64,000 nucleotides of DNA from assembly GCF_007748195.1 (NCBI RefSeq), contig NZ_CP037920.1, positions 806,001-870,000 of the forward strand, given 5' to 3'. Shown here one piece after another: positions 1 through 64,000 of the stretch. Each line of letters begins with the position of its first letter. Positions within the stretch are counted from its first letter, which is position 1. The position numbers and the translations under genes were made by a program. Source of the stretch: Gimesia aquarii. Lineage in GTDB: Bacteria > Planctomycetota > Planctomycetia > Planctomycetales > Planctomycetaceae. A model generated the notes under the pieces. That model saw only the letters and a list, made by a program, of their open reading frames with translations, was not told the DNA's origin and ran no database searches.

Positions 1-383
1 ATCAGTATGTGCCCGACTGCGCTAACATGCCTGAACTCGTCATCGCTTCCAATCCACTTCTCCAGAATTGGAACGGCATCAATCGCCTTTGCGCCAAATG
101 AAGCTACTGGTGTGAGGGCACAGATTCTTACATTGCGGTCGGAATCTGTTAGTGCCTTGATCATGGCTGGAAGTGCGGGTTCCGTATCATCTTCGAAGTA
201 TTCGAGAATTTTTAGAGTGAAGATACGAAGGTCGGGGTCAGGATCGTTGAGAGCTTCAATGAGAGCAGAGATTGCCGCTTCACCGGATGGCAAAATCGCT
301 TGCTCGGCATCTGAAACTTGGTCGGGGTCAGTCCGATGGGCGAAAGTTTGGAGGAGTTTGATGATTCTGTTTTGATCGTCCAT
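1..383 (-). CDS. HEAT-repeat protein, 3' end outside window
   Basis: The minus strand is open from an ATG at 383 to the window edge, giving about 127 residues. The sequence is a series of amphipathic helix pairs with repeat-like segments (PALPAMIKALTDSDRNVRI, then AVPILEKWIGSDDEFRHV), the usual look of HEAT or PBS-lyase-type repeats. Such repeats form curved protein-binding scaffolds. No catalytic motif is visible in the part present. The open plus-strand frame in the same place is its shadow: it is low in complexity and serine/arginine rich. The partner and role are unknown, and the C-terminus lies outside the window. Confidence 0.6.
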   Translation of the reverse strand, partial: MDDQNRIIKLLQTFAHRTDPDQVSDAEQAILPSGEAAISALIEALNDPDPDLRIFTLKILEYFEDDTEPALPAMIKALTDSDRNVRICALTPVASFGAKAIDAVPILEKWIGSDDEFRHVSAVGHIL

Positions 384-443
384 GATTGTATATACGTGCG
401 AAAACTGAGAAATCAATTTATGATTGTTTACGGGATGGCACAA

Positions 444-782
444 CTACTTTGATTCGATCCCACGCCCATCGAAGACCAGAAGTATCTCAGTAATTTTCCC
501 GTCCTCACACTTGAAAAGTTGGGCAAGCATTACCGTTTCGTCCGTCTTCTGGTACTCATAGAAGACGGCAACATGGTCGTCGTCCTCTGTGACGCTCAAT
601 ACGTGAAATCGACTCCGTGTCGGCGGATTGTCTTTCAGGCACGACACATAAGCATCTCTGGAGTCGAACTGGTGAAATGGCCCTCGAAATCGAAGGTCTT
701 TTGCTAGCAACAACACGAGGCCCTCGACATCTCCTGCACAGAATCGCTCCACAAAGCTGATTGCTAAATCATGGTTGGTCAT
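444..782 (-). CDS. NTF2-like / SnoaL-fold protein
   Basis: A 112-residue protein. It begins with a helix (DLAISFVERFCAGDVEGLV) followed by the W/F-rich strands of the NTF2-like cone fold (FRGPFHQFDSRDAYVSCL, then strands ending in ITEILLVFDGRG). Family members are small ligand-binding proteins, isomerases or subunits with a pocket inside the cone. The ATG at 782 is preceded by a GAGG ribosome site, so the in-frame TTG five codons upstream is unlikely to be the start. It lies 238 bases downstream of the unknown gene 1021-1644 on the same strand. The substrate is unknown. Confidence 0.6.
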   Translation of the reverse strand: MTNHDLAISFVERFCAGDVEGLVLLLAKDLRFRGPFHQFDSRDAYVSCLKDNPPTRSRFHVLSVTEDDDHVAVFYEYQKTDETVMLAQLFKCEDGKITEILLVFDGRGIESK

Positions 783-1020
783 GCAAAAGAACCTCAAAGA
801 GTGATCGTTTTGTGAAAGGAAGACTGAATTAAAGCCCTTGCGCAGTTTTTGTAGGATTCATATAAGGTATGAGATCAGGAAGTTTATGGAACACAAAATT
901 CGAAAATGACCCGAACTCATCGCTAACGCTGTAAAAATTGATGGTATTGTTGTCGAACTTTGGATATCTCGTTCCGTTTTAGCATTCTCAAATATGTTGA
1001 TCTTCAGTCTTTGCAATCTT

Positions 1021-1644
1021 TCAACACATGTCTGGTAGAACATCACTTTCATTGGGAACTCGACCATTTTCAACGAAGAAAGCATATACCTGTAGATAGC
1101 CTTCAGCATCACCTTGTAAAGCTCGCTTCCACTGTTGAAAACTGTCTGCATTGCACCACTGTTCGCTGATTTCTTGACGCAACATGTCTCCACGGGTTCG
1201 CCACCAATCCCGAATCAAAGAGAGTCGCCAATGGGAGTCTCCATCTATTCCGTAGCCTTCAAAACACTCACATATTGCTGCACTTACTAGGTTTCGGAAC
1301 TCATTGACATTAGATGCTTGCTTGAATACAAACTCCTGTCCAATCTCATCTAGTAGCACATTATCAGGTGCCTCTTGTGGGCCTGTGCAACAGGTGTCTG
1401 TTTCGGCTCCGTAGATTGGACCGGGAATGTTGAGATGATTTTTGTCAGAGAATTTCGACGGGAAATACTCTCTAAGATTGTCGATACTCAACCACTTTCG
1501 ACCTTTGTTAAACCACCCTCGAATTTGACTGACTTGTTCCGATACGACACAGACTTCTAAATTATCTTTACCATGATATGGAAAGAGTTTTTTTGGAAAT
1601 CGTACTCGAAACTCTTGAATATCAACGAAGCCGTGCAAGTCCAT
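1021..1644 (-). CDS. Hypothetical protein
   Basis: A 207-residue protein of no family I recognise. Of two close ATGs, the one at 1644 has GGAGG six bases upstream, while the one at 1650 touches GGAGG directly, so 1644 is preferred. The protein is soluble, rich in Trp and acidic residues (RDWWRTRGDML, EQWCNADSFQQWKRAL) and has no signal peptide or membrane segment. The 220 bases upstream, towards the tRNA gene, contain nothing I can name. A second minus-strand frame overlaps its 3' half (858-1193) and is probably a shadow. Confidence 0.5.
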   Translation of the reverse strand: MDLHGFVDIQEFRVRFPKKLFPYHGKDNLEVCVVSEQVSQIRGWFNKGRKWLSIDNLREYFPSKFSDKNHLNIPGPIYGAETDTCCTGPQEAPDNVLLDEIGQEFVFKQASNVNEFRNLVSAAICECFEGYGIDGDSHWRLSLIRDWWRTRGDMLRQEISEQWCNADSFQQWKRALQGDAEGYLQVYAFFVENGRVPNESDVLPDMC

Positions 1645-1870
1645 GTTCATCCTCCATTACCACTCCCTCAACCGAACTCGTACCAACAAATCATCCAATG
1701 CCGAAGCACTGCTGGGCACTTCGGGCAAAGATCAAGGGTAGGCAATCGTAGAAGCAAATGCTGCTTGGGGTTCAGGAATTTAGGGCTGTGATCCCAAGTC
1801 TGTATTGGAAGTATTGAAACACACTGTGACTACTTCTGAAAGTAACTCATAAATTTTAACACAATAAAGA

Positions 1871-1944
1871 GACGGTGGCTGGGGTCGAACCAGCGTCCAC
1901 CCGGTCCCAGAGCCGGGCGCTCTACCACACTGAGCTACACCGTC
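1871..1944 (-). tRNA. Atypical tRNA gene, 8-nt anticodon loop, identity undetermined
   Basis: The minus strand folds as a full cloverleaf. It has a 7-bp acceptor (GACGGTG/CACCGTC), a D arm (GCTC/GAGC) with a GG-containing loop, a 5-bp anticodon stem (CCCGG/CCGGG), a 5-base variable region and a perfect T arm (GCTGG TTCGACC CCAGC). The anticodon loop CTCTGGGA has eight bases instead of seven. Read from the first T it gives CUG (Gln). Read like the common proline loop CUUGGGA with one inserted base it gives UGG (Pro). The base after the acceptor is T and no CCA is encoded. It ends five bases from the stop of the neighbouring gene. It may be a +1-type or special tRNA, or a decaying copy. Confidence 0.75.
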
Positions 1945-1948
1945 TTAA

Positions 1949-3361
1949 CTAGCCGTTCTGTTTTTCGTTCTCCTCCCTTCGATATTCTTGCTGAAGCCAA
2001 TGTCGTCTTCGAATTTCGTCTACTGTTGTGTCGGAAGCGATGTTTTTCGCAGCCTTCCCAGAGAATATCCCAGCTTTTCGAAACGCAGATGCAAGAATTG
2101 GTGATCCAACATCAACTCCGTGTACTAATTCTGGAGTCGGAGAAAATTTTTCAATATGCTTACCCGGCTTCGGGGCTGACCAACCCGATTTGACTGGATC
2201 GAGACCAAATGAATTACAGACTTTATCAACAAGAGCTTTGGGACAATCAGCTTCTCCATTTAGAATTTCCCATGGTCTAGGAAGTTTGTTCCAAACAAAT
2301 GTATCAGGATGAACATCGCCACCCGATTGTTTATGCCAGAACGCTACATCAGCAGCCATCAAACGCAAGACTTTACCGGGACACATTTTTTCAATTGCTT
2401 GAACCAGCCCCATCTCATACATCAATGAGATCCAGCCGTCCCGTAATTTATTCCACGCTCCGGCAGTGACATTCCAAGTTGTAGAATCATTTCCCCGACG
2501 TACAATCATTTCAGAGTCAAATTGGTTCGCTTCCCATAATTCCCTTAAGAATAATGCCGCATCTTGCATTAGACCAAAGTAACTGCTGAGCAATAAACCT
2601 TTCTGCTCATCATCAATGCGACTCAATACTTGGGAATTAGGGAGCACATGGGCAATGGCCCACCAATTCACGTCTTCCTGATTGCGAAGACACCTTTGCA
2701 TGAGACATTCACAAATTTCATCATATGGGCGAGACTGAGAGGTATTTGTAAATATACTCCGAAGATTGCACCGAGAGACGTAGTAAGCAATGAAGCAGGC
2801 AGTATCCATGTTTGAGGAAAAATCATCCCACCCAATTTTTGCCGCTAGTCTAGTTTTACTTGCTAATGTAAGAGACCTTTTGAATTGCTCACGGGCAAGA
2901 CGAAACATCTTCTGTTCCAGCCTAGCGGCTAGTCTAAATCGCTTATTATACTGACGGCGAGAAATATCGATCCCTCTTTTCTTCCTCTCTTCTTTTGGGA
3001 GACGGTCATATTTGAAATCATTGCATCCAAAGTTCTTCCCGATTGATAACTCGACTTCCTTGATCCACGCTTCAATACGAGTCACATCGTCTGGAGAGAA
3101 GGATGCTTTTTTCCCAAATATTTGCTTACCGACTACCAACTGGCGCTTCATGTTAACTGGTCTTTGGAAGTCTGTACTCATCGACGACCATAGATTTTCA
3201 AACCGAGATCCATTGGCTCTATTGATAGTTTTCTTTTCAATCCGATTTAAGTCGAGTAGTGAAAGAACTCTTTGCGCAACATCTTCTGGACGCCACCTCT
3301 CATCAATAGAGCGGTGTAGTTCACGGAGAACACGCATATTATCGGATGTAAATTCACACAT
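1949..3361 (-). CDS. Hypothetical protein, 470 aa
   Basis: A 470-residue soluble protein that I cannot assign to a family. The N-terminal half is basic and strongly helical (around residues 110-170, repeated K/R/E with LARREQFKR-like character). The middle contains several Trp-rich helices (NWWAIAHVLPNS, GAWNKLRDGWISLMYEMG) and the C-terminus is basic. I see no P-loop, nuclease or HTH signature. The ATG at 3361 has no clear ribosome site, and an internal ATG at 3337 is possible. It lies between the odd tRNA and the Thg1-like/kinase pair on the same strand, so a link to RNA processing can be proposed but is not shown. Confidence 0.55.
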   Translation of the reverse strand: MCEFTSDNMRVLRELHRSIDERWRPEDVAQRVLSLLDLNRIEKKTINRANGSRFENLWSSMSTDFQRPVNMKRQLVVGKQIFGKKASFSPDDVTRIEAWIKEVELSIGKNFGCNDFKYDRLPKEERKKRGIDISRRQYNKRFRLAARLEQKMFRLAREQFKRSLTLASKTRLAAKIGWDDFSSNMDTACFIAYYVSRCNLRSIFTNTSQSRPYDEICECLMQRCLRNQEDVNWWAIAHVLPNSQVLSRIDDEQKGLLLSSYFGLMQDAALFLRELWEANQFDSEMIVRRGNDSTTWNVTAGAWNKLRDGWISLMYEMGLVQAIEKMCPGKVLRLMAADVAFWHKQSGGDVHPDTFVWNKLPRPWEILNGEADCPKALVDKVCNSFGLDPVKSGWSAPKPGKHIEKFSPTPELVHGVDVGSPILASAFRKAGIFSGKAAKNIASDTTVDEIRRRHWLQQEYRREENEKQNG

Positions 3362-3426
3362 TATTTTTCACTATACACAAATATAATATAGTCACAAGTC
3401 GTCCTCAAAGTTTTTGCTTTGCCTAA

Positions 3427-4185
3427 TCACTTAAATATATTTTTAACGAACTCACTGTACTCGTCCTTCATCGGCAGATCATAATCTTTCTTTATCCTAC
3501 GCCGCTGGGCGATAACATCCTCGCCATTGATGGGATTAACAGCAGGCTTTTCGTAAACTTCCCAGTACAAGCCGATTCCACGTTTTTGCCAGTCGGGCAC
3601 ATCATTGAAATTGATGCCATATTGAAAAAGAAGTTCGTTTTTCTGACTGACAGATAACCCAAGTAATCGCTTGGTAGCAGCTTGCTCGTCCAGACAATCT
3701 TTTCGAAGTGTCCAATAACAATATGCACTCAAGGCGTTTCTGACAGCGTCCTCATTCCGCCAACGGAAATAGTCCACCACCAGTTCCACACTTGGCAATT
3801 GAGAGATTCGACAATCGAAAGTCGCCACATCTCCAATTAAGAGAGAAAACTTGGCACTGGCTTCTGCTGCTAATGTTGAGTTGTACTTACGGAGTTTTCT
3901 ACCAAAGAGTTGATCTTCGAGAGAAAACAGCAAAGAAATCTCATCACTTTCGGTGTAAGCGTAGAGTACCCGAAAACCACAAGTCATCAGTGATTCGGTA
4001 GTGGCCACCATCAGGTCTCGAAAGCGTTCATCAAATGGAGCTTCAAACTGGCAAACCTCTTTCGTCAATCGGGTAAAGCTGCGGCCATCCAGTCGAGCCA
4101 CCATGAATAGACCGGGGAGAACACAGTAATCGGCAGCGGTTTCAAAAACTCGCATTTTCTTGTCAAGTTCGTTAAATTTCTTCAT
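3427..4185 (-). CDS. Thg1-like tRNA 3'-5' nucleotidyltransferase
   Basis: A 252-residue protein with the signature of the Thg1/TLP family, which adds nucleotides in the 3'-to-5' direction to the 5' end of tRNA. The metal-binding segment RLDGRSF (residues 31-37) and the second metal site TESDEIS (78-84) are both present and intact. In bacteria such Thg1-like proteins are thought to repair 5'-truncated tRNAs rather than to add G-1 to tRNA-His. The ATG at 4185 has GAGGAATGGA upstream and lies inside the end of the kinase gene (14-base overlap), so translation is probably coupled. An atypical tRNA gene lies 1.5 kb downstream. The family call is firm; the RNA substrate is unknown. Confidence 0.88.
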   Translation of the reverse strand: MKKFNELDKKMRVFETAADYCVLPGLFMVARLDGRSFTRLTKEVCQFEAPFDERFRDLMVATTESLMTCGFRVLYAYTESDEISLLFSLEDQLFGRKLRKYNSTLAAEASAKFSLLIGDVATFDCRISQLPSVELVVDYFRWRNEDAVRNALSAYCYWTLRKDCLDEQAATKRLLGLSVSQKNELLFQYGINFNDVPDWQKRGIGLYWEVYEKPAVNPINGEDVIAQRRRIKKDYDLPMKDEYSEFVKNIFK

Positions 4186-4618
4186 TCCATTCCTCGATGA
4201 CGAATTCACCGCTTTTAATTTGGACGTAAAACAATTGATCGAAGCCCTCGTCAAACGAAGGTAGTTCGAGTTTTGTGGCTATCGATAATACTGCAACATC
4301 ATGAACTCGTTCCGTTTCCGAACGAATCTCATTCCTTTTCAAGCACTCCTCGATCACTGATTGAAAGTAATATCCAACCACATCCAACCGGGCAGTTTTG
4401 GCAGCTTTAATGTACCTAGACCGATCTGCTCTGGTTGGGTTCGTGTTGTCGATAACAAACCTTTGTTTAGTCTGAAGGCACGCTTCGAGAAGAAGCAGTT
4501 CTCTGTGCCGAGTTTTCAATAGGTCGAGGTTAATACGAACGTGTGTAGAGAAGAATCGCTCTTTGTAAAAGGACGATTTTCCCGACGCAGGCAAACCCAT
4601 AAAGACGACCGCTTCCAT
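4172..4618 (-). CDS. P-loop kinase of the polynucleotide kinase / AAA_33 type
   Basis: A 148-residue single-domain protein. It starts with a Walker A loop, GLPASGKSS (residues 8-16), as in T4 Pnk-type 5'-OH kinases and related small-molecule kinases. An Asp-containing strand follows (FVIDNTNPTRADRSRYI, about 55-72), typical of AAA_33/zeta-like kinases, and then an R-rich lid (KRNEIRSETERVHDV). No phosphatase or ligase domain is attached. It is the first gene of a two-gene overlap with the Thg1-like gene. A 5'-end kinase plus a 3'-5' polymerase makes RNA 5'-end healing a natural hypothesis. A nucleoside or antibiotic kinase cannot be ruled out from sequence alone. Confidence 0.7.
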   Translation of the reverse strand: MEAVVFMGLPASGKSSFYKERFFSTHVRINLDLLKTRHRELLLLEACLQTKQRFVIDNTNPTRADRSRYIKAAKTARLDVVGYYFQSVIEECLKRNEIRSETERVHDVAVLSIATKLELPSFDEGFDQLFYVQIKSGEFVIEEWNEEI

Positions 4619-5019
4619 TTTTTCTCACCACAATTTGCGAACCAATTCAGTTGACGGAGTGTCGAATTATCCCACGGCCCTCTTTTGAATCTTTAGAAAG
4701 GACACGTTTGGGATGACTTGCAAACTGACACGGAGAGTTCGTTATTGGTTCAAAGCATAAGCGTATAGCAACAGTGAAGGAACAAGGTGTCATCCGTCGC
4801 TGGTCAGCGAAAGCTGAATTAAAAATGGGAGATTATACATGACCCTATTCTGCGCAATCATACCAGTCAAAATTTAGCTCCGGCGATTTTCTGCAACTTC
4901 GATCTGCACCAGTATTTCAGCGTGCGCAGACAATTATCAAAACTCTTCGATTGCAATAAATGAGGGTGGTGACGTAGTGGTCGTAAGGAGGATACCCCGC
5001 CCTTTCTTACCAGATTTTC
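4619..5019. other. Intergenic region, no clear gene
   Basis: No protein gene is supported here. Short plus-strand frames exist, for example a GTG frame at about 4775 reading VKEQGVIRRWSAKAELKM, which faintly resembles the start of an IS3-type transposase and could be a remnant. The strong plus-strand terminator at its right end has no plus-strand gene in front of it, so a small RNA in this stretch is possible. Confidence 0.35.
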
Positions 5020-5047
5020 GAATTCGAGAAACTCGAATTCTTTTTTT
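5020..5047 (+). terminator. Rho-independent terminator
   Basis: A perfect 9-bp stem GAATTCGAG / CTCGAATTC with an AAA loop is followed by seven T on the plus strand. The flanking genes are both on the minus strand, and the T tract is on the plus side. It would therefore stop plus-strand transcription, perhaps a small RNA or antisense reading towards the recombinase gene. Confidence 0.7.
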
Positions 5048-5070
5048 GCAACATCGGGTCTAATTAGATT

Positions 5071-5646
5071 TCACATTCTCAAGTACCTTTGCACGGTCCT
5101 CGTGCTGGTCCCTAGAGCGTTTGCGATCTCACCAATCTTTAGCCCTTGATCTCTTAGTACATGAGCACGAGCAGGCTTGGCTTTGGTTGTCCCCAGTTTC
5201 CTTCCCTTATAGACTCCTCTCTTCTTCGCCACCTCGACTCCAGCCATCTGCCGTTGCTGTCGGTATTCGAGTTCAATTTCTGCAAGGCCCAACATTACAG
5301 CGGCGATCATCCGACCCACCGCTCCATTGAGTTCAATCATCTGCGTGATCACGACGATTTTCAAATCACGCTCGCACCAATCGGCAAGTAAGGTCACACC
5401 ATCTTTCAGCCGCCGAGATAAACGATCCAGCTTCCAGCAGACAACTGTTTTGATCTGCCCATTAAAGATGTCGGCTTGTAGTCGCTCGAACTCGGGACGC
5501 TTGAGAGTCTTACCCGACTCTTTGTCGATGTACCATGTAACTTGGCTTTCATCGTAGCCGTTGGCCTTGAGCCACTTGTTGATTTCGGCGACTTGGCTGT
5601 CGGCTTTCTGACGAGCCGTACTCACTCGGCAATATGCAGCGATCAT
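5071..5646 (-). CDS. Serine recombinase (resolvase/invertase family)
   Basis: A 191-residue protein with the complete small serine recombinase layout. The catalytic Ser is in YCRVST (Ser 9). The conserved WKLDRLSRR block follows at about 70-78, then the long E helix (GRMIAAVMLGLAEIELEYRQQR) and a C-terminal HTH (GLKIGEIANALGTSTRTVQRYL, about 168-189). Such enzymes resolve cointegrates or invert DNA at crossover sites. The start at 5646 has an AAAGGA ribosome site. It is the last gene of the minus-strand set that carries the AGGACACCGG element. Its target site is not identifiable here, although maintenance of the island or its replicative intermediate is likely. Confidence 0.9.
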   Translation of the reverse strand: MIAAYCRVSTARQKADSQVAEINKWLKANGYDESQVTWYIDKESGKTLKRPEFERLQADIFNGQIKTVVCWKLDRLSRRLKDGVTLLADWCERDLKIVVITQMIELNGAVGRMIAAVMLGLAEIELEYRQQRQMAGVEVAKKRGVYKGRKLGTTKAKPARAHVLRDQGLKIGEIANALGTSTRTVQRYLRM

Positions 5647-5811
5647 GGGAAGTCCTTTGGTCTCATTGGGTACGACAATAAGGTTACAGCCATTTCGTCG
5701 TTATTTTGGGGACGAGAAAACGCCTGAAACACAGAGTTTCAAGACGGAAGATTCGTGGGAATCCTATTTGTCACCATTCTGGATGATGGCTTTCTTGGTT
5801 TGATATTCTTT

Positions 5812-5820
5812 CCGGTGTCC
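5812..5820 (-). promoter_or_regulatory. AGGACACCGG-type repeated element, copy 1 (degenerate)
   Basis: The plus strand reads TTTCCGGTGTCCGAAG, matching the core CCGGTGTCC but not the following T. It lies 38 bases after the stop of gene 5858-6103 and 166 bases before the recombinase start, so its spacing differs from the other copies. Confidence 0.4.
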
Positions 5821-5857
5821 GAAGTGAGGCTCTCATCCTTGAAAGCCTCACCATCTA

Positions 5858-6103
5858 CTATTCAGGAGAAAAGCCAAAGTAATAGCGAGGAGAATGTTGC
5901 AGCATGACGCTCCCCTTTACGCCATCACATTTTCTCTGCACGATGCAGAAAGGGGAACAGAATCCCAAGACAGTGAATTCTTCTTGAAGGGAGGTCGTGT
6001 CCCACACTTCGCCATGCTTCGATTCCAAATACTCCCGGCTCCCTTCAACGGAATTGATTGCTGTTGTCATCAAACGGCGAGTTATTTCTCTTGGGTCAGA
6101 CAT
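5858..6103 (-). CDS. Small hypothetical protein
   Basis: An 81-residue soluble protein that I do not recognise. The start chosen is the ATG at 6103, which has AAAGGA at good distance; an upstream in-frame ATG at 6139 has none. There are two Cys close together in the middle (FCSPFC) and one more a few residues on, and the C-terminus is aromatic. It belongs to the minus-strand backbone genes, and a copy of the repeated AGGACACCG element sits 47 bases upstream. Confidence 0.5.
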   Translation of the reverse strand: MSDPREITRRLMTTAINSVEGSREYLESKHGEVWDTTSLQEEFTVLGFCSPFCIVQRKCDGVKGSVMLQHSPRYYFGFSPE

Positions 6104-6149
6104 GTGTATTCCTTTCGGTGAGCAAGTTGTTGTTTCCACAGTCGTTTGT

Positions 6150-6158
6150 CGGTGTCCT
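6150..6158 (-). promoter_or_regulatory. AGGACACCGG-type repeated element, copy 2
   Basis: The plus strand reads TTTGTCGGTGTCCTACTT, so the minus strand is GTAGGACACCGAC. It lies 47 bases upstream of the ATG at 6103, within the 44-48 base spacing shared by five copies. The function is unknown. Confidence 0.6.
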
Positions 6159-6167
6159 ACTTACCGC

Positions 6168-6602
6168 TCACTGGCATTTTGCTGCACGACGAACACGACG
6201 TTTCTCTGCTACACGCTGATGATGTAGGAGAACTTGCTCCCGCCACTCTGCGTTGCCGCCGTATTGTTCAAAAGGCACCATTGCCAAATACTTCAAAGGA
6301 CAGGAGAAGAAGTAAGGACCACATAATTCCTCAAGATCCTTGTAACCCCATCCATCGCCGTTTTGATGTCTCAATAGGTCGCACTGAATCCAACGCTCTT
6401 TGGGACTGGATTCAGCGTCATCTTTGGTGAAAGTGCGTTCCCAAACACTCCAAAGGACTCCTGAAAAACTGCCACCCCGATAGCAATGAGCGAGGCACGT
6501 GCTCGTGACGACAAGGCCGTCAAGATTCGTCCGCTCCCAACCTTCGGTTCGTTCCTCGATCAATCCTTTGCGAGTGCTGCCGCATTTGAAAAGCCATCCC
6601 AT
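6168..6602 (-). CDS. Hypothetical protein
   Basis: A 144-residue protein that I do not recognise. It is Trp- and Cys-rich (GWLFKCGSTRKG, LWSVWERTF, ELCGPYFFSCPLKYL) and has a basic C-terminal tail (VAEKRRVRRAAKC). No signal peptide is apparent. The ATG at 6602 has GGGAGA upstream. A copy of the repeated element lies 44 bases before the start. The Cys/Trp content suggests a compact, possibly metal-binding fold, but this is a guess. Confidence 0.5.
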   Translation of the reverse strand: MGWLFKCGSTRKGLIEERTEGWERTNLDGLVVTSTCLAHCYRGGSFSGVLWSVWERTFTKDDAESSPKERWIQCDLLRHQNGDGWGYKDLEELCGPYFFSCPLKYLAMVPFEQYGGNAEWREQVLLHHQRVAEKRRVRRAAKCQ

Positions 6603-6645
6603 GTTTTTCTCCCGTGAAGAATATTATTGATTTACAACTGGCTTT

Positions 6646-6654
6646 CCGGTGTCC
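6646..6654 (-). promoter_or_regulatory. AGGACACCGG-type repeated element, copy 3
   Basis: The plus strand reads GCTTTCCGGTGTCCTGTTTT. It lies 44 bases upstream of the ATG at 6602. Confidence 0.6.
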
Positions 6655-6667
6655 TGTTTTGGGGCAA

Positions 6668-6982
6668 TCAATATTCTTCCGGCAGGAGTAGCGTGGTTGC
6701 AGATCGATGACCGTTACCGTCTTCGGCTTCTGTAATGATCCAGATTTTGACGCCTTTCGAAGTCTTGAAGGCTGATAGAATTCGGCTTCCGTCCTTTACT
6801 GCATCGCCATTGAGTTCATGGTCTTCATTGCATAGTTCGCCCTGTTCAAGCTGGAAATGACGTTTGAGAAACTCATTCGGTGACTGGCTACTCGCTTCTA
6901 GAGCCTCCAATGCACCCGGAGTAGCGACAACTGTTCCCAACTCAAATTTTGGACTGGTCGTTTTGCTGTTTTGACTGGTCAT
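6668..6982 (-). CDS. Small hypothetical protein
   Basis: A 104-residue protein with no recognised domain. The start at 6982 (MTSQNSKTT) has AAGGGA upstream; the longer open frame reads through the repeated element and has no ribosome site. The middle segment (ELGTVVATPGALEALEASSQSPNEFLKRHFQLEQGEL) and the C-terminus (GSRILSAFKTSKGVKIWIITEAEDG) resemble small planctomycete or plasmid proteins of about 100 residues that are often found next to ArdC-like genes. I state this from memory of such islands, with low certainty. The repeated element is 45 bases upstream. Confidence 0.55.
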   Translation of the reverse strand: MTSQNSKTTSPKFELGTVVATPGALEALEASSQSPNEFLKRHFQLEQGELCNEDHELNGDAVKDGSRILSAFKTSKGVKIWIITEAEDGNGHRSATTLLLPEEY

Positions 6983-7026
6983 GCTTTTCCCTTCAGATTG
7001 AGGCGACTTTTGATTTGCCCTGCTTC

Positions 7027-7035
7027 CCGGTGTCC
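7027..7035 (-). promoter_or_regulatory. AGGACACCGG-type repeated element, copy 4
   Basis: The plus strand reads TGCTTCCCGGTGTCCTACCA. It lies 45 bases upstream of the ATG at 6982. Confidence 0.6.
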
Positions 7036-7336
7036 TACCAGTCCTACCCATCGAGACGTTTTGCATTTCGTCTGGCTGGGTACTTGGGAATGACCGTTTC
7101 AGAAATGTTATTGAAAATGTCGGCCAGAGAGTTTGCTGAAAGGATGGCGTTCTCTGGTGTTGAACCATTGGTGATGAATAGTGAAGGGCTGGAATGCTTT
7201 ACTCAGTGCAGGCCAATGTGTAGAAGGGAAAGCATTTGAGGCAGAGGTGTTTTATGCTTTTGAACAAGCAGCTTTCGGTTAAAGGGCAGCACAAGGCGTT
7301 TAGAGCGGGGATGAAGGCTAAAATCGAGTAAGAGTC

Positions 7337-7936
7337 TTATTGCAGTAAGTTGTGATGGATTGCCCAAGACTCAAGATACTTGTGAGCATGAGGGGAGCTT
7401 TTCTCATAAGCCACATCGAACAATTCTTTAGCCCGAACTTTGTCCAACAATGCGACTGAGATCATCGACGCCATAATTGTATTTCCCGTTCGTTCTGCTT
7501 CATCACGGGCAGCGTTCAAATTACTGATACGGAGAATCCATCCTTCACCGTATGAATCCCAAGCTTCAGCAACTTCACTGGCTAAGTGGTCGATGTCTGA
7601 CAATGGAGTTGCTACCCACCAGTAATCATCGTGTTGTGGCATTAAAAAGCCGATACGTTGCCGAAGCGTGCAATGATACTCTTTAGGCAAACCATTAAGC
7701 GGCGGTTCTTGTGAGATTTCCCGAACCAATGGAAAAAACACTCCGAGGTTGATTGTGAACTTCGACAACTCAGCCGTGTTCCCTTGGCTTGATTGAACAT
7801 TCACCACTTGAATCACATCATCAGATTCGTGATAAAAAGTTCGCCCTCTCTTCTTGTAGCCAGCAGCCTTCAAGAGTGGATGAAGACCACGTTTCACAAT
7901 TTCATCAACAATTTTGTGTGCAGGAACTTGCGACAT
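7337..7936 (-). CDS. DUF4304-like protein
   Basis: A 199-residue protein with the pattern of DUF4304: a first helix (KIVDEIVKRGLHPLLKAAGYKKRGRTFYH) followed by strands and a conserved aromatic core. The function of the family is unknown; members occur singly in many genomes and in mobile DNA. The ATG at 7936 is preferred over an in-frame upstream start at 7969 because the N-terminal family match begins there, although no strong ribosome site is seen. It stands apart from the genes with the repeated element: none lies in front of it. Confidence 0.6.
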   Translation of the reverse strand: MSQVPAHKIVDEIVKRGLHPLLKAAGYKKRGRTFYHESDDVIQVVNVQSSQGNTAELSKFTINLGVFFPLVREISQEPPLNGLPKEYHCTLRQRIGFLMPQHDDYWWVATPLSDIDHLASEVAEAWDSYGEGWILRISNLNAARDEAERTGNTIMASMISVALLDKVRAKELFDVAYEKSSPHAHKYLESWAIHHNLLQ

Positions 7937-8137
7937 TTTATCGTCCAGAAAGTTATTGAATAAAACCAATGATGATGACTATATGATACAGTAACACAAG
8001 CTGGTTTAGGAATTCAATTTACAACCATCTTTCAAGCCATGCTCTTTAGCGAGAAAGTTTCAATCGCCATGAATACATAATTTCATGGCACTCATCGGCA
8101 ACCTGACAGTCAGTACAAAAGTCGGGACATCAGCCGC

Positions 8138-8254
8138 TCAATTTAGTTGTAAGATGAAGTTTCCTCCAGCATTGCACTTTTCGCTGTCGTCGAGTTCGGC
8201 GATGTTGTCCTGACCGAAGCTGTCGCTTCCATTCAGTTTTTCGGGGAGATTCAT
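8138..8254 (-). CDS. Small acidic protein, 38 aa
   Basis: An ATG at 8254 with a well-spaced AAGGA site starts a 38-residue acidic peptide (MNLPEKLNGSDSFGQDN onward, ending in NFILQLN). The same frame stays open upstream to 8443, through a Cys-rich stretch (CRELC, CNLECRFCKR) that resembles a zinc finger. The real protein could therefore be longer, starting at 8281 or 8443. The upstream part contains repeat copy 5, which is non-coding elsewhere, and this favours a short form. Confidence 0.35.
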   Translation of the reverse strand: MNLPEKLNGSDSFGQDNIAELDDSEKCNAGGNFILQLN

Positions 8255-8414
8255 TTCGCATTCCTTACTTTTCCAATCCATAATTATGTTGTTGCGTTTA
8301 CAGAAACGGCATTCAAGATTGCAAATCTGATCTTGATCGTGTCGATGGAGACATAGTTCCCTACACCGTAGAAAACCGGAAACGTGGAGTCCTGATGTTT
8401 CAGTGGAAACTTTC

Positions 8415-8423
8415 CCGGTGTCC
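8415..8423 (-). promoter_or_regulatory. AGGACACCGG-type repeated element, copy 5
   Basis: The plus strand reads TTTCCCGGTGTCCTTACCC. It lies directly after the stop codon of the AAA ATPase gene (8424) and 161 bases before the ATG at 8254. Confidence 0.55.
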
Positions 8424-9365
8424 TTACCCACCGTATTCGGCACAGAAGCGTTGAAGACAGCGATAAAAACTTGCTCTCGACTTACCTGTAGCTTCCCGCC
8501 ATGCCTTCTCTTGCTCTTGCACGCTATCGGGATGTTTCTGGATCGCTATTTGCAGAATTCGCAAATCCTTCGTCTTGCTATCGAGTCGCTTTGTAGATTC
8601 ATTTTTTCTCCCGAGCGTTCTCAACTGGCTCTTGATCATTGGTCGCCAATCGATGCCTTCGCCACGAGCGTACAAGAGTTTCCGCAATGAAGGACTAAGC
8701 AATCTCATCGAAAGCTGCCTATCATCCGCATTCTCTGCGATGTAATCGATCACCATCCCGCAATCTTCGGGTGTCAGATGATGGAAGCCCTTTTTCGAAA
8801 TGGATCGCATCAGATCGATTACTTCTGCATTAGTAGCTGACAACTCAAAAATGTCACATCTCGACAGAACAGCTTTGAAGGCGTCATTACGACGAGGCAT
8901 CACATTGGCTGCAAAGATGAATCGTGCCGTTGTTTCAAATTCAGATGGCAAGCCATCGGGCAGTTGTGAGCTTCCATACGTGACCGTTCTTGGTGATCCC
9001 CATAAACAACTTCTGAGCAATCCCAGATGAGGCATGGACGAATACATTGAGTCCACATCATCAAAGAATAATGTCTCTTCACCTCGAAATCGGAATAAGG
9101 TTGTGTACAAAGCCAAGGGCGTAATGTGCGAATTGATCAGGATCGGCTCGATGCCTTCTTCATCTAATGTCTGGAGAATCGTCCGGCTTTTACCAAGCCC
9201 GCCTTGGGCTCCGTACACAAACAAAGCATGATTATGCTTGCGAGCAACCAGCCGCACATGATGAGCAAGAAGTTGCTGTCGTTCTTCAAGAGCGTTTACG
9301 GGTTTTTCAAACGTGGAATTCTGGAAAGGTGAAGGCTGGTCGTTATTATCGTTCGGCATGTTCAT
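8424..9365 (-). CDS. AAA-type ATPase of the mobile element backbone
   Basis: A 313-residue ATPase. It has Walker A GAQGGLGKS (residues 52-60), Walker B TLFFDDVD (about 98-105), a sensor-like N in FIFAANVMP (about 150) and a C-terminal winged-helix-like segment (TGKSRASFYRCLQRF). The layout, a small AAA module with a C-terminal DNA-binding helix, suits a plasmid or ICE replication or partition helper or a DnaC-like loader. The start at 9365 has GGAGA upstream. It lies between the ArdC-like gene and small unknown genes on the same strand, with a repeated element 48 bases before the start. The exact role is inferred from fold and context only. Confidence 0.65.
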   Translation of the reverse strand: MNMPNDNNDQPSPFQNSTFEKPVNALEERQQLLAHHVRLVARKHNHALFVYGAQGGLGKSRTILQTLDEEGIEPILINSHITPLALYTTLFRFRGEETLFFDDVDSMYSSMPHLGLLRSCLWGSPRTVTYGSSQLPDGLPSEFETTARFIFAANVMPRRNDAFKAVLSRCDIFELSATNAEVIDLMRSISKKGFHHLTPEDCGMVIDYIAENADDRQLSMRLLSPSLRKLLYARGEGIDWRPMIKSQLRTLGRKNESTKRLDSKTKDLRILQIAIQKHPDSVQEQEKAWREATGKSRASFYRCLQRFCAEYGG

Positions 9366-9412
9366 TTCAAATTCTCCGTAGCGAAGTTGATTGTGTCTTG
9401 TTGTTTCTCTTG

Positions 9413-9421
9413 CCGGTGTCC
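9413..9421 (-). promoter_or_regulatory. AGGACACCGG-type repeated element, copy 6
   Basis: The plus strand reads CTTGCCGGTGTCCTATTTC. It lies 48 bases upstream of the ATG at 9365. Confidence 0.6.
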
Positions 9422-9430
9422 TATTTCACT

Positions 9431-9653
9431 ATTTCAGAAGAGAAAAGAGACCAAGCGGATCGCTGTTAATGATCATTGGGGACTCCGAGACTTTGCAGTA
9501 GCAGTGGAGTGCCGTTGCTCGCTGGCCAGCCCGAGACAACGGTTCCGTTCTGCTTGCTTTGGCGTCAAAGCCGAAGCACCTTCGTGACCACCATCAGCGA
9601 TCCAACTTGGTTGTTTCGATCAGGACGAATGGCTTGCCGGTGTCCTGTTGTGA
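9431..9653. other. Non-coding spacer between two repeated elements
   Basis: No start-to-stop frame of useful length is found, although the stretch lies between two copies of the repeated element like the genes around it. A minus-strand ATG at the expected distance (about 9592) gives only a 9-codon frame. A neighbouring frame is open for about 54 codons without an early ATG and ends just before copy 6. It may be a decayed gene or a structured RNA; it contains the palindrome GCTGGCCAGC. Confidence 0.4.
9637..9645 (-). promoter_or_regulatory. AGGACACCGG-type repeated element, copy 7
   Basis: The plus strand reads GGCTTGCCGGTGTCCTGTTG. It starts nine bases after the stop of the ArdC-like gene. 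No convincing gene follows at the usual distance. Confidence 0.55.
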
Positions 9654-10571
9654 TCAAGCCGGGAGTAACTGTGACTCAACCGGCGACTGATGGAATGACA
9701 GCAGGTAGTCAGTTACTTTGGACGCCTGCGTACTAGCCTTGAAAATGAACGAAGGATCGTTCTTTAGAGCCTTCAACCAGTTGGAGATATATGCAGCGTG
9801 ATTTTCCAATCCTTCAGTCAATGGAATGCCCAGTTCAGAACAAACAAAGCAACACGATAATTCACCAATCAGTTCGCCCATCGCATACGTATTGCCTTCT
9901 TTGCTGCGATCCCAATCGAGTCGGTCAGGATGTTCTGCCCAATGTGCCATTTCATGGAACAAAGTTTCGTAGTAGGCCGCTCTATCAAACTGATGTTTGT
10001 GCGGCATTTGGATTTCATCGATTGCAGGATCATAGAAGGCTTTGTTCCCGCCGTGCATGATGCCTGCACCAGTGTTAGCGATTAGCTCATCAGCTTCTCG
10101 AAACGACACTTCAGGATCAGTATTGTCAGAGAATCCGACTCGCAAATGATCCAGATGATCGCCTTCAACCTGATCGATATTGAAAACAGTGAACTGACGC
10201 ATGACGCAATAATTGTCTTCGACCTCTTCACCCTTACGATTGGTCTTCGTCTTCGAAATCGGCTTGTAGAGAACGACTTTCGCACCCCATTTGTCCTTGG
10301 GAACACCCGATGGTCGTGCCATCACTTGTCCGCCAATTGACTGCCACTGTTTGTATGTAGCGAAGAATTTACCGTGACTCATGTGATCTCTGTTGTGCAT
10401 ACCGAGAAGCAGCACGTTAATCCCGTTGTAGGGTTTCTTTGTGACGGCGTTGGTTGGTCTGCCGCAGCATGGATCAGCAGACCACGGCTGTTTCCAAGGT
10501 GCGATCCCTTGTTGTAAAGATTTGATAATATCGTTAGTGATCTGCTGGCGAAGTTCTGTTTGGCTTGGCAT
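9654..10571 (-). CDS. ardC: ArdC-like antirestriction / ssDNA-binding zincin protein
   Basis: A 305-residue protein with the two-part ArdC layout. The N-terminal ssDNA-binding domain (ITNDIIKSLQQGIAPWKQPW, then TKKPYNGINVLLL) precedes a C-terminal gluzincin domain with HEMAH (about residue 207) and a downstream Glu-rich helix (GELIGELSCCFVCSELGI) that would supply the third ligand. ArdC proteins travel with conjugative plasmids and protect incoming single-stranded DNA or modulate restriction. The ATG at 10571 has AAAGGA. Two copies of the repeated element lie upstream (46 and 112 bases). This supports a conjugative origin of the island, although no relaxase or mating-pore gene is present in this window. 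Confidence 0.85.
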   Translation of the reverse strand: MPSQTELRQQITNDIIKSLQQGIAPWKQPWSADPCCGRPTNAVTKKPYNGINVLLLGMHNRDHMSHGKFFATYKQWQSIGGQVMARPSGVPKDKWGAKVVLYKPISKTKTNRKGEEVEDNYCVMRQFTVFNIDQVEGDHLDHLRVGFSDNTDPEVSFREADELIANTGAGIMHGGNKAFYDPAIDEIQMPHKHQFDRAAYYETLFHEMAHWAEHPDRLDWDRSKEGNTYAMGELIGELSCCFVCSELGIPLTEGLENHAAYISNWLKALKNDPSFIFKASTQASKVTDYLLSFHQSPVESQLLPA

Positions 10572-10616
10572 GGCGTCGTCCTTTCACAAGTGGATGAGTT
10601 GGTTACGACGTTGTTG

Positions 10617-10625
10617 CCGGTGTCC
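10617..10625 (-). promoter_or_regulatory. AGGACACCGG-type repeated element, copy 8
   Basis: The plus strand reads TTGTTGCCGGTGTCCTTTGT. It lies 46 bases upstream of the ardC-like ATG. Confidence 0.6.
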
Positions 10626-10682
10626 TTTGTGCCGAGGAAGTGGTCTCATTTTGCAGCGAATCATCAGCCGAACTTGCGTTTG

Positions 10683-10691
10683 CCGGTGTCC
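10683..10691 (-). promoter_or_regulatory. AGGACACCGG-type repeated element, copy 9
   Basis: The plus strand reads TTTGCCGGTGTCCTATTAC. It is 66 bases upstream of copy 8, so the ardC-like gene has two tandem elements. Confidence 0.6.
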
Positions 10692-10699
10692 TATTACAA

Positions 10700-11222
10700 A
10701 TGTTGTTCGCAGATTAGTTTTCGCATGAGAATCGAGAAGAGGCCATTTGTCGCAAATGCTCAAATGAGAATTTGAACTGAATTGGGACTGGAATTGGGAA
10801 CTCAATTGTATGAAGAGTGGTGCGAATAAGACTGCATTCGTAGTGTCTTACGGCTCAGTGCAGGTGAAGGGGGTGAGGCGAGTCTCATTTTTCAATGAGA
10901 ATGGAGTGGGCTTATACTGCGGTGGTACCCACGGCTTCCTCCAAGAAAGATAACGGCTTCAAGAGACTCGATAATGATAATGGTGATCGCAGTGTGGATA
11001 CTGTCTGCTGTTTGAGCAGGCATATCGTCGTCTCCATCGTCTAAGTTATGATTGGTACGATGAACTAGCGGGTGCCTAAATACACTTTGGGAAAATGGCA
11101 ATTACAATTTTTGGAATGGACTAGCAAAGCAAGGCACCTGTTATAGAAATGCAGTGAGGAATAGGATACCATGTAGACACACTTGCACGTTCGGTTTGCT
11201 CACTTTATTACAAAAGGCTTTT
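10700..11222. other. Intergenic region
   Basis: This is the divergent spacer between the minus-strand backbone genes and the plus-strand carbonic anhydrase. It should hold promoters for both sides. I see AT-rich stretches and short repeats of ATGAGAAT, but no convincing gene. A minus-strand frame at 10892-11101 lacks a plausible ribosome site and looks fortuitous. Confidence 0.4.
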
Positions 11223-11915
11223 ATGTCCGAATCAAAAAAACATGTTCAATCTAAATTCTGGAAACAGCAATCACCGATCAATTTGGCAAAGAGTGATTCA
11301 GTCCATGTGAAGTATCCAAAGTCGTTTCTAAAGTTTGACTATCAAGATGCACCATTCACTGGTCACATCGAAGGAGAACATGGGCATGAAAATTTCGTTC
11401 TTGATAAAGTTCATTCGGGAAAGAATCTACCACTACTGAAACTGGGTGATGTGAAAGCAGAACTTGTAAAGATTCATTTGCATACGAAGTCAGAACACAA
11501 TTTGGAAGGCAAGGATCTCGATGGTGAGATTCATTTGATTCACGAAATCGTTAATCCGACAGCCGGTTCTGATTTGCTGGTAGTTGGAGTGTTCTTCAAA
11601 GAAAGTAAATCTCCTATCAAATCAAATTTCTTTAGCAAGTGGGCCACTCGGACTAGCAAGGGCCCCTCTACCAAAGCTAAAGAAAAAGATGTTCAGATCG
11701 ACCCTCGCAAGCTATTGCCCAAGACGAATGAGTGGTATCGTTACGAAGGTTCATTGACCTCAGAACCTTACAGCGAGATCGTCAGTTGGTTGGTTTTCGT
11801 CGATTCAATTGGTGTTGGAACTGAAGACTTCAAAAAGTTAAAAAAGAATGCTCATCAACCAGAGCGCCCAGTACAGCCGATCAATCGAAGATTCGTGATT
11901 CGCAATTTCCAGTAA
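11223..11915 (+). CDS. Alpha-class carbonic anhydrase, cytosolic form
   Basis: A 230-residue protein with clear alpha-carbonic anhydrase marks. These are QSPINL near the N-terminus; the zinc ligands in KIHLHTKSEHNLEG and, 14 residues on, EIHLIHE (corresponding to His 94, 96 and 119 of the animal enzyme); the Glu of SEH; and YEGSLTSEPYSEIVSWLVF near the end. The residue matching Thr 199 appears to be Ser. The family hydrates CO2 to bicarbonate. The start at 11223 has AAAAGG five bases upstream. Bacterial alpha enzymes are usually exported, but no signal peptide is visible here, which is unusual. It stands alone on the plus strand. Loss of activity is possible. Confidence 0.8.
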   Translation: MSESKKHVQSKFWKQQSPINLAKSDSVHVKYPKSFLKFDYQDAPFTGHIEGEHGHENFVLDKVHSGKNLPLLKLGDVKAELVKIHLHTKSEHNLEGKDLDGEIHLIHEIVNPTAGSDLLVVGVFFKESKSPIKSNFFSKWATRTSKGPSTKAKEKDVQIDPRKLLPKTNEWYRYEGSLTSEPYSEIVSWLVFVDSIGVGTEDFKKLKKNAHQPERPVQPINRRFVIRNFQ

Positions 11916-12149
11916 AATCAACCATATATACCCACATGAACAAACCCGAACAAATCAAAGACAAACTATGACTCTATACGACTTTTGAAAATCATCCATT
12001 TCAAGTGGCGGAAGCGTATTCCAACCTCAAAGACTTCGGTGATCAAGTAATTGATGGATTGATCTGGGGACTTAATACAAAATGATTTGAACTTGAAGCT
12101 GCTAGTCCTTCAGTTATGTCAAACACCCTTACGGCAAAAACGTTGTGGT

Positions 12150-12869
12150 TCATTCTATCGCTGGGGGGCGTCTGTTGGGAATGGGGCGAAGCAATCTCTC
12201 GTTTCCAAGTTGGACTTCAACCCGATGACGGATGTACTCGTCCGAATGATTGCGTGCGATCTCAATGGCATGCTGCACCAGTGGCTTCAATTCATCTGGA
12301 TAAGCTGACTCATCCAGATTAAGCGAAGGAATGATTCGTTGTCTGATCGAAACGTTGTAGTTGTTCACAAAGACTCGTAAGAACGTTTCCCGTTTTCGCT
12401 CCCAGACATCGTTTAGAGCCAAGAATTCTTTTCGGGACTCAGGAGTGGCGTAATCAAGGGTCAATTGCGGAACGTTGTCGGTGAACTGAATCTGCATATT
12501 CGCCCAATACAGAGCGGCAACTGCACCAGCGATCTCAACATCGTCATCTCCCTCGACGACGTTGAGAAGAAACTCGTTAACTTTACGATGCCCAAAGGAC
12601 TCCACACATGGGAGGATAAATTGGCGATTGCTGTCAGGATCAACTTCGTGGATAGCAGCACGAAGCATTGTTTCGACGAAGCGTTTGGGCACCGGACAAC
12701 CTCGAAAGATAGCAGCGACGAACCACTTCTCCATTGGGTCTTTAAGAGCATCAGCAAGCCATTGCCAGTCGGACTCATCGGCACGTTGCAGTTTGCAGCG
12801 TCCTACCCGAACAGCTTCGTCCTGACTTCCTGATGCGTACTGTCTGGTGAGATTTTCCCATTCATCCAT
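12150..12869 (-). CDS. Helical-repeat (HEAT-like) protein
   Basis: A 239-residue mostly helical protein without catalytic motifs. Segments such as WQWLADALKDPMEKWFVAAIF, FVETMLRAAIHEVDP and FILPCVESFGHRKVNEFLLNVV read as successive helix pairs of a HEAT-like array. The ATG at 12869 has GAGGAGAG upstream and overlaps the stop of the preceding DUF6602-hydrolase gene by eight bases, so the two are probably co-translated. As last gene of the Argonaute-led set, it may be an adaptor or inhibitor of the fusion protein. That role is inference from order only. Confidence 0.6.
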   Translation of the reverse strand: MDEWENLTRQYASGSQDEAVRVGRCKLQRADESDWQWLADALKDPMEKWFVAAIFRGCPVPKRFVETMLRAAIHEVDPDSNRQFILPCVESFGHRKVNEFLLNVVEGDDDVEIAGAVAALYWANMQIQFTDNVPQLTLDYATPESRKEFLALNDVWERKRETFLRVFVNNYNVSIRQRIIPSLNLDESAYPDELKPLVQHAIEIARNHSDEYIRHRVEVQLGNERLLRPIPNRRPPAIE

Positions 12870-14199
12870 TACGACACTCTCCTCTCAACTGCTCGCACGC
12901 TTCCAGCATAGCCTTCAGCGGCTCTGGATCAGCCAAGCGGTGATCTGTGCCCACTTCAATCAGCACTTCCGAGGGCAGATTGCTATTGGAAACGAGTTCT
13001 TCCGAGTCTTCAAACGGAACCACGTCGTCTTGTTTTGAATGCAGAATAACTGAATTGGATTTAATAGTCGTGGCGGTGCCCCATTTCTTCCATGCTGGGC
13101 AAAGCAAAACCATAGGGGTTTTTCCCGCATTGATATTCATTGCTACTGCACCGCCACGAGAAGAACCGACGATCACATCTGGTTCGTGCTGATCGTATAC
13201 AGTTTGAGCAGTGCGAACAGCGAGATCGAAGTCGTCGTCAAGAGCAGGGGTGATTACGTCATGCCCCGCTTTATTAAGAAACGTAGGCTTGACTCCACCT
13301 CCTGAGCTTTCCAAATCGTGGATAAAAAGCACTTTCATACGTTCATAGAAAACAAAATGTTCGAAGTTCTGGTAGTCATCTGGGAATTGAAAGCGAGGTT
13401 GCATTCCATGTGGAAGAATTGTCCTTGATAAAGACACAAGCATACCCTGCAGTCCAGCGTTCTTACCATTGTGGACAGAATGGTAGATGCCATATGACAT
13501 CCTCTGGCGGTTTAGGCCAGAAAAGAACAGTGAGTTGTGCTTTAAGGAGCCAACATAGTTAGGCATAGTGTTGCCATCTTTGAATTCCGAAAAGTGAGGC
13601 ACGATCTGATTCTCATATGTCTCACTTATAGTCTTGTTGACAGGTTCAGGAATATTATCTTCGAAGAATACTGCTGCGGAAAATACTTTATCGAGTGGTA
13701 CGCTCATTTGCGTTGCGCATTCTCGGACGAATCGTTTTGCTTCAACTACGTTCTCGATAGCACTCTTAAGTTGCTTGCTGGTCAGAGTACGTTTGACTTG
13801 AATTATTCCTCTAACGGCTTCCGGTTGTACAATAACGAAGTCTTCGAGCCTAAATGCCGGTCGATAGTACGATGTGTCATGAATCAAAATATCAATTTCT
13901 GGACAGTGTTTTGAAGCACCCTTGACTTCCCGTCTCCCATAGATAAATCCTTTGTCTACGCTAAATGTAGATGGCAGATTCCGTCGAAGAAAATCTCGCA
14001 GCAAAACCTCACAGTGCGTGCCGGGAGCAGTCCAATCGTCTGTTGGGCCAAGTAGATGAACTATATTCTCGTACTGTGCTAGCATGACTTCGGCCTGAGA
14101 GGCGTAAAAGTCAAACAAGCCCGCACCGAGGCCGTGGTCGGCTTTCGCTTTTACATTATCGACTGGTTCCGGTTGTGATTCGGGTTCTTGTTGCTGCAT
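12862..14199 (-). CDS. DUF6602 nuclease-like domain fused to alpha/beta hydrolase
   Basis: A 445-residue two-domain protein. Residues 60-140 match the DUF6602 pattern, a PD-(D/E)xK-like core: a Glu in THCEVLLRDFL (about 64), PEIDILI with Asp 103, then IIQVKRT with Gln 134-Val-Lys 136. The C-terminal 160 residues are a small alpha/beta hydrolase: strand MKVLFIHDLES, nucleophile elbow GSSRGG (Ser about 347), acid in KQDDVV (about 391) and His in TDHRLADP (about 418). All three catalytic positions are present. The gene starts 27 bases after the pAgo gene on the same strand, with an AAGGA site, and overlaps the next gene. A nuclease-esterase fusion next to SPARDA suggests a defence effector, but its activity is unknown. 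Confidence 0.7.
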   Translation of the reverse strand: MQQQEPESQPEPVDNVKAKADHGLGAGLFDFYASQAEVMLAQYENIVHLLGPTDDWTAPGTHCEVLLRDFLRRNLPSTFSVDKGFIYGRREVKGASKHCPEIDILIHDTSYYRPAFRLEDFVIVQPEAVRGIIQVKRTLTSKQLKSAIENVVEAKRFVRECATQMSVPLDKVFSAAVFFEDNIPEPVNKTISETYENQIVPHFSEFKDGNTMPNYVGSLKHNSLFFSGLNRQRMSYGIYHSVHNGKNAGLQGMLVSLSRTILPHGMQPRFQFPDDYQNFEHFVFYERMKVLFIHDLESSGGGVKPTFLNKAGHDVITPALDDDFDLAVRTAQTVYDQHEPDVIVGSSRGGAVAMNINAGKTPMVLLCPAWKKWGTATTIKSNSVILHSKQDDVVPFEDSEELVSNSNLPSEVLIEVGTDHRLADPEPLKAMLEACEQLRGECRNG

Positions 14200-14226
14200 C
14201 GTAGGTATTCCTTGTTGCCTACTTTC

Positions 14227-15768
14227 TTACATATAAAATCGATAACTTGTCTGAACCGTATCTTCATCCGACACATGCTTCATGATCTCGCCGATCTTTT
14301 GCGAGAATGAAAGTGTGATCGGTGTTCCGTCTGCGAACGAGCAGTTGTTGACGTTCATCTTTGTCAGTTCGAGCACCTCACGGAACAAGTCCTTTGGTGC
14401 GCTGCTACCATGACGTTCGAGGATCTGCCAAGGTTCGGGGACATAGCTGCCGGGAAATGTTTCGAGGTATGGAATGAATCCCATCGTGTAGAGAAAATGG
14501 GCCTCATCTTCGATGGAGAAATATGAACCACGTGCCGGTGGATACTGGCCTTCTCGAAATAACCGAATTCGTGAACGAGTTAAAGTGACGAGATCGTAGT
14601 CGCAGCCGGGAAACACACTCTGGATACCTTCGATGAATCCATCGAGTTCATTATATTCACCATGGTCATGTCCCCAAAAACGTGACGGTTTGTGGACCAC
14701 AACTCGCTTGGGCGGTGTCCCTCGGACGTTGACATACTCCTTCAGCGTTGCGCTAACTAAGCGACTGGCACCTTCACGAGACATGTGCGGGCTCTTGCCA
14801 TTCGCATCTGAGTTCCATTCAAACGGATCACCACGAAGCACAAGTCCTTGTCCGAGGTAGTCGAATGCTTGAGCCACACTGGTCCTCATCGTCAGGCTGT
14901 CTTTTCTTTCTTGAGCAACGTAAAAATCGACACCGATGAAACACGTGTCTTTCTCAACTGTAACAGGACACCATGGAATTCCTTCGGCCTTGTAATACAA
15001 GGCCGTACAAAAGTTCCAAGCTCGGGTTGCTTTTTCTTGAAGAGGCTCTTTGCGACCCTTCGGTTTCTTGCCGAGAACGGTACTCCGTTGGATCAATTGA
15101 ATAGGCACGCCCCACTGCATTGCCTTTGCTTTGATCGCACGCCGGAAGTTTAGATAGAAGTTGCCGGTGACTTGGACGGTATATGCCTCGTCTATGATTT
15201 CAGGAGTCAGTGCGAGGACAATGATATCTGGGGCGGGGCTTGTCTCGGCAAGGCTTTTGATATGACCGTTAAATAATTCAACGAGTTCCCAAATCCGTCG
15301 TTGCTTATCTTCGATCCCAAGTGTCTTGCTGATTTCTTCCTGTCGAATCGTTCGATCCCACCGGTCGTTCATCTGGAAGCACGACTCAAATTCAGAATCC
15401 TTTGAGAAACCGATGAAGTCACGATTCAGAATTTTGTACAACCGAACGATTGGTTCATGTATGTGTTCGTCTTCAAATATGTCCTGACCGAACAAGTTCG
15501 GAAGATTGTCTACTTCCTTGATCTTGGCTTTAATAACCTTCGAGTTCTCACTTTCGATTTCCGACCCACATTCTTCCAGCCATTCCTTCGCACCAGCAAT
15601 GGTTTCACGAGTGCCAATGAAACCCATTTTGATTTCAGAGGGATGGAGTCCCGCTACGTTTTTTCCGAACGGGCCGAATTCGGCAAGTCCTGTTTTCGTA
15701 TCTTGGTGCTCAAAGTATTTTCCAAATTGAAGTTTTGGCTCTTTGAGATACTCTATGCTAATGCTCAT
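14227..15768 (-). CDS. Short prokaryotic Argonaute (MID-PIWI), SPARDA type
   Basis: A 513-residue MID-PIWI protein without N or PAZ domains. PIWI features include TRAWNFCTALYYKAEGIPW, CFIGVDFYV (about 275), SREGASRLVSATLKEY and RVVVHKPSRFW (about 357). The last occurs where active Argonautes carry the RDG-type third catalytic Asp. His-Lys is typical of inactive short pAgos, so guide binding and target recognition rather than slicing is expected. The ATG at 15768 is preferred because GGAGG stands at proper distance, and it overlaps the upstream nuclease-APAZ gene by 11 bases. In SPARDA, the pAgo/APAZ heterodimer senses invader nucleic acid and unleashes the partner nuclease, killing the cell or blocking growth. 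Confidence 0.87.
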   Translation of the reverse strand: MSISIEYLKEPKLQFGKYFEHQDTKTGLAEFGPFGKNVAGLHPSEIKMGFIGTRETIAGAKEWLEECGSEIESENSKVIKAKIKEVDNLPNLFGQDIFEDEHIHEPIVRLYKILNRDFIGFSKDSEFESCFQMNDRWDRTIRQEEISKTLGIEDKQRRIWELVELFNGHIKSLAETSPAPDIIVLALTPEIIDEAYTVQVTGNFYLNFRRAIKAKAMQWGVPIQLIQRSTVLGKKPKGRKEPLQEKATRAWNFCTALYYKAEGIPWCPVTVEKDTCFIGVDFYVAQERKDSLTMRTSVAQAFDYLGQGLVLRGDPFEWNSDANGKSPHMSREGASRLVSATLKEYVNVRGTPPKRVVVHKPSRFWGHDHGEYNELDGFIEGIQSVFPGCDYDLVTLTRSRIRLFREGQYPPARGSYFSIEDEAHFLYTMGFIPYLETFPGSYVPEPWQILERHGSSAPKDLFREVLELTKMNVNNCSFADGTPITLSFSQKIGEIMKHVSDEDTVQTSYRFYM

Positions 15769-17125
15769 TCGAGCCATCCTCCATGTCGCTTAAGCTAAAT
15801 AGAGTCAACTGGGGAGAGGATGGTTCCTCTTCATGGGTTGCCGGATCAAACGGAATTGCAAATTCCGCAATGACCGTTGCTGGTTCAGGCTCGATCACCA
15901 CAAGCGTCTCTCCGAAAAGCGTCATCTCGATTCTCGAATGACCATTCGCAAGTGTTTGTCCCCAGAAGAGCACATGATTCAAAACCTGCGGATTGTGTTC
16001 CATCGCCTTTAGTCTTGTTGTGTATGGTCCGACCAATGCTGGGTTGCAAGGCTTCTTTCCGTCATCCGTAAAGAGATACTTTGGCGTGATCCGTAGAAAC
16101 CATTTTTCTCCGAACTGCTCAAAGCGAAACTCAGCGGCCAAGTGTCGCCAGAATGTAAATGTCCCGTATTCGTAGAATTGGACAACAGTTCGAGGCGGTG
16201 CGTCTCGCTTGGTTCGAGGACTCCTCCATGTTCGAGAAAAACTTTTGTCGGTATCGTCATCAGACTCACGTGGAAAATACGTTCGCTTAAAGTCCCGGTT
16301 GTAGGACAATCCGCACCGATAACAATGGCTTCCAAACAATTGGTTTACCATGTACACGAGATGATTCCGCAAGTCATAATCTTCCATCCAAGCAGAGAAC
16401 GGCATCTCGCCAATTGTCTCCACATCGCAAAATTCACGAAGCACGTTCTTTTCGTTGTGTAAATCAGACAACGTGTAGAGATGCTTTTCGTGGATACAGA
16501 AAGGTGGTTTGTAGCCTTCGATCTCTTCCCTGATTCGGATCGCTGATTTGCGGCGAGTCTTGGCATAAGTCAATGTCTTCGGCAGTCGCTTGACCGGGAG
16601 TAGATTTGAGTAGAGGCGCTCCTGTTGATCGAACGAAATCCGAGGTGGACTTACGGCAGCGTGTTCGCACACGTTATCCTTTGCGTTCGCTGTAAAGAGA
16701 TCCGTTGCTTTGTTAAAGACGACTTCGAGAGGTGTCTGCCAAACGTCGTCAGTCTCTCGGATATATGTTTTAATTTCCTTGAAGTATAGCGCATCGTCAT
16801 CAGGATGGTAGACGATAAAGAACACTGGGAATGTGCAGTGGTTCCAGTATTCAAGATCATCCATGCGAACGGGAGTTGCGAATGTTGGGCCGTGGTCTTT
16901 CTTAACGTAGCTTGTCCCCGACTTCGCCTGCACCTTAATGATGCCACCGCTGGTCTCGTAGCCATCACCGTCTACTTTCGGTGTTACGACTTCGATTTCG
17001 CCATCGATGCCAACGTCATCCTGCGAGATGACACGAAAAAGACAGTTCATCTCGTGTGTGATGTGAGAGATGCGATCCAACCCTCTGAGTTCCGTGAATT
17101 TAGAAACCGGAACAGTTTTCGCCAT
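15758..17125 (-). CDS. DUF4365 (DREN) nuclease-APAZ effector of SPARDA
   Basis: A 455-residue protein. The N-terminal 150 residues form a DUF4365 PD-(D/E)xK nuclease: VGIDGEIEVV (Asp 41, Glu 43), then IIKVQAKSG (Gln 66, Lys 68). The remainder is the APAZ-type region (ITHEMNC excluded; from about 170 on, RLYSNLLPVKRLPKTLTYA to the acidic C-terminus), the surrogate N/PAZ partner of short pAgos. In SPARDA this protein forms the effector with DNase and RNase activity after target recognition. The start is set at the ATG at 17125, with GGAG upstream; the longer frame covers the divergent promoter. It is the first gene of the minus-strand set and is divergent from the MerR-like regulator. Confidence 0.85.
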   Translation of the reverse strand: MAKTVPVSKFTELRGLDRISHITHEMNCLFRVISQDDVGIDGEIEVVTPKVDGDGYETSGGIIKVQAKSGTSYVKKDHGPTFATPVRMDDLEYWNHCTFPVFFIVYHPDDDALYFKEIKTYIRETDDVWQTPLEVVFNKATDLFTANAKDNVCEHAAVSPPRISFDQQERLYSNLLPVKRLPKTLTYAKTRRKSAIRIREEIEGYKPPFCIHEKHLYTLSDLHNEKNVLREFCDVETIGEMPFSAWMEDYDLRNHLVYMVNQLFGSHCYRCGLSYNRDFKRTYFPRESDDDTDKSFSRTWRSPRTKRDAPPRTVVQFYEYGTFTFWRHLAAEFRFEQFGEKWFLRITPKYLFTDDGKKPCNPALVGPYTTRLKAMEHNPQVLNHVLFWGQTLANGHSRIEMTLFGETLVVIEPEPATVIAEFAIPFDPATHEEEPSSPQLTLFSLSDMEDGSNEH

Positions 17126-17192
17126 CGTATTCGCCACTCCATCAAAGATTCCATTTTTTTGGGTCACACCTCGTTGGCAAGTATAACGCACT

Positions 17193-17209
17193 TTGGTAAG
17201 GTTTACCAA
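17193..17209. promoter_or_regulatory. Inverted-repeat operator between SPARDA and the BREX regulator
   Basis: A perfect repeat TTGGTAA-GGT-TTACCAA lies in the 112-base spacer between the divergent starts at 17125 and 17238. Its position suits binding by the adjacent MerR-like protein and control of both directions. Confidence 0.6.
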
Positions 17210-17237
17210 TGTAGTCGTTAGCAGGTTAAGGAATCGC

Positions 17238-17468
17238 ATGGTTTCGAGGAGACCAGCCGTGGAAAACTTACAGAACTTCCTTCGTATCTCGGAAGCCGCC
17301 GAATATCTCGGTGTCTCGCCGAATACACTGCGTAATTGGGAGAACGCAAAAAAGATTGCCGCTCACCGGCACCCGGTGAACGATTATCGCCTCTTTAAGC
17401 AAGAGGAACTAGATGCGTTGTTGAGCCAGTTGCAGGAACCTCGGAAGCCGTCGAAGAAGGCGAAGTGA
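17238..17468 (+). CDS. MerR-like / excisionase-type HTH regulator
   Basis: A 76-residue protein made almost only of a winged HTH of MerR type: LRISEAAEYLGVSPNTLRNWENAKKIAAHRHPVNDYRLFKQEELDALL, with the conserved R-x-Y-R/Y wing. No effector domain follows, only a basic tail. The ATG at 17238 has TAAGGA upstream; the longer frame to 17193 would run through the operator. Its stop overlaps a GTG start of pglW (GTGA), so it is the first gene of the BREX operon and probably an autoregulator that could also act on the divergent SPARDA operon. Confidence 0.8.
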   Translation: MVSRRPAVENLQNFLRISEAAEYLGVSPNTLRNWENAKKIAAHRHPVNDYRLFKQEELDALLSQLQEPRKPSKKAK

Positions 17469-20400
17469 ATCGGGGTGTTGTTGGTAAAGGGTCGAGAAAT
17501 CACATGGAATCACCACGTTGGAATATCATCACGTCATCCCAGTATGAATGGGAACGGCGTGCGCTTGATTTCATCCGGGAGGGTCTGCCTGATCATGACC
17601 CGTACCGGGCGTGGGCCAATTTCGAGTTCCATACAAACGATGGTGCGATCTACGAAGTCGATCTGCTGGTTCTGACCAAGCAGGGTTTTTTTCTGATCGA
17701 GATCAAAAGCTGGCCGGGGAGAGTTCGTGGTGATGCGGGAACTTGGACTCGTACGACCCCCGAAGGCCGAGTGATCTCCGAGGACAATCCGGTGTTGCTG
17801 ACCAATCGGAAAGCTAAAGCACTCTCGTCACTGTTGAAATCTCAGTCGGCGACCAAGAAGATCAGAGTGCCGTGGCTGGATGCGATTGTCTTCCTGTCAG
17901 CGGACGATCTCCACTGTGATCTCACTGGCCCGGCAGCAAATCGTGTTTTTCTGAAAGATCGTAAAGCGTCTGAATCCCAGAAAGAACGCAAAGGTATTCT
18001 GTCAGCTTTGATGCGTCGTGAAGGACAAGGAATTGACCCGGAGCTTCGTAGCACCATCGATGCTAAGGTCGCTCGTACTTTGGCGAAGGCGATTGATGAT
18101 TCAGGAATTCGGCCATCGCAAAAATCACGTCGAATCGGTGATTTCGTACTTGGTGAACTGATTGCCGATGGGCCGGGCTATCAGGATCGCATTGCTGAAC
18201 ATGTTACGGTAAAAAATGACTTCCGGCGAGTCCGTCTCTATACCGTAGCGGGAGCCGACACTGAAGAAGACCGACAGCGACGTAAACGAGCCGCCATCCG
18301 TGAGTACGAAATTATTCGGTCACTGAATCATCCGTATGTGCTTCCCGTGACGGATTACAAGGAACACGAACTCGGTCCCGCTCTGCTGTTCCGCTATGCT
18401 GATCCACACTCGATTCGCTTTGATCATTATCTCGCTACACAGTGTCACAAGTTAACGACATCGCAGCGGTTGAAGTTTCTGCGTGATATCGCCGATGTCG
18501 TGCGGTACGCCCACCGCAAGCGAGTCATCCACCGCTCGATGTCGCCATACAGCATCTTGGTGATGAAGGATGATGGCGCACGAACCGAGTCTGAAAAGCA
18601 GCTTCCGCCCGGCACCATGGCCGTTCGAGAATCGTCGGCCTTCGATGATCCCTCACAGCTTTACCTTCAGGTCTATAACTGGCAGGTCGGTGCGAGACTG
18701 CAAACAAGTGTCACACCTCAAGTGACTGAAGTTGAAGATCTGGTTGATTCGCAAGCCTTGGTCTATATGTCTCCCGAAGCGGTTGCCGATCCACGGCGAG
18801 TTTCCGAGGCGTCCGACATCTTCTCATTGGGAGCGATTGCATACCACCTATTCACCTTTCGCCCACCAGCGGGAAGTTTGAGCGAACTGACACACATCCT
18901 GCGTGACCGCAAAGGACTGAGCGTGTCATCGGTGATGGATGGTGCGGGGGCGAAGCTGGAGGAATTCATTCAGTGGAGCACACATCCCGATGCACTGACT
19001 CGTATCGGCAACGTCGAAGACTTCCTGTTGATGCTCGACGAAGTGGAAGACGAACTGACTGCGCCCGATCAGTCGGCCATTATTGCCCCGCTGTTGGCAA
19101 AACGTGGCGACCGGCTGGATCAGGATTTCATCGTCAAGAGTGTCTTGGGGCAAGGTGCCACAGCCCGAGCGTTGTTGGTCACGAAGGACGACGAAGAGTT
19201 TGTCCTGAAGGTGGCGTTGACCGAAGACGACAATCTACGGCTGCTGGCAGAAGGTGAAGCTCTGAAGAAGATTCAGAGCGAGTTCATTATCCAGATCTTC
19301 GACATCATTGAGATCGCAGGCAAAACAATCCTTGTGCTGCAAGTCGCAGGCGAGGAATCGCTGGCAAAGCATTTGCGGAAGTACGGTATTCCAACACTGG
19401 ACTTGCTCTCACGTTATGGCAGCAACCTGTTGTCCGCTGTCGAATCTCTGGAACGTCACGGTGTCGTTCATCGAGACATCAAGCCAGACAACATCGGCAT
19501 ATTCAAGAACAACCGCAGCGAAAACCAGTTAATGCTGTACGATTTTTCGTTGACCAGCGCACCATTGGACAATCTGCGAATCGGGACAACAGGTTACACC
19601 GATCCGTTTCTGAAAACTCGCAAGTCGGGCAAATGGGACTTGGCGGCGGAACGATATTCGGCAGGCATCACGCTGTACGAAATGACGCTTGGGCATGATC
19701 TACTGCCGAAGTGGGGCGAGGAAGATGTTGCCAACCCGGCAGACACAAAAGACGAACTCGTCTTGGATGTTGAGAAGTTCAAACCGAGTGTTCGTGAAGG
19801 ACTGACGAAGTTCTTCACCAAAGCTCTGGATCGAGATCCCGACAAGCGATTCGACAACGCCAAGGAGATGCGGTTTGCTTGGGAAAAGGTATTCATGGAG
19901 GCCGATGACCAAACTGTTATCACTTCCAACGGCGAAAAAGTCACGACCACAATTCTGCTGGATGAAGCGGAACTCGATACGCTGGTTGCCGCACTCGATC
20001 TGTCGGCTCGTGCTAGGGACGCTTTGGACAGTCTGGATATCACGACCGTCAAAGATCTTCTGCTGTGCTCAATTCATGAGATTCGGTTGATGCGTGGCGT
20101 CGGTGATCAGTACCGACGAGAGATCATGGGCTTCATTACGGAACTGCGAGAGAAGTTCCCCGATGTCACCGCCAAGAAGACATCTACGACCGAAGACGAT
20201 CAGAACCCCAGCCTTGAAAGGTTGCACAATCGAGTCGTGGGAACTCGCAATGCGAAGAAAGAAACCGAGTGGAGAGTTCGTTCTGGCCTGCTGAACCTAC
20301 TGGCCGATGATGACACTCCGGTCGATGCTTGGCCTAGCCAGTCGGATGTGGCTGACGCATTGAACGAGACTCGTGCCAAGGTCGGTCAGGCTTTGGCGGC

Positions 20401-21817
20401 GGATCAAAAGCGGTGGGGCAAGGATTCTTTCCTGACGGCATTTCGTCACGAATTGTTCGAGCAGATTCAGCGGTTGGGAGGCGTCGTCACCACGGGCGAG
20501 CTTGTGGATTTGACGATTCTGCTACGGCCTGCTGTCGAGACTATCGACACCATCAAACAACAACGACTGGCATCGGCGATTGCTCGTGCGGCGGTGGAGA
20601 CTGAAGGCTCGTTGTCGGAACCTCGTTTTGAGATTCGACGATTGTCAGGCAAAACAGTGGTGGCCTGCACCGATGACTTGGCACTTTACTCTGAAAAGCT
20701 GGGTGAGGTTGCCGACCGAATTGCCAAAGCCGATCCATTACTACCTCGGTTGCGAGTGTTTCAAGAGTTATATGACGTAACGCAGCCACCACCTATTCCG
20801 GGTTGTCAGCCATTCAGCAACGAACGGCTGATCAAGCTGGCGGCGGCGATGAGCAGCCAAGCGGCGGTGTCTTCACGTCAGGAACTTTATCCTCACAACA
20901 TGGAATCGCTGCGATCCCTCAAGCTGGGTATCGGGGCGCTCAGTGGCTTGGGGCTGGGAGAGAAGAACGAAGGCTTCACAATCTGGCAGGTTCACAATCG
21001 AGTCAGCAGTCGTTACCCGGAAGCGATGACGTTGCCGACTGATCCGAAAGAACTGGAGTTGATGCTTCGAAAAGTTGGCATTGATGTGCGATGGGAATCC
21101 GACTCTGAAGTATTCCGTCGCCGAGAAGCCAAGATTCTGGTCACGTCTGGTTCCTCGATTGGCAGTAGGCGAGACACAGCCACGTCCACTCGCCATGTCG
21201 ATTCAACATCACCGGAAACGGTGGAAGCACGCCAAACAGAAGATCGGCTGCAACATGCCTATCGTGATGGCGGCTTCTTGGTATTGACGGTAAAGCCCAG
21301 TTACCTGCGCCCTTGTGAACACAATTTGGTGCATCGGTTTCCTGAACTGGAGCGTGTCTCGTTTGACGATCTGCTGTTCGAACAGTTGCGAGCCAAGTCC
21401 AAGGAATACGAATTCCCGTGGAGCGACTTGTACGAAGCCGATTCCGAAGGCACCAACACCGATGATTGGGCTAATCTGCTGCATTTGATGAGCGAAGTCG
21501 GTCCGAATATTGAGACTGAGTTAATGAATAGCGAGCGGCCTCTGCTGTTGGTTCATCCCGGCCTGATCGCTCGCTACCAGATGATGTCGGTGTTGCAAAC
21601 GCTGCGAGACCGAGTGGGTCACGATGCCAAATGCCCCACGGTTTGGGTGTTGATCGCAACGGACAGCCAGAACGAGATGCCGTACTTAGATGGCGTGCAG
21701 ATTCCGTTGATCAGCAAAGGTCAGCGAGCCGCCGTGTCGGAATACTGGATCGACAATCTACATCGAGGCCGCACCAAAGAAATAACCGCCGAGAAGACAA
21801 CAGGAAGTGGTTCGTAA
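17465..21817 (+). CDS. pglW: BREX type 2 Ser/Thr kinase PglW (NERD plus two kinase domains)
   Basis: A 1450-residue protein. Its order is a NERD-type nuclease-related domain (about 25-150: FEFHTNDGAIYEVDLLVL, FLIEIKSW), a first kinase-like domain whose HRD is changed to HRS (about 355), and a second kinase domain with a Gly-rich loop LGQGATAR (about 560), VHRDIKPDN (about 668) and DFS in place of DFG (about 692). A long helical C-terminus follows. Family knowledge: PglW is the kinase of the phage-growth-limitation/BREX-2 system and probably signals phage entry or controls the other Pgl proteins. A GTG at 17465 overlaps the regulator stop; an ATG at 17504 is an alternative start closer to the family N-terminus. 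Confidence 0.9.
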   Translation: MNRGVVGKGSRNHMESPRWNIITSSQYEWERRALDFIREGLPDHDPYRAWANFEFHTNDGAIYEVDLLVLTKQGFFLIEIKSWPGRVRGDAGTWTRTTPEGRVISEDNPVLLTNRKAKALSSLLKSQSATKKIRVPWLDAIVFLSADDLHCDLTGPAANRVFLKDRKASESQKERKGILSALMRREGQGIDPELRSTIDAKVARTLAKAIDDSGIRPSQKSRRIGDFVLGELIADGPGYQDRIAEHVTVKNDFRRVRLYTVAGADTEEDRQRRKRAAIREYEIIRSLNHPYVLPVTDYKEHELGPALLFRYADPHSIRFDHYLATQCHKLTTSQRLKFLRDIADVVRYAHRKRVIHRSMSPYSILVMKDDGARTESEKQLPPGTMAVRESSAFDDPSQLYLQVYNWQVGARLQTSVTPQVTEVEDLVDSQALVYMSPEAVADPRRVSEASDIFSLGAIAYHLFTFRPPAGSLSELTHILRDRKGLSVSSVMDGAGAKLEEFIQWSTHPDALTRIGNVEDFLLMLDEVEDELTAPDQSAIIAPLLAKRGDRLDQDFIVKSVLGQGATARALLVTKDDEEFVLKVALTEDDNLRLLAEGEALKKIQSEFIIQIFDIIEIAGKTILVLQVAGEESLAKHLRKYGIPTLDLLSRYGSNLLSAVESLERHGVVHRDIKPDNIGIFKNNRSENQLMLYDFSLTSAPLDNLRIGTTGYTDPFLKTRKSGKWDLAAERYSAGITLYEMTLGHDLLPKWGEEDVANPADTKDELVLDVEKFKPSVREGLTKFFTKALDRDPDKRFDNAKEMRFAWEKVFMEADDQTVITSNGEKVTTTILLDEAELDTLVAALDLSARARDALDSLDITTVKDLLLCSIHEIRLMRGVGDQYRREIMGFITELREKFPDVTAKKTSTTEDDQNPSLERLHNRVVGTRNAKKETEWRVRSGLLNLLADDDTPVDAWPSQSDVADALNETRAKVGQALAADQKRWGKDSFLTAFRHELFEQIQRLGGVVTTGELVDLTILLRPAVETIDTIKQQRLASAIARAAVETEGSLSEPRFEIRRLSGKTVVACTDDLALYSEKLGEVADRIAKADPLLPRLRVFQELYDVTQPPPIPGCQPFSNERLIKLAAAMSSQAAVSSRQELYPHNMESLRSLKLGIGALSGLGLGEKNEGFTIWQVHNRVSSRYPEAMTLPTDPKELELMLRKVGIDVRWESDSEVFRRREAKILVTSGSSIGSRRDTATSTRHVDSTSPETVEARQTEDRLQHAYRDGGFLVLTVKPSYLRPCEHNLVHRFPELERVSFDDLLFEQLRAKSKEYEFPWSDLYEADSEGTNTDDWANLLHLMSEVGPNIETELMNSERPLLLVHPGLIARYQMMSVLQTLRDRVGHDAKCPTVWVLIATDSQNEMPYLDGVQIPLISKGQRAAVSEYWIDNLHRGRTKEITAEKTTGSGS

Positions 21818-21819
21818 AA

Positions 21820-24800
21820 ATGGTAAATATCAAGACGTTACTTCCTGAGTTAAAAAAGCTGGTCACGGGATTGTCCGAAGACCTGTTGGCTCGTAGTACG
21901 TCCAGTGCCGAAATTGATGCGGGTTTGCGGGAAGCCTACACGCAGATTGAAAAAGGTGGACGCACGGCAGATGTGTTTGAAGTCTGGCGGGAGGATTATC
22001 TCGATCAGGTTGCAGTGGCGTGGGTGCTGGGCTGCGTGTTCGTGCGGTTCATGGAAGACAATCATCTGATCGACGAGTGCTGGCTGGCCGGAGAAGGCGA
22101 CCGCCGCAAACAGGCGGAGGACACGCACGAGCTTTACTTCCGTGAACATCCTCGTGAGTCAGATCGTGAATACTTCGAGTATGTCTTCCACGAAGTCGGC
22201 AAGATCCCAGCTTGCCATGATTTATTCGCTGAAGGGAAAACGCCATTGTGGGCGGTTGGGCCAAGCGGTGATGCGGCGATGAAGTTGCTTGCTTTTTGGC
22301 GAGAGATCGACACCGATAGCGGCCATCTAAAACGAACTTTCGGTGTTGAGGCTGGTGACACTCGCTTCTTGGGTGACTTGTACCAAGATCTATCCGAGCG
22401 TGCCCGAAAGAAGTACGCCCTGCTTCAAACGCCAGTCTTCGTGGAAGAGTTTATTCTGGATCGCACTCTGAGTCCGGCCATTGATGAGTTCGGTCTCGAT
22501 GAAGTTCGAATGATTGATCCAACTTGTGGTTCGGGTCACTTTTTACTAGGTGGGTTTTTCCGTTTGTTCGACTTGTGGAACAAACGGGAAGACAACGACA
22601 TCGTGGCGGCACAGAAAGCCTTCGACGGTGTATGGGGCGTGGATATTAACCCGTTCGCCGTGGCAATTGCCCGCTTTCGATTGATTGTCGCAGCACTTCG
22701 AGCATGCGCCATCAACAGCTTGAAAAAAGCCCCCGCATGGAACATTCACTTGGCGACGGGGGACAGCCTGTTGTTCGGGAGTCGATGGGACCGAGACGGA
22801 AAGAAGAAAGGAGAGCAGCAGTTCTTTGCCACAGATGAAGAAAGTTGGGCACCAGAGATTTACGCTTGCGAGGACAAGAATGCGATCTCCGAAATACTTG
22901 GTCAGCAGTATCACGCCGTCGTGGGAAATCCTCCTTACATCATTGTTCGAGATCGGAGTCTTAACGAGGCATATCGAGCCCGATATTCTTCATGTCATCA
23001 AAAGTATTCACTTTCTGTACCATTCGCTGAGCGTTTCTTTGACCTAGCAATTCATGCCAGCAATGGTCGTTCGGGATTTGTTGGGCAAATTACGGCGAAT
23101 TCGTTCATGAAGCGAGAGTTTGGCAAGAAGCTTGTAGAGGAGTTCTTTCGGCTGGTGGAACTTACGCACGTTGTTGATGCTTCTGGAGCCTATATACCGG
23201 GGCACGGAACGCCGACTGTGCTTTTGTTTGGTCGCAACAGGAACCCCAAGACCGAATCGGTACGAGCAGTTCTGGGCATCAATGGTGAGCCCCATGCACC
23301 TAGCGATCCCGCCCAAGGCCTTGTGTGGCAGTCGATTCTGAAAAATATAGATGTATGCAATGCCGAGGACGCCTACATATCCACGGCTGACGTCCCTCGC
23401 ACAATCTTTACCAAGCACCCTTGGAGCATCAGTGGTGGTGGTGTCAGCGTTCTGATGGACTCTCTAAACGCCAAGGCCGCAAAGGTTCTTACGGACGTCG
23501 CATCTAGCATCGGAATTACATGTTTCACCTTGGAAGATGATGTTTTTATTATCCCGGAATCTGTAGTTCGCCGCAGCACAATTGAATCGTCGCTTACACG
23601 ACAGATGATTGTTGGAGACTGCATACGGGACTGGAGTGAAGCCGACTCCGACCCAACACTGTTCCCTTACGATTTAGAATTCGCAGCCGTCAAGGAAGAC
23701 TATTCAACAGGGATTTTCCGTTTTCTTTGGCCCTATCGCACCAATCTTTCGAACAGCAAGATGTTCGGCGGAATGACGAAAGTTGAATCTGGGCTGAATT
23801 GGTTCGAGTTTGGCAGGCTTACGCATTCGAAACTGAAATCTCCCTTATCAATAGTGTTCGCTTTCGTTGCTACTCACAATCATTTCGTGCTTGATCGAGG
23901 GGGCCATGTGTTCAACAGATCGGCACCTATTATCAAAATGCTGGACGGCACCACCGAGGATGATCATCTCAGATTGTTGGGTGCTCTAAATACTTCGGTC
24001 GCCTGTTTTTGGATGAAGCAGGTCTTTCATAACAAGGGAGACTCAACTGACCAGCACGGGGCCCGAACGACGGGCGTGCCTGAATTCAATACCTACGAAT
24101 TCACCGCTACAGGGCTTCACAAGTTTCCGATACCTGAAGGCACGGGTGTTGAGCCAGCAAGAACTCTTGATGTACTCGCAAGAGAATACCTTGCCAACTT
24201 GCCCGCACGGGGCATAGCAATGGAGGTACCTAGTCAGGAATTGCTGATTCGATTGAAGGAGCATGCGAAGTCGATACGGTGTCGAATGATTGCATTGCAG
24301 GAGGAACTCGATTGGCAGGCATATCGTCTCTACGGACTGATCAATGAAGAGGTCTGTTACGGAGGCGATGATCTTCCGCCGATAGAATGTGGAGAACGAG
24401 CCTTCGAAATTGTTCTTGGTGGAATGATTGCGAGGGGTGAGTCCAATAGCACTTGGTTTGCACGGCACGGTCGATCACCGATTGTTGAAATTCCGGCACA
24501 TTGGCCGGAAGACTACAAGTCGATAGTTAGACGCCGCATTCATCTCATCGAAACTAAGAAAGAGATCGGCCTTCTTGAAGATGGGATGTACAAACGACGT
24601 TGGGCTCTTGAGAATTGGACGGCGCAGCAGCAAGATGCGCTCCGCAATTGGATGCTCGAACGTCTTGAAGGACGACATTACTGGCCGGACCTGCAAATGC
24701 AAGAATCCCGGCTGCAATCGATTGCCAAATTAGCAGATAAGGCGAGCGTCGATCAGGACTTTATGCAAGTCGCTGTCACCTACAGAGGGCGGGAAGACTT

Positions 24801-25446
24801 CGACTTGGCTGAACTAGTCGCCGAATTGGTCGAGTCTGAGTCAGTCCCATTTCTATCATCCCTCCGATACAAGCCTGCTGGGCTTCGCAAGCGAGAAGTC
24901 TGGGAGAAGACGTGGGAACTCCAACGCAAGGAAGATGCTGGTGAAGATGTAGGCGATATCAAGGTGCCGCCCAAGTATACAACCGCTGACTTTCAAAAGT
25001 CTGATTATTGGCGGTTACGAGGCAAGCTGGACGTTTCAAAAGAGCGCTGGATCAGCTTCCCCCACTGCGAAACCGAGAGCGATCCATCTTTGGTTGTCGG
25101 CTGGGCAGGCTGGAACCATCTACAACAAGGAACTGCTATCGTTGTGTACTATGACGCCCGCAAGAACGAAGGCTGGTCAGCGGAACGCCTGACTCCACTG
25201 CTCGCCGGTCTCGATGAACTGCTGCCATGGATTCACCAATGGCATCCCGAGATTGACCCCGAATACAACGAGACGGCAGGGGCCTCGTTTCAGACATTGC
25301 TGGAATCCGAAGCTCAAGAACTCGGACTCACGCTGGAGCAGATCCGCAACTGGATACCGCCAGCCAAGAAGAAAGCCACAAAGAAGAAGACTGCCAAAAA
25401 AACACGCAAGAAAGCCAAAAGTGCTGAAGCGACAGAAGGCGAATGA
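21820..25446 (+). CDS. pglX: BREX type 2 adenine-specific DNA methyltransferase PglX
   Basis: A 1208-residue N6-adenine methyltransferase. It has the AdoMet motif DPTCGSGHFLLG (about 233-244) and the catalytic NPPY in VVGNPPYIIV (about 369), followed by a long target-recognition and C-terminal region and a Lys-rich tail (about 1181-1205). PglX methylates the non-palindromic BREX site on host DNA; in BREX-2 it also takes part in restricting phage and can be toxic without PglZ. The ATG at 21820 lies two bases after the pglW stop, with AGGAAG upstream; the longer open frame inside pglW is not the start. A 65-base gap separates it from pglY, the largest gap in the operon. Confidence 0.93.
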   Translation: MVNIKTLLPELKKLVTGLSEDLLARSTSSAEIDAGLREAYTQIEKGGRTADVFEVWREDYLDQVAVAWVLGCVFVRFMEDNHLIDECWLAGEGDRRKQAEDTHELYFREHPRESDREYFEYVFHEVGKIPACHDLFAEGKTPLWAVGPSGDAAMKLLAFWREIDTDSGHLKRTFGVEAGDTRFLGDLYQDLSERARKKYALLQTPVFVEEFILDRTLSPAIDEFGLDEVRMIDPTCGSGHFLLGGFFRLFDLWNKREDNDIVAAQKAFDGVWGVDINPFAVAIARFRLIVAALRACAINSLKKAPAWNIHLATGDSLLFGSRWDRDGKKKGEQQFFATDEESWAPEIYACEDKNAISEILGQQYHAVVGNPPYIIVRDRSLNEAYRARYSSCHQKYSLSVPFAERFFDLAIHASNGRSGFVGQITANSFMKREFGKKLVEEFFRLVELTHVVDASGAYIPGHGTPTVLLFGRNRNPKTESVRAVLGINGEPHAPSDPAQGLVWQSILKNIDVCNAEDAYISTADVPRTIFTKHPWSISGGGVSVLMDSLNAKAAKVLTDVASSIGITCFTLEDDVFIIPESVVRRSTIESSLTRQMIVGDCIRDWSEADSDPTLFPYDLEFAAVKEDYSTGIFRFLWPYRTNLSNSKMFGGMTKVESGLNWFEFGRLTHSKLKSPLSIVFAFVATHNHFVLDRGGHVFNRSAPIIKMLDGTTEDDHLRLLGALNTSVACFWMKQVFHNKGDSTDQHGARTTGVPEFNTYEFTATGLHKFPIPEGTGVEPARTLDVLAREYLANLPARGIAMEVPSQELLIRLKEHAKSIRCRMIALQEELDWQAYRLYGLINEEVCYGGDDLPPIECGERAFEIVLGGMIARGESNSTWFARHGRSPIVEIPAHWPEDYKSIVRRRIHLIETKKEIGLLEDGMYKRRWALENWTAQQQDALRNWMLERLEGRHYWPDLQMQESRLQSIAKLADKASVDQDFMQVAVTYRGREDFDLAELVAELVESESVPFLSSLRYKPAGLRKREVWEKTWELQRKEDAGEDVGDIKVPPKYTTADFQKSDYWRLRGKLDVSKERWISFPHCETESDPSLVVGWAGWNHLQQGTAIVVYYDARKNEGWSAERLTPLLAGLDELLPWIHQWHPEIDPEYNETAGASFQTLLESEAQELGLTLEQIRNWIPPAKKKATKKKTAKKTRKKAKSAEATEGE

Positions 25447-25511
25447 TCGCCGCTGAATTTGCCAAAGCCGAAAGCGAACACTGACAACCGAAAACAGAAG
25501 ACTTACTAACT

Positions 25512-28500
25512 ATGTCCAAACTTATTAGTGAATTACTCGATCTCCCGGAACGAGTTCGCAAGGGCGATTTCGTCCTGAACCTGTCCAAAGGAGTCAATGA
25601 GCCCCAAAAGACACTCGAACGCTATGTCGTCACGCTTCAGCTTGTCGAATGTTTCTATGACTGTCTGAGTCTTATTAAGACTGCCGTTGAGGCTAACAAC
25701 AGCAAGGCCGCTTACCTCCACGGTAGCTTCGGTTCTGGTAAGTCGCACTTCATGGCAGTGCTGCATCTGATCCTGCAACACAATTCCGATGTTCGTAACG
25801 TCAAGGAATTGCAGTCGGTCTGTGAAACGCACAAGTGGGTGGAGAAAAAGAAATTCTTGCTGGTGCCCTATCACATGATCAACGCCAAAGACATGGAGAC
25901 CGCCATCTTTGGTGGCTATGTCGATCATGTGGCCGAACTTCATCCTGACGCACCGTTGCCGGGTGTATTCTTGGCCGACGAAATCTTTGACAACGCTCGG
26001 CAACACCGCAGCAGTCTCGGCGACGAAAAGTTCTTTGCGGAACTGAACAAGGGCAAGACAGGCGGCGATTCAAGTGGCGGTGGTGGAAAGCCCCGTTTCG
26101 GTAAAATGAAACACGCCAAATTGTCTTCAGACGGTTGGGATGCTACCAGTTTTGAAGAAGCACTGGAAGCGGAACCCGGAAGTAAGGAACGGTCACTGCT
26201 GGTCGGTGACTTGGTGAAGAACATCTTCCCGGCATTCCGTGGTATCGCCCACGCCAAAGAGGAAGCTTACGTCGAACTAGATGAAGGATTGGGTATCCTG
26301 AGCGCCCACGCTCAATCGCTCGGTTATGACGGTTTGATTCTGTTTCTTGACGAGTTGATCCTGTGGCTGGCCACCAACAGCGGTAACCTCGACTTCGTTC
26401 AGCGTGAAGCGAACAAGTTGGTCAAGCTGGTCGAATCCAAGAAGTCTGAACGACCCATTCCCATCATCAGCTACGTTGCTCGTCAGCGTGACTTGCGTGA
26501 TCTGATCGGTGATACCGTTAGCGGTATCGAGCAAGTGAACCTGTCCGACATCCTGTCGCACATGGAAGAACGCTTCGATATGATCACGCTGGAGGATCGT
26601 AACTTGCCGTTGATCGCTCAAAGGCGTGTCTTGAAAACCAAGAACGATGCCTGTAAAGCAGAATTGTCAGATGGTTACGAACAGGCGATCAAACTCCAAC
26701 CAGAAGTGATGGAGATCCTATTGGCTCGTGACGGAAACAAGGAACTTTTCAAGCAGGTTTATCCATTCAGCCCTGCTCTGATCAAATCCCTGATCGCCAT
26801 TTCCAGTGCTCTTCAGCGTGAGCGTACCGCCCTGAAGATCATGTTGGAAATGCTTGTAAAACGGCGAGAAACGCTTTTCGTCGGTGACATCGTTCCACTG
26901 GGCGACCTGTGGGATGTGGTGGCCGATGGCGACGACACGTTTTCCGATGTGCTGCGTGTCCGTTTTGCTCACGCCAAGAAACTCTACACGAACAAGTTGC
27001 TGCCAATGCTGGAAGAACAGCACTCGGTGGATTTGGAAGTGGATCGAGAGAAGGCGAAGACAGATTCCGAAGTGGCTCGCAAGTTTGAAGCCTTCGAGAA
27101 CGACAATCGACTGATCAAAAGCCTGATGTTGGCCGCATTGGTCGAAGGTGAAGAAACACTCAAGGACATGACCTGCGCCAAACTGGCGGCGTTGAATCAT
27201 GGCAATGTGAAATCACGCTTCTCCGGGCGTGAATACCAGACGGTCAAGAACAAGTTTACGGACTGGTCGGGACTGCACGGCGAGATCCGATTGTCGGGTG
27301 ATGCCACCAACCCAACCGTCACGCTGCAATTGGTCGGTGTTGATACCGACTTGATAATCAGGGCGGCTCGTGCTTACGACCGACCGGGCGAACGGCAACT
27401 CAAAGTCAAACGCATGTTGCTCAAGTCGTTTGGAATGCCCGAACAGGACGATATGTTCTTTGCCCACAAGTTTAATTGGCGAGGCACCCACCGTATTTGC
27501 GACGTGCTGTTCGAGAACGTCCGACGCACGACCGACGAGGCTCTGCGATCTAGCGGCGACGATTGGGAACTCATAATCGACTTCCCCTTCGATAGCGAAG
27601 GAAAGAGTCCGCAGGAAGACATCGACCGCATAGAGAAGTTCAAGGAAAAGGGGGAGTCGCATAAGACGATAATCTGGCTTCCCGAGTTCTTCTCAACAAA
27701 GACGCAAACAGAACTCGGTCAGTTGGTGATCATTGACCACTTGCTACGAGGAAACAACCTCGATCAACACGCCTCGGATTTGTCATCACAGGACCGTGAG
27801 ACAGCCCGCACAATCCTTGAAAGCCGTCAGAGTGCCTTGGCCTCAAAGCTGCAATCCATCGTGGAAGCCGCCTATGGCATTCGCAGTGTGCCACACCCCG
27901 GATCGCTGGATGATTCTTACAACATCGCCGACTCGCAATTCACCTCGTTGTTTTCATCGTTGTCTTTGCAAAGGCCGGTCGGTTCAACGCTGGGCGAGGC
28001 CATGGAACATTTGCTGGATCAGGCCCTTAAGCATCAGTACCCCAAGCATCCGAAGTTTCGCCAAGAGATCAAAGTCAATAAAGACCTGAAGGATGTGCTG
28101 CAAGTTTGTCAGGAAGCGGCCCATACACAGGATGGACGAATCTTTGTCGAAGACAACCGCATCCGCAAAGCCCTCAAGAACATCTGCGATCCACTCGAAC
28201 TCGGTTCGATGGGGGAAACGCACTTTGTTCTGGAAGGCTTCTGGAAGACGCTATTCAACAAAGCGCTGTCTGTATCCGAGAAAGATAATCCCGATGTTGC
28301 TGATATGAAGTCATGGATGGGCGACGACCGTGGATTGCCAAGGGAAATTGAAAACCTGCTGATCATGGTCTACGCCGAGCAGACCAACCGGGCCTTCGTG
28401 CGTTTTGGTGGCAACTTCATTCCTAAACTGGATGACCTGCCCGGCGAGTTGGAGTTGCGTCAGGAAGTGCTTCCGACAGAGGAAGAATGGCAGGAAACCA

Positions 28501-29255
28501 AGAAACGTATTGCGGATCTTTTTGGTGATGATCTATCTCGTCTGTTGAATGCTTCCAACTTGGCAGGCTTGGGCGAGAAGTTTTCTGACGACGGCGGTTA
28601 CATCGCCAAATTCAAAGCTGACTGTGATGCACTGCCGAATCGACTGCAATTGATCCTACAAAAACTGGGTGTGAGTGAAGACGAGGCGAACCAGTGTGAC
28701 CGAGTGAAGACGGCCAAGGCGGCTCGTGCTTTCTTCGATGCCGTGGAGGGTCAGGAACCGACACCGATGGTCATAGCCATCGCCAAAGCTCGAATCGAAA
28801 CTAGCGGCAAGGCATTGGGTCGCAGCATCAAGTCGGCGGCAACTGTGTTGGCCAGCCTGCTGGAACCAAACCGTTGGGAATTGTTTGAAGCAGTGGCCGA
28901 AATCAACGACCGTCGCAAGACCGACGCAACCTTGTTGATCGATGATCTGCGTGACAGCCTGATGATGGACGAGTTCGCTCTGGCTGGTGGTCTTCCGGCA
29001 AAACTGTCGGACGCTGAAGGCCGATCAGTCAAGTTGTTGCGGCCACCGAAAGTTATTCCGACGCCTGATGATGACGAGGAAGAAATCGAGCTACCTCCTG
29101 TTAAACCGGGATGGAAGCGACTCGATTCAGGGTCAACCGAACGCATGTCGGGAAGTGATCTTTCGACCCTGACTGAGAAATTGGCTGCCAAGCTGGGAGA
29201 CAATCCCAAGCGGCGTATCACGATTCAATGGACGGTGGAGGAGCAGTCAGAATGA
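25512..29255 (+). CDS. pglY: BREX type 2 P-loop ATPase PglY
   Basis: A 1247-residue ATPase with Walker A GSFGSGKSHF (about 72-81), Walker B GLILFLDEL (about 273-281) and a sensor-like ISYVARQRDL. Its length and position match PglY, the large ATPase of BREX-2 that corresponds to BrxC of type 1. The middle and C-terminal parts are helical with acidic stretches (DDDEEEIELPP near the end). It is thought to form, with PglX and PglZ, the complex that tells self from non-self DNA. Its stop overlaps the pglZ start as ATGA. Confidence 0.92.
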   Translation: MSKLISELLDLPERVRKGDFVLNLSKGVNEPQKTLERYVVTLQLVECFYDCLSLIKTAVEANNSKAAYLHGSFGSGKSHFMAVLHLILQHNSDVRNVKELQSVCETHKWVEKKKFLLVPYHMINAKDMETAIFGGYVDHVAELHPDAPLPGVFLADEIFDNARQHRSSLGDEKFFAELNKGKTGGDSSGGGGKPRFGKMKHAKLSSDGWDATSFEEALEAEPGSKERSLLVGDLVKNIFPAFRGIAHAKEEAYVELDEGLGILSAHAQSLGYDGLILFLDELILWLATNSGNLDFVQREANKLVKLVESKKSERPIPIISYVARQRDLRDLIGDTVSGIEQVNLSDILSHMEERFDMITLEDRNLPLIAQRRVLKTKNDACKAELSDGYEQAIKLQPEVMEILLARDGNKELFKQVYPFSPALIKSLIAISSALQRERTALKIMLEMLVKRRETLFVGDIVPLGDLWDVVADGDDTFSDVLRVRFAHAKKLYTNKLLPMLEEQHSVDLEVDREKAKTDSEVARKFEAFENDNRLIKSLMLAALVEGEETLKDMTCAKLAALNHGNVKSRFSGREYQTVKNKFTDWSGLHGEIRLSGDATNPTVTLQLVGVDTDLIIRAARAYDRPGERQLKVKRMLLKSFGMPEQDDMFFAHKFNWRGTHRICDVLFENVRRTTDEALRSSGDDWELIIDFPFDSEGKSPQEDIDRIEKFKEKGESHKTIIWLPEFFSTKTQTELGQLVIIDHLLRGNNLDQHASDLSSQDRETARTILESRQSALASKLQSIVEAAYGIRSVPHPGSLDDSYNIADSQFTSLFSSLSLQRPVGSTLGEAMEHLLDQALKHQYPKHPKFRQEIKVNKDLKDVLQVCQEAAHTQDGRIFVEDNRIRKALKNICDPLELGSMGETHFVLEGFWKTLFNKALSVSEKDNPDVADMKSWMGDDRGLPREIENLLIMVYAEQTNRAFVRFGGNFIPKLDDLPGELELRQEVLPTEEEWQETKKRIADLFGDDLSRLLNASNLAGLGEKFSDDGGYIAKFKADCDALPNRLQLILQKLGVSEDEANQCDRVKTAKAARAFFDAVEGQEPTPMVIAIAKARIETSGKALGRSIKSAATVLASLLEPNRWELFEAVAEINDRRKTDATLLIDDLRDSLMMDEFALAGGLPAKLSDAEGRSVKLLRPPKVIPTPDDDEEEIELPPVKPGWKRLDSGSTERMSGSDLSTLTEKLAAKLGDNPKRRITIQWTVEEQSE

Positions 29256-31951
29256 CCGTTGGCGTCCTCAACTCTCAACAACTGCGATCCATCGTCGAAG
29301 AGCTTTGGCTGGAAGATGCCGATGCGTCTGCGTTCGGCCTGCATGTCTCGTCTTCCGTCAAAGGCCCACCCGAGGTTGAGTTCGAGTTTGGTATTGCGCA
29401 TGTCCTGCGAGCAGACAATGTGTTTCAGATTCGGGAAGCGTTGCTTGAGGCCGAGGAGAAACAAGATCGCATCATCTTGCTGACCAAACTTCAGCAAGGC
29501 GATTTGGGACAAGATGTTGTGGCACGTCTGGCTCGCAGTCGACTGTTCCCATTCAATCATGTTGCCAGTTTGTGCTCGTTGTTCAAAGCAAAGGAACTCG
29601 ACCGTTCTATTTGCGATCCCGGTATTGCTCACGCACTACTGGAATACTCGCCTCGTGATGGCTACCCACCAGTGTCGGCAGGTGTTTTGGATGCCGGAAC
29701 GGTCTGGAGTGCATTATGTCGCCATGTCTTCGAAATGGGAGACAGTGAACCTGATTTGGTGACACTGCTGTTGTGGGCGACAACCGACAATGGACCCAAG
29801 CGATACATCGAAGCCACCAATGAACTCAGGGGTAGCTTGCATCACCGGTTGCATTCGAGACTCGGTGATGCAGCAGATACAATCCTGCGAATTGTTGACA
29901 GTGAAGCTGGTAAAGATGCCCTTGCATTGGCTGTGACATGTCAGGTAATTTTTGGCAGCGGTGACGAACCTGTTCTGGATGCAGCGGCGGCTCGACTGGA
30001 GCAGTATCATCAGAACAAAACGATCCCCAAAGCCATTGGTCGAATGCTGGGCGAATTGGCCAATGACGCCATCGCCGACTTAGATCACCGAGATGATCCA
30101 AGGATTGCCCAGAGCCATCTGGAACGTGCCGACGCCTTGTTGAAGCAGTTTCAATGCGAAGAACACTCACATCGCAACGGGCTGTCTCGAATCGGCTACG
30201 AGCAGCGACTCATCCATTTCGGTCAGCACATAAAGCGTGTGATTGCCAAAGTCAATGAAGAAGCGATTGCAGAATGCGAATGGCAGCAAACGTGCGTGGC
30301 CGATCATCGCATTGGGAGACAGCGGCGATACGCCGATCAGGTTTCACGAACGGAGATGACAGTTCGCCTGATTCGCTGGCTCAACCAACCTTTGCCCGAG
30401 GCGACTTCCTTTGCGGATCAGTCGAACGCCTATGTCAAAGAACTGGCGTTCGCCGATTGGGCACGGGAAGCAATCTGCCGAGGTGAAGACATTCCCGAAG
30501 TGTCGGATGCTTACATCGCTCTGGATGCGGCAGTCTCGAAACGGCAGCGTGGTTTTGCAGAGCAATTTGCCAAGGGTTTGGCGGACTGGTCTTCGGTTGG
30601 ATCAACCAGCATCGGTGTAATTGGTGTCGAACATGTATTGGAAGAGGTTGTTGCCAAAGTCGTGGCCCAAAAGAACCGTGTGCTGATGATCGTGCTGGAC
30701 GGCATGAGTTGGGCAGTTTGTCACGAGTTACTGGAAGACATCCGGCAGGATCACTGGTTCGAGGCCACCTTTGACGAGGACTCGGCCATTCCCCATCCGG
30801 TCATCGCCACGGTGCCCAGCGAGACGAGGTATTCACGGACGAGCCTGCTATCGGGCGAATTGACCGATGGTGATCAGGCGAAGGAACGACGCAACTTCAA
30901 AGAGAATCCAGCCCTCGTCGATTGTTCTGATCGTCGTAAGCCTCCGGTGTTGTTCCACAAGAAGGACATCACTGAAGGCAGTCGAGGGGCGGTTTCCGAA
31001 GAGGTCAGCAAGGCACTTCTCGATGTGAAACAGAATGTTGTCGGGGTTGTGATCAACGCTATTGATGATCGATTGGCGAACGCCCAACAGATTCGTGACA
31101 ACTGGTCGATCAGCCGCATCAATCCGTTAGGAGCGTTGCTACGGTTGGCCAGAGACTCAGGCCGAGTTGTTGTCTTGGCCAGTGATCATGGTCACGTTTG
31201 GCATCGAACCGACTCACATTTCGATCCATCCACCGAGGGCAGTCGTTGGCGTCAGAACGATAGCGACTGCAAAGACGGAGAGCTTGTTGTTTCGGGCAAG
31301 CGTGTCATTCCGGCTGATAGCATCATCGTCCCATGGACGGAAACGATTCACTACAAAAGGAAACAGCACGGGTATCACAGCGGAGCGACTCCACAGGAAA
31401 TGGTTTGTCCACTGGTCCTGCTCACCGACAGAAGCAGCGACTATTCCAATATGAAACGGTGCGTCTACCCGTTTCCTGACTGGTGGTCTCCAGCACCGGT
31501 GGCATCGCCAGTGGAACCAGAGCCCGTCGTTCATGTGACTGTGCCTTCTGGACATCCAACACTATTTGATAACTTGGAGCCGGATGAGTCACCAGAGAAG
31601 GATGCGGTAAAAACTACCCCAGTTAAAGTGCTGCCAGTCAGTGCAGACTGGATTGATAGACTGCTGGCGTCTGAGGCATACAAAGATCAGAAATCCAAGA
31701 TCAAGCGACACCCACCACAGGATTCAGTTATCCGTCAGGTTCTTGAAACACTGAATGCGGCGGGAGGTTTCCTGACGCCCGGTGCGTTCATCAAAGAAAC
31801 TAGTATGCCAGCGGCAAGACTTGATCAGGTGATTGCGAACATCCGGCGAGTTCTGAACGTGGATGGATACGAAATTCTCGTGATTGATCGCACGGAAAAC
31901 AAAGTGGAATTGAATATCACCAAATTAAAACGACAGTTTGACGTTGAGTAA
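29252..31951 (+). CDS. pglZ: BREX type 2 alkaline-phosphatase-superfamily protein PglZ
   Basis: An 899-residue protein with the PglZ core: LMIVLDGMSW (about 480-489), TVPSETRYSRTSLLSG (about 520), VVLASDHGHVWH (about 641-652, metal-binding D-H-G-H) and HSGATPQEMVCPL (about 708). These are the metal-site motifs of the alkaline phosphatase superfamily. PglZ is the marker protein of every BREX type and acts as a metal-dependent nuclease/phosphodiesterase partner of PglX. The ATG at 29252 overlaps pglY by four bases. The final 100 residues form a small DNA-binding-like helical domain. Confidence 0.94.
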   Translation: MTVGVLNSQQLRSIVEELWLEDADASAFGLHVSSSVKGPPEVEFEFGIAHVLRADNVFQIREALLEAEEKQDRIILLTKLQQGDLGQDVVARLARSRLFPFNHVASLCSLFKAKELDRSICDPGIAHALLEYSPRDGYPPVSAGVLDAGTVWSALCRHVFEMGDSEPDLVTLLLWATTDNGPKRYIEATNELRGSLHHRLHSRLGDAADTILRIVDSEAGKDALALAVTCQVIFGSGDEPVLDAAAARLEQYHQNKTIPKAIGRMLGELANDAIADLDHRDDPRIAQSHLERADALLKQFQCEEHSHRNGLSRIGYEQRLIHFGQHIKRVIAKVNEEAIAECEWQQTCVADHRIGRQRRYADQVSRTEMTVRLIRWLNQPLPEATSFADQSNAYVKELAFADWAREAICRGEDIPEVSDAYIALDAAVSKRQRGFAEQFAKGLADWSSVGSTSIGVIGVEHVLEEVVAKVVAQKNRVLMIVLDGMSWAVCHELLEDIRQDHWFEATFDEDSAIPHPVIATVPSETRYSRTSLLSGELTDGDQAKERRNFKENPALVDCSDRRKPPVLFHKKDITEGSRGAVSEEVSKALLDVKQNVVGVVINAIDDRLANAQQIRDNWSISRINPLGALLRLARDSGRVVVLASDHGHVWHRTDSHFDPSTEGSRWRQNDSDCKDGELVVSGKRVIPADSIIVPWTETIHYKRKQHGYHSGATPQEMVCPLVLLTDRSSDYSNMKRCVYPFPDWWSPAPVASPVEPEPVVHVTVPSGHPTLFDNLEPDESPEKDAVKTTPVKVLPVSADWIDRLLASEAYKDQKSKIKRHPPQDSVIRQVLETLNAAGGFLTPGAFIKETSMPAARLDQVIANIRRVLNVDGYEILVIDRTENKVELNITKLKRQFDVE

Positions 31952-31953
31952 TT

Positions 31954-33270
31954 ATGGAAGTTAGCCCCGAAAAACGACGAGAGATCATATCCGCTCTGAG
32001 AAAAGGTACTGTTCCACAGCGTGGACTGGACTTTCTGGCAGTTGGCCTAAGTCCATTTGAGGAGACGATTAAGTCTGAACTCAACGACGTGGCTGAAGGT
32101 GGGGCAATCTTCAAAGCGGTGCGTGGTGAGTATGGTTGCGGCAAAACATTTTTTGGGCGTTGGGTTCAGGAACAAGCAAAGCTGAACGGTTTCGCCACCG
32201 CCGAAGTGCAAATCAGTGAAACAGAAACGCCGTTGCACAAACTGGAAACTGTGTATCGCCGAGCAATGGAACAACTTTCGACGGCGGATTGTTTTTTGGG
32301 AGCATTCCGCTCGGTCATTGATGGTTGGTTCTACGGGCTTGAAGAAGACGTTCTGGCCGAAGGCACAATTGATCCCAACGATATTGAAACGCTGGCGAAA
32401 AAGTCCGACGAGTTGCTTGAACAACGTCTTGTTGAAATCACACGAGCGACTCCTCAGTTTTCCGCCGCACTACGCTCCTATCGAGCCGCTCAGCGTGCCA
32501 ATGATCACGCCACGGCGGAAGGACTGGCTGGCTGGTTGGCAGGACAACCGCACATCTCTGCTTCGGTCAAACGAACGGCGGGAATCAAAGGTGACGTGGA
32601 TCACTTCGCAGCGCTCAGCTTCCTTCGTGGATTATTGCTGATCCTCAAGGACTCCGGGTATTCTGGTTTAGTGTTAGTGCTGGATGAAATCGAGACGATT
32701 CAACGTGTTCGATCTGACGTTCGTGAAAAAGGATTGAATGCGCTCAGGCAATTGCTTGATGACGTGGATGGCGGTCGATTCCCGAATCTCTATCTGGCAA
32801 TCACAGGCACTCCTGCTTTCTATGATGGTCCTCAGGGAATTCAGCGACTTGAACCGTTAGCACAACGACTACATGTGGATTTTCAGACGGATGCCCGATT
32901 CGATAACCCTCGGGCTGTGCAATTGCGACTGACCACATTTGACAACCAGAAGTTGATTGAGGTTGGAACCAAAGTCCGAGATTTGTATGCTACAGATTGT
33001 TCCGCACCGGATCGAATTCGACGCTTGGCCAATAACGAGTATATTGAAACACTGGCCCGCTATATGACAGGAAAACTCGGAGGCAAAGTTGGTATTGCCC
33101 CACGATTGTTTCTCAAAAAATTAGTGTCGGATATACTGGATCGCATTGATCAACATGACGAATTTGATCCCCGTGTGAATTATGAGCTAACCGTCTCCAC
33201 TAGTGAAATGACCAGCATTGAGCGAGAGGCTCAGGCCAAGACAGTTGATGACATCGAGTTGGATTTGTGA
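31954..33270 (+). CDS. brxD: BREX type 2 ATPase BrxD
   Basis: A 438-residue AAA-type ATPase with GEYGCGKTFF (about 59-68) and GLVLVLDEIETIQ (about 239-251). The family (BREX system ATP-binding protein BrxD, once DUF2791) is typical of BREX types 2 and 6. Its N-terminus (ISALRKGTVPQRGLDFLAVGL) is the conserved family start. It begins two bases after pglZ and overlaps brxHI by four bases. It probably works with the BrxHI helicase on DNA. Confidence 0.92.
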   Translation: MEVSPEKRREIISALRKGTVPQRGLDFLAVGLSPFEETIKSELNDVAEGGAIFKAVRGEYGCGKTFFGRWVQEQAKLNGFATAEVQISETETPLHKLETVYRRAMEQLSTADCFLGAFRSVIDGWFYGLEEDVLAEGTIDPNDIETLAKKSDELLEQRLVEITRATPQFSAALRSYRAAQRANDHATAEGLAGWLAGQPHISASVKRTAGIKGDVDHFAALSFLRGLLLILKDSGYSGLVLVLDEIETIQRVRSDVREKGLNALRQLLDDVDGGRFPNLYLAITGTPAFYDGPQGIQRLEPLAQRLHVDFQTDARFDNPRAVQLRLTTFDNQKLIEVGTKVRDLYATDCSAPDRIRRLANNEYIETLARYMTGKLGGKVGIAPRLFLKKLVSDILDRIDQHDEFDPRVNYELTVSTSEMTSIEREAQAKTVDDIELDL

Positions 33271-35360
33271 ACGCCTTTGACCGCCTACATTCCGCACTTC
33301 AACATCACATCGTAAATTCGCTTGGCTGGCGAGACCTGCGAGAAGTACAGTCGTTGTCCATTGATGCGTATCTTGACGGCAACAACATGGTCGTGCTGGC
33401 TCCAACCGCTGGCGGAAAAACGGAGTCTGCGTTCTTTCCTGTAATGTCTCAGATGTTGGATGAGTCTTGGCAAGGTATTTCGGTTCTGTACGTCAGCCCG
33501 ATCAAGGCGCTGCTTAATAATCAAGAACAGCGTCTTCACAAGTACATGCAGTTGGTCGGACGGCGAGCCGCTTTGTGGCACGGTGACACTCCCCAAGGCG
33601 AGCGAAAGCGAATACTGGCCGAGCCACCGGATCTGTTGCTGACCACACCGGAATCTCTGGAGGTCATGCTGGTTTCATCCAAGATTGATCACCACCGTTT
33701 TTTCAGCAACGTGAGGGTCGTCGTCATCGACGAACTCCATGCGTTTGCCGGTGATGATCGTGGTTGGCACTTGTTGTCGGTGTTCTCCCGCATTGGTCAG
33801 ATTGCCAAGCGAGATATCCAGCGGATAGGGTTGTCGGCCACTGTTGGAAATCCTCAAGAGATGCTGGAGTGGCTCTCGTCTGGTTCCGAACGACCTCAAG
33901 AAGTGGTCTGGCCAAAAGGCAGTGACTCAAAGACGCCGGATGTGCAACTCGACTATGTGGGATCGCTGGCAAACGCCGCCAAGGTTATCAGCTTGCTACA
34001 TCAAGGTGAGAAGAGATTGGTGTTCTGCGACAGTCGATCACGAGTTGAACAGTTGGCGGTTTCGTTGCGGCAGTATGGCATCGACACATTTGTCTCACAT
34101 AGTTCGCTTGGAATTGATGAGCGTCGGCAGGCCGAAGAAGCATTTTCCCAGCGTCACAACTGCGTCATTGTGGCAACGAGTTCGCTGGAGCTTGGTCTCG
34201 ATGTCGGTGATCTCGACAGAGTGATTCAGATTGATGCGCCCGGCAGTGTTTCCTCGTTCCTGCAACGGATGGGACGCACGGGTCGCCGTGCCGACATGAA
34301 CCGCAACTGCCTTTTTCTGGCAACCAGCGATGAGGGGCTATTGCGTGCTGCCGCTCTCATCGAATTGTGGCAGAGAGATTATGTTGAGCCGGTCCAAGCT
34401 CCGCCATGCCCATACCACATTCTTGCCCAGCAATTGATGGCCTTGATTCTTCAGGAACGAGGAATTGGAAGCTCGCAATGGCTTCAGTGGGTGGAGAGTG
34501 TGCCCGGTTTTGCAGAGATGAAGCCTGAACAAGTAGCCGAGCTTGTCGAGTTCATGATCGCCAAGGGAATTCTGTGGAGCGACAACGGCATCTTGGCGTT
34601 TGCCCCTGAAGGTGAAGCGACTTTCGGTCGGCGGAACTTCATGGACATTCTGTCGGTCTTCACTTCGCCCCCGTTGTTCAAGGTAATATCCGGTCAGAAG
34701 GAACTCGGCAACGTCCACGAATCGACGTTCTACCGCAAAGAAGAGGGCCCGGCGGTCTTGGTGCTGGCGGGACGAAGCTGGAAGACAAAACACTTGGATT
34801 GGAAACGAAGACTCGCACACGTGGAGCCAACCGAAGAAAAAGGGAGATCACGTTGGCTGGGTGAAGGCCAGATGCTCAGTCATGCCATTTGCCAAAGCAT
34901 CCGCCGCATCCTTGCCTCGGAAGAGAACGATCCAGCGTGGTCACAACGAACAATTCAGCAATTTGATGATCTGCGGGATGAACATCCATGGGTTTCAGAC
35001 GGCTCGACCAGTCTTATACTTCAGCCTAATGGTGAGATTCGCTGGTGGACGTTTGCCGGTGGCATCGCCAATACGCTGCTGGCTGACACGCTTAAATCTA
35101 ACTGCGACGTGAAGGGCGACAATCTCAGCTTGAGTTTCCCGACAGCTTCATCGCTGGAAACTGTGTCCGAATTCATCAATGGATTGCAATTGGAGAACGT
35201 ACGACTGATCCCGAACAACGACGCAATGGAGAACTTGAAATTCTCTGAATGTCTGTCGCCTGAGATTGCTTCTGAGGTGTTCACATCACGGTTTAGCGAT
35301 CGGGCGGGAGTGGTACAAGCACTTCAGGAACAAAGACGAGTGGTCGTTCACACAGGATAA
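33267..35360 (+). CDS. brxHI: BREX type 2 DEAD-box helicase BrxHI
   Basis: A 697-residue Lhr-like superfamily 2 helicase. Motif I is [12 protein letters not shown] (about 44-55), motif [11 protein letters not shown] (about 152-160), motif [12 protein letters not shown], and motif [12 protein letters not shown] (about 332-341). A C-terminal Lhr-type region follows. The start is GTG at 33267 in a GTGA overlap with brxD. Its end is 16 bases before the next gene. It completes the canonical six-gene BREX-2 set in standard order, so the system looks intact. Confidence 0.92.
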
Positions 35361-35376
35361 GAATGATGGTACAGAC

Positions 35377-35916
35377 ATGAGCAAGCAGAAAACCGAATTC
35401 TTTCGACTACCCGTCGTCTCCGCAGGAGCCGAGTATCTCGTCATGGGCTACCTCATGCGGCGAAACATCCTGACGTACAAGGCCCCCCCGAACAATGAGG
35501 GATACGACTTGATCTGCATTCACCCCAACCCACGTCATCAGCCAAAGAAGGGTGAATTGGCACAAGTTCGAGTGCAAGTGAAGAGTCGCTACGCCACCGA
35601 TTGCGACCGTGGATTTCCGGTGAAAGAAGCGAGCCTTGACGCCTTCGATTTTCTTGTCGTGGCCTTCCTCAATATCGGCAAGTTCTTTAACAAGAACGAC
35701 GGATCATCTGGAGATCAGGAAACGGAGTTCTTCACGCTTCCAAACGAATTCATTCGGGAACATCACGACGCATCATCGACGTGGCAGAAGGTTAAGTTGC
35801 GCACACTTCAGCAAGAAATTGTTCCATTCAAGAATGAGGCTGGATTCGAATTGATTGCCGAGAAGTTGGGGATTCCACGGCCTCGGAAAGTGAAAGCACA
35901 AAAGGTGTCATCGTGA
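35377..35916 (+). CDS. PD-(D/E)xK nuclease-like protein downstream of BREX-2
   Basis: A 179-residue protein. [14 protein letters not shown] (about 39-52) and, after an insert, VRVQVKSRY (about 64-72) fit the D...QxK core of PD-(D/E)xK endonuclease-like folds, as in DUF4365 or Mrr-like proteins. The rest is alpha/beta with a basic C-terminus ([10 protein letters not shown]). The ATG at 35377 follows brxHI by 16 bases, and its stop overlaps the next GTG start. It is not a standard BREX-2 member. It could be an added nuclease or a DNA-binding subunit of the downstream trio. Confidence 0.6.
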
Positions 35917-37196
35917 TTCACCAAACAGGGATAGCATCTGCAATTGGATGGGTTGATTTTTCGTCAGAGCATCGTGAGAAGGTCAAGTCAGTCATCGACT
36001 TGCTCTCCACTCCCGGTGTGGTTGATGAGCTTGGAATTGGCGTCATCCGTGATTCTTTCTCGGACTCGCTCTTTCCGGGCATCTCCACGATCCAAACGAG
36101 GGCGAAATATTTTCTGACGGTGCCTCGAATCTTTCGTGATTACGAAAAGCTTTCGGCCAGCAAACGCCGTGGCAAGAAACTGGCCACCTACCTCAACGAC
36201 CATGAGAACCTTTGCATGGAAGCCATGGTTGCCAATCATGAAGATGATCCACAAGGTGGGATCATCGGGGAGTCCTTTGCTGAAAAACAGGGTGAGGTTC
36301 AGCGCAAGCCGTCTTCCGTTTATTGGACTGGGATTCGGCAGTTCGGTTTGATTCGCACGCCACTATCTCTTCAGGCATTTTGTCGGAGATTTGCCAATCC
36401 CGACCAGCCCCTTCAGGACTTGGTTCAAGGATCTGACAAAACAAAGGGTGATGACCCTGATGCGGCGGGACAGGAAAACACAACGATCAACGGCCCCGCT
36501 TACATGGATGGCTGGATCGAGTCGCTGACAGTTGATCTGTCAAAAGAGGAAGCTTACTTTCTCTCAAACCAGATGCAGGCTCGTGTCCCCATGAGCTTGC
36601 TGGGACAAATCCTTCTTGACTCCGAGGTGCAAACGCAGTTTCTCTCTCTGCCGAGCGAATGGAACTTCACCACATTTGCTGATGAAGCTCCGTTTCTTGG
36701 CCAGTTACCGGAGAGCCTTCGGAAGATCATTGCTGGTGCAAGAGACTTCTGGCAACTGATGTATGGTGCCCACGTCCGCTACAACTGCCTCCTGCAAATG
36801 CAACACGGCACAAGTGCAGTGAGGGGCGAATTCGAAGCCGAATGGGATGAATGGCTGGAGGATTTGCAGTCATTTCCATGGGCACGCTGGGATACAGGAT
36901 TACTTTGGAAGTTGACCAAGATTCATCGTCGCAGAGTTCGAGACAACACGGTTCATTTTGTTGAGTCATGGATTGAGGGACTTCGCAGCGGGGATGACAC
37001 TAAGTCACTTGATGAGTTGGTAACTCGGCAGGAACGGTTCAATAAAAAGGGCCGTGCTCGTCTGAATCCAACCGCCGAAGAGAGCATCAGCGAGTGGGTA
37101 GGCATCGCCGATCTGAATTACCGGCTGAACGTGGCCCGAACGATCATCAGTGACATCCACGTCGCTATTGCTCAATCGGAGGGCGACGATGCTTGA
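35913..37196 (+). CDS. DUF6361 family protein
   Basis: A 427-residue protein with the conserved opening of DUF6361: [20 protein letters not shown], then [29 protein letters not shown] and several Trp-rich helices. The function of the family is unknown. From memory, members are found beside phospholipase-D-like and helicase genes in defence-rich islands, exactly the neighbours here. GTG at 35913 overlaps the previous stop (GTGA), and its own stop overlaps the PLD start by eight bases. No catalytic motif is obvious. Confidence 0.65.
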
Positions 37197-39027
37197 CGTG
37201 AAGAAGCACCGACTTGATTACGGTACAATGTTGATTCCACCATCGGGCTATCGGTTGGCAAAAGCTGTGGCTGCGACGTACTCGCTGGATTTGAATACGC
37301 TGCTTTCGATTCCGGTTGCTCTTTTCTTTTCGCAAACACTCGAAGGAAACTTCGAGACCGAGCGAGTTCAATTACTGGAAGCCATCCAGCGATGTCCTGA
37401 TGTACTGCGTGTTTATCACCAATCAGGCAAGATGCACGTCCCACAAAAACACAATCGTTTGTACGGCCTTCTGGAGCCATGTGTCGTCGGCATTCTTCCA
37501 GAAAACGCATACACGTCGTTTCATCCGAAAGTTTGGGTGCTCCGATATGAGCATGACGATGAACCGACAAAATACCGAGTCATCGTCCTGAGCCGAAACC
37601 TGACCTACGACCGAAGCTGGGATATCGCTGCTCATCTTGACGGCGAAGTCACAGATGAGAAGAAGAAGAAAACACAGCCTCTAGCGTCATTCGTAAAGTA
37701 CATGACTTCGTTTGAGCGATTTGATGGTGACAGAAAGTTCATTGCAGACTTGCGGAAGGTCAAATTTGAAACCCCTGCTGGTTTCAACAGCAATTTCTTT
37801 TTTCATCCAATCGGGTTCGACGAATTTCGCAATCCTCTTAAGGAGCAAACGGGAAACCGAGCGATTTGTATCAGCCCATTCGTTCATGACGACGCAGTGA
37901 AAATGTTGCGGCGAAATGTAACAGACGAGTTAATGCTGTTTGGTTGCCGGGAAGAACTTCGAAAGCTCAATACGGAGACTCTTGACGACATTCGAGCATT
38001 CTGCATCTCCGACCTCATCGTAGACGGAGAAAGTCAAGATAAAGGAGAGGATGGCGAAGGCGAACAGGCTGAGCAAAATCTCCATGCAAAACTCTTCGTG
38101 TTTCAAGGAGAGTCGAGTCGGAACTCGTGGTTTCTTGGTTCGGTTAATGCGACCAAAGCAGCGTTGGAGCGAAACGTCGAATTCCTGTTGGAACTGAGAG
38201 GTAGCGGGGCAGCAGCGCAACTTGATCGACTGAAAGATGAATTGTTGGGCGAAGATGAAAAAGGTGGCATCTTTCAGGAATATGCACATCCGTCAGAACC
38301 TATTGGCGATTCTGGCGAAAGGAAACTTGAAGAAAAGCTCCGAGTGCTTGAGTTCAATCTTCTGAAGCACTTGGCGATCAAACAAGCAGAAGTAACTCCG
38401 TCTGAGAATGAAGCCAACTACGACCTGCATCTGGTACTTGGTCCCGGTCGTCGAAAATGGGAAGGCTTGACGGTCAAGGTTTCGCCCTTCAATTCGGACG
38501 GAAACGAGCCCCAAGAGTTGCTGGCCGGACGACAGACAAGGCTGACGTTCCTGAACATTAACGAAAGCAATCTCAGTAGATTTCTGCGATTTGAAATATG
38601 GGAAGGTGCGGAGCGGCTGCGAGCCTTCTTGATGAAGGTGGAGATCGAAGGTCTCCCTGAGAGCCGAATCAGTCGCATTTTGCGGAGCATTATCAATAGT
38701 CGAGATCGCTTCTTCGAATATCTTCGTTTTCTACTAGAGGATGACTTGAACAAGGAATCGGTCGGAACCGAACCAGACGACGACCGAAGTGATCCCAAGG
38801 GCGATGATGTAAGCATCTGGGACATGTCTACTCCAATCTTCGAACAATTGTTGCTTGCTGCATCACGTTCGCCTCGCCGTCTCAAGTCCATCGACGATGT
38901 GATTCAGCAACTTCGCAAGGAGGAAGGTGAGGATTCGACGAGCAACGTCATTCCACACGAGTTCTTGGACTTTTGGGAAGCATTCAAAGAAATCGTTCCT
39001 CAACAAAGGCGGAGGAAACGACAGTGA
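37189..39027 (+). CDS. Phospholipase-D-like nuclease
   Basis: A 612-residue protein with two HxK motifs of the PLD superfamily: FHPKVWVLRY followed by VIVLSRNLTYD (His about 113), and LHAKLFVF followed by WFLGSVNATKAAL (His about 299). Both catalytic His and Lys are present. PLD-fold enzymes in defence systems act mostly as nucleases, and DrmC of DISARM is one example. The C-terminal third is helical and charged. The ATG at 37189 overlaps DUF6361, and the stop overlaps the helicase GTG. The pairing with a large helicase suggests joint action on foreign DNA. Confidence 0.75.
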   Translation: MLDVKKHRLDYGTMLIPPSGYRLAKAVAATYSLDLNTLLSIPVALFFSQTLEGNFETERVQLLEAIQRCPDVLRVYHQSGKMHVPQKHNRLYGLLEPCVVGILPENAYTSFHPKVWVLRYEHDDEPTKYRVIVLSRNLTYDRSWDIAAHLDGEVTDEKKKKTQPLASFVKYMTSFERFDGDRKFIADLRKVKFETPAGFNSNFFFHPIGFDEFRNPLKEQTGNRAICISPFVHDDAVKMLRRNVTDELMLFGCREELRKLNTETLDDIRAFCISDLIVDGESQDKGEDGEGEQAEQNLHAKLFVFQGESSRNSWFLGSVNATKAALERNVEFLLELRGSGAAAQLDRLKDELLGEDEKGGIFQEYAHPSEPIGDSGERKLEEKLRVLEFNLLKHLAIKQAEVTPSENEANYDLHLVLGPGRRKWEGLTVKVSPFNSDGNEPQELLAGRQTRLTFLNINESNLSRFLRFEIWEGAERLRAFLMKVEIEGLPESRISRILRSIINSRDRFFEYLRFLLEDDLNKESVGTEPDDDRSDPKGDDVSIWDMSTPIFEQLLLAASRSPRRLKSIDDVIQQLRKEEGEDSTSNVIPHEFLDFWEAFKEIVPQQRRRKRQ

Positions 39028-42000
39028 AGCCGCCTCAGTTGGATGAACATGTCACTCGCAGCCTCGACTTGCTGAAGGACTTTCAGCGAGCCACCGTGGA
39101 CGTAGTTTACGATAGCCTTTTCCATCACGGTCAACGGCGAATGCTTGTCGCTGATGAAGTTGGGCTAGGAAAGACCATTGTGGCCAAAGGCGTAATTGCC
39201 CGGCGAATCATGGAGCGGCCAGACTTGGAAAGGAAAAAACCGCTCAAGGTGACATATATTTGCTCGAATCAAGTCATCGCCCATGAGAATGTCGGAAAGC
39301 TGGATGTCTACCCCGATCAGAGATCACATGATCGCTTTGCAAGTCGATTGACCTTCTTGGCATTTGAGCCCGAAGGGGGCGATGAAGGAGTGCTTCGACT
39401 CAACACGCTGACGCCAGCAACTTCCTTCAACAAGGGTAGCAGCACTGGCCAACAAGGTGAACGTCGGATCTTGTTCTCGCTTCTCATGCAGGACGAGCAG
39501 CTAAGAAGCTACGGAAAACCTGTTTCCGCCATGTTGCGGGCTGGTGTTCAAAAGGCAGCGAGCGAGTGGTTCGCAAAACTTAAGTCCGAGATTGACAAGC
39601 CATGCGGATTTGAACTTCGACCTTGCTGCCACGAACGATTCCTGAAAGCAATACGAAAAAAGAAACTAAAATATTCCGACTGCCCGTTATTCCATCACCT
39701 CGGAATTTTCAGATCGATTTCACTCTACGATGCCGTGTTCGAATTCAGCAAACTGCTGACGCTGAAGAACCTTGGAAAATACCGTGACGGTTCAGACCAC
39801 CTCGTTCGAGAATTGAAGGACATCTTGTCGGAAGTGTGCGTTGATTACATCGATGCCGACATTTACATTCTCGACGAGTTTCAACGCTTCAAAGAACTTG
39901 TAAGTCGTGAAAGTGATTCTGAAGCAGCCGACATCGCACGACGCATCTTTGGGAAAGCTGACGCTCGCATCTTGTTGTTGTCGGCAACTCCGTTCAAAGC
40001 GTATACCGGCGACTCTCCTTGGGAAAGTGACGAAGAACACTACAAGGGATTCCGAACCATTCTCGGTTTTCTATTTGACGGTGACAACGATGCGTTGTTG
40101 AGCTACGAAGAACACCGTCAGGCCCTTTTCAAGCAATTGCTGGAACTTCACTCAGAGTCCGGCGATATCGACACTTCACACCGTGACGCTGTGCAGCAAG
40201 TTCTGAGACGAGTGATGTGCCGCACTGAACGGCTCAGCGTGTCAGACGATTTCAATGCCATGACTAAGGATAAATGGCAATCGCAACCTCTGCATGTTTC
40301 AGCAGGGGACGTACAGAACTTTGTCGCTACGGATAATGTTGTGCGATATCTCAACGAAACTGACACGCAGTCCAAGCATCAACTTCATGCGCCTGTCGAA
40401 TTCTGCAAATCGGCACCGTATCCACTTTCGTTTCTCGACGACTACAAACTGAAACAACAACTCCGAGCAAGAAAACAAGAATCGGGTGTTCGGAAAGAGC
40501 TTCGAGCAAATCGGAATGCTTGGATCAACCACAGACAGGTGAATCAGTACAAGCTGGAGTTTGAGGGAAACGGATCAGCAGCCGTCAACGCCAAGTTGAA
40601 TCAAGTCTTGCAGGAAGTCCTCGAACTTAACGGGGATAAACTACTCTGGGTGCCACCGAGTTTGCCGTGTTATCCGTTGGCAGGTGCGCATAAGGAATCC
40701 ATGGGGTTCTCAAAGACGCTCATATTTTCCGCTTGGCTAATGGTCCCTCGAATGCTGTCTTCGCTGATTTCTTACGAGGTGGAACGCCGCACTATTGGCA
40801 ATAAAGACTCGATGGATGCTCAGGAGCAGAATGACCGGAAATACTTTCATGCGAAGAACGAGAAACGGCACCCAATTCCGCAATTAGTCTTCTCTCAAAA
40901 GAAATCGGAAGGCGGAGAGACGGCGAACAACATGTCGAACCTTGCTCTTCTGTATCCCTCGCACACATTGACCGATGTATTCGATCCTATCGAGTCTTTC
41001 GCAAACCACCGTTCGCTGGCAGAAATTCGCACGCAGGTCGCTACCAAAATCAACCAGTTGATCGAGGATGCCGAACTCCATCGTTTCAGCAGTCCATCGG
41101 GTGAATCGGACAGGTGGTACTGGGCAGCACCACTGCTATTGGACCGACGAACGCCGTCACTCCGCAGTGATGTCGAGGACTGGCTGAATGTTGTCCTTGA
41201 ATCCGATGATTCTTCGTTCTTCAAGACAAAGAAGGGTGACAAGAAAGAGAAAGATGAAAACAGTTCGAAGGCCAAACACTTCGAAGAACTTGTGCATTGT
41301 TTTGAAAATCCATTCGATGCAGGCCTTGGTTCTATTCCCGCTGATCTTGGTGAGATTCTTGCAGACATGGCAATCGGCAGTCCGGCAGTGACCGCCCTGC
41401 GAAGTGTGTCGAAACAGTTTCAACCCAACTTTTATGACCGAACACTCTTCGCTTTCGATATCGCCGCAGAATTCCTGAGCCTCTTCAACAAACCCGAGTC
41501 GATTGCAGCAGTCCGGTTAACCACTGAGAGATCATCGTATTGGAGACGTGTGCTTCGTTACTGCGTCGATGGATGCCTTCAGTCCGTGTTGGATGAATTC
41601 TTCCATGTGCTGAAGTCGGACTGTCCGTCGATTTGGGAGTTGTACTACCGGCTTGTTGACTCAATGAATCTTGGCACTTCTTCAATCAAAGTTGATGGGC
41701 TGAACAGCTTTCTTAAAGAGAAGCGTCGAAACCTGCGCTGTCACTACGCTGTCGATTTGGGTAATCAGCGGGTCGAAACAGAAGACGGTAAGAAACGTAT
41801 CAAGGGCATCCGCCACAATTTCAACTCCCCTTTCCGTCCATTCGTTTTGGCGACAACTTCGATTGGTCAGGAAGGACTCGATTTCCACACGTATTGTCGA
41901 AAGATCGTTCACTGGAACTTACCTACAAATCCAATCGATCTCGAACAGCGGGAGGGCCGCATCAATCGTTTCAAAGGGCTTGTGATCCGCCAGCAGATTG

Positions 42001-42413
42001 CCAGCAAATACGGCAGTCGGTTGAATAAGGGAATGGTGGACGAGCACGGTGTTTGGGATGCCTTGTTTTCGGTTGCGGACCGGGAAGAACGACTGGGTAC
42101 TGGGAAGTGTGAGTTAATTCCATTCTGGCACGTGGAAGCCGACAACTTCCAGATTGAGAGAATCATTCCCTTCTATCCATTCAGCCAAGATCGGGCACGA
42201 CTGTCCTCGTTGTTAAAGACTCTTGCACTCTACCGGCTCGCCTTTGGCCAGCCTCGCCAAGCAGAACTTGTTGAGCACTTACTCACCAATATTTCCGAAG
42301 CAAGAATCAAGGAGATTCGTGACAAACTGATGATCGATCTGAGTCCGATTGGTTACATCAAACGTGAAATTTATACCTTGGAGCCAATTGAAGGGGACAA
42401 TGATCTTGCCTGA
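39024..42413 (+). CDS. Large SF2/SNF2-like helicase
   Basis: A 1129-residue helicase with ADEVGLGKTIVA (motif I, about 43-54), YILDEFQRF (motif II, about 280), LLLSATPFKAY (motif III, about 317), ATTSIGQEGLDFHTYCR (motif V, about 943) and LEQREGRINR (motif VI, about 973). The GLGKT and QREGRINR wording is of SNF2/RapA type. A 600-residue insert between the two RecA lobes contains Cys-rich and helical segments. The start is GTG at 39024 in a GTGA overlap with the PLD gene. It is the last long gene of the operon and probably translocates on DNA for the PLD nuclease. Confidence 0.78.
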   Translation: MKPPQLDEHVTRSLDLLKDFQRATVDVVYDSLFHHGQRRMLVADEVGLGKTIVAKGVIARRIMERPDLERKKPLKVTYICSNQVIAHENVGKLDVYPDQRSHDRFASRLTFLAFEPEGGDEGVLRLNTLTPATSFNKGSSTGQQGERRILFSLLMQDEQLRSYGKPVSAMLRAGVQKAASEWFAKLKSEIDKPCGFELRPCCHERFLKAIRKKKLKYSDCPLFHHLGIFRSISLYDAVFEFSKLLTLKNLGKYRDGSDHLVRELKDILSEVCVDYIDADIYILDEFQRFKELVSRESDSEAADIARRIFGKADARILLLSATPFKAYTGDSPWESDEEHYKGFRTILGFLFDGDNDALLSYEEHRQALFKQLLELHSESGDIDTSHRDAVQQVLRRVMCRTERLSVSDDFNAMTKDKWQSQPLHVSAGDVQNFVATDNVVRYLNETDTQSKHQLHAPVEFCKSAPYPLSFLDDYKLKQQLRARKQESGVRKELRANRNAWINHRQVNQYKLEFEGNGSAAVNAKLNQVLQEVLELNGDKLLWVPPSLPCYPLAGAHKESMGFSKTLIFSAWLMVPRMLSSLISYEVERRTIGNKDSMDAQEQNDRKYFHAKNEKRHPIPQLVFSQKKSEGGETANNMSNLALLYPSHTLTDVFDPIESFANHRSLAEIRTQVATKINQLIEDAELHRFSSPSGESDRWYWAAPLLLDRRTPSLRSDVEDWLNVVLESDDSSFFKTKKGDKKEKDENSSKAKHFEELVHCFENPFDAGLGSIPADLGEILADMAIGSPAVTALRSVSKQFQPNFYDRTLFAFDIAAEFLSLFNKPESIAAVRLTTERSSYWRRVLRYCVDGCLQSVLDEFFHVLKSDCPSIWELYYRLVDSMNLGTSSIKVDGLNSFLKEKRRNLRCHYAVDLGNQRVETEDGKKRIKGIRHNFNSPFRPFVLATTSIGQEGLDFHTYCRKIVHWNLPTNPIDLEQREGRINRFKGLVIRQQIASKYGSRLNKGMVDEHGVWDALFSVADREERLGTGKCELIPFWHVEADNFQIERIIPFYPFSQDRARLSSLLKTLALYRLAFGQPRQAELVEHLLTNISEARIKEIRDKLMIDLSPIGYIKREIYTLEPIEGDNDLA

Positions 42414-42705
42414 TTCTCTTGTCCAACCACTCTTCGACGGTCTAATCGACATCTATCGGCTACCGGCGAACTATTCGCCAAGTTTCAAACAAGCTTGTAC
42501 TCAGACCCCCGAGATGCCGCATTTAAGGCGTTGTGGGCGAAATGACACGAAAACTGCTATCTCATTACAAGGCAGTTACTTGAGCGTGTTTGCCGCCCTC
42601 AAGTTCTGCCCAGATACTGCCGATAAAACATATGTCCCATTTGACTTTTCTTTCAAATGGGACATAATTGCATCGTCAGGAAGCAAATACAAAGAGAGTA
42701 CCTGA
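42400..42705 (+). pseudogene. Possible remnant of a gene following the helicase
   Basis: An ATG at 42400, inside the helicase end, opens a 101-codon frame starting MILPDSLVQPLFDGLIDIYRL. The first 40 residues look protein-like, but the rest runs through the inverted-repeat operator of the next gene. The 5' end of a coupled gene whose remainder was lost is a reasonable reading; a chance frame is equally possible. Confidence 0.25.
42631..42666. promoter_or_regulatory. Perfect 14-bp inverted repeat with GGGACA core, probable operator
   Basis: TATGTCCCATTTGA and its exact complement TCAAATGGGACATA are separated by 8 bases, 43 bases before the ATG at 42709. The centre-to-centre distance of 22 bases is two helical turns, as for a dimeric repressor. 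No T tract follows, so a terminator is unlikely. Confidence 0.65.
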
Positions 42706-42708
42706 CTA

Positions 42709-42990
42709 ATGCCATATGTTCTTTTGCTGCTACAAGCTCTGAAACAAGCCGGATGGAAGGTCAAGATTCACGATTCTGAGCGGCTCGAACCGCCACATGT
42801 CACCATATACCAGAAGAGGCGAAAGTGGCGGCTAGCTCTCCGTGATGGGACGTTTTTGGACAAAGGTGACAAATGGAGCCAAATTGACGATGCAGTAAAA
42901 GATACCATACAAGACAAAGATAACTGGAAACTACTAAAGACGGAGTGGAACAATATTCATGGCGATAATCCGGTCGAGATCGAAGAATAG
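42709..42990 (+). CDS. Small protein, DUF4160-like, toxin-like partner
   Basis: A 93-residue protein with EPPHVTIYQKRRKWRLALRDGTFLDKG, reminiscent of DUF4160 (PPHxHV... followed by strands), and a helical Trp-rich C-terminus. The family match is loose and by eye. It overlaps the HTH gene by 32 bases in another frame, and a strong inverted repeat precedes it. That organisation is typical of toxin-antitoxin or regulator pairs. Which of the two would be toxic cannot be told from sequence. Confidence 0.5.
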   Translation: MPYVLLLLQALKQAGWKVKIHDSERLEPPHVTIYQKRRKWRLALRDGTFLDKGDKWSQIDDAVKDTIQDKDNWKLLKTEWNNIHGDNPVEIEE

Positions 42991-43852
42991 AACAACTAAG
43001 AAGAAGCCAACTGCCATCAACTCGGCGCAGATGCTTAGGTACGTCGTGCTTGACACCGAAAATCAGTTGCTCGATCAACTTGGAAGGAATTATGCCGTCG
43101 TTTGTGATACGAGAGAATCTGTACTTAAAGCATTGGAACGAACCGATGCCAATTCGCTTTGGATCTCTCGTCGATCTGAAAAGACCGTGGAACTAGCAAA
43201 GACTCTGGTTGAGTTGATCTCAGAGAGTGGAGCACAACGTCGTTCGAGCTTTGGAAACCTCCTGACGCTCGAATCCGCTAAAGTTGATGTTCGTCCTATA
43301 TTAGAAAGATTGTTCGGTCACGTTGTCGGTGTCTCTCGACAGTTTAGGAGATTGCCCTTGGAGGAACTTACAGAAGTTCTTAGTGCTACACCCGAAGAAC
43401 GACGTGATGTGTTCATCGGCGGTGTTCTCAACTCTGAATTCAAGACGCTCGTATTAGTTCGGGGCAATCTGGAACAAATCATCGTCCCACTCTCGATGTT
43501 TCGTCCATCAGGTAGGGCTACGCCCGACTTCACTAAGTTTGAGCTAGGCGACTACGGACACACATTGCAATTCGGCGACTATGAGGCCACGACAGACATT
43601 GTTCTATGGGAAGTTGACTCCGACTATCGTAAGAGGGCAAAAGCCAGAGAACGAAATCTTGCCAAGGGCTTTGGGCCATCGTTGCGGCGATTACGCAAGC
43701 AACGAGGCTTGTCTCAATTTGATTTTCCAAACGTATCTCGGAGGACGATCTCTCGAATTGAAAAGGGAGACGTTGATAAACCGCACGAAATTACGTTGAA
43801 CCGTATTGCAAAAGCACTTGGCGTTCCCGCCGAAGAAATTGAATCTTACTGA
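42959..43852 (+). CDS. XRE-type HTH protein with DUF2442-like middle domain
   Basis: A 297-residue protein with a basic N-terminal tail and an unassigned helical domain (to about 150). A DUF2442-like strand-rich segment follows (TLVLVRGNLEQIIVPLSMF, TKFELGDYGHTLQF, VLWEVDSDY, about 165-220), then a C-terminal XRE HTH (SLRRLRKQRGLSQFDFPNVSRRTISRIEKGD, about 242-273). The HTH looks functional. It is translationally tied to the 93-residue gene. It is the likely binder of the upstream inverted repeat and so an antitoxin-like autoregulator. Confidence 0.6.
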   Translation: MAIIRSRSKNRTTKKKPTAINSAQMLRYVVLDTENQLLDQLGRNYAVVCDTRESVLKALERTDANSLWISRRSEKTVELAKTLVELISESGAQRRSSFGNLLTLESAKVDVRPILERLFGHVVGVSRQFRRLPLEELTEVLSATPEERRDVFIGGVLNSEFKTLVLVRGNLEQIIVPLSMFRPSGRATPDFTKFELGDYGHTLQFGDYEATTDIVLWEVDSDYRKRAKARERNLAKGFGPSLRRLRKQRGLSQFDFPNVSRRTISRIEKGDVDKPHEITLNRIAKALGVPAEEIESY

Positions 43853-43976
43853 GTGTGTGTGGACTTCTCGGAGCAGGAGAGCAGAAAGTAAAAGGGGCGC
43901 ATATTCTTCAAGATAACTTACATGATGGGGTTCAGGTTTATAATTTCTTCTCTTCTGGTCGTGTATGCCAAAACGC

Positions 43977-44315
43977 TCACAGCACAAACACCCCCTGCAA
44001 CGGCAGTCGCAGCAGGTGAATGAATGGCGACGCTGGAAGAATCTCCTGATGCTGGTAGAGGTAGATGTTTGCTGGAAACACAGCAATCAGCAAAGCTATG
44101 ATTCCCCACGCCGCCAGATGTGAACATTTTGGGATCAGCAGCAGGACACCCAGCAGGATTTCACAAATGCCACTGAGTAGAACAAGTTCCTTGTGGAGTT
44201 GGAGATAGGGCGGCACAATTTTCAGAAAGAATTCTGGGTTCACGAAGTGCATTGTACCAGCCACGATCATGAAGACCGCAAGAACAAATTTTGAGGGTGT
44301 TTTGAACCGACTCAT
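43977..44315 (-). CDS. DoxX-like membrane protein
   Basis: A 112-residue protein with four hydrophobic helices (FVLAVFMIVAGTMHFV, LVLLSGICEILLGVLLLI, LAAWGIIALLIAVFPANIYLY and a C-terminal LPLQGVFVL). It has the family signature GTMHFVNPEFFLKIVPPYL of DoxX/DUF-type membrane proteins linked to redox or quinone chemistry. The ATG at 44315 has GAGGA. It follows the phosphatase-like gene by nine bases as the last gene of a three-gene cargo set. Confidence 0.8.
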   Translation of the reverse strand: MSRFKTPSKFVLAVFMIVAGTMHFVNPEFFLKIVPPYLQLHKELVLLSGICEILLGVLLLIPKCSHLAAWGIIALLIAVFPANIYLYQHQEILPASPFIHLLRLPLQGVFVL

Positions 44316-44324
44316 GTCTGGTCC

Positions 44325-44678
44325 TCAGTTGGGAATCGGGATGTGAGAACTTAGTTTTTCTAACAGCAGATCAATAAGAGCCGGGTCCATGAGTTTGTAG
44401 TCGTCTGGGATATTTAAGCATATAACTTCCTTGCCAGCCAAACTGTCTCCAAACTTCGATTCAAGTCGTCGTCGGTGTTTCTTCTCCATTACGAATATCA
44501 TGTCTGCCCAACCAATGTGGCCCGCTGTAACCTTGATACGGGCATCCTTTTCTGTACCCGCTGACCTCACATCATATCCGTTAACACCGTCAAATATTTG
44601 CTCCGCTGTCAGGCTTCTCCATTTATTCTTGCTGCAAACGAAAAGGAGTTTTGTCGGTTGGGAATCGTTATTGGGCAT
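44325..44678 (-). CDS. Low-molecular-weight protein tyrosine phosphatase family protein
   Basis: A 117-residue protein with the P-loop VCSKNKWRS (Cys 15, Arg 21: C-x5-R) at the start and the IPDDYKLMDPALIDLL segment near the end, which carries the general-acid Asp of this short branch of the LMW-PTP family. The active site looks intact. The ATG at 44678 has GAGG upstream and overlaps the end of the DsbA-like gene by 11 bases. The substrate is unknown; the context suggests redox or stress-related cargo rather than island maintenance. Confidence 0.78.
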   Translation of the reverse strand: MPNNDSQPTKLLFVCSKNKWRSLTAEQIFDGVNGYDVRSAGTEKDARIKVTAGHIGWADMIFVMEKKHRRRLESKFGDSLAGKEVICLNIPDDYKLMDPALIDLLLEKLSSHIPIPN

Positions 44679-45297
44679 TCTGAAATACCTCAATGAACGT
44701 CTCTGAATCCTGTGCCCCAGCCAATGTCAATTTCTGATCGACAATGAAGAACGGGACGCTATTGACTTCATACTGTTGAGACATTTCTCTGGATTTTGCG
44801 ATGGCATCCAGTCCATCTTCGCCTTCCAACACGGTTTCCGCTGCCTGTCGATCCAGACCTGCTTCAGCCACCATCCTAATAAGTGTCTGGCGATTACCAA
44901 TATCCTGACCTTCCGTAAAATAAGCTCGGAACAGTGCCTCAACGACAGCATCTTGACAGCCACTCTGATCGGCAAGCCAAATGAGCCGATGGGCATCAAC
45001 AGTATTAGGTGTTCGTTCAATCTTATCAAAGGCGAAATGAATTCCTTCAGATTCACCAACAGTAACGACATTGGCATCTAACTCCATTGACCGTTCCCAG
45101 CTTCCAAATTTTCTGGTGCGATATTCTTTTCGGCTGATTCCATACTTTGGCATCGTGGGGTTTAATTGGAACGGATGCCATCGAATATGAATGTCATGCT
45201 CGTCATTCAGGTCAGTAATGGCCTTCTCAAGTCGCCGTTTGCCGATGAAGCACCACGGACAGATCACATCTGAGATCACGTCAACGGACAGTTTCAT
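44668..45297 (-). CDS. DsbA/FrnE-family thiol oxidoreductase
   Basis: A 209-residue thioredoxin-fold protein with the FrnE/DsbA start VDVISDVICPWCFIGKRRLEKAI, active-site CPWC (Cys 13-16), the all-helical insert and the cis-Pro loop VNSVPFFIVDQKLTLAGAQ. There is no signal peptide, so it is cytosolic as in FrnE-type proteins. Such proteins catalyse disulfide exchange and are linked to oxidative stress. It is the first gene of the minus-strand trio with the phosphatase and DoxX genes. Confidence 0.85.
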   Translation of the reverse strand: MKLSVDVISDVICPWCFIGKRRLEKAITDLNDEHDIHIRWHPFQLNPTMPKYGISRKEYRTRKFGSWERSMELDANVVTVGESEGIHFAFDKIERTPNTVDAHRLIWLADQSGCQDAVVEALFRAYFTEGQDIGNRQTLIRMVAEAGLDRQAAETVLEGEDGLDAIAKSREMSQQYEVNSVPFFIVDQKLTLAGAQDSETFIEVFQNAQ

Positions 45298-45391
45298 TTT
45301 GGTTCACTCAATTTCTGTAGAACTCGATCCAGAATTTCTTGGGCAACTGTAACTGAAAATAACCGTTTTTAAGAGTAATAGCTACTGGCAA

Positions 45392-46090
45392 TCATTCTCC
45401 GATACTGAAGTGTTTTCGCAATTTTTCCAATGCTTCTTCTGGCATTTCATGACCCTTGTACATCCAACCATGAAACGTCGGTAGATCGACATCTGCAATC
45501 TGTATCAATTCTTCATTCGTCAGCGGTCCTAATTTCTCTCTGTCAACGCCAATTTCCTTCAAGAGCAATCTGAACGGATTGGGTCGCTCCTGTTCAGATT
45601 CAGGCTCGGCCCTATTTGGTCGTCGCTTCTTGGCTTGTACATTCTTCTGTTTCTCTACTGTCTCTGATTGCGTGGGCATAGCAGCCTTTTGTTCTACCAC
45701 TTTCTTTTGTTTTGCTTTTCGAGTTATCTTTGGTTGCTTCGTAATTATACTTTTCTTTTTCTTGGAAACCTGCTGTTTTGTCTGCGGTGTTTCTGTTGAT
45801 TCGGCCTCTCGCAGCCAATCCTTAACAGTCTCCACCCTGTAGCGAACTGACTGACCAATTCGAACACACGGTATCGCACCCTCAGTAGTCATTTTGTGGA
45901 GATGTCGCTCTGAGATTGCTAGACGTTCCGCTACTTCCTTTGCTCGCAACAGTAAACGATCATCTGAACCAGAACCTTGCTCAGAGTTCATATGATTTAT
46001 GAATTGTCTTCTGCTTTGTAATTCATCGACCACTTCTTGCACTACAAGTTTTAATAATACACGGAAGGCACTTTCAAGATCACTGGACAT
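45392..46090 (-). CDS. Excisionase-type HTH protein with Lys/Gln-rich linker
   Basis: A 232-residue protein. A winged HTH of excisionase/MerR type (LLLRAKEVAERLAISERHLHKMTTEGAIPCVRIGQSVRYRV, about 46-86) is followed by a 70-residue low-complexity Lys/Gln/Thr linker. A C-terminal helical module (IGVDREKLGPLTNEELIQIADVDLPTFHGWMYKG) looks like a second DNA-binding or dimer domain. The start at 46090 has a strong AAGGAGA; the track upstream to 46201 lacks one. It is probably an excision-control or transcription factor of the island. Confidence 0.7.
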   Translation of the reverse strand: MSSDLESAFRVLLKLVVQEVVDELQSRRQFINHMNSEQGSGSDDRLLLRAKEVAERLAISERHLHKMTTEGAIPCVRIGQSVRYRVETVKDWLREAESTETPQTKQQVSKKKKSIITKQPKITRKAKQKKVVEQKAAMPTQSETVEKQKNVQAKKRRPNRAEPESEQERPNPFRLLLKEIGVDREKLGPLTNEELIQIADVDLPTFHGWMYKGHEMPEEALEKLRKHFSIGE

Positions 46091-46316
46091 GACAGTCTCC
46101 TTGTTGAATGGTGTGTTTAGTATCTCACTATTTAAGCAAGGAGACTGTGTTTCAAGAAACATCAGAATGGTTGTGTGTTTAACTGGTGCCCTCACCGTCA
46201 CGAGATCCGTTTTCGAGAATCGACTTTGGGTACGGTGTTCTGTGAAAACATTTCATGTTGCGATTTTACGTCAAATGCTGAACCTATTCATCGATTTCAC
46301 CAGCTTTGGCATGACT

Positions 46317-46529
46317 TCATTCAGAACATGTTCCGTCGAATTCCTTGTCGTCGCCCTCCTGCGACTCGGGCCAGCTTCCGGTCCACACAGTCAAGAGTGG
46401 GTCGTGGTCCTCGCAATCACAAGTGATTTTCTGTTTTCCGCAGACGGAGCAGCGTTCGACATCGCAATTGTAAAAATGTTGCCGTCCAACAGCCACTCCA
46501 CAGTCTGGGCAGTTATTTTGATTTGTCAT
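46317..46529 (-). CDS. Small zinc-ribbon protein
   Basis: A 70-residue protein with [40 protein letters not shown]. Two CxxC pairs and additional Cys/His form zinc ribbons, and the tail is acidic. It is common in planctomycete mobile DNA (from memory). The ATG at 46529 has AAAGGA. A GGGACATAG inverted repeat lies 42 bases upstream. Confidence 0.65.
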
Positions 46530-46570
46530 TTCTCAATTCCTTTCGAGTTCAATCCAAAAATTGTATTGTC

Positions 46571-46598
46571 GGGACATAGAACACTTTAGCTATGTCCC
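46571..46598. promoter_or_regulatory. Inverted repeat GGGACATAG / CTATGTCCC
   Basis: A 9-bp perfect inverted repeat with a 10-base spacer, 42 bases upstream of the minus-strand zinc-ribbon gene. It shares the GGGACATA core with the operator at 42,631-42,666 and the GGGACA of the repeats at 53,916-53,964. Confidence 0.5.
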
Positions 46599-46599
46599 C

Positions 46600-46948
46600 G
46601 TGCAGCTATACAGAAACCGTTTGTACGTCGGCTCCCAGCGATTCGGCTATGTCCAAAATGAGACCTACAACTTCGCAAGTTCGATCCAACATCTCAACAT
46701 GACTACATCCTTGTGTGAAACTGCGCAGCGTCCCAAGCAATTGTGATAATGGGACCATGCCAGCACAGTACATGGGGCTGGCAGGCGGCTCGCCTTGCTT
46801 CCGAACAAGGTAAGCAGACGCTAATAGCGGAGCGTCCAGTAAAGAGGATGTAGCTTTGCAGTAGTCAAAGTATCTTTTGCTTGTGCGGACTAAATGTTAG
46901 CAGATTTATTCTTTTACGTCAAAAACTTTTTCAACCTTCCAAAAATAG
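46600..46948. other. Intergenic region with hairpin cluster
   Basis: No gene is seen. Three successive hairpins occur at 46,758-46,837: TGCCAGC/GCTGGCA, CCTTG/CAAGG and GACGCT/AGCGTC. They are preceded by scattered ATGTCC words. The cluster could be a structured RNA, a leader of the downstream plus-strand gene, or part of a replication or transfer origin. Confidence 0.4.
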
Positions 46949-46987
46949 TTGACCCGACACTCATATATACAGAAGGCCCAACAATCG

Positions 46988-47284
46988 ATGGACGGAATTA
47001 TGACACACGAAGAATTTGATCTGATAGTAAAGAGCTTTGGTAAGGAACGAATTGCTGCAGCCTTGCCACAGAAAGAAGTATGTCAAGTGCTCGGGCTGGT
47101 GTGCCTCAGAGACCTGACAGATGACCTTGGTGTCAGCTATGACAAGTTCCGGCGATATATGGAAGCAGGTAAGATTCCGTTTCCTGAAGTACGGTTATTG
47201 CGGCGGACGTATTACACGACGCAAGAGGCTGATGCGATCAAGACGAAGTTAAAACAAGCCAAAAGCAAAAAGTCTTGTCAGTAA
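46988..47284 (+). CDS. Small HTH-type DNA-binding protein
   Basis: A 98-residue protein. Its C-terminal half (CLRDLTDDLGVSYDKFRRYMEAGKIPFPEVRLLRRTYYTTQEADAI) is an excisionase-like winged HTH. The tail is Lys-rich. Start options are ATG 46988 and 47000; the longer frame begins with TTG at 46949. It stands 77 bases before the primase-like gene on the same strand. It is probably a regulator of replication or excision. Confidence 0.6.
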   Translation: MDGIMTHEEFDLIVKSFGKERIAAALPQKEVCQVLGLVCLRDLTDDLGVSYDKFRRYMEAGKIPFPEVRLLRRTYYTTQEADAIKTKLKQAKSKKSCQ

Positions 47285-47361
47285 ATCGAAAAAGAAGATA
47301 ATAGGCCAACATAAAAAAACGAGCCACCCACATGAAATAGGCGGCTCGAAAGGACACGTAC

Positions 47362-48966
47362 ATGACCATGCACGCATTACATAGTTATCGCAGCTACGAC
47401 GAATTTTCTGAACTCGTCGATGGACTTTTTTCCGACAATTCAGCATCAGATGCAATAGTTCCAACTTTCGGTCCAAAAATCGAAAGCATGGAAGCAAACC
47501 TTAGATGTAGGGAATATGTAAAAACTTTTGGACCAAAAGTTCGAACTACCCAATCATCTAAGGTTTCAAATGGACGTAAGAAAGAGCGATCCATTTACAC
47601 ATGGCTTCGGAATCGCACTTCAGGGCTGGATTACGGCAAGGAAATCGCTGGCCGAAAGGGAAAGCATCCCATTCACATCAACAAGAATGAAGAGGTGCTG
47701 GCGTTCTTTGATGATCTGAGAAAAGGTCGCCGAACATGGCTGGAAAAGATCACAAACCAAGACTTCATAGATCATCAACAGAAGAAAGAGACGTTTTACT
47801 TTGCGGGCGATTCAAAGTCAAAGAATGACGAGACACTTGCACTCATCGACATTGACTGCAAGAAATTCGGCACTTTAGAGGGTGCAATGTCATTCGCCAA
47901 GTTTCTTAAAGAACACCATTTCCCGAATCTGTACATCGAAGTTTCCACTCACGGAAATGGAGCACATGGATATTTTGTGCTGGAGAAGTACGATTACGGT
48001 GCGACCTTCATTAACAATCTTTTACTTCAACGGCTCCAGCCATGGTTACGGAAAATTTTGGCTGAACAGGACTTTGACGTTGAAAACGTGGAAATCAAAG
48101 GGACATTGCCGGTGGTGGAATGGGGCGATGAAAAATACGAAGTGTTGACGTACAAATCCGGGACGCTAGCCAAGTTGCCACGGATCGAGACGCCAGAACG
48201 GGAGGAGCAACTCCGCAATACAACAATTGTTACAGTCAACGATCTCCAGCAATTGCCGGTCATCGAAGAGCCCAAAGTTAATAAGTCTGCGAAAACCAGA
48301 AATACAGCGACACCACACGTTGGCTCGATTTCCGGGAAGCATATCAGTCAGGATGAATTGGGGCACCTCAATGGTCATTACCGGCAGGTAGCTGAATCCT
48401 TACTAGAAGTTCATGCTCTGAAAACCTCGGGCAAGACTGTCGCCACAATTGAAGATGTGGCAATCTTTTTGATGTTGCTAAAGTTTTTTACGGAAAATAT
48501 GAACACTGACGGTTCACTGCCGGTAAATCGGTGGTCGGAAATGTGGAAGTCGGTGTTTGTATTGGGTGATATTAACCGTGCCTTTTGTCCTCAACGGTTC
48601 AAGACAATCCGAGATCATCTGTCTGGGTTAGGGCTGCTGGACTGGGAGGACGAAACTTACCGTATCGGCTGGACAGACGAAGACGGCAAATACCATAAGG
48701 GCAAAGCCTGTAAATGGCGGGCCAGTAAGGAATTCATGGTGAAGCTGGAAATACCTGTGGTGGCAATTGTTAAGAAGAAGGAAGAAGGAGGAACATCCTT
48801 TATACGAACTACACTCATCGAGTTCTTCAAAACAATCACTCAACTACGTTCAGAAGACACCACCCGACCCGTTTTGTTTGATCCAGAGTCCCCATTGAGG
48901 CTCAACCCTGACGAAATCAACCACTTCGTCAAACCATTCGACGCTTACACCAGTTTGGCGGCGTGA
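47362..48966 (+). CDS. AEP-like primase / replication protein
   Basis: A 534-residue protein. The central region carries the motifs of archaeo-eukaryotic-type primases: TLALIDIDCKKFG (hhhDhD) about residues 154-166, and YIEVSTHGNGAHGYFVL (sxH-type) about 193-209. A later segment, YKSGTLAKLPRI, matches the family's nucleotide/strand region. A winged-helix-like C-terminal region follows. ATG 47362 has AAAGGA. The N-terminal 60 residues carry two TFGPK words encoded by similar DNA repeats. Its likely role is priming or starting replication of the excised element. The fold call is by motif only and has moderate certainty. Confidence 0.6.
   Translation: MTMHALHSYRSYDEFSELVDGLFSDNSASDAIVPTFGPKIESMEANLRCREYVKTFGPKVRTTQSSKVSNGRKKERSIYTWLRNRTSGLDYGKEIAGRKGKHPIHINKNEEVLAFFDDLRKGRRTWLEKITNQDFIDHQQKKETFYFAGDSKSKNDETLALIDIDCKKFGTLEGAMSFAKFLKEHHFPNLYIEVSTHGNGAHGYFVLEKYDYGATFINNLLLQRLQPWLRKILAEQDFDVENVEIKGTLPVVEWGDEKYEVLTYKSGTLAKLPRIETPEREEQLRNTTIVTVNDLQQLPVIEEPKVNKSAKTRNTATPHVGSISGKHISQDELGHLNGHYRQVAESLLEVHALKTSGKTVATIEDVAIFLMLLKFFTENMNTDGSLPVNRWSEMWKSVFVLGDINRAFCPQRFKTIRDHLSGLGLLDWEDETYRIGWTDEDGKYHKGKACKWRASKEFMVKLEIPVVAIVKKKEEGGTSFIRTTLIEFFKTITQLRSEDTTRPVLFDPESPLRLNPDEINHFVKPFDAYTSLAA
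47463..47541 (+). repeat. Two iteron-like repeats inside the primase 5' end
   Basis: AACTTTCGGTCCAAAAA at 47463 and AACTTTTGGACCAAAAGTT at 47523 are 60 bases apart. The second is itself a near-perfect palindrome. They encode the repeated TFGPK words. They could be iterons of a replication origin or simple coding repeats. Confidence 0.3.
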
Positions 48967-49175
48967 TTTCAACAGGGAAGATGCGCAGACAGGTTCCAGC
49001 ATTTCTGAACTGCGAGAGAATCCGGTCCTTCTCAAAGCACTTTGGCTCTTGATGCGCCTCCGAAACAAGAGACACCTTCATCCAAGAGAATTCAAACTTT
49101 CGCTTCTGTACCAGAATTGGCAGTTAATACAAATTTTGGAATGGCGATCTTCCCTGATCGTCAGCACTCTCGTTA

Positions 49176-51290
49176 TTAACTAGCCTGCGGGAGTGACGGT
49201 GGTTCTATCTGATCCAACTCTTCAAGCCGTCTTTTGGAGAGTTCCACGGATTCCGCTTCGATGTCGAACCCGTAAAACGCTCTACCGAGTTTCTTGGCCG
49301 CTATTAGTGTAGAACCTGAACCGCAGAAATTATCAAGAACCGTGCCCTCCGATGGGCAATACGTCGTGATCAACTTCTCGGGCAGTGCGACCGGAAACTT
49401 CGCCGGATGCTTCACGCCTTTGGCATTTCCACCAATCGGCACGTCAATCACATCAGTCACTCGGGCAATGCCTTTCTTCCCCGGCTTTCCACCGTTGGTC
49501 CATCGGGAGTAAGCATAGTCGTTCATCGTGAGATGATCGGTCAGCTTTCCGTCCGCACGAGGATCACAAAACGGGTTAGCCGTCTTGGTGAACCAAAGGA
49601 TTTCTTCGTACACATGACGGGGCCAATCCCGTCTTCCGATGGGGCCACGATCTCGTTTGAACCAGATGCGGGATGGAGGTTGCTTCCAACCCGATCCTCG
49701 CAAGGCAATTTGAGTCCGAAGAACGTAGTCGGCCACGCTGCCATCCTTCACATGTGGATCAATCACGATCAGCACAGATCCATCATCGGTCAACTTGTCC
49801 CACAACTTCGTCATCCATTCCACCGTGAAGTCGGCGTACTGCCCTTCTGGTACACCCGGATAATGCCGGTTCCTTCGCTCGGCGTATGGAGGTGAGCACA
49901 GGCAGAGGTTGATCGAGGCATCTGGCAATGCTGGAATCAGATCACGGCAGTCCCCCTTGGCCACGCTGTTGACCTTGATTTCTCTCATCGGCAGTTTAAC
50001 CTGCCCGTTCCGTTCTTCGTCGAGTCGTTCCTGTCCTTTCACGAGCGCAGCCTTGTCAATGTCACAGCCGATGAATCGCCGATGATTCCGCAGGCATGCA
50101 ATCGCTGTGGTGAAGCCACCACCGCAAGGATCGACAACGAGGTCGCTGGGGTTGCTGAAATATTGCACGAGTTTCTCGACTTCATGCAAGGGGCGTTGCC
50201 ACGGATGCCAGTCTTTTTCCTGAACCTGACTAACGTAGGTATCAACCCATCGTGTCCGAGGAGTCCATTCGCCCTTCGAGTAAACAACGATTGGAATCGA
50301 CTTGCTGACTAGATTCAGTCTGGAATAGACATTGCCTACACCCACCCACGTTGAAGTGTTCAACCATTGGAACTTGAGATGCTCATCGAGTGCCCGCAAC
50401 TTTTCGTTGAAGCGATGATGTCCAAGGTAGGCAACGAATAGACCTCCCGATACCAGAACACGTTTTGAAAAAGCTGCCAACTCACCGATCTGATCTATGA
50501 ACTCGTTGCCATAAGGGATGTCCGTGCAGATTAGTTGGACGGATTCTAGCTCAATACCGGCAATCTTCTCCAACTGTTGGAACGAACAATGATGGATCTG
50601 GATCGAATCATCCTTGTCAACCTCTTGAACCGCACGAGTAAGAGCTTCGTCTCGCTTCTTCCTGTTTTCGATCTCCCGAAGCTTCTTATTGACGGCACGG
50701 GCGGTAAGCTTGTCGCCATCAAAACGCCGTTTCATACACTCTCGCTGTTCCTCCACAGGTGCCTTGGAAACTTCTGCCGCAGCAGATACGGCGATCTCAC
50801 CATTGTCCATTTGCTCAACAAGCTCAGGAATGCCATTCTTCTGAACTTCCTTCGCTCTGTAAAAACTATCCTTGCTGAGACCTGCCCGTTTACAGGCTTT
50901 ATTCAGCTTCACAGTTTCATCTTCGCAATTCCCATCTTGCGTTGAACGACGATCTCCACCGTGCTTAAAAGTGCAAAGAGTTTCAACGATGGCAACACGC
51001 TCAGTGAGACTATAATCCTTTCGCATTACATCTTCGGTTATTCGAGCGTGAAGCACGGAGTCCACTTCAATGATGCGAGCGGGAATGGTCTCAAGTTTCA
51101 TGATATCTCGGTAGGCACGCAGACGCCTTTCACCAAAAACGAGTTCGTGGTCGGGCGTGATCCCAATGGGCTGTAGAAGTTCCGTCTCCTTAATTGACTG
51201 GGCGAGTTCTTCGATGTCACCCATTTCTTTTCGGTGACGATTGCCAATTTTGATGTCGCTAATTTTCACTTCGATAATTTGATTCTTCAT
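49176..51290 (-). CDS. ParB-domain protein fused to two DNA methyltransferase domains
   Basis: A 704-residue fusion. Residues 1-200 are ParB/Spo0J-like (IKIGNRHRKEMGDIEELAQSI, LVFGERRLRAYR, then an HTH LNKACKRAGLSKDSFYRAKEV). Residues 225-420 are a first methyltransferase (TDIPYG, later VVDPCGGGFTTAIAC), and residues 430-690 a second (CLCSPPYAERR, then VLDNFCGSGSTLIAA). Both carry an xPPY-type catalytic and an FxGxG-type AdoMet motif, the first in the less common IPYG form. Such fusions occur in phages and plasmids and give DNA protection against restriction. The start at 51290 is just behind the methyltransferase gene of the same strand. Confidence 0.85.
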   Translation of the reverse strand: MKNQIIEVKISDIKIGNRHRKEMGDIEELAQSIKETELLQPIGITPDHELVFGERRLRAYRDIMKLETIPARIIEVDSVLHARITEDVMRKDYSLTERVAIVETLCTFKHGGDRRSTQDGNCEDETVKLNKACKRAGLSKDSFYRAKEVQKNGIPELVEQMDNGEIAVSAAAEVSKAPVEEQRECMKRRFDGDKLTARAVNKKLREIENRKKRDEALTRAVQEVDKDDSIQIHHCSFQQLEKIAGIELESVQLICTDIPYGNEFIDQIGELAAFSKRVLVSGGLFVAYLGHHRFNEKLRALDEHLKFQWLNTSTWVGVGNVYSRLNLVSKSIPIVVYSKGEWTPRTRWVDTYVSQVQEKDWHPWQRPLHEVEKLVQYFSNPSDLVVDPCGGGFTTAIACLRNHRRFIGCDIDKAALVKGQERLDEERNGQVKLPMREIKVNSVAKGDCRDLIPALPDASINLCLCSPPYAERRNRHYPGVPEGQYADFTVEWMTKLWDKLTDDGSVLIVIDPHVKDGSVADYVLRTQIALRGSGWKQPPSRIWFKRDRGPIGRRDWPRHVYEEILWFTKTANPFCDPRADGKLTDHLTMNDYAYSRWTNGGKPGKKGIARVTDVIDVPIGGNAKGVKHPAKFPVALPEKLITTYCPSEGTVLDNFCGSGSTLIAAKKLGRAFYGFDIEAESVELSKRRLEELDQIEPPSLPQAS

Positions 51291-51417
51291 GTTTAGTTCC
51301 TTTGTGGAAAATGGGATCTGGAAAACTGAGCGCAGACCGGTGGCCTAGACTTAAACAGGGGTTTCAAAAAGCAAGGGAAGAAAGAGGTAGCTGCCAACGA
51401 TGAATGAGGCTGTAAAT

Positions 51418-52536
51418 TCAAGCAGGACGTACGAATTCGTCCTTGTGCTCCGACAGTCTCCGACGTGCCGTGGTGACGAATTGATCGTCTATTTCGATGC
51501 CTGTCACGTGATCCCAACCTGCCGAAAGTGCTCCGATCATTTCGGAACCGCTGCCCGAGTATGGCACCAACAAGCGGCGGGGTATCTCACGTTCTGGTTG
51601 AAGAATCAGACAAGCGAGATATTCACACAGAGCAAGTGGTTTGACCGTGGGATGGGCGTTTCCCTGTCGTTTCTTTCCTCTGACCTTGGGACAGTAAAAG
51701 AACCGAGAGGCACCACCTTCATCATCATATCCCTCCACAACATCCATTCGAGAACGAAATGCGTTGAGCGTCTTGCAGTTACCAACATTGCTACCGGCCT
51801 TTCGACGACGTGATTGGCGTGACTTCGAATTCCCACTTTGCTCATCAAGAATAGCAGCAGCTTCCTCGTCGAGAAGAAGGTTGGCAGGATACCTCCCCTT
51901 GTCGATCTCTTCGACGGAACGACCTGTGCGTACCGAATTGCTACTGTCCTGTATGCTGTCTGCAAGCCTTGGATATGGAGCCTGATGACTTCGCTTTGTA
52001 CAACATGTTGTCCCAATTCGACAGTCTCCGATGTTGAGTCCACCGCAGCCATGGTTCGTAGCGTTCTTGACGAACGTGCCATCGACTGGCTTCATTGCCA
52101 GAATGATTGGCTCCCATGCTGACTTCAAGAACGTATGGTAGTCGTCCCACCGTTCGTCGAGAGTCTGGCCAATATTTTTCCCCTTGGGAAAGCCGTCACC
52201 GTAGAGCCAACACAGCACATCTCTGAGTACCCAACCTGCATCTTCGATGTTGCAGGAGAGTCGGTGAAAAGTCTTGGGATGACCAAACACAAGTAAATAT
52301 GCGCCGGGTTTACAAAGACGCAACAGATCTTGAAACACAGTAGTAGGCGGGATAGTTCCGTCCCATTTGTGCCCCATGAATTTGAGGCCATACGGCGGGT
52401 CGCAGAAAACACCATCGAATGTGACTGGCGGAAGCGTCGGTAAAACTTTGTTAACGTCGCCGTGGTGGATGGCCCAGCTTCGATCTGTCGAGTGATGAGT
52501 AGTGATGCGATTTGAATTGTTGTTGGTATTTTTCAT
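51418..52536 (-). CDS. Site-specific DNA methyltransferase (phage/plasmid type)
   Basis: A 372-residue beta-class methyltransferase. It has FCDPPYGLKFMGHKWDG near the N-terminus (catalytic DPPY, about 46-49), a recognition insert, the HPTVKPLALCEYL motif (about 308) and the AdoMet loop LVPYSGSGSEMIGA (about 335). This resembles methylases of phages and conjugative elements. No partner restriction gene is adjacent, so it is an orphan, presumably for self-protection or regulation. It forms a minus-strand set with clpX-like and ParB-methyltransferase genes. Confidence 0.85.
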   Translation of the reverse strand: MKNTNNNSNRITTHHSTDRSWAIHHGDVNKVLPTLPPVTFDGVFCDPPYGLKFMGHKWDGTIPPTTVFQDLLRLCKPGAYLLVFGHPKTFHRLSCNIEDAGWVLRDVLCWLYGDGFPKGKNIGQTLDERWDDYHTFLKSAWEPIILAMKPVDGTFVKNATNHGCGGLNIGDCRIGTTCCTKRSHQAPYPRLADSIQDSSNSVRTGRSVEEIDKGRYPANLLLDEEAAAILDEQSGNSKSRQSRRRKAGSNVGNCKTLNAFRSRMDVVEGYDDEGGASRFFYCPKVRGKKRQGNAHPTVKPLALCEYLACLILQPEREIPRRLLVPYSGSGSEMIGALSAGWDHVTGIEIDDQFVTTARRRLSEHKDEFVRPA

Positions 52537-52649
52537 AGGGGTTCTCTTTATCTTTTGTGATTTATGAAATTTGTGGATGTATCCCGACCCCTCCCTGCGA
52601 AGAGCCGGGAATTTGTTCTTGAAAAAATAAAACGGGAAGCGTCAGACGG

Positions 52650-53822
52650 TTATGCCGCACTGTCTGTGGCCGTGACTTCATTGCGACGGATGTTGACGCT
52701 GAACCATGCCAGATCAAGTGGCAACCCCTCGCACCTTTCGGGGCTTGGAACTGCCTCGGACAACACCCGCAGTCCCGGCTCTTTGGAAGACAGTTCGTAC
52801 ATGATGTCGGTCATCATGGATTCAACGACCCATCGGAGACCACGGGCTCCAGTTCCAAGAGTCATCGCCCTTGATGCAAGTTCTCGCAGTGCTTCACGAG
52901 TGAAATCAAATTCAACTCCGTCAAACAGACAGAGCTTTCGGTATTGCTTCAACACGGCATCACGAGGTTCAGTAAGGATTGAAATCAGATTGTTCAAGCC
53001 AAGTTTGTCGAGACCTACAACCACCGGGAGTCGTCCAACAAACTCCGGGATCAATCCAAATTTGACGAGATCATGAGCAGTCATTTCGGAAAGTGGATTT
53101 CCAGTCCTCGTCTTTCGCCGCCCAAGTCGCTGGGAAATCACCTCGTCCAATCCCACGAATGCTCCTCCACAGATGAAGAGGATATTCGTAGTGTCGATCT
53201 GGATGCATTCCTGATCGGGATGTTTGCGGCCTCCTTGCAGCGGGACATTGCAGTCAATTCCCTCGATCATTTTGAGGAGCGCCTGCTGGACGCCTTCCCC
53301 CGAGACATCTTTTGTAATGGAGACATTTCCACTCGATTTTCGAATCTTGTCGATTTCATCGATGTAGATGACGCCACGCTGCGCCTCTTCGATGTCGTAT
53401 TCGGCAGCAGCCAACAGGCGAAGCAATGCATTCTCGACATCATCTCCGACGTAACCAGCTTCGGTGAAGGACGTGGCGTCGGCGATGGCAAACGGTACAT
53501 TTAGCTTCTCGGCAAGTGACTGGGCCAGAAAAGTCTTGCCGCTGCCGGTCGGCCCCATGAGCAGAATGTTGTTTTTCTGGATCGTCACTTGGGCGAGATC
53601 ACCCATGTCGAAGGGACATAGGCCGTCATTGGCAGACAACCGCTTAAAGTGGTTCGTGACACCCACTGCAAGCCGCTTCTTTGCCTCGGATTGGCCAACG
53701 ACGATTTCATCGAGATAATCGACGATTTCCCTTGGAGATGGGATCTCCAGTCTGTGATCCATTTGCTGCTTACTGCGATTTCTCTTAGTAGTCGAGGTTT
53801 GGCGTGAATCGTCTCTACTCAT
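52650..53822 (-). CDS. clpX: ClpX-like unfoldase without zinc domain and without IGF loop
   Basis: A 390-residue AAA+ protein clearly of the ClpX family: GPTGSGKT (90-97), pore loop GYVG (123-126), [10 protein letters not shown] (151-160), [17 protein letters not shown] and [13 protein letters not shown]. Two standard parts are missing. The N-terminal zinc-binding domain is absent; the N-terminus is a short basic tail. The IGF loop that docks ClpP is replaced by [10 protein letters not shown] at about 234-243. It should therefore unfold or remodel proteins without handing them to ClpP, as for replication or transposition complexes. The start at 53822 lies 66 bases from copy 10 of the repeated element and is divergent from the XRE gene. 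Confidence 0.9.
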
Positions 53823-53887
53823 TTTCTTGTTCTCCTAAAACAGAGTTTTGTTTTGGCCAACCACTCGGCTGACTCACGCCACCATTG

Positions 53888-53896
53888 CCAGTGTCC
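53888..53896 (-). promoter_or_regulatory. AGGACACCGG-type repeated element, copy 10
   Basis: The plus strand reads ATTGCCAGTGTCCTATTAC, one mismatch from copies 6 and 9. It lies 66 bases upstream of the clpX-like ATG, 43 kb from the other copies but again before a minus-strand backbone gene. Confidence 0.5.
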
Positions 53897-53915
53897 TATT
53901 ACACCCAAATTTTTC

Positions 53916-53964
53916 TGGGACATTCTGGGACAGTTGGTAGATTTATGGGACACGATCTGGGACA
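53916..53964 (+). repeat. Four TGGGACA direct repeats, probable operator
   Basis: TGGGACA starts at 53916, 53926, 53946 and 53958 (spacings 10, 20 and 12), ending nine bases before the XRE start. The 10/20 spacing puts three sites on one face of the helix. This is a likely autoregulatory site controlling the divergent clpX-like gene as well. Confidence 0.6.
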
Positions 53965-53972
53965 ATCATGGA

Positions 53973-54524
53973 ATGAAACGAGATCCCGAGGAATTCAAAC
54001 AGAACGTGCGACGACGGCTGAATGAGCTAAACCTCACACAGAAGGAGGCCGCAGAGAAAGCTGACCTACCCTACAAATGGGTGAGACGAATTTGCTCACG
54101 AGGGCTGACAAGGATTGAGGGGCGAAACGCAGAGCAAGTCAAGAAGCTGTGCGATCTTCTTGGAATTGAAGATCACGAGCAACTGTTTTCAGGAATCGGT
54201 TTCGATGACACTCCTGCTGGTTGGGCTAAGAAAGCAGCCGAAGTCATTCGACGAAAAAACAGTGATGGAGAACAGTTGAAAAGTCAAATTGACATTGCAT
54301 ACCGAAAGCTCGCCGCTGAGTCAGTGTGGGAACTCATCAAGAGCAGAGGGTTGTATGATACCTTCAAGAAAATGGGAAAATTCACAAACCAAGAAGACGG
54401 GCTGGCCCTAATCAGATACCTGTTGGCTGGTGACGCTGTAGAGAATGCCCTACCTCTTTCAGCAGAGCAGATCGTTGAGAAGGTGGAAGCGAAAAAAGAC
54501 AGTACAGACAGCAGTTCAAAATGA
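53973..54524 (+). CDS. XRE-family transcriptional regulator
   Basis: A 183-residue protein with an N-terminal HTH (RRRLNELNLTQKEAAEKADLPYKWVRRICSRGLTRIEGRNAEQVKKLCDLLGI, about 10-62) followed by a helical effector or dimer region. The start at 53973 (MKRDPEE) is chosen because the longer frame would run through the TGGGACA operator. No strong ribosome site is present, so translation may be weak or leaderless. The arrangement, a regulator divergent from backbone genes with a repeat operator between them, suits a master repressor of the mobile element. Confidence 0.75.
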   Translation: MKRDPEEFKQNVRRRLNELNLTQKEAAEKADLPYKWVRRICSRGLTRIEGRNAEQVKKLCDLLGIEDHEQLFSGIGFDDTPAGWAKKAAEVIRRKNSDGEQLKSQIDIAYRKLAAESVWELIKSRGLYDTFKKMGKFTNQEDGLALIRYLLAGDAVENALPLSAEQIVEKVEAKKDSTDSSSK

Positions 54525-54702
54525 CTGATTCTGTAATCAATGTCCCAATTGCGTCATTGATCGTTGATTCCACGTTTTAGGACTTACAACAATTCGTGGA
54601 AAACTGGAATCGGCAGAAGCAATAACTCTACTATTTGAATAATATCAAAAGCCCTATTATTTTGGTCAAAACCTTCCAGTTTATGTTAAGTCTATTAGTT
54701 TT

Positions 54703-54993
54703 CTAAATCCCAGCATCTCTCAATTTTTGTTCTGCTTCTTCAATTCGTTTTTTATTTCTATGGCATACGAAAATGGGTCTGGTACTCAAAGTATCAAAAA
54801 ACCTTTGGAGTGCTTCGACGCTTGTGCAGCAAGTGCCCCCCACCTGAATTGTTTCAAGTTTTACATTTCGCAAACCTTGTTTAGCCCAGCGATACAAAGT
54901 GGAAACATGTGGTTTCCTTCCTGCTCGACGACGAGGCAAAAATTTCGCTGCTTCTACAAATGTGATGATTTTCTCTTTACCAATCTCAATCAT
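54703..54993 (-). CDS. DUF1580-like HTH protein (planctomycete type)
   Basis: A 96-residue protein: KIITFVEAAKFLPRRRAGRKPHVSTLYRWAKQGLRNVKLETIQVGGTCCTSVEALQRFF. This is the DUF1580 pattern, a winged HTH similar to excisionases and known almost only from planctomycetes. The ATG at 54993 has GGAGGG nine bases upstream, which decides the start against the longer frame to 55071. It probably helps excision or regulates the nearby integrase. Confidence 0.78.
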   Translation of the reverse strand: MIEIGKEKIITFVEAAKFLPRRRAGRKPHVSTLYRWAKQGLRNVKLETIQVGGTCCTSVEALQRFFDTLSTRPIFVCHRNKKRIEEAEQKLRDAGI

Positions 54994-55218
54994 TATCAAT
55001 CCCTCCATGTAAAAGAAAAAATAGAACATCTTCTCTTTGTTAAGACATGCAACAGAGGGGGAAGGTTTCACTTATTTGGTCATGCAATTGATTTAGATGA
55101 TTTAAGTAGCCACGTATAAAAAGGGATTGCACTTTTGAAAATCTTTCATTCCCAAACAGCAGGGCAATATTTGTGTTAATTCAGATGGATTGTGTGGCTT
55201 CTGTACAGCAGTGCTTTA

Positions 55219-55557
55219 TCAGTCAGATGTTTTTGCCATTCCTTTTGAATGCCATTTCTGATGACTGATAGTATCATCTGTGAATCTAATTATTCCAGCT
55301 TGTAAAGCAGCAACACCAAACAATTGATTCTCAAGATTGATTGTCGTTTGTCTAACTGATCTCGCTTTTAGTTCATCTAGCCTTTTTTGTAGATGCTTCT
55401 GTGTCTTCTTTTTTTCGATTGGATAATCACCATCATAGCCACCCAATTTTTGCCAAGATAAACTTTTCTCTTTTTTTGGTTTTACTTTACAATGGTTTTT
55501 TTTGTGCGAACAATAGGGGGAGTCGACTCTATTGTTTATTTCAAAAATAAGGAGCAC
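55219..55557 (-). CDS. Hypothetical small basic protein
   Basis: A 112-codon frame in AT-rich DNA. The part from about residue 30 on (LSWQKLGGYDGDYPIEKKKTQKHLQKRLDELKARSVRQTTINLENQLFGVAALQAGIIRF) looks like a real protein, with a basic helix and a hydrophobic helix. The N-terminus overlaps the promoter of the divergent membrane protein gene, so the true start is probably further in. The family is not recognised. Confidence 0.35.
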   Translation of the reverse strand: MLLIFEINNRVDSPYCSHKKNHCKVKPKKEKSLSWQKLGGYDGDYPIEKKKTQKHLQKRLDELKARSVRQTTINLENQLFGVAALQAGIIRFTDDTISHQKWHSKGMAKTSD

Positions 55558-55560
55558 AAT

Positions 55561-55872
55561 ATGAGCGATATGAGCCGTTTTAGCGTGGTTTGGATATTGT
55601 GTTCAATGATCACTTTTTGCATTATGTTGTTTACATACAAGATTTATGGTTCATTTCCGTCAGGACTCGGAACTCTCGCTTGCACATTGGCTGAATGGTA
55701 CGAGTTAGAAATAAGGCGTGTTCTCTTTGGGTATCCCCAAGTGATGGTCACCCCTGATGATACTCGCCTGATCCTGTTTCGGCACGTCAGTGCATCGTGG
55801 TTAATTGGTCTTGTTCTCGCACTTGTTACGCTGATGGTCATCGGACCTACTAACAAAGAAAAAGAGATTTGA
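55561..55872 (+). CDS. Small membrane protein
   Basis: A 103-residue protein with two membrane segments: VVWILCSMITFCIMLFTYKIY near the start and ASWLIGLVLALVTLMVIGP near the end. The short loop between them (YELEIRRVLFGYPQVMVTPDDTRLILF) is soluble. The ATG at 55561 has AAGGAG seven bases upstream. It is followed by a hairpin and a strong terminator. The role is unknown. Confidence 0.6.
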   Translation: MSDMSRFSVVWILCSMITFCIMLFTYKIYGSFPSGLGTLACTLAEWYELEIRRVLFGYPQVMVTPDDTRLILFRHVSASWLIGLVLALVTLMVIGPTNKEKEI

Positions 55873-55935
55873 TTTAAGAAAGCAAACCCACTAGGATTAG
55901 TCCGCTATTGTGGCGCTAGTCCTTTGTGTGTTAAA

Positions 55936-55969
55936 GCCCCTTTGAATCTGATTCAAAGGGGCTTTTTTT
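55936..55969 (+). terminator. Rho-independent terminator
   Basis: A 12-bp perfect stem GCCCCTTTGAAT / ATTCAAAGGGGC with a CTG loop is followed by seven T. It ends the membrane protein transcript, and the integrase gene ends on the other strand 14 bases beyond. A second imperfect hairpin (GGATTAG/CTAGTCC) lies just before it. Confidence 0.85.
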
Positions 55970-55982
55970 ATTTGGCTGAAAG

Positions 55983-57386
55983 TTATTTCAAGCCAAACTG
56001 CTTGCCAAGCCACATAACCGCATTGTCAAATTGCTTCTGGCTTGGCTTCTTGTAGAATCGATCTGTAGTTCCTTCAGGACTGTGACCGGCAAAATATTGA
56101 GAATATCTGGCATATTCACCATGTTCATCAAATTTACTTATTGATGTTTTTCTTAAATCGTCCAACGTTCCCCAATTTTTTTTATTCAATTTTTTACGCT
56201 GATCACGATATTGCTTGCCAATCATGCGTTTTGCAGACCTCTTACCATTTCTCAACTCATCTTTCCAAAGTGGTGTATTTACTGTGGTGGTCAATAGTAG
56301 TTCGTTGTGGCTGCTCTCATGTTCCACCAAGAGCGAATACGTCTCATCCCACAATCGATAAGTGACTGTAGGTACTTCCGGCTCATCTTTTTCCTTGTGA
56401 CGTTTGAAAGTGATCGTCCTATTTTCTTTGTCAAATGTCTGATATTTTTTGCCATCGTCCCCAATAGCAATTTTTGTCCATGTGCCTATATCACTTTCAT
56501 AAGCTCCTGTATTCAACATCAGTAAGTAATATAAACGATGTCTTCCGCTGGCATGTTTAAATAAATCAGTTACATCCTCATCTTCCCAAATGGTAATGAT
56601 TTTTTTTGTGGGAACTTTGATTCCATTTCCCGGCTTTCTCAAATTGGGAATCGGCTCAATTACTTCGGCAGTATCACCACACCATTCTAAAAATGACTTG
56701 ACTGTAGTTAGCGTGTCACGTTGTGTTGTTTTGGCAAGCCCGCTTGATTGTAGATCTGCCCTGAAGTCTGCCACTTTCATTGCAGTTGCGTGCAGAATGT
56801 TGGGACAAAAGACTTCAAATCTTTTGAGTTGAATTCGTTGATTATTCATGGCACCTGCTGTGATGTCTCCTGCTTTCACATCACTGATACGAAAGACCAA
56901 CCATTTTTTGATGAGTTCAGATGTCTTGAATTCAGACCTGTTCTTTTTTCCATTTTTGACAATAGACTTAACTGTATTATGTGCGGCTTTAAATTCTGGT
57001 GTCTGTTCATCTGGAATTAAGAGTTCAGCAGCTTCATATAATCCTTGATCATTAGCATTTCTAACAATTCCCAAAACTTCACTTGCCCACTCTGATTGTT
57101 TTCTGTTTTCGGAAATTTCAGCCAATTCAATTTCGTCCTGCAAATATTCTGTGAGTTTTTTTCTTAATGGATGTGACTCATCATGTGCCTTTTGCTTTGC
57201 TTCCAATTGTGATTTTATTTCCTCACGCCTGATGACAAAATCAGACCAAGCATCGGCTCTATTTCTGCGGCTATCTGAATCGTAAGCAGATGATTTCCAT
57301 TTGTTTCCTTTGTAGGATTTTTGCCATCGTACTTTGCCTGATGGAAGTGTTTCAGGCTTGCCTAATTTGATTGCTTCACGAGGCAT
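55983..57386 (-). CDS. int: Tyrosine-recombinase-type integrase of the island
   Basis: A 467-residue integrase. The N-terminal half has a coiled arm/core-binding region and a SAM-like DNA-binding domain (FKTSELIKKWLVFRI to LAKTTQRDTLTTVKSFLEWCG). The catalytic part contains LLMLNTGAYESDIGTW, LDDLRKTSISKF, YFAGHSPEGTTDRFYKKP (GH and the likely nucleophile Tyr about 449). Where the first catalytic Arg of the usual TGxRxxE box would stand, there is Tyr. This resembles a planctomycete-rich branch with a changed box I. The ATG at 57386 has AAAGGA and lies 108 bases from the tRNA fragment, the expected attachment site. Confidence 0.85.
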   Translation of the reverse strand: MPREAIKLGKPETLPSGKVRWQKSYKGNKWKSSAYDSDSRRNRADAWSDFVIRREEIKSQLEAKQKAHDESHPLRKKLTEYLQDEIELAEISENRKQSEWASEVLGIVRNANDQGLYEAAELLIPDEQTPEFKAAHNTVKSIVKNGKKNRSEFKTSELIKKWLVFRISDVKAGDITAGAMNNQRIQLKRFEVFCPNILHATAMKVADFRADLQSSGLAKTTQRDTLTTVKSFLEWCGDTAEVIEPIPNLRKPGNGIKVPTKKIITIWEDEDVTDLFKHASGRHRLYYLLMLNTGAYESDIGTWTKIAIGDDGKKYQTFDKENRTITFKRHKEKDEPEVPTVTYRLWDETYSLLVEHESSHNELLLTTTVNTPLWKDELRNGKRSAKRMIGKQYRDQRKKLNKKNWGTLDDLRKTSISKFDEHGEYARYSQYFAGHSPEGTTDRFYKKPSQKQFDNAVMWLGKQFGLK

Positions 57387-57493
57387 TTTTTCTTGTCCTT
57401 TTTAAATCTCATGGGTAGATTTTCATGGGTAAAATTACCAGAAATCTACCCATGAAACAAGAAAAATGCTATAAAACAAGCTTGTTATATATA

Positions 57494-57523
57494 TGGTGAC
57501 ACGTTCGAATCGTGTCGCCCCGA
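57494..57523 (+). other. tRNA 3' fragment, probable island attachment site
   Basis: The plus strand contains a T arm (ACACG TTCGAAT CGTGT), the 3' acceptor strand CGCCCCG and discriminator A, but no D or anticodon arm precedes it. This is what is left at the far end when an integrase recombines in a tRNA 3' end. The intact tRNA should be at the other end of the island, outside the window. Confidence 0.75.
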
Positions 57524-57543
57524 TTTTTGTAACTCATTGAGAG

Positions 57544-57633
57544 ATAACGCTTTACAGAATACATTATTTGGTATTCTCGATCAGTAAGCGTTATTTTTAT
57601 ATCAACGAATCGCGAGTCTCTCGCGATTTTTTT
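57544..57633 (+). terminator. Two hairpin terminators behind the tRNA fragment
   Basis: A nested hairpin (ATAACGCTT/AAGCGTTAT with inner AGAATAC/GTATTCT) ends in five T at 57594-57598. A second one (AATCGCGAG TCT CTCGCGATT) ends in seven T at 57627-57633. Both point in the tRNA direction, so they were probably the terminators of the original tRNA transcript. Confidence 0.65.
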
Positions 57634-57693
57634 ACGCAAATTGGTATTGCTCTGCAGATTTGAAAAACGTGATTGGGGCTGTTTGTCTCAGCT

Positions 57694-60600
57694 CTACTTT
57701 TTTTGCTGCAAAAGTTGATCCACAGTGCGTAATGCTTCATTGAAAGAACCGACAAAGGCAACGTTTCCTTTTTTGTCAATTACGGCTGCTTTGGGAATGC
57801 CTCGCACACCAAATTCGCGCATCGTTTGGCCAAACCACCCTTTCTCAGTCGCCCGTTGGTCTATGGCCAATTGATAACTGATTTTCTCTTTTTGTGCAAA
57901 TGCCTGCAGATCTTTAGCTGTGGCGTAGCTGTCATGCATACCAATTAATACAAACGGATGTTTGGCATAGTGTTTCGCAGCCAATTGAACTTCAGGTAGC
58001 TGTCCTAGACAAGGCCCACATTTTGTGCCCCAGAATTCCACCAACACGACTTTACCGGCTAAGTCAGGTGCTGTCGATTCCCCTTCTGCAGTCAACCATT
58101 TGGCTGGATTGATTTTCGGAGCCGGTTTGCCATATTGAATCGTACTTTCCAGATCATAGTTGATAGGGGGGTGACGTTTCAGATAAGCAGCCATATCTGT
58201 CACCGGTGCACGCAGTGTCCTGGTAACAGGTCGAACAGGCGATCTACCAGCTGACCGGGTTGGTACATGACGCGAATCAATGAGTAGGGTTCCTGTGGGT
58301 AATGAAATCGCGAATGCGTCCGCAGGAACAGGTTCTAAAATTTCCACTTTTTCAATAACATATGCGCTGAGAAACCTGAGTTTACCTTGCGACATATTCC
58401 AGGTCATGTGCACGCGCGGAAGAATCAAACCATTCGAATATTTTTCAGGGGCGAAGTACAAATTAACTCGTTCTGGTTCATCCAGATTGGCACCCATTGA
58501 TGATTCGAAAATAAATCCTGTTTGCTGGTCAAAGATACGACGAAAAGAGGATGACTTTGAACTTATCTCATAGGTAGTTTGTTTTCCTGAATGACTGATC
58601 TTTAGCTTGGGGCGAATTTTACTTTTTTTCGAAGGGCGAACGCTGCGCAGGGATGGCCAGCTACAAAGGTCAAAAACAGTATTGACGTACACCATGCTGT
58701 GTCCCACTGAAACGCTTGCTTGATTATTAGTATTGCTGTAGGACATCGATTTTTTGCCATTGAAAACACTTATTCTGTCAGGCTGTTGAATTCGCTTTTG
58801 ATCTGCGAGATTCTTTTTTTGAAGCAACTTGCTGTAATAGTGGTCTGCGCGGTTTTTACCACGATCCGAAGTGATGACTACCTTCGCCCATGTCAATTTC
58901 TGATGATGGTGTTTTTCTAATATCTTATTGATGTTCGGAATTTGATACGGATCGAGAGTTCGTAAGTCATTGAGTAAGTTTTTTGCAGAAATATTGTGTT
59001 TAACGAGCATGATCTGGCGTGCCGCGATCCGCAGGGGAGTCTGCTTGAGACGTTCTGATTGCGTATGCCATTTGAGTTGTAGCTCTTCGGGATAGATTGA
59101 TGATTTATCTGGTTGCAGGTTATCAGTTTTAATCTCAGCAGGTAAAAATTGCGGTTTCGAGAGTCGAAACAGAATTTCGGCAGTCTGGCCTCCCGACAAC
59201 TTGACCAGCTTACCCCGACTGGAATCGGCGTATGCTAAATTCTGTGGTTCGGTGACGATGAATCGGCGCATGCCCGGTTCCATGAATATCTGCAGTTCGC
59301 CAGCAGTATTTGTTTTGGGATAGTCGACATAGACTGTCTGAGTCGAAACCGGAATTTGTCTGCTTGATGTATCGGTTTCGTAGTCAAATCGCACACCAGA
59401 AATTGGTTTATTGGTATCTGCATCGACCACTTTCAATTTCACGACCGCAGCCGGGCTAAGTTTAAGAGTGACCGCTACATCGTCTTTCGTTTGAGGTATC
59501 GTCTGCTTTTGACTCAAAAACACAAACGGTTGATCGGGCGTTGGTTCTGCCTTCAAGGTGTATTTACCAGGTAACAGTTTTAACATCGCATTTCCCTGAC
59601 TGTCGGAACGCGCTTGGATCCCTCCGCGCCGAATCTTGCGGCTGTCTTCAGCCGTAATCAGTACATTAGGAACAGGTCGATCTGATTTACTTTGCACAAC
59701 GCGGACCCTCACATTCCGCGGTGCAATAAATTCACGATCGAGCTTACCATCATAGCCTACTCTGACAATCCTTTTATTCTTCTTAGCGGAGTTTGTCGTC
59801 TCTAACCTGAATTGCCAGGGATCATACTCCGGACCTGGATCGATGTTAGCAAGATAACTGGTATCACGGCGGAGATGATTAAATTCATAGTAACCATTGG
59901 GGTCAGTCCGCGTTTCACGGAACTCAGCAGGTAGTGATAATATTCCATCGAAGGCAACTGGCTTGAGGACAGAGTTAGATTTATTTCCCAGAAAAAGACA
60001 TGAGTATAATCCCCAACCTCCTGGGTCTCGAAGATTGTCAACCAGGCCAAATTGTACTTTTGCCCCCGCGAGCGGCTGCCCTAAATCGTCTGTGATGTGG
60101 CCACGTAATTTCACTGCGGGTTCAAACATCAGATCCACGCTAATTGGTTCACTTTGGTAAAAGGCACGTGCTGTGATTTGCTCATTTTTGTCCCCCTTGT
60201 CGATTCCTGTGGGGCGTTTGTAAGGGCGGTAATTGCGAGTAGGATGCCAGGTAAAGCCATACTTATCCTTGGTTCCAAAAATAATAAAACCGCCCTCGAC
60301 TGGTTTGGGCAAGGGGTTGGCTCGCTGTCGAATGACGAGCAGTTGAATGTCCTTTAATTCGAAACGCCCGCTGGCATCACTTTTCGTTCGGCTACGTAAG
60401 CGTTCAAAATTTCCGGGCATACGACTTGCATAACTGGCTACATAAATGTCTGCATCTTTAACAGGATCCCCGGCTGTTGTGCGCGCGATACCTTTAATCG
60501 TCACACGATGTAACTCCTTTCCATAGCCTCCTCCTTCCTTCACCGTACTGAGAATTTTGATTTCAGGAGGCCGCTTTGATGGTATTTGATGCTTTTCTGG

Positions 60601-60801
60601 CTTTGCCGTATTGGGCTTCTTTTTATCGGATGCTTGAGCGAGTTGATTTGATGCATGCGGTGTTTTGTTTTGTTGCGTTTCCGTAGCCCATAATTGAGTC
60701 TGCCAGAGATTGGCCGCGAGCATGCTCAATAAAAGAATCAAGAGTTGAACGCTCTGTGAAAAATTCAGAGTCGACTTCCATGCGATACAATTACAACTCA
60801 T
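57694..60801 (-). CDS. Large exported protein with carboxypeptidase-regulatory repeats and C-terminal TlpA-like thioredoxin
   Basis: A 1035-residue protein. The signal peptide (VQLLILLLSMLAANLWQTQLWA) is followed by a low-complexity region. Several carboxypeptidase-regulatory-like beta domains come next (GIARTTAGDPVKDADIYV, GHITDDLGQPLAGAKVQFGLV, VVDADTNKPISGVRFDYE). A long middle region precedes a C-terminal TlpA/AhpC-type thioredoxin domain (GKVVLVEFWGTKCGPCLGQLPEV, CGPC about 927, RGIPKAAVIDKKG). The architecture is typical of planctomycetes. The ATG at 60801 has GGGAGAG upstream. It lies outside the island. It probably works on the cell surface or in the periplasm as a disulfide/redox protein, substrate unknown. 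Confidence 0.85.
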   Translation of the reverse strand: MSCNCIAWKSTLNFSQSVQLLILLLSMLAANLWQTQLWATETQQNKTPHASNQLAQASDKKKPNTAKPEKHQIPSKRPPEIKILSTVKEGGGYGKELHRVTIKGIARTTAGDPVKDADIYVASYASRMPGNFERLRSRTKSDASGRFELKDIQLLVIRQRANPLPKPVEGGFIIFGTKDKYGFTWHPTRNYRPYKRPTGIDKGDKNEQITARAFYQSEPISVDLMFEPAVKLRGHITDDLGQPLAGAKVQFGLVDNLRDPGGWGLYSCLFLGNKSNSVLKPVAFDGILSLPAEFRETRTDPNGYYEFNHLRRDTSYLANIDPGPEYDPWQFRLETTNSAKKNKRIVRVGYDGKLDREFIAPRNVRVRVVQSKSDRPVPNVLITAEDSRKIRRGGIQARSDSQGNAMLKLLPGKYTLKAEPTPDQPFVFLSQKQTIPQTKDDVAVTLKLSPAAVVKLKVVDADTNKPISGVRFDYETDTSSRQIPVSTQTVYVDYPKTNTAGELQIFMEPGMRRFIVTEPQNLAYADSSRGKLVKLSGGQTAEILFRLSKPQFLPAEIKTDNLQPDKSSIYPEELQLKWHTQSERLKQTPLRIAARQIMLVKHNISAKNLLNDLRTLDPYQIPNINKILEKHHHQKLTWAKVVITSDRGKNRADHYYSKLLQKKNLADQKRIQQPDRISVFNGKKSMSYSNTNNQASVSVGHSMVYVNTVFDLCSWPSLRSVRPSKKSKIRPKLKISHSGKQTTYEISSKSSSFRRIFDQQTGFIFESSMGANLDEPERVNLYFAPEKYSNGLILPRVHMTWNMSQGKLRFLSAYVIEKVEILEPVPADAFAISLPTGTLLIDSRHVPTRSAGRSPVRPVTRTLRAPVTDMAAYLKRHPPINYDLESTIQYGKPAPKINPAKWLTAEGESTAPDLAGKVVLVEFWGTKCGPCLGQLPEVQLAAKHYAKHPFVLIGMHDSYATAKDLQAFAQKEKISYQLAIDQRATEKGWFGQTMREFGVRGIPKAAVIDKKGNVAFVGSFNEALRTVDQLLQQKK

Positions 60802-61177
60802 TGATCTCTCCCGGGACAATCTTGATTTAACACTATTTTTGTGATGCACTTCCCATGGTCTAATTTGAGTATGGGGATGATAGGCTGGTTGTGTGCATAG
60901 GGGCGTCAGAGAATTAGTATACAATGATGAACTTTAGAGATGCAAAGACGTTCCGCGTAACAACAGAAAAAACTGGAAACGTTGATGTGAAGTAATCATT
61001 ACAAATAAGGTTTGAATATTCTGAACACAGATATTGAATATGAAGGCTAAGTAAGGGCATATTCTCTGGATGAGTTTGTTTTTGCATAGATTGAAACCCA
61101 TTCCCTGCTCATAATTCGCCTGTCTGATCAGCCTGCATGAATTCAAAAGTAATGATATAAAAAAACATAATTGAAAG
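60802..61177. other. Intergenic region, nothing recognised
   Basis: This is a spacer between two minus-strand chromosomal genes. It should contain the promoter of the TlpA-like gene. I see no convincing gene, repeat or strong hairpin. Confidence 0.5.
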
Positions 61178-64000
61178 CTATTTCTTTTTCAGTCGCTCAA
61201 TCTGCTTCTGAGCTTCACGCCGATGTCCTGCCGAAATTGATTCTTCTTGCAACACTTTTTCATACGTTTGCAGAGCCTGTTTCTTTTGATCGTTAGCTGC
61301 CAAAGTATCGCCGAGCGCTAACAGCATCGAATGACGCCAGAATCCGTTGAGTTTTTCGATATTCGTTCGGCGTAGTGTTTTCAGGGCTTCATCGAATTTG
61401 CCTTGTCGTGTCAGAATTCGTGCCGCGGCCTGAACTGACTGAAATTGATCTGCAGAACCAATTCTTGTGACAGACTCGAAGTTTTGTCGATAGGCTTCTA
61501 GTGCAGTAGCATCGTTCTGTAAATTCGTTTCACGATTGCCACCCATTGTGAGCAGGATTCTCGTCAGCATGCGACTGTCAGATGTTAATTCCAGAGCGGT
61601 TTTCAGATCTGATTCTGCTTTGTCTCCCGCTTTCGTGCTGACAAAAGCTCTCGCACGCGCAAAAGCACCTGCACCCGTTTGCCAGAATGGCCACTTGTGA
61701 AAATTCTCTTCGCTAAACTGATTAATGATTTCACCAAATTTTCGTTGGGCTAGAAGATTCTCCATCCGGACCGTTTTCGCTACGGCCTCAAGAGGAATCT
61801 GATTTGCAATTTCTTCAGCTTGATCAAAATTTTTGAGTCTTCGCGTGCAATTCGCTGCACGCTGCAGAGTGTCTGATTTCTGGAAGTCAGTGAGTCGCTC
61901 ATCCATTGCCAGTGCGAGAAAGGCAGACAACGCCTCTGTTATTTTTCTCTGGCGCAATAACTTTTCTGCGGCCCGGCTCGCAATCAGGTAGTCAGTGACT
62001 GTAGAGTCAGCTTCAAATTGATGAGACAGTCCACGATAAAAGTGTGCGAACTTCAAGGGCTCATGGAAGCCCGGCTTTCCTGTTGGGGAAAATGCGGAAT
62101 ACTCTGAACCATTTTCTCGGATTCGTTGGCGGCAGACATTGATGAACCAGGGAAGACTGACGGTTGGTTTATGCCCGATTACTTGATGCAAGGGGTCATT
62201 TTTATCTTGGATGATGGGAATACGGATTTCCGCTGTCCAATGATCGTCGGCGATGTGTGTGGCAACTTCAGCTTGTGAGTCCCAGCGGAACCAGTTGTTC
62301 TTGTCAGTGCCACGATCGAGGTCGACCAGTGCACCAGCCGGGTTGACGACGATCTGGTAATAACTGTGAGACTCTGTTTCCAGCAGAATTTCGATTGCAT
62401 CACCGTACCATATCGCCTGATCTTCATTTTTTGTCGACGTAATATTCGGTTTTTCACCAGGCGCTTCATCACAGCGGATTGCGAAATAAAGATTCCCGCC
62501 GACCCAGGTGGATTTGATCGAGGTACCATAGATAGGCTGTCGACCGGTTTGCAGCTCTCGCAGTTGACCGGTCGAAGCGGTGGGGCACTTCTGCCAGATG
62601 AGATCGTCGAGCTTCCCATCTACTACGATTTTGCCCCGGGGATCACCCACAAGCCGCAGAGTGGGAACCGGCCCCCGTTTCTGTGCCAGCTGCTTACTCT
62701 TGTTGCGTAGTCCATTGAGGTAGTTGTCGATCAATTGTACCCGCCGGCCGTAAACCGAGCCCTTGCTGACTTTGGTCTTGGCGATAGTAAACAATTTCAG
62801 TGCGCGATTGGCTTTGTCACCGTCTTTTTCCATTTCGCGCCAGTGTTCCTCGCAGTATTGGAAAAAAGCCCGCATCTCTTTCGCGGCAGGACCATAAAAA
62901 AGCTGACAGTACTCATCGAACATCTCGACTGCGTTTTGCTTTGTTCCACCCCAATACATTCGCGCGGTGAAGTAAATTAAGAAGTGATTATATCCAATGG
63001 CATTCTCTCGTAAGTTCATTGTGAGCCAGATGTCTTCACCACGCGAAGTTCCCTTGGTCGCGTTGATGCTCTCACCCAGAACATGTGGAATATAGGCTGG
63101 CAGATAGAAGCCACGACCCGTAAAAGGATAGTTTTCGAAAACGATAATGGGGTTGTCGGTCTTCTGACTCCAGTTCTCACGCAGCTTACGAATTTCGTCC
63201 CGTGCTTCGCTGGTAGGACGACGGCCACCTACGATAATCACTTGCACATTTGGCTCCAGCTTATCAATGGTTTCTGGAGGCTGAGTATAAGTTCCGTAGG
63301 CACAGTTGGAAATTTTCTTGTCGGGGTGTGTTTTACGTACTTCTTTCGCAACACGGTTAACAAATTCCCAGACATAATCAGAAAGTGCCCCACGATAACC
63401 TCGTTGCGGTGTGTCCTTTCCTTCACAGAGTTGGCACTGACAAATTGCCGTGTAACCATCGGGGGGCATCACAGAAACCACGTCCATGTCAAAATGATCA
63501 AACTGTGCGCGAACATAGCGAACTGTTTCCTGAAATAGTTGCTCGTTCGAATAACAGAGTTGGTTGAGTCGCTTCCCGAGTTGGGTATCTCGTTTACCAC
63601 CATAGAGCGCAAACCAGTCAGGGTGTTTTTTCAAAGTCTGCTCATTATGAGTCATGTGGTCCAGTCCATGCGCAGCTTGTCTGCCATAAGGCTGGCGTAC
63701 ACCCAGTCGCATCGCCCACATCGCTGCATCTCGTCCATATACCCTGAAACGAAAATTAATGGTTCGCAATGGAAAGTCAGGATGAACGATTTGATCAATT
63801 TTTGGTAGAGCGATCGTTTTCATCTTTGGAACGATCTCCCCCAGATCACCCGGCAGATACCAGCGAACACCCAGGCTGCGCAAAAAACCACATACCCCAT
63901 TGAATGATCCACGTTCGTCAAAACCCCACGTATTCACATTGCCATTCTTGTCGACGTGTTGTTCGTTCGGAGTTCCGAACAGTCCAGTGGAACCTGTGTA
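61178..64000 (-). CDS. DUF4838 protein with CBM9-like domain, 5' end outside window
   Basis: The frame is open to the window edge (941 codons seen). The N-terminal part, starting before GVCGFLRSLGVRWYLPGDLGEIVP and containing CQCQLCEG, VNRVAKEVRKTHPDKKISNCAYG and PFTGRGFYLPAYIPHVLGE, is DUF4838, a domain near glycoside hydrolases of the alpha-glucuronidase type. The middle has a CBM9-like fold (VVDGKLDDLIWQKCPTAS, TWVGGNLYFAIRCDE, IEILLETESHSYYQIVVNPAG). The C-terminus has TPR-like helices. This is a common planctomycete architecture, probably for sugar polymer breakdown. It belongs to the chromosome, not the island. Confidence 0.83.
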   Translation of the reverse strand, partial: YTGSTGLFGTPNEQHVDKNGNVNTWGFDERGSFNGVCGFLRSLGVRWYLPGDLGEIVPKMKTIALPKIDQIVHPDFPLRTINFRFRVYGRDAAMWAMRLGVRQPYGRQAAHGLDHMTHNEQTLKKHPDWFALYGGKRDTQLGKRLNQLCYSNEQLFQETVRYVRAQFDHFDMDVVSVMPPDGYTAICQCQLCEGKDTPQRGYRGALSDYVWEFVNRVAKEVRKTHPDKKISNCAYGTYTQPPETIDKLEPNVQVIIVGGRRPTSEARDEIRKLRENWSQKTDNPIIVFENYPFTGRGFYLPAYIPHVLGESINATKGTSRGEDIWLTMNLRENAIGYNHFLIYFTARMYWGGTKQNAVEMFDEYCQLFYGPAAKEMRAFFQYCEEHWREMEKDGDKANRALKLFTIAKTKVSKGSVYGRRVQLIDNYLNGLRNKSKQLAQKRGPVPTLRLVGDPRGKIVVDGKLDDLIWQKCPTASTGQLRELQTGRQPIYGTSIKSTWVGGNLYFAIRCDEAPGEKPNITSTKNEDQAIWYGDAIEILLETESHSYYQIVVNPAGALVDLDRGTDKNNWFRWDSQAEVATHIADDHWTAEIRIPIIQDKNDPLHQVIGHKPTVSLPWFINVCRQRIRENGSEYSAFSPTGKPGFHEPLKFAHFYRGLSHQFEADSTVTDYLIASRAAEKLLRQRKITEALSAFLALAMDERLTDFQKSDTLQRAANCTRRLKNFDQAEEIANQIPLEAVAKTVRMENLLAQRKFGEIINQFSEENFHKWPFWQTGAGAFARARAFVSTKAGDKAESDLKTALELTSDSRMLTRILLTMGGNRETNLQNDATALEAYRQNFESVTRIGSADQFQSVQAAARILTRQGKFDEALKTLRRTNIEKLNGFWRHSMLLALGDTLAANDQKKQALQTYEKVLQEESISAGHRREAQKQIERLKKK

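Follow-up and report, generated by a model that had tools for sequence, protein, structure and literature searches.

Short asymmetric intergenic repeats with a consensus proper to the phage group are represented by the stoperators of Cluster A mycobacteriophages, and integron attC arrays are built of modular units, each with a site and a hairpin. The SAS/ESAS repeats of Cluster K mycobacteriophages are, in the part of the report drawn on here, asymmetric repeats of ~13 bp that precede a subset of genes, mostly in one orientation, are rare in the host and sometimes contain the stop codon of the upstream gene, and the associated inverted repeats differ between subclusters (PMC3203893). In the pLS20 family of plasmids, the EGeRS are sequences shared upstream of ardC and other establishment operons; the sections of the source used here describe EGeRS1 as spanning ~400–600 bp or more before operons and containing inverted repeats, but lacking a recognisable constitutive promoter in the single case tested, and EGeRS2 as sigma-A promoters with repressor operators (PMC8708921). 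According to the same sections, the antirestriction genes of F and ColIb-P9 are preceded by single-stranded-DNA promoters (PMC8708921). Our literature search returned no report linking planctomycetes with ArdC, or with an island, integrase or antirestriction context. Here we describe a short oriented repeat that precedes many genes of an ardC island in Gimesia.

The motif array of the Gimesia island

The window analysed is a stretch of 64,000 nt (positions 806001–870000 of a 7.4-Mb genome), within which nine copies of one motif lie in a single orientation in 4.9 kb (5812–10691), eight of them exact (CCGGTGTCC on the forward strand) and one with a single mismatch, in agreement with the first-pass annotation. 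On the minus strand the 9-mer is GGACACCGG, the motif reading AGGACACCGGNAAG. The spacing of 44–48 nt claimed between five copies and the start codons of ardC and units D, G, I and J proved exact, and the other four copies have no start codon at that distance (Table 1). The description of the copies as lying mostly just after a stop codon was slightly overstated for the window, since, among open reading frames of at least 40 codons, a stop lies 0–13 nt upstream of four of the nine copies and 37 nt upstream of a fifth. A tenth copy proposed near 53.9 kb resembles the array copies and lies 74 nt before an ATG, but it carries one mismatch (TAATAGGACACTGGCAA) and is not clearly beyond chance.

No further exact copy was found in the window outside the array in either orientation. 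With up to one mismatch, 16 matches are seen across the whole window versus 10.2 expected, a number reached by 7 of 100 shuffles, and the weight therefore rests on the exact, clustered copies. The pattern GGACACCGGNAA has ten sites in the 7.4-Mb genome, eight inside the array, one ~7 kb left of the window and one elsewhere, and the reversed pattern has two matches. The motif is thus not scattered at random through the host chromosome and a host-wide signal is ruled out, as is a chance origin of the array, by the exact clustering, these genome counts and the start-distance comparison given below.

The antirestriction gene ardC forms the centre of the tagged island. Homologues of the unit D protein were found in 9 of 392 genomes of the phylum with a protein probe and in 36 of 397 genomes of the class with a profile at a stricter cut; none was found in plasmids, nor, by close patterns, in viral contigs, and the only relatives in phages share <60% identity.

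Table 1 Features of the tagged island in window coordinates.
Feature	Position	Strand	Remarks
Motif copy 1, array head	10683..10691	-	exact; next copy 66 bp downstream; without own gene; no start at 44–48 nt
Motif copy 2, ardC leader	10617..10625	-	exact; ATG 10571
Motif copy 3, head of noncoding unit B	9637..9645	-	exact; no start at 44–48 nt
Motif copy 4, unit D leader	9413..9421	-	exact; ATG 9365
Motif copy 5, directly after unit D stop	8415..8423	-	exact; no start at 44–48 nt
Motif copy 6, unit G leader	7027..7035	-	exact; ATG 6982
Motif copy 7, unit I leader	6646..6654	-	exact; ATG 6602
Motif copy 8, unit J leader	6149..6157	-	one mismatch; ATG 6103
Motif copy 9, array end	5812..5820	-	exact; upstream of serine recombinase; no start at 44–48 nt
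ardC	9654..10571	-	Pfam: ArdC N-terminal domain and zincin-like metallopeptidase domain
Unit B, structured noncoding RNA candidate	9429..9645	-	begins with motif; not in Rfam
Unit D, ATPase-like protein	8424..9365	-	Walker motifs by eye; without Pfam family
DUF4304 gene	7337..7969	-	Pfam; not at usual distance from motif copy
Unit G, 104 aa	6668..6982	-	in 32/35 array loci
Unit I, 144 aa	6168..6602	-	without known family
Unit J, 81 aa	5858..6103	-	without known family
Small serine recombinase (resolvase family)	5071..5646	-	Pfam

Island families, tag dialects and distance to the start codon

A search for AGGACACCGGNAA in 170 genomes of the order, with places counted among the matches listed, revealed arrays with the window's letters in 4 of 17 genomes of the genus (G000, the window's own genome, and G025, G029 and G033), the other 13 having 0–2 copies each. 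These four Gimesia islands hold 52 copies with at most one mismatch (a set that omits one single-mismatch copy, G000:794263), 38 of which have a start codon 42–60 nt after the first G. The second arm of the islands carries a few copies in the opposite direction, and the region upstream of the first motif copy is conserved among them. Related islands have the same layout with their own spelling of the tag, or 'dialect' (e.g. TGACACCCGCAA, AGGCACCTGCTAG and TTGTACCT). The dialect TGACACCC(G/A)CAA occurs in G028, G037, G027 and in second islands of G029 and G033, ACACCCGCA in G355 and G151, CGGACACCARCTAC in G014, GGACACCGGCCAG in G049, ATACCCACTAC in G141 and AGCGGACACCG in G683. Since G029 and G033 each contain two dialects, the spelling belongs to the island and not to the host, and the host is not the sole source of the presumed reader. 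The suspicion of a dedicated signal of the element is supported, given the concentration of the motif in the array and the recurrence of motif and spacing in sister islands, with the amendment that the letters vary among island families.

The tag accompanies ardC in many places. All 15 islands gathered through unit D or the motif contain ardC, while five unit D loci without ardC (L110–L114) have no repeated word of the tag type and a sixth (L106) has possibly two tag copies. An ArdC profile matched 111 of 397 genomes of the class, and from these the next best matches provided 40 further loci, two on short contigs being left out. The most over-represented word of a locus scored above the best of 15 control segments (20.8, from L043, the far side of the G025 island) in 15 of these 40, and all 15 words contain ACC or ACAC. 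Examples are AGGCACCTGCTAG, with 15 copies in L147, TGACACC (L131), AGGCACCCCC (L146 and L152), TAACACCCGCTTG (L141) and TTGTACCTT (L168). The tag pattern is thus common to many ardC islands of the class, though not to all. Fourteen of the 15 loci above the control line belong to the set of 35 array loci used below, the remaining one being L134; counted loci below the line are L130, L133, L155, L157, L159 and L160, and L134, L142, L144, L145, L151 and L164, with possible weaker dialects, were left uncounted.

Across the 35 loci, 335 motif copies were collected with dialect patterns picked by eye from k-mer tables, so that chance matches are possible among them, and 11 positions judged to be inside genes or off pattern were dropped by hand from one copy set. 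A start codon lies 28–82 nt after the A of ACC in 258 of the 335, at a median of 49 nt (quartiles 46–52), and an upstream stop, present for 222 copies, at a median of 9 nt. Of the 335 copies, 183 have a start 44–55 nt downstream; for the remaining ACC triplets of these loci the count is 409 of 4982. For the 178 copies with both neighbours, the start distance varies less (sd 8) than the stop distance (sd 17), and the two are uncorrelated (r −0.02).

These distances bear on whether the motif is a crossover site at unit boundaries, somewhat as attC is for integron gene cassettes. Whole units are present or absent stepwise between sister islands, units F and G swap order between dialect groups, in some units a gene runs against the array (unit H in G029; a carbonic anhydrase in L064 and L065) and a serine recombinase ends many arrays, all of which speaks for a recombination site. 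Yet the tight distance is to the downstream start and not to the preceding stop, the type of recombinase does not follow the dialect and unit order is otherwise largely conserved, and we regard this explanation as the least probable of those considered.

Leader structure and the noncoding unit

Alignment of 212 leaders, weighted by locus, gave a bipartite consensus, GRYACCnGCnA ... YGTnA. Downstream of it lie a variable hairpin and, after an A/C-rich, G-poor stretch, the Shine-Dalgarno site; the conserved part covers ~20 nt of a ~60-nt leader. The first block is partly set by the chosen patterns, whereas the second, in which 65% of leaders have G at +15 and 53% have T at +16, was not used for selection. 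This second block is weak in Gimesia alone; all 27 ardC leaders examined carry its G and nearly all carry its T. Counting against the leader reading, 30 copies that follow a stop and lack a downstream start have a motif no weaker than that of the 212 with one (p 0.65), although many of these 30 belong to unit B or other units without an open reading frame.

The sequence between motif and start folds on the sense strand with −14.2 kcal/mol versus −10.9 in shuffles (212 leaders), and the gain over shuffles is larger on the sense (−3.3) than on the antisense strand (−2.0). Hairpin arms pair better with their own partner (14.1) than with those of other leaders in the same locus (11.6; 208 leaders, own higher in 64%), and the same holds for 26 ardC leaders compared across loci (16.7 versus 13.5), whose arms, read by eye, co-vary (e.g. 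GTCGTCGTC/GACGACGAC, GCCGTC/GACGGC, GAGCGTC/GACGCTC and CATCG/CGATG); RNAalifold on a MAFFT alignment of the 27 ardC leaders called no pair. Since the gain on swapping arms is nearly equal when A-C instead of G-T pairs are allowed (2.24 versus 2.52), the arm test is silent on the strand and the choice of strand rests on the energies. Pairing of the Shine-Dalgarno site is only slightly above shuffles (0.61 versus 0.56). Terminator-like leaders number 9 of 335, and general attenuation was rejected on this count; three unit I leaders (L064, L103 and L104) have a terminator-like hairpin between motif and start.

Hairpins in front of the genes of ardC islands would also be expected of promoters that act on single-stranded DNA during conjugative entry, as in the leading regions of F-like plasmids. 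The template would, however, be the antisense strand, whereas the folding gain is larger on the sense strand; no promoter boxes were recognised, and the Gimesia units point in opposite directions in the two arms, so that one entering strand could serve only one of them; this explanation therefore appears improbable.

Unit B, which directly follows ardC, has no open reading frame but is conserved in sequence. In 13 examples we found 41 pairs, of which 21 have both partners changed, with 92.5% of cells paired and a covariation score of 0.458 versus 0.254 in shuffles (reached in 0 of 500). A model built on them and searched against 62 sources recovered the 13 known examples and one further clear case in L132 (E 3e-8); among the weaker matches one lies antisense to a known copy (L104, E 2e-6), so that those near 1e-5, including second units in L136, should be read with caution. 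Five aligned loci of the TGACACCC dialect have a shorter, well-folded sequence without double changes in its place, and in G025 unit B is absent and D directly follows ardC. Comparison of the window and nine loci with Rfam (4227 covariance models, gathering threshold) returned only tRNAs, and unit B in the window had no match up to E 1. Judged by its pattern of paired changes, unit B is a candidate for a new structured RNA absent from Rfam.

Coding and noncoding units thus begin alike and the motif keeps a fixed distance to the downstream start, which argues for a common 5′ leader on the island's transcripts. We give a probability of about one half to the reading that the repeat is the head of such a leader, acting in the RNA through a factor encoded by the island. 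From 5′ to 3′, the leader would comprise GRYACCnGCnA and, after a few variable positions, YGTnA within or beside the hairpin, then the A/C-rich stretch and the Shine-Dalgarno site, with the start codon following ~49 nt behind the motif. A putative island-encoded factor that knows its own dialect would bind the motif beside the hairpin, and the bound factor might decide on read-through, processing, stabilisation or translation of the unit's RNA. The ardC gene, other island genes and the unit B RNA could thereby be controlled together, and the arrangement may serve to establish the island in a new cell.

Alternatively, each unit could have a dedicated promoter of its own, in which a dedicated polymerase, sigma factor or activator recognises the motif, alone or together with the second block; transcription would start close behind it, and coding and noncoding RNAs alike would begin with the hairpin. 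Related phage polymerases have differing promoters, to which the dialects may be likened. Such a promoter would explain nearly as much as an RNA leader, including a motif that is contiguous, oriented, strongly conserved and set at a fixed distance from starts, its presence before a noncoding RNA and the tandem copies at the array head. On the other hand, the 52 Gimesia leaders share no −10-like element, sigma-70-like sites are as frequent as in shuffles (6 versus 6.7 in 6.3 kb) and absent from the array strand over positions 5812–11300, and no polymerase or sigma factor was recognised among the families compared across loci. We consider it possible, though less probable than the leader. Among promoter, operator and RNA leader, the three options raised at the outset, the RNA leader is favoured by the selected hairpins, by the terminator-like hairpins of the three unit I leaders, by the tagged noncoding unit and by an array strand that has no sigma-70-like site.

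Candidate readers and described systems

With two dialects in one genome, the reader of the tag is expected to be island-encoded. By its company, ArdC is a weak candidate: each family would have its own pair of ArdC and tag dialect, with ArdC a sequence-specific reader of a private 5′ tag on coding and noncoding units, and only the island's own genes would be switched on while the island establishes itself. Over the 35 loci, ArdC identity follows motif similarity to some degree (rho 0.36 for the N-terminal and 0.21 for the C-terminal part), and in 105 shared pairs ArdC correlates with it better than D (0.53 versus 0.34). It speaks against ArdC that other families correlate as well or better, with values of 0.61 for F (10 loci), 0.37 for I (17 loci), 0.32 for E (20 loci) and 0.28 for G (32 loci). 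The presence of ardC in 20 of the 35 loci is uninformative, since these were found through ArdC. The window's ArdC is only 43–45% identical to ArdCs of the same dialect, no second ArdC was found in its genome, and the array of L070 has at least five tag copies without ardC in the locus, the gene lying elsewhere in that genome; L106, likewise without ardC, may hold two. The ssDNA binding of R388 ArdC is described as non-specific in the part of the report cited here (PMC7213743). We find ArdC an unlikely reader on balance.

Other candidates were rejected. The unit D protein is encoded in 15 of the 35 array loci, and its similarity does not track the dialect; serine recombinases of different types occur within one dialect. 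Base pairing of the motif with unit B was rejected, as no dialect-matched complementarity exists in 14 loci. For base pairing with another RNA of the locus, likewise rejected, anti-motif matches are 8.0 nt for the own dialect versus 7.5 nt for others (p 0.03, 35 loci), and long matches may simply be tag copies on the opposite strand.

The islands look mobile, and the tag suggests private joint switching of their genes. It offers a testable code in which most genes of an element carry a private leader, spelled in a family-specific way even within one cell, and it can serve to locate ardC islands of Planctomycetes together with their possible anti-defence genes. It also bears on the open question of what start-associated phage repeats do.

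Among described systems, the tag resembles Cluster A stoperators as a short asymmetric intergenic repeat with a group-specific consensus, but it is not known to have a repressor and keeps a fixed distance to start codons. Like attC arrays, it belongs to modular units that each have a site and a hairpin; unlike attC, it is constrained towards the downstream start and not the preceding gene end, and paired core boxes were not noticed. It shares with the ssDNA promoters of conjugative plasmids a hairpin-forming sequence before antirestriction genes, as outlined in the sections of PMC8708921 used here, and departs from them in that no promoter boxes were recognised and that its folding gain is larger on the sense strand. 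Like SAS/ESAS, the tag is a short repeat that keeps its orientation, precedes many genes of a single element and is rare in the host; in the part of that source considered, those repeats lie immediately upstream of the start, whereas the tag lies a median of 49 nt upstream with a hairpin between, and the letters differ. With the EGeRS, as far as the sections used describe them, the tag has in common a shared sequence upstream of ardC and other genes of one element; it differs from EGeRS1 in being a ~60-nt leader before single genes with a conserved part of ~20 nt, and from EGeRS2 in that the array strand has no sigma-70-like site. Within the scope of those two descriptions, neither SAS nor EGeRS has the geometry of the tag, and both mark the gene set of an element by a shared upstream sequence.

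The array and its upstream region

Unit B, the ORF-less unit directly following ardC, is a candidate structured noncoding RNA without an Rfam match, and is present in the 13 ardC islands from which the model was built and in at least one further island recovered by searching with that model. Upstream of the first motif copy, approximately 200 bp within window positions 10692–11010 (minus strand) are conserved among Gimesia islands, and the start signals of the array may be located there.

Features of the array, its surroundings and related loci
Feature	Location	Strand	Basis or remark
Unit B, structured noncoding RNA candidate	window 9429-9645	-	strong covariation
Tandem ardC pair, G029	L044 7534-9890		two copies, double motif before each
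Carbonic anhydrase gene, adjoining array	window 11154-11915	+	Pfam
Carbonic anhydrase relative, within array, opposite strand to array	L064 6994-7650	+	~31% identity to window gene
Carbonic anhydrase relative, within array, opposite strand to array	L065 6667-7323	+	~31% identity to window gene
One-mismatch motif copy TAATAGGACACTGGCAA	window 53888-53896	-	74 nt upstream of ATG
Polynucleotide kinase-like gene, Thg1-like neighbour, tRNA	window 3427-4618 and 1869-1944	-	weak model similarity, own reading, ARAGORN

ardC and its companion genes

In the tandem pair of G029, a Gimesia genome with a sister island, the first ardC, which is close to that of the window, appears shortened. Many of the ardC loci found by profile (L130–L169) share a RuvB-like ATPase and a second protein whose sequence resembles a tyrosine recombinase; by contrast, of the 35 loci with an array, 15 carry unit D, which encodes an ATPase-like protein.

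Outlying motif copy and genes left of the array

The distant motif copy could represent a captured unit or else a chance occurrence. Left of the array, the similarity of one gene to polynucleotide kinase is weak, scoring under the cut-off of that model, while its neighbour, which lacks a model match, looks by sequence like Thg1; ARAGORN assigned a four-base anticodon (ctgg) to the accompanying tRNA. Homologues of both protein-coding genes are present in the sister island of a second Gimesia genome, G033.
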